From Saprospiraceae bacterium (GTDB lineage Bacteria; Bacteroidota; Bacteroidia; Chitinophagales; Saprospiraceae): 37,790 nucleotides of DNA. Position 1 is the first letter of the stretch; each line of letters begins with the position of its first letter. This document shows, piece by piece, positions 1 through 37,790 of this stretch. The position numbers were made by a program, and so were the translations under genes. The stretch lies in NCBI GenBank assembly GCA_020628725.1, contig JAHDEO010000010.1, forward strand, positions 1-37,790, given 5' to 3'. The notes under the pieces were generated by a model, which worked only from the letters and a program-made list of their open reading frames with translations, ran no database searches and was not told where the DNA came from.

Positions 1-1150
1 GCAAACATCAAAGCAGAAGCGTCATTGATGTCTACTTCGGTAGTATTTTCGCAGCCATTGGTATCGGTAACGGTGACGGTATATGTACCTACACAGAGAC
101 CGGAAGCGGTATCGGTATTTGCGCCACTGCTCCATGTGTAAGTAAACGGCATCGCACCGCCCGTGACCGCAACAGACGCACTACCCGTACACGCACCCAC
201 GCAAGTGACATCAGCCAGAACGGTGGTTTGCAAGGTAAATAATTCATCCGAAGGCATGTCAATCTCGGCAGTATTTTGACAGCCTTCTACATCAGTAATC
301 GTGACGGAATTGATGCCTTCACAGAGGTTGGTGGCAGTTGAGGTGGTTTCGCCATTGCTCCAAAGGTAGGTGAACGGAGGTACGCCGCCATTAGAGGTCG
401 TTGCGGATGCGCTGCCATTGCATACTTCGGGGCAAGTAGGTTGCGTAATTATATCTATTTCAATATCAAATACTTCGACAAAGGGGATGTTTATTTCTGC
501 AGTGTTGGTACAGCCATTTGCATCGGTGACAGTGGCGAAATAGTCAGTGCCATCACAAAGCATGTCGGCAGTGTCAGTGGTGGTGCCGTCACTCCAAAGG
601 TAAGTGAAAGGCATTGTACCGCCCATGGGTATTAATGATGCAACACCGTTACAGATACCCGGACAGGTAGGTAATGGACTTATGCTTACTGTAATATTGA
701 ATATTTCGTCGGATTCGATATTGATTTCGGTGGAATTGATACAACCGTCTGCGTCGGTGATAGTTACGGAATTTGTGCCTTCACAAAGCATGGTGGCGGT
801 AGAGGTGGTTTCACCATTATTCCAAAGATAAGTGAATGGCATCGCACCACCTACGGGCGTTACAGACGCACTACCGTTGCACACACCCGGACAAGCCGCT
901 TGATTGATAATATTACTTTGAATGGTAAATGTTGGGTCTTGTGTGATTTGTACTAGACCAACCGCAGGACAGCCTTTATCATCTGTGACGATTACTTGAT
1001 AATTTCCAACGCAAAGGTTGGTCGCGGTCGCAGTAGTCTGACCATCGGTCCATTGATAGGTGTAATCATTTTGAATAAAGCCACCACTGGGAAGTACAGT
1101 AGCTGTGCCGGAACATGGTAGGTCAGTACAAGTCAATTGGCTGGCATCAG
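1..1150 (-). repeat. Tandem SprB-like repeats of about 230 bp within the M43 protein
   Basis: At least four near-equivalent units with conserved C..C.GSASV.P.GG..PFTYLWS.G..T.TA..LC.G...VT.TD..GC pattern, spaced about 228-234 bp. A related, more diverged unit lies further upstream in the ORF. Confidence 0.8.
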
Positions 1151-4100
1151 TGATGATTGCGCTAATATCAGATACATGAATGGTAACGCTCTCCTCTGCC
1201 GAGCATAATGTCGAAAATGTAATGTCATCCAAAGCGAAATCATTTCCTGCGGCTATAGTATTTTGATTGACAATACAAATCTCGGCGGTGGTATTGCTGC
1301 CTGAATCCCAGACTTCATTGAATTCATTCCAAGTACAAACGGTACTTGAAGCAGTAAATGGCGCACCGAGCAAAACGCCATTCACGGAGAACTGAAGTAT
1401 CGCAGGATTGGAAGCGACCGCACTTGTTATCCATGTAGAAAAATCATACGTTGCATTGGCTTGTACATTCACAGTTTGACACCATACGCTTTGATTGGGC
1501 GTGACAGCTCCATTGACGACCATCATATTGCCTGTGCCTGTGGTATGGTCATCACAATCACTAAATCCCGAATGAACATTGAACGGGCTGGTCGTGACAG
1601 CATAGGTGCTTTCATCTACAGTCGATACTTGATTGTTCGTGTATTCGCTCGTAAAACCTGTATTGCCTTGCTCAAAATCGCCATTAAAAATGAGATTTTG
1701 AGTACGTGTGTAGCCTGTGACCGTGTAGGTGGTCGTGGTATTTGGCGTGGCAGTTGGGTTGGGAATATCGGTGGCACTCAATCCGTTTGCGGTTTCCCAT
1801 TCGTAATAATCTGCACCCGTAGCAGTTAAACTCGCGCTTTCTCCAAGACAGAGTGTATCTTCACTTGTGCTAATGTTTAATTCGGATAATAGGGAAATAA
1901 TTTCGGCGGTAGCCGTAGCTGTACAACCTTCATTATCCGTGACAGTGACGGTGTATGTGCCTTCCGGTAAATTATCAATATCGGGCGTTTCTGCGCCATT
2001 ATCCCAGAGATAAGTGTAGGGCATTTGACCAAGCGTAGTCGTGGTAACTATGCTACCAAATTCATTAACACAATCAATATTAAAAGGCGTTGCAGTAATG
2101 TTCAATTCACAACATTCCTCTGTGATGAGGGTGAGCATATCCGTTTGTTCATTACCACATTCATCCGTAACTGTAACCGAATATGTACCTGCGTCTGTAA
2201 CAGTTAACGTAGAGTTCATAGAACCATCCTGCCATTCGTAGGTCTCGAAGCCACTACCTGCATTTAACTCTGTATCATCACCAATACAAATCGTTACATT
2301 CGGTCCCAATTCCAAAGTAGGCGCATTAAGCGGTACGATGAAATTGTCAATATTATTCGTAAAATCACATTCGGGAATGGAGGTAACGGGAAAATCATCT
2401 TCCAAATCAAAAACAGGATTCAGCGAAGCATCATCATTTACAATAACATAAATATCTTGATTGTATAATGAGGGAATGGTGTAGTCCTGCGTCAAACATT
2501 CATCTACCTGAAGACTCTGTCCTAATGTAAGGGTAATGAGTGGATTGGCAGATGTTTGTGTTGGATTATTATCGTAAAATGTAATAGGTGTTTCAAAAGA
2601 AAGCGTATTATCGCCTGTATTGCAAATTGTCATAGTGACAATAAATTCACCCGCATTACAATCCGCATTTTCTACGGTAATATCGGCGTCAGGCGCGGGA
2701 AATTCTATGTTAGAATATTGCGTCAAAAAATTATTCAAAACCATACTATCACCCACGATATGATGTTCTTGTTGAATGGGTGGAATCGTGAGGTCGTCGT
2801 TAATATTGACATTAAAATAGGAATGTTGATTCCAGACAGAACGTGCGGCTACCCAGGGCGCAGCCGTAGAGCCATAAGCCCTCACTTGATTGTTACAACT
2901 ACACATTAATTCCGTTTCCCCATCCGCATCTACATCGACTATGACGGGATATTCATGCGAAGTTCCTGACGAACAAGGAACGGAAAGCAAGGTATTTCCT
3001 GCCGCATCAAATATTCTCAAATCATCTTCATCGCGATAGACAATTTCCTTATCGCCGTCGCCTTCAAAGTCGAATATTGTACTACCTGTATTACCCGAAT
3101 TATCGGAAGTGCTAAACGACCACATGAGGTCGAGTGAATTGCCGTTGAGTGTAAGGAAACGATAGGTTTGTACACCGCAAATACCGATGTCGAGTGTACC
3201 GTTATCGTCAATGTCGGCAATATTGGGTTGTGAAGCGAGTACGATACCAAAGTTGAACGAATTGAAGGTATGCGTGGTACCAAGTTGGTTAGGCGTCTGT
3301 ATATCCCAAATATAAACGTTGGCACTGTTGCCAGTTGCGTAAACGATAGCCGCGTCCAAGTCGCCGTCTCTATCCATATCCGCGATGCCTACATAGCCGT
3401 CGCGTGCGCCGGAGGCTTGTACTTCTACGTTCATGCTGTTATTGGCAGCATTAGCTGGGTCTAGCGTAACAGAGTAGACTTGATTCCCCGCGACCAATTC
3501 CAAGCCTTCACAATCGGCACAAAAATCATCGGGCAATACATCTGCGGCAACGGTCAGGGCTTTGCCATCGTCCGCTAAGATTCCGCGATTATTATTGCCG
3601 CCTGTTACGAGCAATTCACCCGTAATACCATCGAAAATTTGATGAGAAACATAGACTTCCGCATCACCATCTCCATCAAAATCAGCGATAGAAGGACTCC
3701 AAAGCATATAGTCGAAATTGGTGTCGATACTTTGGTCTGAAATCCATAATAACTGATATTGAGAACCGTCAAATTCGTAGCAATGTAAATGCCCTTGATT
3801 TGCACCATTTTGACCTGTGTTTGCGGCAATAATGACGATTTCGGCAAAGCCGTTTCTATTCATATCCGCAATCGCAACAGCATCGACCGACCATCTCATA
3901 AAAGGCGTATTAATGGTTGCTTCGAGATTTCCGGTTTGTCCATTGATAACGAGCAGGTCATCGTGTATGTTACCACTGCCGATATAAGGTCCGGTTTTTC
4001 CGATGACTTCCGGTACGCCGTCTCCGTCCACATCACCTGTGATGCAGGTGTTGTACGAGTGCCAATTTCCGGCATCGTACCGCCATTCTTCTGCCATTTG

Positions 4101-7100
4101 AAATGGGGTATTATCGGGTGTAAATTCGCAATCTATGGGACATTCATCATAATAAAAATCTGCACAAGCGGCATCGGGACAGCAATCAGGGTCGTAGCAG
4201 TCGATTAAGCCGTCGCCATCATCGTCGATTTCATTACCACAAATTTCTGCACCGCAAGGGTTGATTTTTACCTCAAAAGTATCGACCGTAATACAGCCAA
4301 TATCTGAGACGCCAATGACGCGATATTCGGTAGTTTCTTCGGGTTGAATAGTGACGGATGCACAATTATCACAACTCAATCCTTCCTCCGGTACCCATGT
4401 GAATACATCGAAAAAGTCGTTGACAGTCAGCGTAATACTCTCTCCGAGACAAAGCTCTACATCATCGAAATCAATTTCAGAGGTAGGTTCAATTTCGACT
4501 AAAACGGTATCTGATTGTATCATGTCACAGGAGTCGATGACTGTGACCCAATATTCGCCGGGACCGTAGGCGGTGAAGGTTTGTTCGATAGAGCCGTCTT
4601 GCCAAATATATTGGTCGTGTCCTGCACCTGCATCGAATGTATGGATGCCATTTTCGCAAATCAATACATCCGCTCCGAGGTCAAGCGGTAAGATAGGAGG
4701 GAGGCAGAACGTATCGCAGGCACACTCTATATCTTCGCAGTCGATGAAGCCGTTGTAGTCATCATCTATACCATTATCGCAGATTTCTTCGCATGGGTCT
4801 ACGCAGATGTCATCGGTGACGAGTACGGTATTTCTGAAAACTTTGTTGGGGCTTTGCAAGGCTACGGGGAATGGGGAAAGATTTAAATTGACCGTACCAT
4901 CGAAGGCATTATTCAGGTTGCTTTCGGTGACGTTCAGGTCGCTGATGAGGTCGCAAGGGTCGCGGGTTTCACCTTCGAGATTCAATTTACCAATCAACAC
5001 ATCCTGCGAACCATTTTGTCGTTCGGCTTCGCCGATGAAGTATACGCCGCCGTTTTTTGTAAACATATCATAGCCTCTATCTTCGTCGCTAAAATCGTAG
5101 GAACGTGCCCATTGCATGACGCCTTGTTTGTCTGTTTTCAGCATATAAGCTGATACCGAACCCGTCTCATAACTTCCCAAAATCAGAAAGCCGTCATCTA
5201 TGGAAGCGAGGGCATTGGCGCGGGTTACGCTACTTGCAGGAATATCGTAGACTTTTGCCCATTCGAGATTACCATCAAGGTCGGTTCTGTGTAAATGAAA
5301 AGTTACATCGTCGGCATCTGTACCATTTAAATCGCCTCGTGAGAGGATAAATATTTTATCGTTTTCAATGACAATATCAATTCCGTATAAACGGGCGGTT
5401 TCGTTATTGGCAGCTAAATAGACTCGTGACCAAAGTTGATTGCCTGAAAAATCTATTTTGGTGAGGGCTACGCGCATTTTATCTGTTCCACCGATTACAT
5501 TATATCTTCCTGTGAGGTAAATGTGATTGTCATAAATGGTGGCTTGATTAAATGTTTCGCAACCATTCACAGTATAATTGTATTGCTCAATAATGTTTCC
5601 TGTATTTCGGTCTAATTCGAGTAGTAAAGCATCGCAGCCCGAACCTGTTGATGTTTGTCCAAGAACAAAATAATTGCCACCGGGTGTTTTTTCTAATACG
5701 CTGAAAAATGCTGCCTTACTCGGAATTGACAACTGCTTGAACCAAAGCATATTGCTATTTACATAATCATATCTGAATACATAATTATTATAATTTGTAT
5801 TTTGATACAAACTCCAACCCGTACCGACCAAAACATCGTCCGAATCCAGTATCAATTCGTTCATATCCTCGTCGCCGGAAGCTACTTTGAGCGTACGCGA
5901 CCAGATTTCATTACCATCTGCATCAATGCGTGAAATGAGCGTACTGTCTCCCTTTCCACCACCCAATACAAATCCGCCGCCGGGTACTTGGACGATGGCT
6001 TTTGCTTCATCATCAATGTTTGAACCGATTGTTTTGAGGAAGGTATTGCCGCAATCTTCGCCTTCAATGAATACCCAGATGTATTGGCAATGTGTTTCGC
6101 TGCACAAGCCGTTGGTGATTTCCAAACAAATATCATAAGGACCGTTTTGGTCGAAGGTATAACTTGCATTTTCGTTATTGGAAAATAATACGCCGTCTAC
6201 TGTCCAATTATAAGTGCCGTTGCCAGTGGCATTATTAGTGAAATTCAATTCTTCATTGGGAACAGGATATGGATTGCTCGCTGTAAAATCGGAAGATAGC
6301 GGGCAGGTAACTTCTATTTCTACTTCAAAATTATCGGTACAAAGCGGGTCGCCATTCGTGCCAATTAATTCAATCGTATGCGTACCTAATGTATTGAAGG
6401 TGTAGGATGCATTGGTATTATTAGAAAAGGAAACATCGTCGATGAGCCACTCGTAATCTGTGCCGCCTGTACTGGTGTTGTTGAAGTTGAGCGTTGTACC
6501 AATCTCAATGGTATTTATTGCCCCTGTAAATTCGACAGTATAAGGGTCGGGGCAAAGTGTAAGGCAGCCATCAGATTCCAAGAGGCTCGCCCGAATACCC
6601 GTCAAAAAGAATTGCATACGGTCTTTTTGTCCTTCAGTAAATCCGGATCTACAAAACTGGTCGGTATAATCCATGTAGTTCCAAATCATATCATTTTGGT
6701 CGCTAGTAAAACCCGAATCGGTATCTGTTGTACAGGTATTTACCTCGAAGTCACAAGGAACATTAGCAGTAGAACCATCTGGCGGTGTGTCACATACTTG
6801 GTCGCCGTCAAAGAGACAATTATTATTGGTACAACCACCATCAAAAGTATGGTACAAACCCAGATAATGCCCCACTTCATGTGCAATAACGGAACTACGA
6901 AAAGGAAAACTTCCAAAATATTGCGCTTCGCAGACGATGCCATCTTCCGGTCCGCCATGTGAAAACGGAAAATAGGCATAACCCGCTACTTCACAGCTCC
7001 CCCCACCACAAATTCGCAGGACTGTCCACATGTTAAGGTATTGAGTGGGGTCCCAACGACTGAGATTTTTAAGGTCAATATCTTCGTAATAATAATCGAA

Positions 7101-7529
7101 AGATGTCAAACTACTTTGTATGCGATTGATACCTGTAGTCGGGTTGTTGTCGGGGTCGCGTACGGCGAGGCAAAATTCGATTTCGACATCTACGCCTGTA
7201 TTTTGGTCATAGTAACCGACATTTTCAAAGGCATCATTCAGGTCTTGAATACCTTGTATAACTTGTTCGTCGGAGATGTTTGCACTGCCATTATTGTGAA
7301 TGACATGTACTACAACGGGAATGGTATAAATGGCAGATGCTTTAGCTTTTGGAGCCTCCATGTACTCGACGTATTGTTGCTTGACCTCTTGTTTGTATGC
7401 CTGTAGTTCGGGATTTTCTTGTAATGATTTTTGATGCAATTCATCCGTAGCACAAGGCTGTGCTTGTGTAATGGAAAGATTTGAAAGGATGATCAATATC
7501 GTCAGTAGTAAAGGTCGTTGGAATGTCAT
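1..7529 (-). CDS. Giant secreted M43 (pappalysin/cytophagalysin-like) metalloprotease with PKD-like, propeller-like, MopE-like metal-binding, FG-GAP/VCBS-like and SprB-like repeats; 3' end lies beyond the window
   Basis: ATG at 7529 (reverse complement) begins MTFQRPLLLTILIILSNLSITQAQPC (signal peptide). Catalytic motif AHEVGHYLGLYH at 6849-6884, followed by NYMDYTDQFCRSGFTEGQKDRMQ (Met-turn region). Frame verified at 4820, 3383 and 59, all in phase with 7529. Readable blocks: CDNGIDDDYNGFIDCED, FG-GAP-like IADMDRDGDLDAAIVY, and repeats such as CVGACTGSASVAVTGGAMPFTYTWSSGANTDTASGLCVGTYTVTVTDTNGCENTTEVDI. About 2509 codons inside the window. Confidence 0.9.
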   Translation of the reverse strand, partial: MTFQRPLLLTILIILSNLSITQAQPCATDELHQKSLQENPELQAYKQEVKQQYVEYMEAPKAKASAIYTIPVVVHVIHNNGSANISDEQVIQGIQDLNDAFENVGYYDQNTGVDVEIEFCLAVRDPDNNPTTGINRIQSSLTSFDYYYEDIDLKNLSRWDPTQYLNMWTVLRICGGGSCEVAGYAYFPFSHGGPEDGIVCEAQYFGSFPFRSSVIAHEVGHYLGLYHTFDGGCTNNNCLFDGDQVCDTPPDGSTANVPCDFEVNTCTTDTDSGFTSDQNDMIWNYMDYTDQFCRSGFTEGQKDRMQFFLTGIRASLLESDGCLTLCPDPYTVEFTGAINTIEIGTTLNFNNTSTGGTDYEWLIDDVSFSNNTNASYTFNTLGTHTIELIGTNGDPLCTDNFEVEIEVTCPLSSDFTASNPYPVPNEELNFTNNATGNGTYNWTVDGVLFSNNENASYTFDQNGPYDICLEITNGLCSETHCQYIWVFIEGEDCGNTFLKTIGSNIDDEAKAIVQVPGGGFVLGGGKGDSTLISRIDADGNEIWSRTLKVASGDEDMNELILDSDDVLVGTGWSLYQNTNYNNYVFRYDYVNSNMLWFKQLSIPSKAAFFSVLEKTPGGNYFVLGQTSTGSGCDALLLELDRNTGNIIEQYNYTVNGCETFNQATIYDNHIYLTGRYNVIGGTDKMRVALTKIDFSGNQLWSRVYLAANNETARLYGIDIVIENDKIFILSRGDLNGTDADDVTFHLHRTDLDGNLEWAKVYDIPASSVTRANALASIDDGFLILGSYETGSVSAYMLKTDKQGVMQWARSYDFSDEDRGYDMFTKNGGVYFIGEAERQNGSQDVLIGKLNLEGETRDPCDLISDLNVTESNLNNAFDGTVNLNLSPFPVALQSPNKVFRNTVLVTDDICVDPCEEICDNGIDDDYNGFIDCEDIECACDTFCLPPILPLDLGADVLICENGIHTFDAGAGHDQYIWQDGSIEQTFTAYGPGEYWVTVIDSCDMIQSDTVLVEIEPTSEIDFDDVELCLGESITLTVNDFFDVFTWVPEEGLSCDNCASVTIQPEETTEYRVIGVSDIGCITVDTFEVKINPCGAEICGNEIDDDGDGLIDCYDPDCCPDAACADFYYDECPIDCEFTPDNTPFQMAEEWRYDAGNWHSYNTCITGDVDGDGVPEVIGKTGPYIGSGNIHDDLLVINGQTGNLEATINTPFMRWSVDAVAIADMNRNGFAEIVIIAANTGQNGANQGHLHCYEFDGSQYQLLWISDQSIDTNFDYMLWSPSIADFDGDGDAEVYVSHQIFDGITGELLVTGGNNNRGILADDGKALTVAADVLPDDFCADCEGLELVAGNQVYSVTLDPANAANNSMNVEVQASGARDGYVGIADMDRDGDLDAAIVYATGNSANVYIWDIQTPNQLGTTHTFNSFNFGIVLASQPNIADIDDNGTLDIGICGVQTYRFLTLNGNSLDLMWSFSTSDNSGNTGSTIFDFEGDGDKEIVYRDEDDLRIFDAAGNTLLSVPCSSGTSHEYPVIVDVDADGETELMCSCNNQVRAYGSTAAPWVAARSVWNQHSYFNVNINDDLTIPPIQQEHHIVGDSMVLNNFLTQYSNIEFPAPDADITVENADCNAGEFIVTMTICNTGDNTLSFETPITFYDNNPTQTSANPLITLTLGQSLQVDECLTQDYTIPSLYNQDIYVIVNDDASLNPVFDLEDDFPVTSIPECDFTNNIDNFIVPLNAPTLELGPNVTICIGDDTELNAGSGFETYEWQDGSMNSTLTVTDAGTYSVTVTDECGNEQTDMLTLITEECCELNITATPFNIDCVNEFGSIVTTTTLGQMPYTYLWDNGAETPDIDNLPEGTYTVTVTDNEGCTATATAEIISLLSELNISTSEDTLCLGESASLTATGADYYEWETANGLSATDIPNPTATPNTTTTYTVTGYTRTQNLIFNGDFEQGNTGFTSEYTNNQVSTVDESTYAVTTSPFNVHSGFSDCDDHTTGTGNMMVVNGAVTPNQSVWCQTVNVQANATYDFSTWITSAVASNPAILQFSVNGVLLGAPFTASSTVCTWNEFNEVWDSGSNTTAEICIVNQNTIAAGNDFALDDITFSTLCSAEESVTIHVSDISAIITDASQLTCTDLPCSGTATVLPSGGFIQNDYTYQWTDGQTTATATNLCVGNYQVIVTDDKGCPAVGLVQITQDPTFTIQSNIINQAACPGVCNGSASVTPVGGAMPFTYLWNNGETTSTATMLCEGTNSVTITDADGCINSTEINIESDEIFNITVSISPLPTCPGICNGVASLIPMGGTMPFTYLWSDGTTTDTADMLCDGTDYFATVTDANGCTNTAEINIPFVEVFDIEIDIITQPTCPEVCNGSASATTSNGGVPPFTYLWSNGETTSTATNLCEGINSVTITDVEGCQNTAEIDMPSDELFTLQTTVLADVTCVGACTGSASVAVTGGAMPFTYTWSSGANTDTASGLCVGTYTVTVTDTNGCENTTEVDINDASALMF
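6849..6884 (-). other. Zinc-binding HExxHxxGxxH active site of the M43 protease
   Basis: Reverse complement reads GCACATGAAGTGGGGCATTATCTGGGTTTGTACCAT = AHEVGHYLGLYH. Confidence 0.95.
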
Positions 7530-7605
7530 AGTTCTTTTTGTTTGATTGTTTTGGTAAATCGACTTTAATGTGTGTTGGGAAAATCCATTTATGTGAGTAT
7601 ACAAG

Positions 7606-7643
7606 TTCGTTCTTTGGTATTTTTTAAAATACCAAAGAACGAA
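7606..7643. terminator. 38-bp perfect palindrome (18-bp arms, TT spacer), putative terminator downstream of the remnant ORF
   Basis: TTCGTTCTTTGGTATTTT-TT-AAAATACCAAAGAACGAA read directly. Confidence 0.75.
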
Positions 7644-7681
7644 TAAATTATGCGGAAACTAAAGTTTCTGTTACGTACTTA

Positions 7682-8245
7682 TTATCTCAATAGGGTGAAC
7701 TCGCCTGTATAAGTGTTTTTTGTTCCGTCAAGAAATTCAACTTCTGCTATATACACAAAAACAGCCGGATTCATTTCTTTTCCTCTGAATGTGCCGTCCC
7801 ATCCTACAGAGTGGTCGTTGACAGGCAAATCATAACCTTCAAAAATCAATTCTCCCCAACGGTCATATATTTTCAAGTGAGACACGCCCGTAACACCGCC
7901 ACCACCATGAACGATAAAGGTGTCGTTTACGCTATCATCATTCGGTGAAAAGGCATTGGGTATAAATACATTGATGCTTCTATCCGCATTGATAGTAATG
8001 TCATCAGTAGCTGTACAGCCATTGACATTGGTAACAATGACGGTGTAAGTATTTGTCTCTAAATTGCTTGCAACAGGATTAGGGCAACCACTATAACTTA
8101 ATCCATCAATAGGATACCAATCATAAGTGGCAGGTTCGATAGCATCTTGAGTATTATAATTGAATTCTGTCAAATTGTTCTGTATTCGGTTAATACCTGT
8201 GGTAACATTACCATCGGGGTCGCGCTTGGCGAGACAAATATTATA
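7682..8245 (-). pseudogene. Internally deleted M43-protease paralogue: short M43 fragment fused to an Ig-like piece plus gliding-motility-associated C-terminal domain (CHU_C type)
   Basis: Frame open from after the TGA at 8248-8246: YNICLAKRDPDGNVTTGINRIQNNLTEFNYN matches the intact neighbour's EFCLAVRDPDNNPTTGINRIQSSLTSFDYYY, then switches to ...YDWYPIDGLSYSGCPNP...NVFIPNAFSPNDDSVNDTFIV...LKIYDRWGELIFEG...GWDGTFRGKEMNPAVFVYIAEVEFLDGTKNTYTGEFTLLR. The listed M at 8173 is a TTG codon. No catalytic HExxH and no signal peptide. Confidence 0.82.
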
Positions 8246-8545
8246 TCAGAATGCAAGATAGATAAGATCCGTTGCAAGTCAAAGGAATGATTTGAGGGGG
8301 GGTACAAATCGAAAATCAAGAAAAATTGCTAATTTCCGATGAATTGATAAGGCTCTCATACTAATGCATTCTATGTGTATTTTGTAAAAAATGGACACAG
8401 AAAATTCAAGGCTAACCCCAACGACCAATAAACTATCAACTTGTATCAATTGTTGGCTATTGTACAAAAACAAAAAAATCCCATCAATTCTATCCAAAAA
8501 ATCCCAAACAAATCCCATATTTGCAAAAGATTTCATAACAACGAT

Positions 8546-8596
8546 GACTCGCATCCCAACTACGGACTATCGACCATCGACTATGGACTAATAAAC
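8546..8596 (+). repeat. Degenerate heptamer array in the pdhB leader
   Basis: ACTACGG ACTATCG ACCATCG ACTATGG ACTAATA. Confidence 0.75.
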
Positions 8597-9577
8597 ATGA
8601 GAGAAATCAGATTCCGCGAAGCCTTGGGCGAAGCGATGTCAGAAGAAATGCGCCGCGATAAAAACGTCTTTTTAATGGGCGAAGAAGTGGCAGAATATAA
8701 TGGTGCCTACAAGGTGAGTAAAGGCATGTTGGACGAATTCGGACCGAAGCGCGTGATTGATACACCAATTGCCGAGTTGGGTTTTACGGGTATTGGCGTA
8801 GGTGCAGCGATGAACGGTTTGCGTCCTATCGTCGAATTTATGACTTGGAACTTTGCTATCCTTGCCTTCGACCAAATCGTGAACAGTGCTGCCAAGATGC
8901 TCTCCATGAGTGGCGGTCAAATTGGTTGTCCTATCGTCTTTCGTGGTGGTACGGGTTCCGCAGGGCAGTTGGCACAGCAACACTCTCAAACTTTTGAATC
9001 GTGGATGGCAAACACACCGGGCTTAAAGGTGATTTCTGTTTCCAACCCATACGATGCAAAGGGTTTGCTCAAATCTGCTATTCGCGACGACGATCCGGTG
9101 TGTTTTATGGAGTCTGAAGTCATGTATTCCGATTTAGGACCGGTACCTGAGGAAGAATACTTACTCCCCATAGGCGTAGCAGACATCAAGCGCGAAGGTA
9201 CAGACGTAACCATCGTTTCCTACAATAAAATGATGAAGGTTGCCCTCGAGGCCGCCGAAGAACTTGCCAAAGAAGGCATCTCGGCGGAGGTCATCGACTT
9301 GCGTACGATTCGTCCATTGGATTACAAAACACTCGTTGAATCTGTCAAAAAGACCAATCGAATGGTCTGCGTAGAAGAGGCTTGGCCCTTTGGTGCGATT
9401 TCGGCAGAGATTGCTTATGAGATGCAAAAATACGCTTTCGATTATCTCGATGCACCCATCACACGTATCACGGGCGCAGATACTTCGATGTCTTACTCGC
9501 CTGTTCTTGTAGAGGCTTTTCTACCAAATGCAGCGCGCGTAGTCAAGGCAGTTAAAGAAGTTATGTACGTAGCATAA
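8597..9577 (+). CDS. pdhB: Pyruvate dehydrogenase E1 component subunit beta
   Basis: MREIRFREALGEAMSEEMRRDKNVFLMGEEVAEYNGAYKVSKGML...GPKRVIDTPIAELGFTGIGVGAAMNGLRPIVEFMTWNF... is typical PDH E1 beta. The track start at 8441 adds a non-conserved extension, so ATG 8597 is preferred. Confidence 0.95.
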   Translation: MREIRFREALGEAMSEEMRRDKNVFLMGEEVAEYNGAYKVSKGMLDEFGPKRVIDTPIAELGFTGIGVGAAMNGLRPIVEFMTWNFAILAFDQIVNSAAKMLSMSGGQIGCPIVFRGGTGSAGQLAQQHSQTFESWMANTPGLKVISVSNPYDAKGLLKSAIRDDDPVCFMESEVMYSDLGPVPEEEYLLPIGVADIKREGTDVTIVSYNKMMKVALEAAEELAKEGISAEVIDLRTIRPLDYKTLVESVKKTNRMVCVEEAWPFGAISAEIAYEMQKYAFDYLDAPITRITGADTSMSYSPVLVEAFLPNAARVVKAVKEVMYVA

Positions 9578-9582
9578 TTTTA

Positions 9583-9671
9583 ATGGATGATGGATAACGA
9601 ATAATGGATAATATTTAATTTTCGCTATGCGAAAATCCTGCATTAGTCGTTATCCATTATCCGTTATTGAT
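9583..9671. repeat. Heptamer-word inverted repeat with apical mini-hairpin; possible terminator after pdhB
   Basis: Left ATAACGAATAATGGATAA(T) from 9594 pairs with right 9650-9667 (17/18). Perfect hairpin ATTTTCGC-TAT-GCGAAAAT at 9618-9636 in the centre. Confidence 0.85.
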
Positions 9672-9680
9672 TAATCTATT

Positions 9681-10361
9681 ATGGTTGTTTTCCTACTTTT
9701 CATTGCTCTAATTGTTGGTATAGGTGTTTTGCTTTCTCGTCAGATGAATCGTTATGCTGAGAATGAAGGCTTGTTGGATAGTGATTTAAGGGAAAAAGAC
9801 ATTAATAGGAATAAAAAAACGCCGGATAAAGTCCTCGCTTTCGGTTCAAAAATGCAGTGGATAGCGGTAAAAACGGATTATCGTGAACAAGTAGCCGCCA
9901 CACTCGGACTCACCAATCTTGAACTCGTCAATTGGTCAAACGGCTTAGAAAAAGCGGGTGATAATCACGTATTCCTCACGCCTAACATCAATGGTTGGAT
10001 ATTGGCAGTTGGTTGGGGATTGGGAGAAGCTGAAAAGCAACCTGCATTACTCGAAAAACTCAGTCGTGAGTATGGAGAGGCACAATTTTTCTTGACACAT
10101 TCGGGCGCACATTCGCATACATATATGCGCTACGCGAATGGTGAAATGACCCGACATTTTCACTCCGAAGAAGGCGAAATTCTTACCAACGAAGGCACAC
10201 CCGCCAAAGCAGAATCATCATTAGATTTGACCAATTCACTACCTGACGAAAATCTCATCTTCAACATTGCCAATGAGTGGAGCATCAATCCTAATGCACT
10301 TAATCAAGCGCAATACGCTGATTTAGAGGGTTTGGGGTCGGTGGGATATTTGCGCCCGTAA
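9681..10361 (+). CDS. Hypothetical protein with N-terminal membrane anchor
   Basis: 226-aa ORF MVVFLLFIALIVGIGVLLSRQMNRYAENEG...; hydrophobic N-terminus; lies between oriented neighbours with no competing ORF. Confidence 0.8.
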   Translation: MVVFLLFIALIVGIGVLLSRQMNRYAENEGLLDSDLREKDINRNKKTPDKVLAFGSKMQWIAVKTDYREQVAATLGLTNLELVNWSNGLEKAGDNHVFLTPNINGWILAVGWGLGEAEKQPALLEKLSREYGEAQFFLTHSGAHSHTYMRYANGEMTRHFHSEEGEILTNEGTPAKAESSLDLTNSLPDENLIFNIANEWSINPNALNQAQYADLEGLGSVGYLRP

Positions 10362-10444
10362 ATATACATTTATTCAAATCGTGTTCCTGTGTTGATTTTT
10401 TGTGAAATATATTTCCTATTTTGCAAAACAAAGTACATGTAACA

Positions 10445-10504
10445 CGGTCTGTAGACCGTGATTTATTTTTTGCAAAGCAAAAAATATGTGCGGTCTACAG
10501 ACCG
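10445..10504. repeat. Concentric palindrome: 14-bp inverted arms, each nearly self-palindromic, around a GCAAAGC mini-hairpin
   Basis: CGGTCTGTAGACCG (10445-10458) and its exact reverse complement CGGTCTACAGACCG (10491-10504); central ATTTTTTGCAAAGCAAAAAAT at 10465-10485. Confidence 0.9.
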
Positions 10505-10522
10505 CGCTACGTTTGCATAAAT

Positions 10523-10562
10523 TTTCAAATAACCAATCACCATTTACCAGTCACCAAATAAA
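10523..10562 (+). repeat. Degenerate heptamer array upstream of ggt
   Basis: ATAACCA ATCACCA TTTACCA GTCACCA AATAAAT immediately before the ATG at 10565. Confidence 0.65.
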
Positions 10563-10564
10563 TT

Positions 10565-12340
10565 ATGAAAAATAAACTAACATTACTACTCGCATTGACT
10601 TTGTTTTTTACCTGCAATGTTCCTCGTCAAACCACTGATATTAAGGAAGTCATCAAAGAGGAAATCGTAGAAGAAGTCACCTCGCCTACCGAAGAAATCG
10701 AATCACCCGATTTTCCATTTACGACGAATAAAGTATTGATGGGCGAAAAAGCAATGGTCGTATCAGCGCATCCTTTGGCTTCGGAAGTTGGTTTGGAGAT
10801 ACTGCGACAAGGTGGTAATGCAATTGATGCGGCAGTAGCAGTACAGTTTGCGCTCGCGGTCGTGTATCCGGTGGCAGGCAATATTGGCGGCGGTGGTTTT
10901 ATGGTCATTCGGAATGCTGATGGAACGACTGCTACCTTGGATTATCGCGAAAAAGCACCGCTTGCTGCGCATCGCGATATGTACCTTGATAAAGATGGGA
11001 ATGCCGTAGCAGAACTCAGTCGTCGCGGACACCTTGCAGTGGGTGTGCCGGGGGCGGTGGCAGGTATGATTCAGGCAAATGCAGAATATGGTTTGCTGCC
11101 TTTCGAGAATTTAATTAAACCTTCTATTCGATTGGCAAGACACGGTTTTGCACTCACCGAACGCGAGGCGAAGGGATTGAACCGACAACAGGAACCTTTT
11201 GCAAAATATAATTCACACACCACACCATTTCACAAAAAAGGCGGATGGAAAACGGGCGATATTATCACTCAAACTGACCTTGCCGATGTGTTACAACGTG
11301 TACACGATAATGGTTTTGATGGTTTTTATGGAGGCGAAACGGCGGATTTGATAGTAGCGGAGATGAAGTCGGGCGGTGGTATCATCACACACGATGACTT
11401 ACAAAAATATAAAGCGATTTGGCGCGACCCGATTTTTTCGGATTACAAACAATACCGGATAATTTCGATGCCGCCACCATCAAGCGGCGGGATTGTTTTG
11501 TCGCAATTATTGAATATGATAGAGCCGTATGAATTGTCGGAATGGGGCTTCCAATCTACAAAAAGTGTACACTTGATTACAGAGGCAGAACGCCGCGCTT
11601 ATGCAGACCGCGCCGAGCATATGGGCGATAGTGATTTTTATGAAGTTCCTGTAAATCAATTGATTGAAAAAGAGTACGCGACAAAACGAATGGCAAATTT
11701 TGACCCGAAAAAAGCTACACGAAGCAGTGACATCAGTGCAGGAAAAGTAGTGGAAGAAAGTGAAGAAACCACACACTTTTCGATAGTAGATGTACAAGGC
11801 AATGCGGTTTCTGTTACCACGACTTTAAATTCCGGTTATGGTTCAAAAGTGGTGGTGAAAGGCGGTGGATTCCTGTTGAATAATGAAATGGATGATTTTA
11901 GTGCCAAGCCCGGAGTGCCAAATATTTTCGGTTTGGTGGGGGGCGAAGCCAATGCCATTGAACCGGAAAAACGTATGTTAAGTTCGATGACGCCGACGAT
12001 TATTGAGAAGGATAATGAATTGTTTATGGTCGTGGGTACGCCGGGAGGTTCTACAATTATTACCTCTGTATTTCAAACTTTTATCAATGTAGTAGAATAC
12101 GGTTTACCACTAAAAGATGCGGTGCATAATCCGCGTTTTCATCATCAATGGTTACCGGATAAGATTTCTATAGAAGAAGATGCCATTTCACAAGAAGAGA
12201 GAGAAAACCTCGAAAAAATGGGACATACCATCGAAACACGCGGCAATATAGGTCGGGTAGAAGCGATACTGATACATCCTGATGGCAAAATCGAAGGTGT
12301 AGCAGACAAACGCGGCGACGATAGTGCGGCAGGTCTTTGA
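10565..12340 (+). CDS. ggt: Gamma-glutamyltransferase (lipoprotein-type signal)
   Basis: 591 aa; MVVSAHPLASEVGLEILRQGGNAIDAAVAVQFALAVVYPVAGNIGGGGFMV... and autoprocessing-site context EETTHFSIVDVQGNAVSVTTTLN. Confidence 0.95.
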   Translation: MKNKLTLLLALTLFFTCNVPRQTTDIKEVIKEEIVEEVTSPTEEIESPDFPFTTNKVLMGEKAMVVSAHPLASEVGLEILRQGGNAIDAAVAVQFALAVVYPVAGNIGGGGFMVIRNADGTTATLDYREKAPLAAHRDMYLDKDGNAVAELSRRGHLAVGVPGAVAGMIQANAEYGLLPFENLIKPSIRLARHGFALTEREAKGLNRQQEPFAKYNSHTTPFHKKGGWKTGDIITQTDLADVLQRVHDNGFDGFYGGETADLIVAEMKSGGGIITHDDLQKYKAIWRDPIFSDYKQYRIISMPPPSSGGIVLSQLLNMIEPYELSEWGFQSTKSVHLITEAERRAYADRAEHMGDSDFYEVPVNQLIEKEYATKRMANFDPKKATRSSDISAGKVVEESEETTHFSIVDVQGNAVSVTTTLNSGYGSKVVVKGGGFLLNNEMDDFSAKPGVPNIFGLVGGEANAIEPEKRMLSSMTPTIIEKDNELFMVVGTPGGSTIITSVFQTFINVVEYGLPLKDAVHNPRFHHQWLPDKISIEEDAISQEERENLEKMGHTIETRGNIGRVEAILIHPDGKIEGVADKRGDDSAAGL

Positions 12341-12434
12341 TTTAGGGTCGTGCATGGAAATACGAACTTATTCCCGTGCCCCTAAATTCCGAATCAAACA
12401 CTCGATATTCCCACCAATTTCAAAGATACGTTAT

Positions 12435-12472
12435 AAACATGTCATAAGTTTTTTAAAACTTATGACATGTTT
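12435..12472. terminator. 38-bp perfect palindrome (18-bp arms, TT spacer), putative terminator after ggt
   Basis: AAACATGTCATAAGTTTT-TT-AAAACTTATGACATGTTT; outer CGTTAT/ATAACG extends the pairing. Confidence 0.8.
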
Positions 12473-12598
12473 ACATAACGATATGTTATTATTTTGTAAT
12501 TTTACATAAGTTATCAAACATTTTGTAATCGCGACCTTATGTGTTACGCTATTCACACTTAATTTTACTCGTTTTGGTCGCCCAAATTACCTGAACCT

Positions 12599-12817
12599 AT
12601 GACACGCATCGAAATTATCGGCTTTGCGATAGAGCTGATGATATTCGGAGTAGCGGTGTATCTGTACCTTTATTCTACGAATATTATCACTACAAACGAC
12701 CGAGCTAAACGAAAACGACAGGAGGAATTTATCAGCAATTATGGCAACTGGATGCGCCCACTCTCACTGGCATTGATGGCGATTACTGCGGTCAATATTT
12801 TGTTTAGATTTGTATGA
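12599..12817 (+). CDS. Small membrane protein of unknown function
   Basis: 72 aa with two hydrophobic segments: MTRIEIIGFAIELMIFGVAVYLYLYSTNII... and ...LSLALMAITAVNILFRFV. Confidence 0.7.
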   Translation: MTRIEIIGFAIELMIFGVAVYLYLYSTNIITTNDRAKRKRQEEFISNYGNWMRPLSLALMAITAVNILFRFV

Positions 12818-12881
12818 TTTTAGATTTTTGATTGAGTGATTTTTGATTTGCAATTATACATGAGAACGACGCAAAAATAAC

Positions 12882-13001
12882 TTTACCATTTGACTTGTTC
12901 TTTTTCCCTTCTTCTCCGTTATGAAAATCCTTACGTAGCTCGGCTATGCGCGGTTTTCACGCCTCGAATAAGAAAAAAATAACGGCGTCAAAGTTGGTAA
13001 A
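12882..13001. repeat. Structured intergenic element, copy 1
   Basis: TTTACCA-TTTGAC (12882-12894) pairs with GTCAAAGTTGGTAAA (12987-13001). Interior shares GACTTGTTCTTTTTCC, CTTCTCC, CTCGGCTATGCGCG and AAGAAAAAAATAACGGCG with copy 2. Confidence 0.8.
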
Positions 13002-13019
13002 TTTATTTTTTCCTCGTTT

Positions 13020-13048
13020 CATTGAATTTTGCGAAGCAAAATTCAATG
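13020..13048. repeat. Perfect 13-bp hairpin with GAA triloop (GCGAAGC apex)
   Basis: CATTGAATTTTGC-GAA-GCAAAATTCAATG. Confidence 0.9.
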
Positions 13049-13173
13049 AAAAATCAAAAATCACTCAATCTAAAATGATTCATCTATTCATTTAATGACT
13101 TTATCTAAAAAATCCCTTCAATACGTATCTCTGCGTTAATTTAAAACGTCTAAAAAAACAATTCTAACCACTT

Positions 13174-14520
13174 ATGATAAAGAAGTCGAGAGCAGAGGTA
13201 TCTTACGGAAAAATTTTTGCTATATCAGCCCCAATTATGTTGGCAAGTGCAGGGCAGAATGTCGTGACACTCGCGGATAGTTTCTTTCTTGGAAGGGTAG
13301 GGGACGCCGAGTTTGGTGCTATTGGTTTTGTCGGTGTATTTTACCTGATTGTAGCAGCGATTGGTTACGGTTTTTCGCGAGGCGGACAGATTATGATAGC
13401 CCGACGCGAGGGCGAAGGCGATCTGGACGGTGTGGCAAAAGCTACGTATAGTCTGCTTTATTTTGAATTGGCACTTGCCGTGCTGATGTTTCTTTTGATG
13501 TACTTTGGCGCGTATTATTTCTTTGCCGCCTTCGTCAATTCAGATGTGATATTTTACAAAAGCCTCGAATATCTGGACTATCGCATGTGGGGTGTCTTTT
13601 TCAGTTATCTCGGTGTGGGTATCATTGCCTTTTATTCGGGGATTGCGCGGACGACCTTCATCTTTATTGATACCCTAATACTCGGAGCGACCAATATTTT
13701 CTTCAATTACACCTTGATTTTTGGCAAATTCGGGTTCCCTGAGATGGGTATTGCAGGCGCGGGTTTGGCGAGTACGATTGCGGAGATTGTGGCGTTTGTT
13801 GCCTTTCTGATTTATATTTTTTTCGACACCAACCTACGTAAATATCGCTTGTTTCGACTGCCCAAAGTTGATATTGACATCATCAAAACCCAATTCAAAA
13901 TTGCCGGACCGATAGTAGCACAAATGGTTGTGGGCTTGGGCAGTTGGTTTATCTTTTTCAGTATCGTCGAAAATCTCGGTGAGCGCGACATGGCTGCCGC
14001 CAATATGGTGCGCGTTATTTATCTGATGCTGTCGATACCATGTTGGGGATTTTGTTCGGGTATCAATACGCTGGTGAGCCAGGAGATAGGACGAGGGCGC
14101 ATCGACCAAGTATTTCCGATTACACACAAAACGGCGTGGTTGTGTTTTATTTCTACGATGTTGCTGACGCTATTGTTGTTTATTTTTCCTGATGCCATTA
14201 TGTCTGCTATTCGACCTGATAGTTCACTCATTTACGACATAGCACGTCCTACACTACCTATTCTTGCAGTGATTTTAGTCCTGTTTTCCGTTGGTTCGAT
14301 TTACTTCAATGGTATGGCAGGTACGGGCGCAACACAAGTCGGACTGTACATCCAAATCATATGTGCGGTAGTATATTTGATGTACATTTACACCGTCATC
14401 GAAGTCATCAACGGCGGATTGGTACTTGCTTGGACAGCGGAGATATTGTATTGGGTGATCATGATTGGACTGACCTTATGGTATTTCTTTTCGCGGCGGT
14501 GGATGGGGATAAAAGTGTAG
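13174..14520 (+). CDS. MATE family efflux transporter
   Basis: 448 aa polytopic protein; ...GKIFAISAPIMLASAGQNVVTLADSFFLGRVGDAEFGAIGFVGVFY... typical MATE N-terminus. Confidence 0.92.
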   Translation: MIKKSRAEVSYGKIFAISAPIMLASAGQNVVTLADSFFLGRVGDAEFGAIGFVGVFYLIVAAIGYGFSRGGQIMIARREGEGDLDGVAKATYSLLYFELALAVLMFLLMYFGAYYFFAAFVNSDVIFYKSLEYLDYRMWGVFFSYLGVGIIAFYSGIARTTFIFIDTLILGATNIFFNYTLIFGKFGFPEMGIAGAGLASTIAEIVAFVAFLIYIFFDTNLRKYRLFRLPKVDIDIIKTQFKIAGPIVAQMVVGLGSWFIFFSIVENLGERDMAAANMVRVIYLMLSIPCWGFCSGINTLVSQEIGRGRIDQVFPITHKTAWLCFISTMLLTLLLFIFPDAIMSAIRPDSSLIYDIARPTLPILAVILVLFSVGSIYFNGMAGTGATQVGLYIQIICAVVYLMYIYTVIEVINGGLVLAWTAEILYWVIMIGLTLWYFFSRRWMGIKV

Positions 14521-14524
14521 GCAG

Positions 14525-14545
14525 GGACAGGTCCGCGACCTATCC
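14525..14545. terminator. Short hairpin GGACAGGTC-CGC-GACCTATCC after the MATE gene
   Basis: 8 of 9 bp paired. Same word family as the 20312-20331 hairpin. Confidence 0.6.
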
Positions 14546-14680
14546 GTACAAGGAATCAAGTTCAATTTACGGGCATAAGTTTGATTTTTGTCTTAAATTT
14601 GTGACAAATTAAGTGCGTAATAACTTACGTGATTTCTTATTCATTTTAAGCTTGGTTTTCAATTTAAACTTATACTTCAC

Positions 14681-15670
14681 ATGATGGATTCACTCATCCG
14701 CGAATTTCCCGAACAACTCCGAGAAGCAATCGAAATTGGCGAAGCCGCTAAAATCAAAAAATACAAACCTTCCATTCATCATGTACTCGTATGCGGATTA
14801 GGTGGTTCGGGTATTGGTGGTACTTTTATTAAGGAACTGATTGAAAAAGAGAGCAATATACCTGTTTTAGTAAATAAAGGTTATAATCTCCCTGGCTATG
14901 TAGGCGAAAATACTTTAGCTATTTTTTCTTCCTATTCGGGCAATACCGAGGAAACACTCATCGCATTTGAAAAGGCACTAAATACGGGCGCAAAAATCGT
15001 TTGCATATCTTCCGGTGGGAAATTAATCGCGGCTGCTCAGGAAAAAGGTCTTGATTATATTCAACTTCCCGGCGGGAAACCAAGTCCGCGTGCGTGTATG
15101 GGCTATTCGATAGTTCAGCAATTATATATTCTCAATAAATTGAATGTAATTGGCGATGATTTAATTAATGCCATCCCAACAGCGGCAGACTTACTTGCAG
15201 ATGAACAAGGTGAAATCATGGTACAGGCTCTTGAAATGGCAAATCATTTGAAGGGTAAAATTCCGATAATTTACACCTCAGAAGGTATGGAAGCTCCAGC
15301 GGTTCGCTTACGCCAACAAATCAACGAAAACTCCAAAATGTTGTGCTGGCACCACGTTGTACCAGAAATGAATCACAACGAACTCGTCGGTTGGCGCAGC
15401 AAAAATGACCAACTCGCCGTTCTCTATCTTCGCAATAAAAGCGACCACGAACGCAATCAAACCCGCATTCGTATCAATCAAGATATTATCAAAAAATACG
15501 CGCCTGTATACGAGATTTTCTCTAAAGGAAATAACAAATTCGAACAGATGATGTATCACGTTCATTTTGGAGATTGGTTGTCGTGGTATTTGTCTGAATT
15601 ACAGGAAGATGTAGATGCGGTTGAGATTGAAGTGATTAACTACTTGAAAGGAGAATTATCTAAGTTCTGA
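14681..15670 (+). CDS. SIS-domain bifunctional phosphoglucose/phosphomannose isomerase
   Basis: 329 aa; HHVLVCGLGGSGIGGTFIKELI, FSSYSGNTEETLIAFEKAL, PAVRLRQQINENSKMLCWHHVVPEMNHNELVGW. Confidence 0.93.
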   Translation: MMDSLIREFPEQLREAIEIGEAAKIKKYKPSIHHVLVCGLGGSGIGGTFIKELIEKESNIPVLVNKGYNLPGYVGENTLAIFSSYSGNTEETLIAFEKALNTGAKIVCISSGGKLIAAAQEKGLDYIQLPGGKPSPRACMGYSIVQQLYILNKLNVIGDDLINAIPTAADLLADEQGEIMVQALEMANHLKGKIPIIYTSEGMEAPAVRLRQQINENSKMLCWHHVVPEMNHNELVGWRSKNDQLAVLYLRNKSDHERNQTRIRINQDIIKKYAPVYEIFSKGNNKFEQMMYHVHFGDWLSWYLSELQEDVDAVEIEVINYLKGELSKF

Positions 15671-15743
15671 TGTGCTGAAGTGCTGACGTACTGATGTGTT
15701 TTCGCAGGTACGTCAGTACGTCAGTACGCCGACACATCAGCAC
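15667..15743. repeat. Octamer-word inverted repeat filling the convergent gap; possible bidirectional terminator
   Basis: CTGATGTG CTGAAGTG CTGACGTA CTGATGTG ... CGTCAGTA CGTCAGTA CGCCGACA CATCAGCA CG; the array starts at the TGA stop of the SIS gene (15668-15670) and ends just before the MarR stop (15747-15749). Confidence 0.85.
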
Positions 15744-15746
15744 GTT

Positions 15747-16175
15747 CTATTCAAAATTCTTAAAAATCTGATTCATTATTCGTAGATAAGTATCGTAATC
15801 TTTATCGGAAAGCCCCTGCCAACCTTGTTCACGGAGTTTGAGGACTTCGGGGAGGGCGGTTTCGTAATCTGCCTTGCCTTTTTCTGTCAAAAATATCTTG
15901 TATCGTCTGCGGTCATTATCAAAACGCTCGCGTTGTACCAAGCCTTTTTGTTCCAATAAATTAATAATCCGCGAAACGGTTGGCGCATCCTTGAAACTGC
16001 CATTAGCAAGTTCCGTTTGCGAAATACCATCCTTTTGATACAACTTATCCAATATCACCCACTGCTCGGCGGTAAAATCCAAATAGAGTGACTTAAAGGC
16101 TTTTAGATAGTTCAGTTTAATGATTTTCAGGGTTTTATCCATGTAGGCACCGAAGTTCTTGGTATTGTTTGGCAT
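15747..16175 (-). CDS. MarR family transcriptional regulator
   Basis: DFTAEQWVILDKLYQKDGISQTELANGSFKDAPTVSRIINLLEQKGLVQRERFDNDRRRYKIFLTEKG winged-helix. The track start at 16244 runs into the word array, so ATG 16175 (MPNNTKNFGAY) is preferred. Confidence 0.9.
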   Translation of the reverse strand: MPNNTKNFGAYMDKTLKIIKLNYLKAFKSLYLDFTAEQWVILDKLYQKDGISQTELANGSFKDAPTVSRIINLLEQKGLVQRERFDNDRRRYKIFLTEKGKADYETALPEVLKLREQGWQGLSDKDYDTYLRIMNQIFKNFE

Positions 16176-16180
16176 TAAGA

Positions 16181-16295
16181 TGAATGAGTGAGTGAATGAA
16201 TTTTGAATGAATGAATTTGTAATGGGTAAATGAGTAAATGTCATTGACGCATTAGATATTCACTCATTTACTCATTCACAATTCACTCATTCGAG
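16181..16295. repeat. TGAATGAG-type octamer word arrays, inverted pair, overlapping the CDGSH gene stop
   Basis: Left TGAATGAG TGAGTGAA TGAATTTT GAATGAAT ... AATGGGTA AATGAGTA AATG; right CACTCATT TACTCATT CACAATT CACTCATT CG. Confidence 0.75.
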
Positions 16296-16529
16296 CTTCT
16301 TATGCGTGCCGTCGCACATGCCCGGATTGCCGGTGAGTTTGCATGTACAGAGGTATGCGGTTTGGTCTTTTTCTGCTTTAAATACCTTTGGTACGAAAGA
16401 CGTGCCTTTGTGTGAGCCATCACACATAGGTTGATTGCTTGATTTGCCGCAAGAACACCATGCGTAAGTTTCGCCTGCTTTGAGTTCGACAGGAAGGGGA
16501 GCTTTTCCTGCAATAGTTGGTTTGTCCAT
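16287..16529 (-). CDS. Dual CDGSH iron-sulfur domain protein
   Basis: MDKPTIAGKAPLPVELKAGETYAWCSCGKSSNQPMCDGSHKGTSF...TAYLCTCKLTGNPGMCDGTHKKLE: two CxC...CDG(S/T)H motifs. The track start at 16622 extends into the word array; ATG 16529 is preferred. Confidence 0.92.
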   Translation of the reverse strand: MDKPTIAGKAPLPVELKAGETYAWCSCGKSSNQPMCDGSHKGTSFVPKVFKAEKDQTAYLCTCKLTGNPGMCDGTHKKLE

Positions 16530-16567
16530 GTTAATGAGTGAATTATGAATTATGAATGAATGAATGT

Positions 16568-16650
16568 CTAATGCGACAATGCGGTAATGATACAATGCGA
16601 TAATAGGAAAACATTGTAGCATTAACGCATTGTATCATTGTCGCATTATA
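16568..16650. repeat. Octamer-word inverted repeat between the CDGSH and OMP genes
   Basis: TAATGCGA CAATGCGG TAATGATA CAATGCGA TAATAGG vs ATTGTAGC ATTAACGC ATTGTATC ATTGTCGC ATTATAAG; AATGCGACAATG and ATACAATGCG have exact reverse complements in the right arm. Confidence 0.85.
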
Positions 16651-17311
16651 AGCGAAAACGAAGTCCGAAACGGAAATTCAGATGATTGGTCTTGGAGGCA
16701 ACACGTCCGTCAGAGAGGCGAATTGCGCCACTATCGGTATCTGTGATACTACGATACACGGTATGTGTGCCGGAATTGGCAAGTGTCGCGAAGTCCAATG
16801 AAAGTGGCGTGGAGCAGAAATTAATCTGAAAGCCCGCGCCAATTCCTGCGTTGAAAGCCGTTCCGTGAAATCGAGTGATGTCGTCAAAATAAGGTGTGGT
16901 TTCTACTGCCAATCGTGTGCTGAAAAACGACGTACCGCCAAGCCGACCTTCGAGGTAAGGATTGATGAAGGCGTGTTTGAAGGCACTGTATCGGGCCACT
17001 GCCGCGTAGCTCAAATAGCAATCTTCTTCGTACAAGGTGATAAATTCGCCCGGACGCCCTTCCTCGCTCAATTCATATCTAAATTCATCGTCGAAGAACA
17101 TGGCAACACCCAATTCTCCACCAACACTCAAGCGACTTTCTTTGACACTTCTCACGAAATCGAAAGAAATTCCCGCAGGTAAGCGATTGATATTTTCTTT
17201 GAATTCTTGTTGAGGATTCGCAAGGTTGAAATTTAAACCAAATGAAGATTGTGCCTGAACAAAAGAAATACTAAGGACACATAATAATATCGGTAACAAG
17301 TATGTTTTCAT
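16646..17311 (-). CDS. Predicted outer-membrane beta-barrel protein
   Basis: MKTYLLPILLCVLSISFVQAQSSFGLNFN... signal peptide; alternating beta pattern ending NHLNFRFGLRFRL. Start moved from 17338 to the ATG at 17311. Confidence 0.75.
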   Translation of the reverse strand: MKTYLLPILLCVLSISFVQAQSSFGLNFNLANPQQEFKENINRLPAGISFDFVRSVKESRLSVGGELGVAMFFDDEFRYELSEEGRPGEFITLYEEDCYLSYAAVARYSAFKHAFINPYLEGRLGGTSFFSTRLAVETTPYFDDITRFHGTAFNAGIGAGFQINFCSTPLSLDFATLANSGTHTVYRSITDTDSGAIRLSDGRVASKTNHLNFRFGLRFRL

Positions 17312-17464
17312 AAGCAATAGTGTCGTGATTTGCATCAAATTTATTACAAATCAAATTAATAAATAGTTATAATTGTTTGATGGTAAAATTGTTCGATTGA
17401 AAGATAATTTAAAACAAGATAGATTTTTCCCGTAAAAAATACAAGTGAATAGTAATCGGTTGAC

Positions 17465-17851
17465 TCGTTAATTCGTGATTCATGATTCGTGATTCGCTGA
17501 TATTGGGTTTGTTAATTTATTTGTTTTCTTAGTTAAATATTTGATTATCAGCGCAGTAGGTGGGGGCTGTGTATGAATTATGGTTGAATTGATTAATTTA
17601 TTTTGCATGTAATCAATAATCACATTAATTTTAGGATTTTTTAATGGGGTTATGAAATACGAGTTAACGAGTCACTAAGTATCAGGAACAAAATATATGT
17701 TCTTTCTCGACTTGTTCTTTTTCCTTTAGACTTCTCCAAATTCTCCTTAAATAACTCGGCTATTCGCGTCAAATTTGGCTCGTCTAAAGAAAAAATAACG
17801 ACGCGAAGAAAGAACATTTATTTAATTCCTGATACTAATCACGAATTAACG
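17465..17851. repeat. Nested composite palindrome upstream of the RlpA gene
   Basis: CGTTAATTCGTGATT (17465-17479) is the exact reverse complement of 17837-17851. Inside it, 17678-17707 pairs with 17807-17836 (27/30). Confidence 0.8.
17678..17836. repeat. Structured intergenic element, copy 2
   Basis: AGTATCAGGAACAAAATATATGTTCTTTCT pairs with AGAAAGAACATTTATTTAATTCCTGATACT. Interior TTTAGAC/GTCTAAA and CCAAATT/AATTTGG stems around CTCGGCTATTCGCG. Confidence 0.82.
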
Positions 17852-17917
17852 AATTACGACCCCGTGAATTGGCATTTTTATTGCATCTTTTAACTGAATT
17901 AAAAATTAAATAAAAAT

Positions 17918-18625
17918 ATGAATACTTTACTGAAAATCAGTTTCTTAATATTATTTGGGATTTTAACGCAAACTGCTTTTGCACAGCAAGCGGAGTATGG
18001 TTTAGCTATGCGTTATTCCGATAAATTGCAAGACACAAAAACTTCAAGTGGCGAACCGTATGACGCTGCCGAGTTGACTGCCGCACACAAAACATTGCCT
18101 TTTGATACGAAGGTAATCGTAACCAATTTGAATAATAACAAATCAGTAACGGTACGCATCAACGATAGAGGACCTTTCGTGAAAGGACGCGTAATTGATT
18201 TGTCGGGCAAGGCTGCGGCACGTATAGGTATCGCGGAAGGCAAAGAAGCGAAGGTCAAAGTGGCTGTTGTGGGCAAGAGCCAACCTGCCGTAACAACCAC
18301 GACCAAACCTGCCAAAAAAGCGACACCACCTCCGACAAAAAAGACGACTCCCGCTAAAGTAGAAACCAAAACCGCAACGCGTTCACTCGGCGTTTCGTCG
18401 GCTAAGGGTTACGGTATACAGGTTGGCGCGTACAAGAGCGAAGCCAATGCGCGCAAGCGTGTAAAGGCATTGGAAGCTGAGTGGTATTCTGATATTCATA
18501 TTAAAAAAAGCAAAACAGCGTATAAAGTTATTTTGAAAAATTACCCAACGAAGGAGCAAGCAGAGTCATATTTGATTTCTTTGAAGAAGAAAGGTATCGA
18601 CGGTTTTGTGGTGAGTATGAAGTAG
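17918..18625 (+). CDS. RlpA-like double-psi beta-barrel protein with C-terminal SPOR domain
   Basis: AQQAEYGLAMRYSDKLQDTKTSSGEPYDAAELTAAHKTLPFDTKVIVTNLNNNKSVTVRINDRGPF; C-terminus GYGIQVGAYKSEANARKRVKALEAE... Confidence 0.92.
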   Translation: MNTLLKISFLILFGILTQTAFAQQAEYGLAMRYSDKLQDTKTSSGEPYDAAELTAAHKTLPFDTKVIVTNLNNNKSVTVRINDRGPFVKGRVIDLSGKAAARIGIAEGKEAKVKVAVVGKSQPAVTTTTKPAKKATPPPTKKTTPAKVETKTATRSLGVSSAKGYGIQVGAYKSEANARKRVKALEAEWYSDIHIKKSKTAYKVILKNYPTKEQAESYLISLKKKGIDGFVVSMK

Positions 18626-18860
18626 TGAATATAGAGTCAGAAGTCAGATAAAATACAGCGAAGGGCGTCATTTTGTAGCGTCAAATGGTTGATTTTACGG
18701 ATTGTTTTATGCTTACAAGCGTATTCGTCTGACGACTTGTGTAAAAAATAAGCGAAAATCTTGCGATTTCAATTTTTTCACAATAACTTTACAACAGTTT
18801 AATAATCATTGTTTTTGTCGCCCGATGCTTTCGTGTGTTGGGTGGCTTTTTTATTTATGG

Positions 18861-18974
18861 CTATATGGTTCAATTGTTTCATGGTTTGATTGCTTCATTG
18901 ATTCATTATTGTAATGAGTTTTTTGCGAAGTAAAAAACGGTAATAACAATGAAGCAATCGAACCATGAAACAAT
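18861..18974. repeat. Octamer-word inverted repeat with GCGAAGT apical hairpin in the convergent RlpA/TolC gap
   Basis: ATTGTTTCATGGTTTGATTGCTTCATTG (18873-18900) vs 18947-18974, 27/28 complementary; centre TTTTTTGCGAAGTAAAAAA. Confidence 0.9.
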
Positions 18975-18979
18975 AAAAT

Positions 18980-20293
18980 TCATTCTTCTACCAGCAATCC
19001 TGCAATTCTAAGTACTTCATATTCAGATAATTTTACGTTTAATTGGGTCGTGAGTAGAGCGTTTTGTGCTTGCGTATAAACGCGTTGTGCATCGCGGACT
19101 TCGAGGTCGGAGGCTTGTCCGGTGCGATTAGCACGGAGGGTGCGGTCAAGGCTTTGTTTGGCGATAACTACATTATTTTCTGAAATGGCAAGTAGGGTTT
19201 TGTTGTTCTCGTAGTCGAGCCATGTGTTAAGTAGGTTTTGTTCGACAAGAAAACGAGTTTGTTCAAGGGCAATTTCTTGGTTTTCAAGAGCGAGTTTGGC
19301 GTTTTTGATGCGGGTAGCGGCTTGGTTGCCGTTATAAATATTGTAGGTGGCAGTAGCACCGGCATCCCAACCTTGATTTTGGTTGGATAGGAGGAAGCCC
19401 AATTCATTCGCTTGGTCATTGAGCGCGTAAGAGGCTGATAGATTGATACGTGGAAAACGCGCCGCACGCGCCAATTTTACATCATAATCTGCTACCGAAA
19501 TATTATTCAATGCCTGCAATAAAGTAATATTATTTTGCTGTGCTTTCTCCAATAATTTTTCAAAATCAAAATCAGGTCGAAGTGCCAACTCCGTTTGTGC
19601 AATATCCTCGTTATTGATTTCTTTTTTTCCTATCAAAGTATTCAAATTCAAAATGGCTTTTCTAATGGTCAAACGGCTTCGGACGAGTGCGGTGCTATCA
19701 GTATTGTATGCTGTCAAAGCGGTGAGCCTATTAGCTTCTGTGGCTTGTCCGTAGCGTTGTCTGCCTTCTGTTTGGCGGAGTTGTTCTTTGGTGATGGCGA
19801 AACGTTCGGCAGCAATTTTTTCATCTTCTTGCAAACGTACCCATTCGTAATATGCTGCTATAACATTGACCATTGTATTCTCAAATTCTTGTCGATAGGC
19901 GAGGTCACTGAGACGGAAATTTGACTGTGCTTTTTTGAGCGTATTTTGCCCTCTGAATCCATCAAACAGGACATAACTTGCTCCAATATTTCCTCCATAC
20001 GTGCGCGACCATGCGGCATCAGTTTCGATAGGCGGAATGGCGGCATACTCCGCCTTCGTACTATTTTCACCATAATTATAATTGCCATTCAAATCCAAGC
20101 GAGGCAGAAGCCCTGCATTGCCCCAAGTGGCGTTGTTTTGCGCAACTTGACGGTTATTAGTGGCGATGCGTAAACCGAAATTGTGTTGGGCGGCAAGGTC
20201 GATGACTTGTTCTAAAGTGACGGTGCGTTGGGCAGATATTTGACCGTAAAAAATAAAAAGAGAAAAAAATATGATGATGGTTCTTATTTTCAT
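18980..20293 (-). CDS. TolC family outer-membrane efflux protein
   Basis: 437 aa; QRTVTLEQVIDLAAQHNFGLRIATNNRQVAQNNATWGNAGLLPRLDLNGNYNYG...; coiled-coil repeats and ...LRANRTGQASDLEVRDAQRVYTQAQNALL. Confidence 0.93.
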   Translation of the reverse strand: MKIRTIIIFFSLFIFYGQISAQRTVTLEQVIDLAAQHNFGLRIATNNRQVAQNNATWGNAGLLPRLDLNGNYNYGENSTKAEYAAIPPIETDAAWSRTYGGNIGASYVLFDGFRGQNTLKKAQSNFRLSDLAYRQEFENTMVNVIAAYYEWVRLQEDEKIAAERFAITKEQLRQTEGRQRYGQATEANRLTALTAYNTDSTALVRSRLTIRKAILNLNTLIGKKEINNEDIAQTELALRPDFDFEKLLEKAQQNNITLLQALNNISVADYDVKLARAARFPRINLSASYALNDQANELGFLLSNQNQGWDAGATATYNIYNGNQAATRIKNAKLALENQEIALEQTRFLVEQNLLNTWLDYENNKTLLAISENNVVIAKQSLDRTLRANRTGQASDLEVRDAQRVYTQAQNALLTTQLNVKLSEYEVLRIAGLLVEE

Positions 20294-20311
20294 TTTGTAA
20301 AGGTAATGAAG

Positions 20312-20331
20312 AGACAGGTCGCAACCTGTCT
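20312..20331. repeat. Perfect hairpin AGACAGGT-CGCA-ACCTGTCT upstream of the TolC gene
   Basis: 8-bp perfect stem read directly. Confidence 0.75.
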
Positions 20332-20546
20332 ATGCGTAAGCATGATTAAATGCCTGTAAATCAATTTTTTATGTGTTTTAGAGAGGCGCGAACACACAAA
20401 TTTATCCATTTCAAACACGAAACTGACGATTTTGATTTGTAAAAATGCCCCAAACTGTTCCTATGATTGAGAATAAAATACCCCGATGTTTGTCTTATCA
20501 ATCACTTTACAACCGTACATTTTTTTAATTATTAAACTTAATTGTC

Positions 20547-23500
20547 ATGAAACGATTGATTTTTTTATTGATGACTGCCTTGTTTTGCGGCTGTCTGTCA
20601 GCCCAATGCCCACAAGGAAATATCACATTGACCACACAACAAGAAGTGGATAATTTTGCTGCGAATTATCCAAACTGTACGGAGCTACTTGGGAACCTTA
20701 GTATTGACGATGATTACACCAGTTCCATCACTTCATTAGCCGGGCTTAGTCAAATCACTGCCGTTGGTGGAGATGTGGATATTATCTACAATGATAACTT
20801 AACGAATTTGACAGGATTAAATAATCTGACTTCTATTGGTGGATATTTGAATATTGACGGTAATGATGGCTTGACGAATCTGACGGGATTGGATAATTTG
20901 AATTCTATTTCCAGATATTTGAGTATTGACGATAACGATGGCTTGACGAATTTGGCAGGCTTGGATAATCTGACTCATATTGGCGGATTCTTGGAAATGC
21001 AATGGAATGATAACCTAATGGATGTCAGCGCATTGGACAATGTTGCATCTTCTACGCTTATAGGCTTAAAAATTTGGCAAAATCCGAAGTTGACAGCTCT
21101 ACCTGATTTTAACAATCTTACGGCTATTATAGGAAGAGTATGGATTGCAGGTAATGATAACTTGACGGATTTTATGGGTTTGGATAATGTGACGACTATT
21201 GGGGGATTTTTGGAGCTTGATTATAATGATAACATAACGGATATGACCGGATTAAATAGTCTGACCTCTATTGGTGAGCATATGCACATTCACGATAATG
21301 ATAATTTGGTTGATTTTAGCGGCATGAATAACCTGACAACTATCGGGGGAGATGTTGAGATTGGAGGGAATAATAGCAGCCTTACCAGTCTCAATGGGCT
21401 TAATAATTTAATGTCTATAAACGGTCATTTACATATCAAGTACAACCCAATAATTAGTGATATAAGCGCATTAGAAAATGTCGATATGTCAAATGTGACT
21501 GATATAGATATTTACGGCAATTCCAATCTTTCCTTTTGTGGCATCACAAGCATCTGTGATTATCTTGAAGCAGGGGGAACATACTACTTTTCAAATAATG
21601 CAACAGGTTGTAATAGCTATGAAGTATATGCCTCATGTGACGTCCAGCCTTCTTGTGATGATGAAACGGTTACATTTACTTCGCAGGCACAAATAGATAA
21701 TTTTTCATCCAATAATCCCAACTGCACCGAAATAGCGGGTAATGTCCATATATATTCTTCTGCGGTAAATTCCGATATCACCAATTTGGACGGACTTAGT
21801 CAGATTACTTCTATCTCAGGGAATCTTATCATTACAAGCAATACCAACCTGAGTACAATAATGGGTTTGAGCAATCTGACTACACTTGGTGGGTATCTTT
21901 ATATGTTGGGTAATTCTACACTGACAAGCCTCGCGGGGCTTGAAAATCTGGATTTTACACCAATTTCTGACGTAACAATCAGAGATAACGATGCGTTGAG
22001 CATTTGCGGACTTGAGGGGCTGTGTGCCTACCTCGAAAATAATGGTTCAGCTACTATTTTCAATAACGGTCCGGGGTGCGATAGTCCCGCAGAGGTATTA
22101 TTATTCTGCAACCCACCTGATGATATAGATATGGACTTTGGCACAAATGGTACCGTTGATATTGCAGGTCACGATGTCACTTGTATGCTCGCGCAACCCG
22201 ACGACAAGTTAGTCATATTTGGTTCAAGTGTCTTACGGCTCAATCCTGATGGTACATTGGATACGAGCTTTGGTGCAAGTGGCGTGGCATCCATAGGCGG
22301 TTTTGAAGGCGTTTTACAACCTGATGGTAAAATCGTCGTCTTGGCAGCCGACCAACTCGCCCGACTCAATGCTGACGGTACATTGGATGCTACTTTTGGT
22401 ACAGGCGGTACACGTCCACTCATTGCTCCTGCCAAAGACATTGCCCTTAGCCTTGACGGAAAAATCGTTACTTCAGATACAGAACTTGTCCGTTATAATG
22501 CGGATGGTTCGGTAGACACTGCTTTTGGGAGCAATGGTATCGTTAGCATTGAAGTACAGGCTTATCATTATGGCGAATATCCCGGTGCTCCACAAGTTCT
22601 AAAGACGTACTATCCCTCCTCCCATGTCGTCGTCAAATCAGATGGAAAAATTGTCGTAGCCGGAGATTTTGCCTATCAATCTCGTTACAATCCTGAGTAT
22701 ATTATTTATTACAATCAGCGACGATGTCTTTTAGGATATAATGCGGATGGTACGAAGGATAGCAATTTCAATGAATGGATAGAGGGTTGGTATCAAGGCG
22801 ATGTATTTAGTTATGTTGGTGATCTGCTATTGTTACCTGATGATGAATTTGTGATGTTGAGCAGCAATGATTTTGAATTGGAGGGCAATTTATGTATGAA
22901 TCAATACGATGCCAATGGTGCATTTATTGACAGTAATTGTACCTACACTTCACTCTGCGGAGATTCCTACTATTACGGTGCATTATGGTCGAAAGCTACA
23001 GTAGCTGATTGCGGTATTTTTGCTTTTGGTGAATACGGCACTATCTTCGGAAATACCTGTAAATTCCTCACACGTACTGATTATGATGGTACACCTTTTA
23101 GTGGATTTGGGGATAATGGCGGTGTTGCACTTCCCGTTGTTGCGGGCACTGAGACAGCAGATATTGCCCTTCAATCCGATGGCGGTATTATCGTTGCGGG
23201 AAATTCGGCAACAGGTATCGTACTCGCTCGCCTCAGTAATGACGAAGCCTGCAATCCCTTATTCTTGCTCACCGAACCACCATCTCCTCCATCTGACCCT
23301 TGCGGCGGAACACCTGCAACTACCGACTCACTTACACACATATTCGACGAAGACTTATTCATCGATGGAGTAGGCTTCGCCAATAATCCAACTGTAACTT
23401 TCACCGACCCTGCTACGCCAGCAGATGCCGTATTATCGGATATTTCGCTCGAATTATATTTTAGATTAAATGGCAATTCATGTGAAAATGAAATCGCCCT

Positions 23501-24926
23501 ACAAATCACCGACCCGGCAGGTAATACGCAACCTTTGACGGCTTATACTACTTGCGATGGCGGCAATGGTTTATATTATGTGAATTTAAATGTCCCTTCG
23601 GGAAATACAACAGGCAGCACAGCCGATTGGCTCGTCGAATTTGACGATACCAACGACCAAAATTCCGGCTATGAATATTCCGTTCGATTTGCCCGTTTAA
23701 ATTATGTTGCAACGACCGGAGGCGGTGGCGAGACCATCGTAAATGAAGTTTCCGACTTTGCCGATTCTGATTTATTTATTGACGGAGTTGGTTTTGCAAA
23801 TAACGGAACATATACCTTCACCGACCCCGGTACACCTGCCAATGCGGTCTTATCCGACATTTCGCTCGAATTATATTTCAGATTAAATGGTGCATCATGT
23901 GAAAATGAAATCGCCCTACAAATCACCGACCCGGCAGGTAATACACAACCTTTGACGGCTTACACCACTTGTGATGGCGGCACGGGTTTATTCTATGTGA
24001 ATTTGGATGTACCAAGTGGAAACACCACAGGCAGTGTAGCCGATTGGGTTGTACAATTTGACGATACCAATGACCAAAATGCAGGTTACGAATACTCCGT
24101 TCGTTTTGGCAGATTAACCTACACGACTACGTATACGGAAGGTGGAGGCGGCATGGCTGTCACTGTAAATGATGAAGTTTCCGACTTTGCGGATTATGAT
24201 TTATTCATTGATGGCGTTGGTTTCGCAAATAACGGAACATATACCTTCACCGACCCCGGTACACCTGCGGACGCAATTTTATCCAATATTTCCCTCGAAT
24301 TATATTTTAGATTAAATGGCAATTCATGCGAAAATGAAATCGCCATCCAAGTCACCGACCCCGCAGGTAATACACAGCCTTTGACTGCCTACACGACTTG
24401 TGATGGTGGCAATGGTTTGTATTATGTCAATTTAGATGTACCAAGTGGAAACACGACAGGCAGCATGGCAGACTGGCTCGTCGAATTCGACGATACCAAC
24501 GACCAAAACTCAGACTACGAATACTCTATCCGCTTCGGTAGATTAACCTATGATGTGGAGTATACAGAGTGCGTACCCATGTTGGTCAATGAAGAAAACA
24601 CATCAGCACATCAGTACATCAACACGTCAGCACAAGAAAACGTCAATTCATCAACTCGACAACTCAACAACTCGTCATTGAAACTCTACCCCGTGCCTGC
24701 AAATCATCATTTGAATGTAGAATATTTTTCGGAAAATACGCACCCGATGAATATTGAAATTCTTTCAAATGAAGGCAAAACTTTGGTGTCAAGTCAGGAA
24801 AATTTACAAGAAGGGATGAATACCATTCAACTGGATATAGCCGACCTTCCCGCAGGACATTATCATATTCGTATGTATAATGCGGATGATATGCAGATGC
24901 AATCTTTTGTAAAAATTACGCCATAG
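20547..24926 (+). CDS. Secreted L-domain-like/leucine-rich protein with delta-60-like propeller repeats, three beta-sandwich repeats and T9SS type A sorting domain
   Basis: 1459 aa; two C-P-x-G...TTQQEVDNFAANYPNCTEL L-domain-like modules with GLDNLTSIGG repeats; LNPDGTLDTSFGASGV repeats; three DLFIDGVGFANN...FDDTNDQN.GYEYSVRF repeats; C-terminal LKLYPVPANHHLNVEY... Confidence 0.92.
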   Translation: MKRLIFLLMTALFCGCLSAQCPQGNITLTTQQEVDNFAANYPNCTELLGNLSIDDDYTSSITSLAGLSQITAVGGDVDIIYNDNLTNLTGLNNLTSIGGYLNIDGNDGLTNLTGLDNLNSISRYLSIDDNDGLTNLAGLDNLTHIGGFLEMQWNDNLMDVSALDNVASSTLIGLKIWQNPKLTALPDFNNLTAIIGRVWIAGNDNLTDFMGLDNVTTIGGFLELDYNDNITDMTGLNSLTSIGEHMHIHDNDNLVDFSGMNNLTTIGGDVEIGGNNSSLTSLNGLNNLMSINGHLHIKYNPIISDISALENVDMSNVTDIDIYGNSNLSFCGITSICDYLEAGGTYYFSNNATGCNSYEVYASCDVQPSCDDETVTFTSQAQIDNFSSNNPNCTEIAGNVHIYSSAVNSDITNLDGLSQITSISGNLIITSNTNLSTIMGLSNLTTLGGYLYMLGNSTLTSLAGLENLDFTPISDVTIRDNDALSICGLEGLCAYLENNGSATIFNNGPGCDSPAEVLLFCNPPDDIDMDFGTNGTVDIAGHDVTCMLAQPDDKLVIFGSSVLRLNPDGTLDTSFGASGVASIGGFEGVLQPDGKIVVLAADQLARLNADGTLDATFGTGGTRPLIAPAKDIALSLDGKIVTSDTELVRYNADGSVDTAFGSNGIVSIEVQAYHYGEYPGAPQVLKTYYPSSHVVVKSDGKIVVAGDFAYQSRYNPEYIIYYNQRRCLLGYNADGTKDSNFNEWIEGWYQGDVFSYVGDLLLLPDDEFVMLSSNDFELEGNLCMNQYDANGAFIDSNCTYTSLCGDSYYYGALWSKATVADCGIFAFGEYGTIFGNTCKFLTRTDYDGTPFSGFGDNGGVALPVVAGTETADIALQSDGGIIVAGNSATGIVLARLSNDEACNPLFLLTEPPSPPSDPCGGTPATTDSLTHIFDEDLFIDGVGFANNPTVTFTDPATPADAVLSDISLELYFRLNGNSCENEIALQITDPAGNTQPLTAYTTCDGGNGLYYVNLNVPSGNTTGSTADWLVEFDDTNDQNSGYEYSVRFARLNYVATTGGGGETIVNEVSDFADSDLFIDGVGFANNGTYTFTDPGTPANAVLSDISLELYFRLNGASCENEIALQITDPAGNTQPLTAYTTCDGGTGLFYVNLDVPSGNTTGSVADWVVQFDDTNDQNAGYEYSVRFGRLTYTTTYTEGGGGMAVTVNDEVSDFADYDLFIDGVGFANNGTYTFTDPGTPADAILSNISLELYFRLNGNSCENEIAIQVTDPAGNTQPLTAYTTCDGGNGLYYVNLDVPSGNTTGSMADWLVEFDDTNDQNSDYEYSIRFGRLTYDVEYTECVPMLVNEENTSAHQYINTSAQENVNSSTRQLNNSSLKLYPVPANHHLNVEYFSENTHPMNIEILSNEGKTLVSSQENLQEGMNTIQLDIADLPAGHYHIRMYNADDMQMQSFVKITP
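22120..23250 (+). other. Delta-60-repeat-like beta-propeller region (approximate bounds)
   Basis: MDFGTNGTVDI...QPDDKLVIFGSSVLRLNPDGTLDTSFGASGV...QPDGKIVVLAADQLARLNADGTLDATFGTGG... Confidence 0.8.
23330..24560 (+). repeat. Three tandem ~410-430 bp coding repeats (P-domain-like beta-sandwich, tentative)
   Basis: DLFIDGVGFANNPTVTFTDPATPADAVLSDISLELYFRLNGNSCENEIALQITDPAGNTQPLTAYTTCDGGNGLYYVNLNVPSGNTTGS.ADWLVEFDDTNDQNSGYEYSVRFARLNY and two near-copies. Confidence 0.9.
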
Positions 24927-24944
24927 AAAAAATATAACAAATTT

Positions 24945-24985
24945 CACTAACGCACCCGTTGATAATATTCGACGGGTGTGTTAGT
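24945..24985 (+). terminator. Stem-loop terminator candidate
   Basis: CACTAACGCACCCGT / ACGGGTGTGTTAGTG, 15-bp stem with one G-T pair, 18-20 bp after the stop codon. Confidence 0.75.
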
Positions 24986-25268
24986 GTATTTAAAAAGGTA
25001 GGTGAATTTTAACTATATTTCTTTGGAAAATGGTAAAGTATAATTCACGATTTTTTTGATGTTTATTTGTTAAAATGCTGATAATCAATTAATTTTGCTT
25101 GTGATTGAAAAACTTGTGCTATTGGATGTTATATGTTTTTATGGAAAACCCTAAAATATGTAATTGTAACAAGGGAATGATACCGCTAACTTTGAAGAAG
25201 CAATCACACACTCGTATCCGCTTTAGATAAAGGCGAATATTTTACTACAAATTAAAACCACGCTTATT

Positions 25269-28200
25269 ATGAAAAATGTGTTTTTTATTCTCTTGACTTT
25301 AATTTTTTGTACATCTATTACTTGGGCGCAATGCCCTACAGGATGCAATTCGGAGACTGAAATTGAATCTGTCTGCCAAACCTTGCCCGACTGCCCTACA
25401 GGAGATGTCATCCTACAAACACAACAAGACATCAACGATTTTGCGGCGATGTATTCCAATTGTACCGAGATAGCAGGCATGTTGAAAATCGGTAAATCAT
25501 CCGGTGGCTTGACTGATATTACTGATATTAGTGCTTTGGATTTCCTCACGTCCGTCGAGTCTTTAGCTATCGAACGAACGCAAACTACTACTACCTTTGG
25601 AGTACACAATTTACAAAATATCAATGGCGATGTAAAAATCGTACTCAATCCGGAACTGACTAATGTCAGTTTCTTATACAATATCACAGAAATTGGCGGA
25701 CAACTGCATATTGGTTATAATAAAGAGATGTATAATTTTCAGGCTTTAAGTACGATAACTTCCTTAGGTAGTTTACGGGTTAATAATAATGCCAGATTGG
25801 AATCTTTAGAACACATAAGTAATCTACAAACTGTCTCGGAAATCATCATTCAAAATAATCCGATATTGACCTCACTCGATGGATTAGATGCTGTAAATCC
25901 TGCCTTATTAAATAACTTGATTATCACTTCGAATCCTTTATTATCCTCTTGCGAAGCAGTTAGTGTTTGTAATTATCTTACAGTAGAAAATGGTTCGGCA
26001 ATCGTCCAAAATAATGCTACAGGGTGCAATACCACCACTGAAATCGAAAACGCTTGTTCCACATTTTCCGGCTGCCCACTTGGAGATGTTGTCTTGACAA
26101 GCCAACAGGAAGTCAATGATTTTCCCTTAATGTTTCCTAATTGTACCGAAATACAAGGCAACCTTGAACTTGGAATCTGGGATTCGCCTATCAATGATAT
26201 TACCGACCTCAGCCCTCTAAGCCAAATAGTATCCATAGCTGGTAGATTGCAGATATTCTCCACATCACTTAGCGATTTGAGCGACCTTGAACAACTTCAA
26301 GAGATGCATGGCTTATACATTTGGTTGAATCCCCAATTGACCACCCTTAGTGCTTTGAGTGATGTAACATCTACCGACGGAACTGTTATCATCGCATACA
26401 ATAAAGAACTCACCAATCTCGACGGACTCAACCAAGTGACTTCTGTTAGCGGATTAACAATTACCAACAACAAAAAACTCGCGTCTATAGAAGCATTAAG
26501 TAATTTGACTACGATGGTCAATGCAAATCCGGGTAATACCATTGACGTCTGGATTCAAAATAACAATGTACTGACATCATTGGAAGGACTCGACAATCTC
26601 GACCTAAATCCCGTAGAAGACCTCCGTATCACTTCCAATCCGCTGCTAACGACCTGTAGTTTTGATAATTTTTGTGATTTTATTGAAAATAATATACCCG
26701 ACCAAGATTATCTGATATTCAACAACGCTCCCGGATGCGACAATCCCGGCGATGTGATGGATAACTGCACGAGTGAACCACCCGTAGAAGACCCATGCGG
26801 TGGTACATCAACGACGGATTCATTGACACTTATTTTTGATGAGGATTTGTATATCGACGGAGTGGGATTTGCGAACAATCCAAATATAACCTTCACCGAC
26901 CCCGCTACTCCCGCTGATGCTGTATTGTCTGATATTCAATTGGAAGTATACTTCAAACTTGCAGGCACTTCATGCGAAGATGAAATTGCCATCCGAGTCA
27001 CCGATCCTGCGGGCAATACGCAATCCCTGACGGCTTTCACCACTTGCAATGGCGGTACCAATTTGTATTATGTAGATTTGAATATCCCTTCGGGAAATAC
27101 AACGGGTAGTACGGATGATTGGCTCGTTGAATTTGACGATACCAACGACCAAAATACAGGCTATGAATACTCCGTTCGCTTTGCCCGTTTGAATTATGTA
27201 GCAACTACGGTAAGTGGAGCTACCGTTGTGCAGGAAGTTTCCGAATTTGCGGATTATGACCTGTATATTGACGGTGTTGGCTTCTTGAATAATGACGAAT
27301 ATACCTTCCCGCACCCTACCACGCCTGCGGGTACTGTATTGTCTGATATTTCGCTCGAATTATACTTTAAAATGAACGGCAATTCGTGCGAGCAAGACAT
27401 CCACTTTAGCCTTCTTTATCCTGACAATAACTCAAGTGCTATACAGGGAAATGTCTTCACGACTTGTATAGGTGGTACAGATTTGTATTACGCAGAAGTG
27501 TATATACCGCCGATAACACTTGAGACAAGTAATTCATCCGACTGGATTCTTCGCTTTAATGATGATAATGACCAAAATGCCGATTACGAATATTCTGTTC
27601 GTTTCGGTAGGATAAATTACAGAACGACCTACACAGAAGGCGGCGGCGGTACGCCCATCACAGTGAATGAACAAGTCTCGGATTTTGCAGATTATGATTT
27701 GTATATCGACGGTACAGGCTTCGCCAATAATGGTAATTATACCTTTGCCGACCCCGGCACGCCTCCTGATGCGACCTTATCCAATATTTCACTTGAATTA
27801 TATTTTAAATTAGACGGCAATTCATGCGAAAATGAAATCGCCCTACAAATCACCGACCCCGCAGGCAATACGCAACCCCTGACGGCTTTCACCACTTGCA
27901 TGGGCGGCACTGAGTTGTATTACGTCAATTTGAATGTCCCTTCCGGCAATACAACAGGCAATCCGGCAGATTGGCTCGTGGAGTTTGATGATACCAATGA
28001 CCAAAATGCGGGCTACGAATACTCCGTTCGTTTCGGCAGATTGACCTATGATGTAGAGTATGTTGAATGTATGGAAATGCTAACAAATGAAAACAACGAC
28101 GATGTACAACAACTCGTCATCAATTCATCAACTCGGCAACTCAACAACTCGTCATTAAAACTTTATCCCGTACCCGCGAATCATCTTCTGAATGTAGAAT

Positions 28201-28403
28201 ATTTCTCAGAAAATTCGCATTCCACAAACATCGAAATCATTTCGAATGAAGGAAAAATAATGATGTCGCAACAGGAATTTATGCAAGAAGGATTGAATAC
28301 CGTTCAACTGGATATTGCAGACCTTCCGGTGGGATATTATTACGTTCGTTTGTATGGTGATGGTGAAGTGCAAACGCAGCCTTTTGTGAAGATTGCCCCA
28401 TGA
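25269..28403 (+). CDS. Secreted L-domain-like modular protein with three beta-sandwich repeats and T9SS sorting domain
   Basis: 1044 aa; two full L-domain-like modules (CPTGDVILQTQQDIND..., CPLGDVVLTSQQEVND...), three FIDGVGF-type repeats (the middle one diverged), LKLYPVPANHLLNVEYFSEN C-terminus. Confidence 0.92.
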   Translation: MKNVFFILLTLIFCTSITWAQCPTGCNSETEIESVCQTLPDCPTGDVILQTQQDINDFAAMYSNCTEIAGMLKIGKSSGGLTDITDISALDFLTSVESLAIERTQTTTTFGVHNLQNINGDVKIVLNPELTNVSFLYNITEIGGQLHIGYNKEMYNFQALSTITSLGSLRVNNNARLESLEHISNLQTVSEIIIQNNPILTSLDGLDAVNPALLNNLIITSNPLLSSCEAVSVCNYLTVENGSAIVQNNATGCNTTTEIENACSTFSGCPLGDVVLTSQQEVNDFPLMFPNCTEIQGNLELGIWDSPINDITDLSPLSQIVSIAGRLQIFSTSLSDLSDLEQLQEMHGLYIWLNPQLTTLSALSDVTSTDGTVIIAYNKELTNLDGLNQVTSVSGLTITNNKKLASIEALSNLTTMVNANPGNTIDVWIQNNNVLTSLEGLDNLDLNPVEDLRITSNPLLTTCSFDNFCDFIENNIPDQDYLIFNNAPGCDNPGDVMDNCTSEPPVEDPCGGTSTTDSLTLIFDEDLYIDGVGFANNPNITFTDPATPADAVLSDIQLEVYFKLAGTSCEDEIAIRVTDPAGNTQSLTAFTTCNGGTNLYYVDLNIPSGNTTGSTDDWLVEFDDTNDQNTGYEYSVRFARLNYVATTVSGATVVQEVSEFADYDLYIDGVGFLNNDEYTFPHPTTPAGTVLSDISLELYFKMNGNSCEQDIHFSLLYPDNNSSAIQGNVFTTCIGGTDLYYAEVYIPPITLETSNSSDWILRFNDDNDQNADYEYSVRFGRINYRTTYTEGGGGTPITVNEQVSDFADYDLYIDGTGFANNGNYTFADPGTPPDATLSNISLELYFKLDGNSCENEIALQITDPAGNTQPLTAFTTCMGGTELYYVNLNVPSGNTTGNPADWLVEFDDTNDQNAGYEYSVRFGRLTYDVEYVECMEMLTNENNDDVQQLVINSSTRQLNNSSLKLYPVPANHLLNVEYFSENSHSTNIEIISNEGKIMMSQQEFMQEGLNTVQLDIADLPVGYYYVRLYGDGEVQTQPFVKIAP

Positions 28404-28409
28404 TAAATA

Positions 28410-28532
28410 AACCGTCATTCCAAACTTGATTTGGAATCTTTTGGGTGCAAGAGAGCGATTTTAAACTAATGCGCTTGCCTGACATTGTGCCAAGATGCAA
28501 CAGATTCCGCGTCGAGGCGCGGAATGACGGTT
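28410..28532. repeat. Intergenic inverted repeat with internal hairpins
   Basis: AACCGTCATTCC (28410-28421) and GGAATGACGGTT (28521-28532) exact 12-bp arms; internal TTCCGCG...CGCGGAA; followed by TTCTTTTTT. Confidence 0.8.
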
Positions 28533-28630
28533 CTTTTTTACTTTATTGTATGTTTTAATTTTTAGCTATTTGTCTGAAACTCCACTGAGAACACACCCGT
28601 TTTTATTTACCATTCAAAACCACGTTTAAC

Positions 28631-31600
28631 ATGAAAAATGTGTTCATTTCTTTTTTGTTTTTCTTCTTATTAGCAAATGTTGTTCAAGCGCAATGCCCTA
28701 CGGGTAGCTTAGATTTCGTAACCCAACAACAAGTCAATGATTTTGCCGTGCAATACCCTAATTGCACCGAACTATCAGGCAGTGTCATGATTAGCGGACC
28801 GGATATTTTCGACCTGCGATCTTTCAATAATATCACTACGATTGGCGGTTCTTTGCTGATTCTGAACTGCCCTTTTTTGACGCATTTCAATGGCTTTGAA
28901 GCACTCACTCAAATTGACGGTATGCTCAATGTCAGTTATAATGCATCGCTGATAGATATTACGCGTATTGCAGGACCAAATCTTGGTGTGGCAGGAGGTA
29001 TCAGAGTCAATCATAATCCACAATTGACTCAGTGCTACATGAATAGACTTTGTTCCGGTGGTGGTGGTGCGATCTACTTCAACGGAGAAGGCTGCTTCTA
29101 TCCCGCAGAGATATATTATAATTGCGAAGCGGATTATTCTTGTATCAATCGTTATGTGGGAGATTTGGTGCTTAACTCACAGGCAGAAGTGAATAGTGTC
29201 TCTATCGGGTGTTCTAAAATTGTAGGTAGTTTGACCATTAGTGGCGATGATATTGTTGACATTAGCAAATTGAGCAGAATCACAACGATTACCGGCGATT
29301 TGACCATCGAAAACAATCCTATGTTGACCTCTATCGCAGCTCTTGAAGACTTAGATTTTGCGAGTATTCCCAATTTGACCATTCAAAATAATCCGCTGTT
29401 GACCACTTGCGATGTGAGGAGTATTTGCCGTTATGCACAATATGGTGATTCAGCAATTATCACTAATAATGGCACGGGCTGTTCATCTGCATCGGAGATT
29501 ATCGCAGCGTGTAGCGAACAGAGTGCTTGTCCGCCAAATCTGTTTTTTTTCTCACAGATGGGTGTCAACGACTTCCCTAATTCATATCCTGATTGTACGG
29601 AAATTGAAGGGGATTTATATATCGCTTCACAAGACTACGAACTCGTTTCTGATGTCAGCGACCTGACGCCTTTGAGCCAATTGACGAGAATCGGCGGTAC
29701 GCTGAATATCACGGGAAATCCTCTACTACCCAATGTTAACGGATTAGAAAATATTACAATTATAGGTGGAAAAGTTGAGGTCAGTAATAATGATAACCTG
29801 TTGGATATTAATGGCTTGAGTGGAGTTCAGTCGTTTGTTAAAGGTATAAATGTTTCTTATAACTCTTCGCTTAGCGAATGTAGTGTTCCTTTCATTTGTA
29901 ATCATGATACTAATATTTACGTTACTACTTCTTATAATGCCTCTGGATGCGATTCTTATGCCGAAGCACAAAGTGGATGTACCGCTATGCCGTGTCAATC
30001 AGGCGATATTATCCTCAATACCCAACAACAAGTCGATAATTTTGCAGCTACTTATGGCGGCTATTGTTATGAAGGAACGCTTCAAATTGGTAGTACATCA
30101 GGCGGTCTGACGGATATAGACGACCTTAGGCCATTAAGCGACCTTACTTATGTGAATAATTTATCTATACAACGAACAAATCTGCGCGATTTGAGTGGTT
30201 TGGAACAACTCCACGTAGATGATGATTTGACGATTGTATTGAATCCCAATTTGATTAATGTAGATGCCCTAAATTGTATTTCCAACCTTGGTGGGCAGTT
30301 GCATATCGGCTATAATAAAGAACTTGTCACACTGGATGGCTTGAGCGGACTTTCTGCTGCGAATAGTGTCCGAATAAATAATAATAACAAATTAGCATCT
30401 TTGTCGGCATTGGATAATTTGGAGGAAGTTTCTGAATTAATTATTCAAAATAATCCAATGTTGACCTCGCTCAGAGGACTACACGAAGCGCGTGATACTA
30501 CATTAACCAATATAATTATCACATCCAATCCGCTATTAGAAGCTTGTGCTTTTTCAAATATCTGTACCTATCTCTCAAATGACGGTTCAAACATCATTCA
30601 AAATAACGCACCAGGATGTGCCAATTATGCAGACCTTGGGGACATTTGTGGATTTACCGACCCGTGTTACATTGGCAATACCTTAATTGAAAGCCAGCAA
30701 GCATTGAATGATTTTGCGGCGATGTATTCCGGTTGTCCCGAACTAAGAGGCAGACTCGAACTCGGAAAATACACTAATACCGATATCAATGACCTCACTC
30801 CCTTGAGTTTCATCACTTCAATAGAAACATTGGAAATCAATAGAAGCTCTATTAGCAATTTGAACGGATTGGAGCAACTCCAACACATTGATAACCTTAG
30901 TTTTTGGCGGAATAGCAATCTGTCGGATATTAGCGCATTGAGTGGGATTACGAGTATTGACGGCATCCTTGATATCTCTTCCCATGGAGATTTGCTCTCG
31001 TTAACCGGACTCAACCAACTCACTTCTGTAGGTATATTATCCATATCCAGTGTACCGATAAATTCTTTTGTCGGTTTGGAAAATTTGCAGATGGTCAGGA
31101 AAATATATCTTCGGAATAATTATGACTTAACCAGCCTTCAAGGTTTGGAGGGGGTAAACCCTGACCACCTTGAATATTTGAGTATAAGGTCTAATTCTGA
31201 TTTAGTGGTATGCTCATTGCCCAATATTTGTGAGTATCTGTCAAATGGCGGCTTGAATTTCATTCATAATAATTATACGGCACTCGGTTGTCGTTCATTT
31301 GCTGAATTTGAGATAGGTTGTAGTGATGGATGTCCTGCCGGTGATGTCATACTTCAAACACAACAGGAAGTCAATGACTTTGCCGCAACATATCCTACTT
31401 GCACAGAAATACAAGGCACACTTTATATCGGCAAAACCTCCGGCAGCCTGACCGATATTACTGACCTGACCCCGCTAAATCAAATCGAGTCCGTAGGAGG
31501 TATTTCCATTCAACGTACCAAAGTCAGCAATCTTAGTGGCTTAGAACAATTGCAAACCATTGACGGAGACTTGCGAATTGTCTTGAATCCTAATTTGTTG

Positions 31601-33859
31601 AATATTAATGTTTTGAGTGGCGTTGCGTCAGTTGGCGGTCAACTCCATGTTGGTTATAATAGAGAATTGGTTACGCTAATGGGATTAAACGAATTAAATA
31701 CCGTTGGAAGTTTACGTATTAATAATAACAATAAATTAGCAAATTTATCAGATTTGATGAATTTACAAACCGTTCCGGAAATTATTATTCAAAACAACAA
31801 TATTCTGACATCACTCGCCGGCTTGGAAGGTATTAGTTCTGCTGCATTGAATAACTTGACGATCACCTCTAATCCTTTATTATCAGATTGTGCGATTAGC
31901 CCGGTTTGTGAACATATAGGTAATCAAGGCTTCACCCTTATCGGCAATAATACCGGAGATTGTACCACAAGTGTCGAAGTAGGAGCAGCTTGTTCGCCTG
32001 ATCCCGACTGCCCCTTCGGAACAACTTTTTTGACTACTCAACAAGAAGTTAATGACTTTGCAATAATGTATGCGAATTGCAATGTGATACCGGATGCCCT
32101 GCATATTGGCAGTTCATCCGGTAATTTGACGAATATTACAGATATTTCTCCATTGAGTTTTATCACATCTGTCAGCGAAATATCCGTTCAACGCACTCAG
32201 ATTACAAATTTGACCGGCTTGGAAAACCTCCAGAATGTTGATGGAGACATGGTGATAGTCCTCAACCCTTCGTTATTGAATTTGAATGCTTTAAGTAATC
32301 TGTCCAATGTAGGAGGCACATTATCCATTGGGTATAATAAAGAACTCACTACATTGGAGGGACTGCACAATCTCAATAGTACCAGTGATTTATTTGTCAA
32401 ACAGAATAATAAACTTGTATCGCTTGAAGCACTCAGTAATCTTACCTATGCACCTTATCTCAGAATCAACGATAATCCGGTACTACCAAGTCTCGCAGGT
32501 CTGGAAAATGTTGACCATACATCACTCGATTTTGTATGGTTTACCAATAACCCACAATTGAGTATATGCAGCATTGCACCCGTTTGCAACTATCTTGAAG
32601 ACACACCTTCGTCCGGTTACGTTTATGGCAACGCTGCCGGATGTTTGAGTCGGGCAGAGATATTGGATATTTGTGCCGCTTCACCACCGGATGATTGCGA
32701 TACAGCAGCTACTATTGAAACAGAGACACTTTTGTTTGATGACGACTTGTTTATCGACGGTGTAGGTTTCGCCAATAATCCAAATGTTGCTTTCACCGAC
32801 CCGGCTACACCTGCCAACGCAGTATTATCTGATATTACACTGGAATTATTTTTCAGAATAAATGGTACTTCGTGCGAACACGAAATCGACATAAAAGTTA
32901 CCGACCCTGCGGGCAATGTAAATATCTTTTCCGGTTTATTTGCTTCGTGCAATGGTATGGCTGGCGGCTTGTATAATACGACTATCAACATTCCTTCGGG
33001 AAACACGACGGGTAATATAGATGATTGGCTCATTGAATTCAACGATACCAACGACCAAAATACAGATTACGAGTACTCTCTGCGATTTGCCCGTCTGATA
33101 TATACCTCAACTGTGAGCGAAGGGGAAATCATCGCCGATCAAGTCTCCGAATTTGCAGATTATGATTTGTATGTTGATGGTATCGGCTTCGGCAATAATG
33201 ACAATTATACCTTCGCCGATCCCGGTACGCCTGCGGATGCCGTACTTTCAGATATTCAATTGGAATTATATTTTAAATTAAGCGGTAGTTCATGCGAAAA
33301 TGAAATCGCCATACAAATCACCGACCCTGCGGGTAATACGCAGCCATTGACAGCTTTCACAACTTGTATAGGCGGTACGGATTTGTATTTTGTGAATTTG
33401 AACGTCCCTTCGGGCAATACAACAGGCAATCCGGCAGATTGGGTCGTAGAATTTGACGATACCAATGACCAAAATACAGGTTACGAATACTCTGTTCGTT
33501 TCGGCAGATTAACTTATAATACGCAGTATGTTGAATGTATGGAAATGATGGCAAACGAAAGCCCCCAACAACTCAACAACTCGTCAACTCATCAATTCAA
33601 CAACTCGTCATTAAAACTCTATCCTGTACCCGCAAATCATCTTTTAAATGTAGAATATTTCTCAGAAAATTCGCATTCAACAAACATCGAAATCATTTCT
33701 AATGAAGGAAAAATAATGATGTCGCAACAGGAATTTTTACAAGAAGGATTGAATACCGTTCAATTGGACATTGCAGACCTTCCGGTGGGATATTATTTCA
33801 TTCGTATGTACGGCGAAGATGAAATGCAAACGCAGCCTTTTGTGAAGGTTATGCCGTAA
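28631..33859 (+). CDS. Giant secreted protein with seven L-domain-like modules, two beta-sandwich repeats and T9SS sorting domain
   Basis: 1742 aa; module starts CPTGSLDF, CINRYVGDLVL, CPPNLFFFSQ, CQSGDIILNTQ, CYIGNTLIESQ, CPAGDVILQTQ, CPFGTTFLTTQ; each closes with a C...IC.YL...GC....C cap. Confidence 0.92.
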   Translation: MKNVFISFLFFFLLANVVQAQCPTGSLDFVTQQQVNDFAVQYPNCTELSGSVMISGPDIFDLRSFNNITTIGGSLLILNCPFLTHFNGFEALTQIDGMLNVSYNASLIDITRIAGPNLGVAGGIRVNHNPQLTQCYMNRLCSGGGGAIYFNGEGCFYPAEIYYNCEADYSCINRYVGDLVLNSQAEVNSVSIGCSKIVGSLTISGDDIVDISKLSRITTITGDLTIENNPMLTSIAALEDLDFASIPNLTIQNNPLLTTCDVRSICRYAQYGDSAIITNNGTGCSSASEIIAACSEQSACPPNLFFFSQMGVNDFPNSYPDCTEIEGDLYIASQDYELVSDVSDLTPLSQLTRIGGTLNITGNPLLPNVNGLENITIIGGKVEVSNNDNLLDINGLSGVQSFVKGINVSYNSSLSECSVPFICNHDTNIYVTTSYNASGCDSYAEAQSGCTAMPCQSGDIILNTQQQVDNFAATYGGYCYEGTLQIGSTSGGLTDIDDLRPLSDLTYVNNLSIQRTNLRDLSGLEQLHVDDDLTIVLNPNLINVDALNCISNLGGQLHIGYNKELVTLDGLSGLSAANSVRINNNNKLASLSALDNLEEVSELIIQNNPMLTSLRGLHEARDTTLTNIIITSNPLLEACAFSNICTYLSNDGSNIIQNNAPGCANYADLGDICGFTDPCYIGNTLIESQQALNDFAAMYSGCPELRGRLELGKYTNTDINDLTPLSFITSIETLEINRSSISNLNGLEQLQHIDNLSFWRNSNLSDISALSGITSIDGILDISSHGDLLSLTGLNQLTSVGILSISSVPINSFVGLENLQMVRKIYLRNNYDLTSLQGLEGVNPDHLEYLSIRSNSDLVVCSLPNICEYLSNGGLNFIHNNYTALGCRSFAEFEIGCSDGCPAGDVILQTQQEVNDFAATYPTCTEIQGTLYIGKTSGSLTDITDLTPLNQIESVGGISIQRTKVSNLSGLEQLQTIDGDLRIVLNPNLLNINVLSGVASVGGQLHVGYNRELVTLMGLNELNTVGSLRINNNNKLANLSDLMNLQTVPEIIIQNNNILTSLAGLEGISSAALNNLTITSNPLLSDCAISPVCEHIGNQGFTLIGNNTGDCTTSVEVGAACSPDPDCPFGTTFLTTQQEVNDFAIMYANCNVIPDALHIGSSSGNLTNITDISPLSFITSVSEISVQRTQITNLTGLENLQNVDGDMVIVLNPSLLNLNALSNLSNVGGTLSIGYNKELTTLEGLHNLNSTSDLFVKQNNKLVSLEALSNLTYAPYLRINDNPVLPSLAGLENVDHTSLDFVWFTNNPQLSICSIAPVCNYLEDTPSSGYVYGNAAGCLSRAEILDICAASPPDDCDTAATIETETLLFDDDLFIDGVGFANNPNVAFTDPATPANAVLSDITLELFFRINGTSCEHEIDIKVTDPAGNVNIFSGLFASCNGMAGGLYNTTINIPSGNTTGNIDDWLIEFNDTNDQNTDYEYSLRFARLIYTSTVSEGEIIADQVSEFADYDLYVDGIGFGNNDNYTFADPGTPADAVLSDIQLELYFKLSGSSCENEIAIQITDPAGNTQPLTAFTTCIGGTDLYFVNLNVPSGNTTGNPADWVVEFDDTNDQNTGYEYSVRFGRLTYNTQYVECMEMMANESPQQLNNSSTHQFNNSSLKLYPVPANHLLNVEYFSENSHSTNIEIISNEGKIMMSQQEFLQEGLNTVQLDIADLPVGYYFIRMYGEDEMQTQPFVKVMP

Positions 33860-33896
33860 AATATCTTGCTTACGAATAGACGAAATTTTGATTTTG

Positions 33897-33930
33897 AAAA
33901 GCCTGTCAAGTGTAGATTTGACAGGCTTTT
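33897..33930 (+). terminator. Rho-independent terminator candidate
   Basis: AAAAGCCTGTCAA-gtgtagat-TTGACAGGCTTTT followed by a T-rich tract. Confidence 0.85.
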
Positions 33931-34230
33931 CTTGTTTTTAAATTTTTAATAAACATTGTAATTGATTAATAATTAAATAGTAATAAATATTTTTATTTTG
34001 ATTTGTAAAAACATGCTAAACTGTTCCTTTGATTTTTTTCTCAACTCTCGCATCTTGCACTTGTAATTTATTTATCAATAACAAAAATTAAAAAATCAAA
34101 CAACCTCTTACAATCAAACACCAACATCACTTCTGCTATAATTTACTGCATTTTAATTAACTGATGTACATCATTGGTTCAAAACTCCGGGAGAAACAAT
34201 CACATATTGCAGATGTAATTCATTTTAACA

Positions 34231-37200
34231 ATGAAAAAATTTAATGTTATGAAAAAAGCAGTTTTAATTTTGATTCTTATCTCGCTTTGCCTTAGTGTTT
34301 GGGCGCAATGTCCTACAGGAAATATTACACTTTCTTCACAGGCACAAATCAATAGTTTTGCAACAGATTATCCGGGCTGTACAGAACTACCCGGCAATCT
34401 TTGGATAGAAGATAGTGGTATTTCAATCACCAATTTGAATGGTTTGAGCCAAATAACTACTATCGGCGGTAGTTTGTACATCAGGTCAAATCCCAATTTA
34501 TACAATCTGTCCGGCTTAAATAATCTGACGACCATCGACGGTCACTTTTATGTGAGATTCAATGATGATTTAGTGAATTTTTCGGGCTTGAATAATCTCA
34601 CTTCTATTGGCAGTTATATGTTGGTCCAGTATAATGCAAGTCTATCAAGTGTTAGCGGACTCAATAGCCTGACATCTATTGGCGGCGACATGGATTTTTA
34701 TAGAAATGGTTCTCTGTCCAGCCTTGCGGCATTTTCCAATCTTACTTCTATAACCGGAAGCCTCGAAATCGAAGATAATGACAACCTGTACAGCCTCAAC
34801 GGATTGGATAATGTGGAGCAAGAAGGCTTGACATTTTTACGTATCGCACAAAACAATAATTTATCTGTTTGTGATGTAGAAAGTATATGTACTTATCTGG
34901 CGATAAACGGAGGCGCAGGTATAACCGCCAATGCTTCGGGGTGTAGCAATAGTGCAGAGGTAGCCGCCAGCAGTAATTGCATAGCAGTAGCAAGCTGTTT
35001 GATGGACGGGATTACATTCACTACTCAACAACAAATTGACGATTTTAGTACCAATTTTCCGGTATGCAAATATGTAGGTGGTGACCTTATTATCGAAGAC
35101 GACGGCACAAATCCTATCTCAAATCTTGACGGGCTTACAAATATTCTCACCATTGACGGTAATCTTCAAATCAAAAACAATAGTTCACTCACCGATATGG
35201 ATGGCTTGAGTAATCTCGAAACAATCAATGGCTTCCTTGAAATTGATAATAATGATGCCTTGACTGAGTATGAATCATGGGCAAATTTTGACTATGTTAC
35301 ATTAACGGACTTTAAAATATACAATAATGCTAATCTGTCATTATGCGGTATCACGGATATTTGTAATTACTTGGAAGCCGGAAATTCAGCAGATATACAC
35401 GATAATGCGGCAGCCTGTGCGGATACACAAGCCATAACCTCCGCTTGTGAAGCTATACTCGCTTGTCCACAGGGAGATTTTTGGCTCACTTCTCAAGCGG
35501 ATATTGATAATTTTGCGACGCAATACCCCAACTGCACAAGCGTACCAAGCAAACTTATCATTCAGGAAGATACACCCGGCTCCATTACTAACCTCAATGG
35601 ATTAAGCGAATTAACCTCCATAGGACACGCTCTGATTATCATCAAAAATACGGCATTAACTGACCTTGCCGGATTGGAAAATTTGACCTCAGTAGCTACG
35701 GATATATTTATCAAAGATAATGCAAGTCTTACAAGTATTTCTGCATTGAGCGGGCTTACATATGCAAGATATATTGAAATTCATGACAATCCGTCTTTGG
35801 TTAATCTCAATGGTTTGGAAAATATTCCTTCGGTACGAAGTGTCGGGATTATCAATAATGATGCCTTGACAGATTTGGGTGGTTTGAATGTTAGTAATGT
35901 TATTACTGATGTTGTTATTCGAAGAAATAACAACTTGAATAGTTTATCAGGGTTACAAAATTTGACCTCCGTTGGTGGTTCATTAAATATACGAGATAAT
36001 TCTAATTTACTTAGTTTATCAGGCTTGGAAAATATCACTGCCATAGGAGAAAATTTGACGATATATGGAACGGGAAGTTTTCAGGATTTGACGGGATTGA
36101 GCAATTTAACTTCGATAGGAGGTTCATTGAGTATCTTATATACGACCAATTTGACAGATTTATCAGGATTGGAAAATATAACGTCTATTGGAGGAACTCT
36201 ATCTTTAACTTATACAGAAAATTTAGAAAATTTATCAGGTTTAGAAAATTTGACAACATTAGGCGGATTGCGACTTTCGTATAATTCGGATTTAAATTCA
36301 TTAAGTATTTTAGAAAACATTACTAACCTTGACAACAGCATATCTATTACTAATAATGATATTTTATCAAATTTGATGGGATTGCATAATATCATCACGG
36401 TCGGAAGTAGCATAAGTGTATTAAGTAGTCATTCACTTACAAATCTAATAGGTTTGGAAAGTCTGACGACTGTCGGTGGCAATTTGCAAATTATCAGCAA
36501 TGACAACCTACAAGACCTAACAGGAATTAATAATCTGACTTCCGTGGGTGGGAGAGTCGAAATTAACTTTAATGATGTTCTACAAAATTTAGACGGAATC
36601 AATAGCTTAGTCTCCATCGGTGAGGATTTAGACGTTATAAAAAATGATGCGCTCACTAATTTGGCTGCACTTAGTAGCCTGACCTCAATCGGAGGCAACT
36701 TGCATATAGGCGAGATAGAATTCAGCTATTATCGTGGCAACTCATCCTTAATCGACTTGACCGGTTTAGAAAATCTGACAACTGTTTCGGAAGTATTTAT
36801 TGAGGCTAATCCCATCTTGAATAATATTGAGGCACTTCATGGGCTTAGTTCTATAACAAGATTAGTTGTCAAAGGTAATAATGCCTTAACCAATCTGACA
36901 GGACTGGACAACCTCACTCAAATAGAACAAATAAGCCTTATTGAAAATGAAACGCTGGCTGATATAACCGCATTGGAGAATGTAGATGGTGCCAATTTGA
37001 CTTATCTGCAAATTGTTGAGAATGTCCAACTTGATGTCTGTCATATATCAAGCGTGTGCGATTATCTGAATACCAGCGGTACAACTATTATAAACACAAA
37101 CGGACTCGGATGTACAAGCCGCGAACATATTGAAAGTCTCTGTAATGGTGAGATATGCCCTCCCGGAGATGTTAGTTTTCCTTCACAGGAAGCTGTTGAT

Positions 37201-37790
37201 AATTTCGTATTGGCTTATCCCAACTGCACACAAATCAATGGAAATCTTACTATAGATCAAAATTATTCTAATGAGGTGACTGATTTGAGTCCACTGAATC
37301 AGATTGCCTCCGTTACAGGCAACCTGAGAATTACTGAAAATAATGCGCTTACTGATTTGACAGGTTTAGAAAACCTCACTACTGTAAATGGACAGTTGTA
37401 CATTAAGAATAGTGATGGTTTGAGAACTTTGATTGGTCTGGATAATCTAACAACTATCGGAGATTTACATATAGAAGCAAACGATAGATTAGGTGTATGC
37501 AGTGTTCCAAGTATCTGTAATTATATTGTAAATAATGGAACAAGTACTATTGCGAATAATTCTGTGGGCTGCAATTCGGATACAGAGATAAACGGACTCT
37601 GTGATGGAACAGCTGTATGCCCACCGGATAATCTTTACCTCAATTTTCAGGAAGACTTGGATAATTTTGCTTTACACTATCCAAATTGTACACAAATAGC
37701 AGGGGTATTGAAAATAATTTATTCTCCTATTAGTGACTTGAGCCCACTTAGTCAGATTACCCATATTGACGGAAATCTAGAGATTCAGTC
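34231..37790 (+). CDS. Giant secreted L-domain-like modular protein, truncated by the window end
   Basis: Not in the ORF track (no stop inside the window). ATG AAA AAA TTT AAT GTT ATG AAA AAA GCA ... MKKAVLILILISLCLSVWAQCPTGNITLSSQAQINSFATDYPGCTELPGNL...; frame followed to ...LSPLSQITHIDGNLEIQ at the end. At least five modules. Alternative start 34249. Confidence 0.92.
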   Translation, partial: MKKFNVMKKAVLILILISLCLSVWAQCPTGNITLSSQAQINSFATDYPGCTELPGNLWIEDSGISITNLNGLSQITTIGGSLYIRSNPNLYNLSGLNNLTTIDGHFYVRFNDDLVNFSGLNNLTSIGSYMLVQYNASLSSVSGLNSLTSIGGDMDFYRNGSLSSLAAFSNLTSITGSLEIEDNDNLYSLNGLDNVEQEGLTFLRIAQNNNLSVCDVESICTYLAINGGAGITANASGCSNSAEVAASSNCIAVASCLMDGITFTTQQQIDDFSTNFPVCKYVGGDLIIEDDGTNPISNLDGLTNILTIDGNLQIKNNSSLTDMDGLSNLETINGFLEIDNNDALTEYESWANFDYVTLTDFKIYNNANLSLCGITDICNYLEAGNSADIHDNAAACADTQAITSACEAILACPQGDFWLTSQADIDNFATQYPNCTSVPSKLIIQEDTPGSITNLNGLSELTSIGHALIIIKNTALTDLAGLENLTSVATDIFIKDNASLTSISALSGLTYARYIEIHDNPSLVNLNGLENIPSVRSVGIINNDALTDLGGLNVSNVITDVVIRRNNNLNSLSGLQNLTSVGGSLNIRDNSNLLSLSGLENITAIGENLTIYGTGSFQDLTGLSNLTSIGGSLSILYTTNLTDLSGLENITSIGGTLSLTYTENLENLSGLENLTTLGGLRLSYNSDLNSLSILENITNLDNSISITNNDILSNLMGLHNIITVGSSISVLSSHSLTNLIGLESLTTVGGNLQIISNDNLQDLTGINNLTSVGGRVEINFNDVLQNLDGINSLVSIGEDLDVIKNDALTNLAALSSLTSIGGNLHIGEIEFSYYRGNSSLIDLTGLENLTTVSEVFIEANPILNNIEALHGLSSITRLVVKGNNALTNLTGLDNLTQIEQISLIENETLADITALENVDGANLTYLQIVENVQLDVCHISSVCDYLNTSGTTIINTNGLGCTSREHIESLCNGEICPPGDVSFPSQEAVDNFVLAYPNCTQINGNLTIDQNYSNEVTDLSPLNQIASVTGNLRITENNALTDLTGLENLTTVNGQLYIKNSDGLRTLIGLDNLTTIGDLHIEANDRLGVCSVPSICNYIVNNGTSTIANNSVGCNSDTEINGLCDGTAVCPPDNLYLNFQEDLDNFALHYPNCTQIAGVLKIIYSPISDLSPLSQITHIDGNLEIQ

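Follow-up and report, generated by a model that had tools for sequence, protein, structure and literature searches.

A MITE-like palindromic element with a conserved, structured core and exchangeable ends in the Saprospiraceae

The usual view is that a MITE is a decayed copy of a single local insertion sequence (IS), whose ends have been kept and whose interior is lost or arbitrary. Derivation by internal deletion of local ISs is common (PMC10969869), and the BrickBuilt element of P. gingivalis is a MITE with IS5-family ends and a non-IS interior that has no BLASTn matches outside its own species (PMC4596501). Other described repeats of comparable form are ERIC, RU-1, RU-2 and the Rickettsia palindromic elements (PMC2759123, PMC10969869), as well as the REPs and REPINs associated with RAYT (PMC2817692). 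The element described here has the short length, terminal inverted repeats (TIRs), target-site duplications (TSDs) and absence of coding capacity by which MITEs are recognized. Like bacterial MITEs in general and BrickBuilt in particular, it is gene-free and AT-rich, and in one complete genome its IS5-type TIRs are common to full-length ISs while its interior is not IS-derived; unlike BrickBuilt, it carries one structured core, which occurs in several phyla and is framed by many unrelated TIRs. With ERIC, the RU elements and the Rickettsia palindromic elements it has in common a length of ~100–170 bp, a palindromic organization, dispersal and long hairpins; compared by description, those repeats come from particular bacterial groups, whereas the present core spans phyla and its ends are swapped. 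Searches of an open-access literature library turned up no description of an element built on this core. What sets it apart among MITE-like elements is that the interior is unusually conserved and structured, while the ends are exchangeable.

Two copies lie in the window (the whole stretch of 37,790 nucleotides that was analyzed, from a Saprospiraceae bacterium). Copy 2, a member of subfamily A (TIR GTATCAGGAAC...), occupies 17679–17835 on the plus strand (157 bp, with ends fixed by subfamily alignment) and is directly adjoined by a TAA duplication, to which no strand is assigned, at 17676–17678 and 17836–17838. Its host spacer runs from an unassigned minus-strand gene at 16646–17338 to a plus-strand rlpA-like gene at 17918–18625, whose product has DPBB and SPOR domains. 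An earlier note on this DNA had reported outer arms at 17678–17707 and 17807–17836; inverted-repeat analysis confirmed the pairing (30 nt, 27/30 or 90% complementary) but not the extent, as the outermost bases belong to the TSD and the arms of the element proper, which are its TIRs, are 17679–17707 (plus) and 17807–17835 (minus). Both inner stems that had been reported were also found: TTTAGAC (17725–17731) with GTCTAAA (17782–17788), and CCAAATT (17736–17742) with AATTTGG (17772–17778). As single-stranded DNA, the hairpin has a predicted energy of −31.5 kcal/mol versus −10.96 ± 2.68 for shuffled sequences (z −7.7; 0/200), confirming that the palindrome is real and that its hairpin is far beyond chance. 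The conserved core spans 17710–17804 (plus), scoring 108 bits with R1, a covariance model of the element's middle built from 22 sequences of the host genome only, and 72.4 bits (E 6.7e-14) with R2. The window's ORF list contains no ORF of at least 80 aa inside this copy.

Copy 1 (12863–13020, plus strand, 158 bp) belongs to subfamily F, whose TIR, GGAACGACGCAAAAATAAC, is here decayed to AGAACGACGC..CGTTTC. Its core lies at 12893–12988 (plus strand; R1 76.1 bits, R2 91.8 bits). The trinucleotides ATG (12860–12862, strand not assigned) and ATT (13021–13023), which agree in 2/3 bases, are probably its decayed TSD; other subfamily F members have direct TSDs of TTA, ATA, TTG and TAA. This copy is surrounded by an array palindrome with its left arm at 12824–12849 (plus) and the partner arm at 13051–13076 (inverted repeat I5).

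That both window copies are enclosed by inverted repeats made of word arrays, as the earlier note had stated, is correct, and for copy 2 the history of this arrangement can be read from the flanks. The left arm of an older word-array palindrome lies at 17461–17500 (plus; inverted repeats I2 and I3), and the right-hand array (minus) is in two pieces, 17652–17675 (I2) and 17839–17859 (I3), that become continuous on excision of the element. We recovered the enclosing pair as an exact 16-nt inverted repeat (17465–17480 and 17837–17852), with the correction that the word given as its start, CGTTAATTCGTGATT, begins at 17466. The left arm pairs also with 17652–17674 (20/23), immediately left of the element, so that a copy of the word from the right-hand array stands on either side of the element. 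Computational excision of 17679–17835, joining the flanks with one TAA, yields an unbroken word array (...ACGAGTTAACGAGTCACTAATCACGAATTAACGAATTACGA), which places the insertion in the right arm of the older palindrome. The window copy thus arose by a single insertion event in a pre-existing structure.

These observations bear on two proposals of the earlier note, of which only the location of the core amid array sequence survives, as a place of insertion. The first was that array arms and core form one mobile composite unit. Array inverted repeats do enclose both window copies, and many other copies are located within arrays; however, the TSDs abut the TIRs of the element rather than the arrays, excision of the element alone rebuilds the array, and arrays occur at background frequency and are different at each site, so that we consider a composite extremely improbable. 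The second, a preference for insertion at array apices, is not supported, with copy 2 in an array arm and copy 1 between the arms of its array. Nor are arrays a general companion of the core: about half of the copies lack flanking arrays, the kind of copy that the note itself had named as counter-evidence, and full-length copies L003 and L007 have none alongside. We compared 41 element-bearing spacers, with the element computationally excised, with 103 length-matched controls (genes being simple ORF calls). Array-type inverted repeats with a score of at least 20 were present in 56% of the former versus 48% of the latter (resampling fraction 0.19); at a score of 18, one of five thresholds, the fraction was 0.047. 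We see no convincing enrichment of arrays around elements, nor does the core have any one array as a constant neighbor. In the host's own genome, array-type inverted repeats are found in about half of all spacers, with or without an element, and the nesting of the element in word arrays is incidental.

The arrays are themselves dispersed repeats: window segments 16531–16651, 16180–16292 and 13024–13081 match dozens of places at 75–95% identity, counted in the own and same-genus genomes. Each array is built from a limited set of degenerate words, and the majority of arrays form inverted repeats. A possible parallel is offered by the direct word repeats of Beggiatoaceae (TAACTGA; PMC4679880). 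A repeat of another kind lies at 23355–24550 of the window, where 429-bp units are tandemly repeated within an ORF of 1459 aa.

Occupied and empty sites in relatives had been proposed as a check. Two genomes, G002 and G004, are syntenic with the window, with genes ~80% identical, and their orthologous spacers are without both window copies; because spacers turn over fast, these results are absences and not clean empty sites. The orthologous spacer of G004 near its rlpA gene (L310:368-464) holds a different family member, with TIR GTAACGAGTAAATAAT and TAA on both sides.

In the host's own genome (7.24 Mb, 683 contigs), a 159-bp query of the element matched seven full-length places at 90–100% identity, the window's own included, one further place cut short where its contig ends, and many places by the middle only. 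Eight copies have the ends of the window copy. The R1 search returned ~90 core places in this genome, and core copies occur in all five same-genus genomes and in several other genera of Saprospiraceae. Within the own genome, the core is found under at least nine unrelated TIRs: besides those of subfamilies A and F, these are B (GGCAATTCCC), C (GTGAAGAAATGAGAATAAATTAA), D (GGGAAGAYGAAG), G (AAGTAGGTAAGC), H (GAGGCTGTTTAAAATTATTTG) and I (AGACTTTATT), with further ones besides, and element length is 153–166 bp throughout. When ends were set by subfamily consensus alone, 30/33 own-genome copies had a direct 3-bp TSD, against a mean of 10.9 with permuted partners (0/100000 permutations reached 30). 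The duplicated sequence is mostly TTA or TAA, with ATA, TTG, ATT and AAT also seen, and types ending in AGTA or AGTG have TA on both flanks in 10/10 copies. Copies that are dispersed with TSDs and TIRs indicate that the element is mobile.

Several further copies or relatives of the element deserve mention. A core-less subfamily A palindrome with TAA on both sides lies in the own genome (C161 near 8959–9000; L100:1959-2006), its core probably having been deleted after insertion. G162 is a complete genome from the host's class and has more than 24 element copies; two different core-less palindromes of 49–50 bp with element ends (L380, L381) also occur in it, one with TCT on both sides. These core-less palindromes look like independent post-insertion deletions. 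Each is single, with no visible sign of multiplication, and this hints weakly that the element requires its core in order to spread. In genome G017, two core copies (L060, L076) have similar flanks beyond the palindrome, which suggests a larger repeated unit around the core. A blastn search with two elements found no plasmid or phage carriers; one IMG/VR contig (L395) matches the core pattern.

Y1 transposition normally gives no TSDs or TIRs. This matters for the idea that the element is of the REP/REPIN type and is moved by a RAYT (Y1 HUH) transposase, as it is palindromic, intergenic and multi-copy, and the own genome has nine Y1_Tnp matches. Like REPs and REPINs, it is a high-copy extragenic palindrome, but it differs from them in having TIRs and TSDs and no Y1 transposase link: R1 found no core at the Y1 loci tested in the own genome, and two of these loci bear other palindromes, for example ACAGGCTTCCAGCCTG. 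We consider such an origin very improbable. The repeated palindromes at the two Y1-transposase loci (L147 and L148; GCGAGCTTCCAGCTCG, ACAGGCTTCCAGCCTG) are probably REPs.

The core follows the pattern CTTCGTTG-stem-TCACGTAGC..GGCTATGC-stem-CGCCTTG. A scan of 84,980 species genomes with a pattern taken from the core returned at least 118 stretches, and the matches listed include Saprospirales, Chitinophagales, Prolixibacteraceae, Spirochaeta, Clostridia, Oceanospirillales, Desulfocapsaceae and others. Among the matches listed, CGCCT, which was absent from the scan pattern, is found downstream in 93/112, versus 6.5 expected by shuffling. The host-only model R1 also scores cores in several of the genomes from the scan, while matches in Mycolicibacter, Klebsiella and one Clostridia contig look like chance. 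With heavy compensatory change, and with TIRs and duplication lengths that are specific to the lineage, the core recurs in Bacteroidetes, Spirochaeta, Clostridia, Gammaproteobacteria and Desulfobacterota.

Its fold consists of three stacked helices with conserved internal loops between them, on one defined strand. When 39 diverse cores are aligned, standard pairs fill 89.8% of paired cells, compared with 71% when shuffled and 28–43% when slid. Covariation scores 0.503 versus 0.167 for shuffles (0/500 as high), with the caveat that related sequences inflate such shuffle tests. One wobble position is T-G in 35/39 cores, and a second is G-T in 23/39 and otherwise G-C, A-T or T-A. Retained G-T wobbles would be A-C mismatches on the opposite strand, which identifies the plus strand as the one that folds; in the window copy, too, the plus strand bears them. 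In a palindrome, compensatory change may also come from hairpin-templated repair off its own arm; we infer from the retention of wobbles and internal loops that arm correction is not the sole cause.

Such strong covariation, conserved internal loops and strand-specific G-U wobbles would also be expected of a structured RNA gene family (an sRNA or riboregulator) that had been duplicated incidentally. The dispersed copies have TSDs and TIRs, however, we noticed no fixed gene neighbor, and the Rfam covariance models contain no family for the element (sub-threshold matches were plant and animal miRNA hairpins and others far below cut-off). We regard an RNA gene family as unlikely; the role of the core inside a mobile element may nevertheless be that of a structured RNA.

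The complete genome G162 points to a candidate transposase. A TIR pattern search there returned ~160-bp elements (ends GAAGTGGTTTAAACTTTT/GAACTCGTTTAAACTTTT) together with five IS-sized pairs (911–929 bp, and about 928 bp in four of them) whose TIRs are GAAGTGATTTAAACTTTT/GAACTCATTTAAACTTTT. The longer pairs encode IS5-family transposases (NF033580 above cut-off; Pfam DUF4096, DDE_Tnp_1). G162 thus contains, alongside the element, an IS5-family transposase gene with the same TSD type and TIR. More generally, IS5-family ISs in or near the host family have a TWA TSD and TIR GARNNYGTYTAAAA, which is matched by several element subfamilies, being close to types H, C484 and others; the element differs in having no transposase gene. 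In G162, similarity between IS and element is limited to the terminal 19–26 bp at each end, and the element is therefore not an internal deletion of that IS.

The element could also be an ordinary MITE that arose from a local IS by internal deletion and whose core is passive, which would explain the match of the G162 TIRs to local IS5-family ISs. Against it are the interior, which is not IS sequence, the conservation of the core structure, and the occurrence of one core in different phyla with TIRs that are unrelated and TSDs that differ in length; we judge this explanation improbable.

The draft own genome (683 contigs) has two IS5-type ISs with a TTA TSD (L122 and L393), neither with the TIR of the window copies, and no IS with the exact TIR of subfamily A or F (GTATCAGG, GGAACGACGC) was encountered in this draft. 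A search of the own genome with the full 26-bp TIR of subfamily G returned element copies only and no IS. For the window copies, the single pointer to an IS5-type enzyme is the 3-bp TWA duplication, and this enzyme is accordingly a candidate for their exact subfamily. The complete genome of Draconibacterium orientale has near-identical 160-bp copies with TWA duplications, forming 12 element pairs, and no IS-sized pair with the element's 25-bp TIR. Across relatives, the distribution of one IS5 transposase lineage shows no correlation with element abundance. Both results speak against the reading proposed below.

Among lineages, TSD length tracks TIR type and is 2, 3 or 4–5 bp (boundaries were set automatically, with several mis-set inside the TIR and corrected by eye, and the constant CTAG of Chitinophagales could belong to the TIR). 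Types with AAGTACCC have a TA duplication, those with GACCGTRTTCGG, GAGCCTATCCGG or TACCAAATTG have TWA, and the GGGCACCTCTAAA types of Spirochaeta have 4–5 bp (TTTA, TTGA, TCAA, AAAT, ATACT). Related types in Clostridia and Bacillota have 4 bp (TTAA, TAGC, ATAA).

We propose that this is a gene-free, non-autonomous, palindromic MITE-like element of 153–166 bp that would move either by cut-and-paste or by copy-paste and duplicate a short target (TTA or TAA in the host lineage). Catalysis would be provided in trans by transposases of resident ISs, most likely of the IS5 family, for which the element ends would serve as recognition sites. The core between the ends would be ancient, would fold on a single defined strand and would have acquired different TIRs over evolution, such that different transposases would mobilize it in each lineage; TIR switching is the putative route to the diversity of ends. 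The window copy would represent one such insertion, in the right arm of an array palindrome in the spacer upstream of the rlpA-like gene. Judged from sequence comparison, this reading as a whole, a trans-mobilized, IS5-type MITE-like element whose old structured core gains new TIRs, is probably right. The predicted fold of the core, as a single-stranded DNA hairpin or as RNA, may aid movement or persistence. A bolder version, to which we give somewhat less than an even chance, is that a single ancient core is a cross-phylum hyperparasite of ISs that repeatedly takes the TIRs of the available transposase, with TSDs of 2, 3 or 4–5 bp, and whose strand-specific fold is active in mobilization or persistence.

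The usual picture of MITEs is here reversed, with a conserved interior and variable ends across phyla, and in these genomes the element gives an explanation for many intergenic hairpins that had lacked one. Should the core prove functional, it would offer (i) a testable case in which a selfish element changes from one transposase to another, and (ii) a defined internal structure that lends itself to assays of its role in mobility.

Follow-up and report, generated by a model that had tools for sequence, protein, structure and literature searches.

Can a process that acts on the DNA between genes also write the sequence of a protein? The question is raised by a locus in the window, a stretch of 37,790 nt that makes up contig C315 of a Saprospiraceae genome of 7.24 Mb in 683 contigs. 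There, an array of 8-nt words lies in frame within the gene of a putative secreted protein, directly before its T9SS sorting domain, just as a sequence-only reading of the window had claimed. That reading went on to suggest that intergenic arrays can invade or arise in coding DNA and create interdomain linkers; the suggestion holds in a wider form, with a single DNA process probably forming arrays both in spacers and at those coding joints that tolerate them.

The Linker Array of Gene 1

The locus comprises three tandem paralogs, referred to here as genes 1–3 (Table 1). Their sorting domains score 26.3–33.9 bits against TIGR04183 (curated cut-off 23) and 36.1–39.7 bits against PF18962 (cut-off 27), and by this domain content the genes are classified as members of the T9SS type A cargo family. 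In gene 1, the array consists of ten imperfect 8-nt units (24597–24677) in a single unbroken register when read from position 24599, in the order CACATCAG CACATCAG TACATCAA CACGTCAG CACAAGAA AACGTCAA TTCATCAA CTCGACAA CTCAACAA CTCGTCAT. As the whole stretch is one register, its two "halves" merge gradually into each other. The array encodes the peptide ENTSAHQYINTSAQENVNSSTRQLNNSS, followed by LKLYPVPANHH, and is directly N-terminal of the Por_Secre_tail domain (PF18962). Upstream of the linker, a 429-nt tandem repeat of 2.8 copies (positions 23355–24550 of the window) encodes repeated beta-rich domains.

The array matches itself at 50 of 80 positions at lag 8, compared with 12 matches at lag 7 and 9 at lag 9. 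Synonymous recoding of the linker lowers the lag-8 matches to 29.6 ± 3.7 and codon shuffling to 24.3 ± 4.0, with the observed value attained in 0/5000 cases in either control. The periodicity of the DNA thus goes beyond what the protein sequence requires. The words were also said to be shared with the intergenic array at 15667–15743, which is borne out for ACATCAGCAC, an exact match in both places, but not for GTCAGTAC, which is absent from the coding array; ATCAGTAC and GTCAGCAC are present there. The coding array is a single arm, whereas the intergenic array is an inverted pair of arms.

Genes 2 and 3 carry arrays before their sorting domains as well, which the sequence-only reading overlooked. 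Both surpass the synonymous expectation, the observed values being attained by 1/5000 and 2/5000 recodings, respectively. The linkers of the three paralogs do not differ in length by simple multiples of 24 nt.

AlphaFold2 was run on the last 253 residues of the gene 1 protein together with seven relatives. The resulting model contains two beta-strand regions separated by an unstructured stretch (135–169, pLDDT <50), which covers most of the array-encoded residues 144–172; the array-encoded linker is thus predicted to be unstructured. The mean pLDDT of the model is low (59.6), and for this reason only the contrast between the linker and the sorting domain, whose block means are 72–87, is used here.

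Table 1. Positions of genes, domains and repeat arrays; plain coordinates refer to the window, and those with an L prefix to other stretches of the genome.
Feature	Position	Strand	Remarks
Inverted pair of period-8 arms	15662..15746		Fills a convergent spacer; CTGATGTG... / ...CACATCAG family; ACATCAGCAC common to the coding array
Intergenic inverted arrays	16180..16292		ATTCACTC / GAGTGAAT word family
Word arrays adjoining AATG-type repeats	16533..16649		AATGCGAC / CATTGTAG; between two minus-strand genes
Intergenic inverted arrays	18865..18977		TTTCATGG / CCATGAAA words
Gene 1, putative secreted protein	20547..24926	+	Domains: Receptor-L/LRR-like, delta-60 repeat, sorting; start at 20571 in the coding model
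Period-8 word array in the gene 1 linker	24594..24680	+	Ten units, CACATCAG grading to CTCAACAA; before the sorting domain
T9SS type A C-terminal sorting domain, gene 1	24684..24926	+	PF18962 residues 1380–1451; TIGR04183 residues 1380–1456
Gene 2, tandem paralog	25269..28403	+	C-terminal arrangement as in gene 1
Period-8 array, gene 2	28105..28153	+	CAACTCNN words; joint equivalent to that of gene 1
Gene 3, tandem paralog	28631..33859	+	C-terminal arrangement as in gene 1
Period-8 array, gene 3	33563..33609	+	CAACTCNN words; joint equivalent to that of gene 1
In-frame array, T9SS/HYR protein	L064:9992-10076		Period 8
Two in-frame arrays, OmpA-family protein	L060		L060a period 7, L060b period 8
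In-frame array, group-1 glycosyltransferase	L128:1491-1555		Period 7; between its two domains
In-frame array, HTTM/gamma-carboxylase-like protein	L156:2289-2336		Period 7; between its two domains
In-frame array, PMT-like membrane protein	L087		Period 7; weaker coding score
In-frame array, 371-aa protein	L150		Period 8; beside N-terminal hydrophobic segment

Sorting-Domain Linkers Across the Genome

If the arrays were tied to T9SS, other sorting-domain linkers should bear them, and the sequence-only reading had named a lack of periodicity in those linkers as the result that would count against it. Such a lack is what was found: among the 150 top-scoring sorting domains of the genome, none of the 142 others with sequence at hand has a lag-7 or lag-8 array in its linker. 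Outside genes 1–3, a single distantly related gene is positive, and a further paralog on contig C448 is probably so, judging from site positions. As 0/142 other linkers have an array, the arrays are not a T9SS trait, a T9SS-specific linker mechanism is ruled out, and array-derived linkers are exceptional for the T9SS type A sorting-domain family (TIGR04183/PF18962) in this genome. The result counts against an effect across T9SS proteins and leaves the wider claim untouched. That the exact sequence of a linker should be of little importance before a T9SS sorting domain is plausible, because PorU reportedly cleaves that domain independently of sequence (PMC4804311).

A Genome-Wide Class of Intergenic Arrays

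The wider class was characterised in a 1.8-Mb sample of 141 stretches, with genes called by a home-made Markov gene caller. Short-lag self-similarity in this sample lies mostly at 6–9 nt and multiples thereof. Intergenic hits amount to 97, 414, 191 and 26 per Mb at lags 6, 7, 8 and 9, respectively, with none at lags 10, 13, 17 or 20, whereas lags 7 and 8 give 6–10 hits per Mb in coding DNA. Contigs were sampled partly because they contain sorting domains or CAACTC sites, and these densities are therefore a biased genome average. About a quarter of the spacers of 40–400 bp (159/632) contain an array. The 383 intergenic arrays fall into 125 word classes with periods of 7 and 8, and inverted pairs predominate: of 96 adjacent pairs with the same period, 81 are inverted and 4 are direct. 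In 80 of the 81 inverted pairs, polarity is constant inside a word family (for example, always GAGTTG...CAACTC). The order of units in the two arms is unmirrored, with 46/81 pairs outscoring their own shuffled version, which lends no support to the idea that one arm was copied from its partner by snap-back. Stop-codon cassettes are ruled out on inspection as the cause of polarity, since the sense stops of the CGGGTT family lie in the other arm and the word AAATTCC is stop-free on both strands.

Array edges cluster at gene ends: 114 fall between −12 and +11 nt relative to a stop codon, and edges crowd at start codons too. Arrays also contain 63 stop codons. Array density is similar across all gene orientations, which rules out transcription termination as the sole role. 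Loops and edges vary among copies of one word family, and no conserved ends were seen. In all the contigs sampled, there are entire spacers made up of two inverted word arrays and a short loop (L063:1183-1278 and L126:12662-12744, for example). At L099:9518-9672, inverted arrays are nested, with ATGAGTGA-type units outside and AATGCGAT-type units inside, as if one had arisen inside the other. Several convergent spacers (such as L086:2181-2254 and L129:9960-10051) have a small terminator-like stem, TTTTCGC-GAA-GCGAAAA, at the apex between the arms. Further period-7 arrays occur in or beside spacers of the window, at 8559-8590 (GACTATC), 9581-9612 (TAATGGA), 10528-10557 (AATCACC) and 17471-17501 (ATTCGTG).

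Coding Arrays and the Shared Dictionary of Words

In-frame arrays occur in several unrelated proteins outside the window (Table 1, a list that leaves out arrays at gene edges). Each coding copy is a single arm located at a flexible joint or loop of the protein; it lacks a second arm and a hairpin loop, and contains no stops in the frame used. Their words belong to the intergenic dictionary to the extent of 48–100%, compared with 9–31% in column-permuted controls. For the four window arrays, membership is 1.00, 0.95, 0.77 and 0.73 against about 0.1 after permutation, with 0/300 controls attaining each value. L060b (1.00), L128 (0.75), L156 (0.74) and L064 (0.72) are also clear cases, and membership is less strong for L060a, L150 and L087, where 9 to 17 of 300 permuted controls attain the observed value. 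The comparison of linker DNA with intergenic arrays that the sequence-only reading had called for shows mostly common words, and the choice of joints that acquire arrays looks opportunistic.

Species-Specific Words in Related Genomes

The words at a given joint differ between congeners. The hinge of the glycosyltransferase carries GGTGGAC in the species studied here, GAACAAA in G004 and CCAATCA in G002; the array in G005 is faint and was judged by eye. Glycosyltransferases of outgroup genera have a short ordinary hinge of 42–48 nt, and the array-bearing G002 hinge, at 42 nt, is no longer than these. The G003 protein has no array at its hinge but shares one ORF with a second glycosyltransferase (L185, about 1157–1447), the two being connected by CCAATCA words in a very long array and then by units of the CAACACAT/CAACACCC type; the similar fusion in G001 (L184) has no such array. 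Among relatives of the window T9SS family, the arrays are made of CAACACAT (L193), CACATCAG (L199), CAACTCAT (L195) and CACAATAC (L192), and the family member L194 has none.

Three consecutive CAACTCNN words occur at 82 sites in G000, 139 in G002 and 88 in G004, with only 0–4 in G001, G003 and G005, whereas three consecutive CAACACNN words occur at 746 sites in G003, 257 in G005 and 6 in G000. ACTATSG in threes is found throughout the genus. Between congeners (G000–G005), the preferred words are one core base apart, with CAACTC in some species and CAACAC in others; the sites number in the tens to hundreds, and the one-base difference looks like a concerted change. In one of only three orthologous spacers compared, the loop is retained while the arms have changed. 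An assembly artefact is unlikely as the source of the arrays, given that several separate MAGs contain them and that the reading frame is preserved.

Origin of the Arrays

The linker array of gene 1 is best explained, with a probability of roughly two in three, as part of a genome-wide class of fast-changing 7–8-nt word arrays generated by one DNA-level process on spacers and tolerant coding joints. What the data show are the shared words, the positions, the species-specific turnover and the predicted disorder of the gene 1 linker; a process of spacer DNA appears to write protein linker sequence. The excess of DNA periodicity over protein need, the intergenic peak at lags 7 and 8, the presence of arrays in unrelated proteins and the clustering of their edges at stop and start codons all favour this reading. 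Repeated DNA-level events, presumably unit slippage or duplication together with homogenisation among hundreds of copies, would write units wherever selection is weak, chiefly in spacers, as far as the very ends of genes, and at times in coding linkers. As 7 and 8 are not multiples of three, an array of a few units would sample all three reading frames; mainly stop-free word strands would therefore persist in genes, and the inverted second arm would usually be excluded. The product would be a disordered linker whose exact sequence is of little importance and which may be nearly neutral. The proposal that the array class creates interdomain linkers survives in part: the shared words, the unrelated joints, the congener joints with other words beside short ordinary outgroup linkers, and the predicted lack of structure in the window linker speak for it, and a special link to T9SS is unsupported.

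It is unlikely that the intergenic hairpins are instead a transposing MITE- or REP-like family of mobile palindromic elements, with the coding arrays as in-frame insertions of an arm. That polarity is fixed within each word family and that identical words turn up at unlinked loci does hint at shared ancestry or at one recognition system common to the copies, and Rickettsia palindromic elements are documented in frame inside genes (PMC2229807). However, the loops vary between elements without conserved ends, coding copies have neither second arm nor loop, the same joint bears different words in congeners, and the G002 hinge carries its array at outgroup length.

A selected function, in which the arrays would serve as RNA structures or as binding sites, for example tandem sites for a nucleic-acid-binding protein that changes its specificity from species to species, with the coding copies incidental or regulatory, is improbable. 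Concerted species-specific words, fixed polarity, arrays tight against gene ends and the inner terminator-like stem of several convergent spacers would all fit such a function, but a similar array density in every gene orientation and the many word families side by side in one genome would not.

Ordinary protein-level selection for a Ser/Thr/Asn/Gln-rich linker, with the 8-nt period arising incidentally from codon choice and repeated amino acids, deserves almost no credence: the composition would suit a secreted linker and the position before a sorting domain is a tolerant one, but the synonymous and codon-shuffle controls fail to give the lag-8 signal, identical words occur in non-coding DNA, the 142 other sorting-domain linkers have no array, and the glycosyltransferase linker RRWTVDGGWWTTNGERR, of very different composition, has the same kind of DNA array.

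Returning to the single DNA-level process, independent local slippage alone leaves unexplained the same words at unlinked loci and the fixed polarity (80/81) without mirrored order, and the latter combination fits no model tested. A tentative and doubtful extension would be a trans-acting process, active in the genus, which writes and homogenises arrays in hundreds of spacers, keeping hairpin polarity fixed and following a species word list (CAACTC or CAACAC), and whose spill-over into genes would be a continuing source of new linkers.

Comparison with Known Repeat Systems

Each known system shares a part of these features, and none shares the whole. The repeats of archaeal Borg elements (aaTRs; PMC9879509) likewise occur as one kind in ORFs and between genes, change fast, and give rise to disordered stretches when in ORFs, a likeness that extends to gene 1 by prediction, at modest model confidence. 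However, Borg ORF repeats have nearly perfect, locus-unique units divisible by three, whereas the units described here are imperfect, are 8 nt (window, L064, L060b, L150) or 7 nt long (L128, L156, L060a, L087), draw on a genome-wide dictionary common to many loci, and form inverted arms between genes. The TAACTGA heptamer arrays of Beggiatoaceae, Cyanobacteria and some Bacteroidetes (PMC4679880) are also 7-nt direct repeats near gene ends; longer assemblages were reported in a few Bacteroidetes, and in-gene copies were suggested to be tolerable between modules. Those arrays use one fixed word, in contrast to the many word classes, two periods, fixed-polarity inverted pairs and clear coding arrays at joints found here. 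The heptameric repeats of Xanthomonas and Nostoc are 7-nt, genome-dispersed, mostly non-coding and near gene ends, but their words are G-rich and of the quadruplex type, and the part of the report available (PMC4692102) describes neither an inverted-arm architecture nor a role in protein linkers. Rickettsia palindromic elements and other small in-gene elements (PMC2229807) are a mostly intergenic palindromic class that is also found in frame within proteins; their units are 105–146 bp long, whereas the coding copies here are single arms of short words, and the conserved ends and internal sequence of such elements and of MITEs are not seen, as loops and edges vary within a word family.

Implications

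The data point to a repeat system in Saprospiraceae that spans the genome and changes in concert, and no description of it, or of intergenic repeats in this family, was found in the papers searched. Congeners with different word lists at the same joints provide a natural series in which the origin of a disordered linker from non-coding repeats, whose period is not divisible by three, may be followed base by base.
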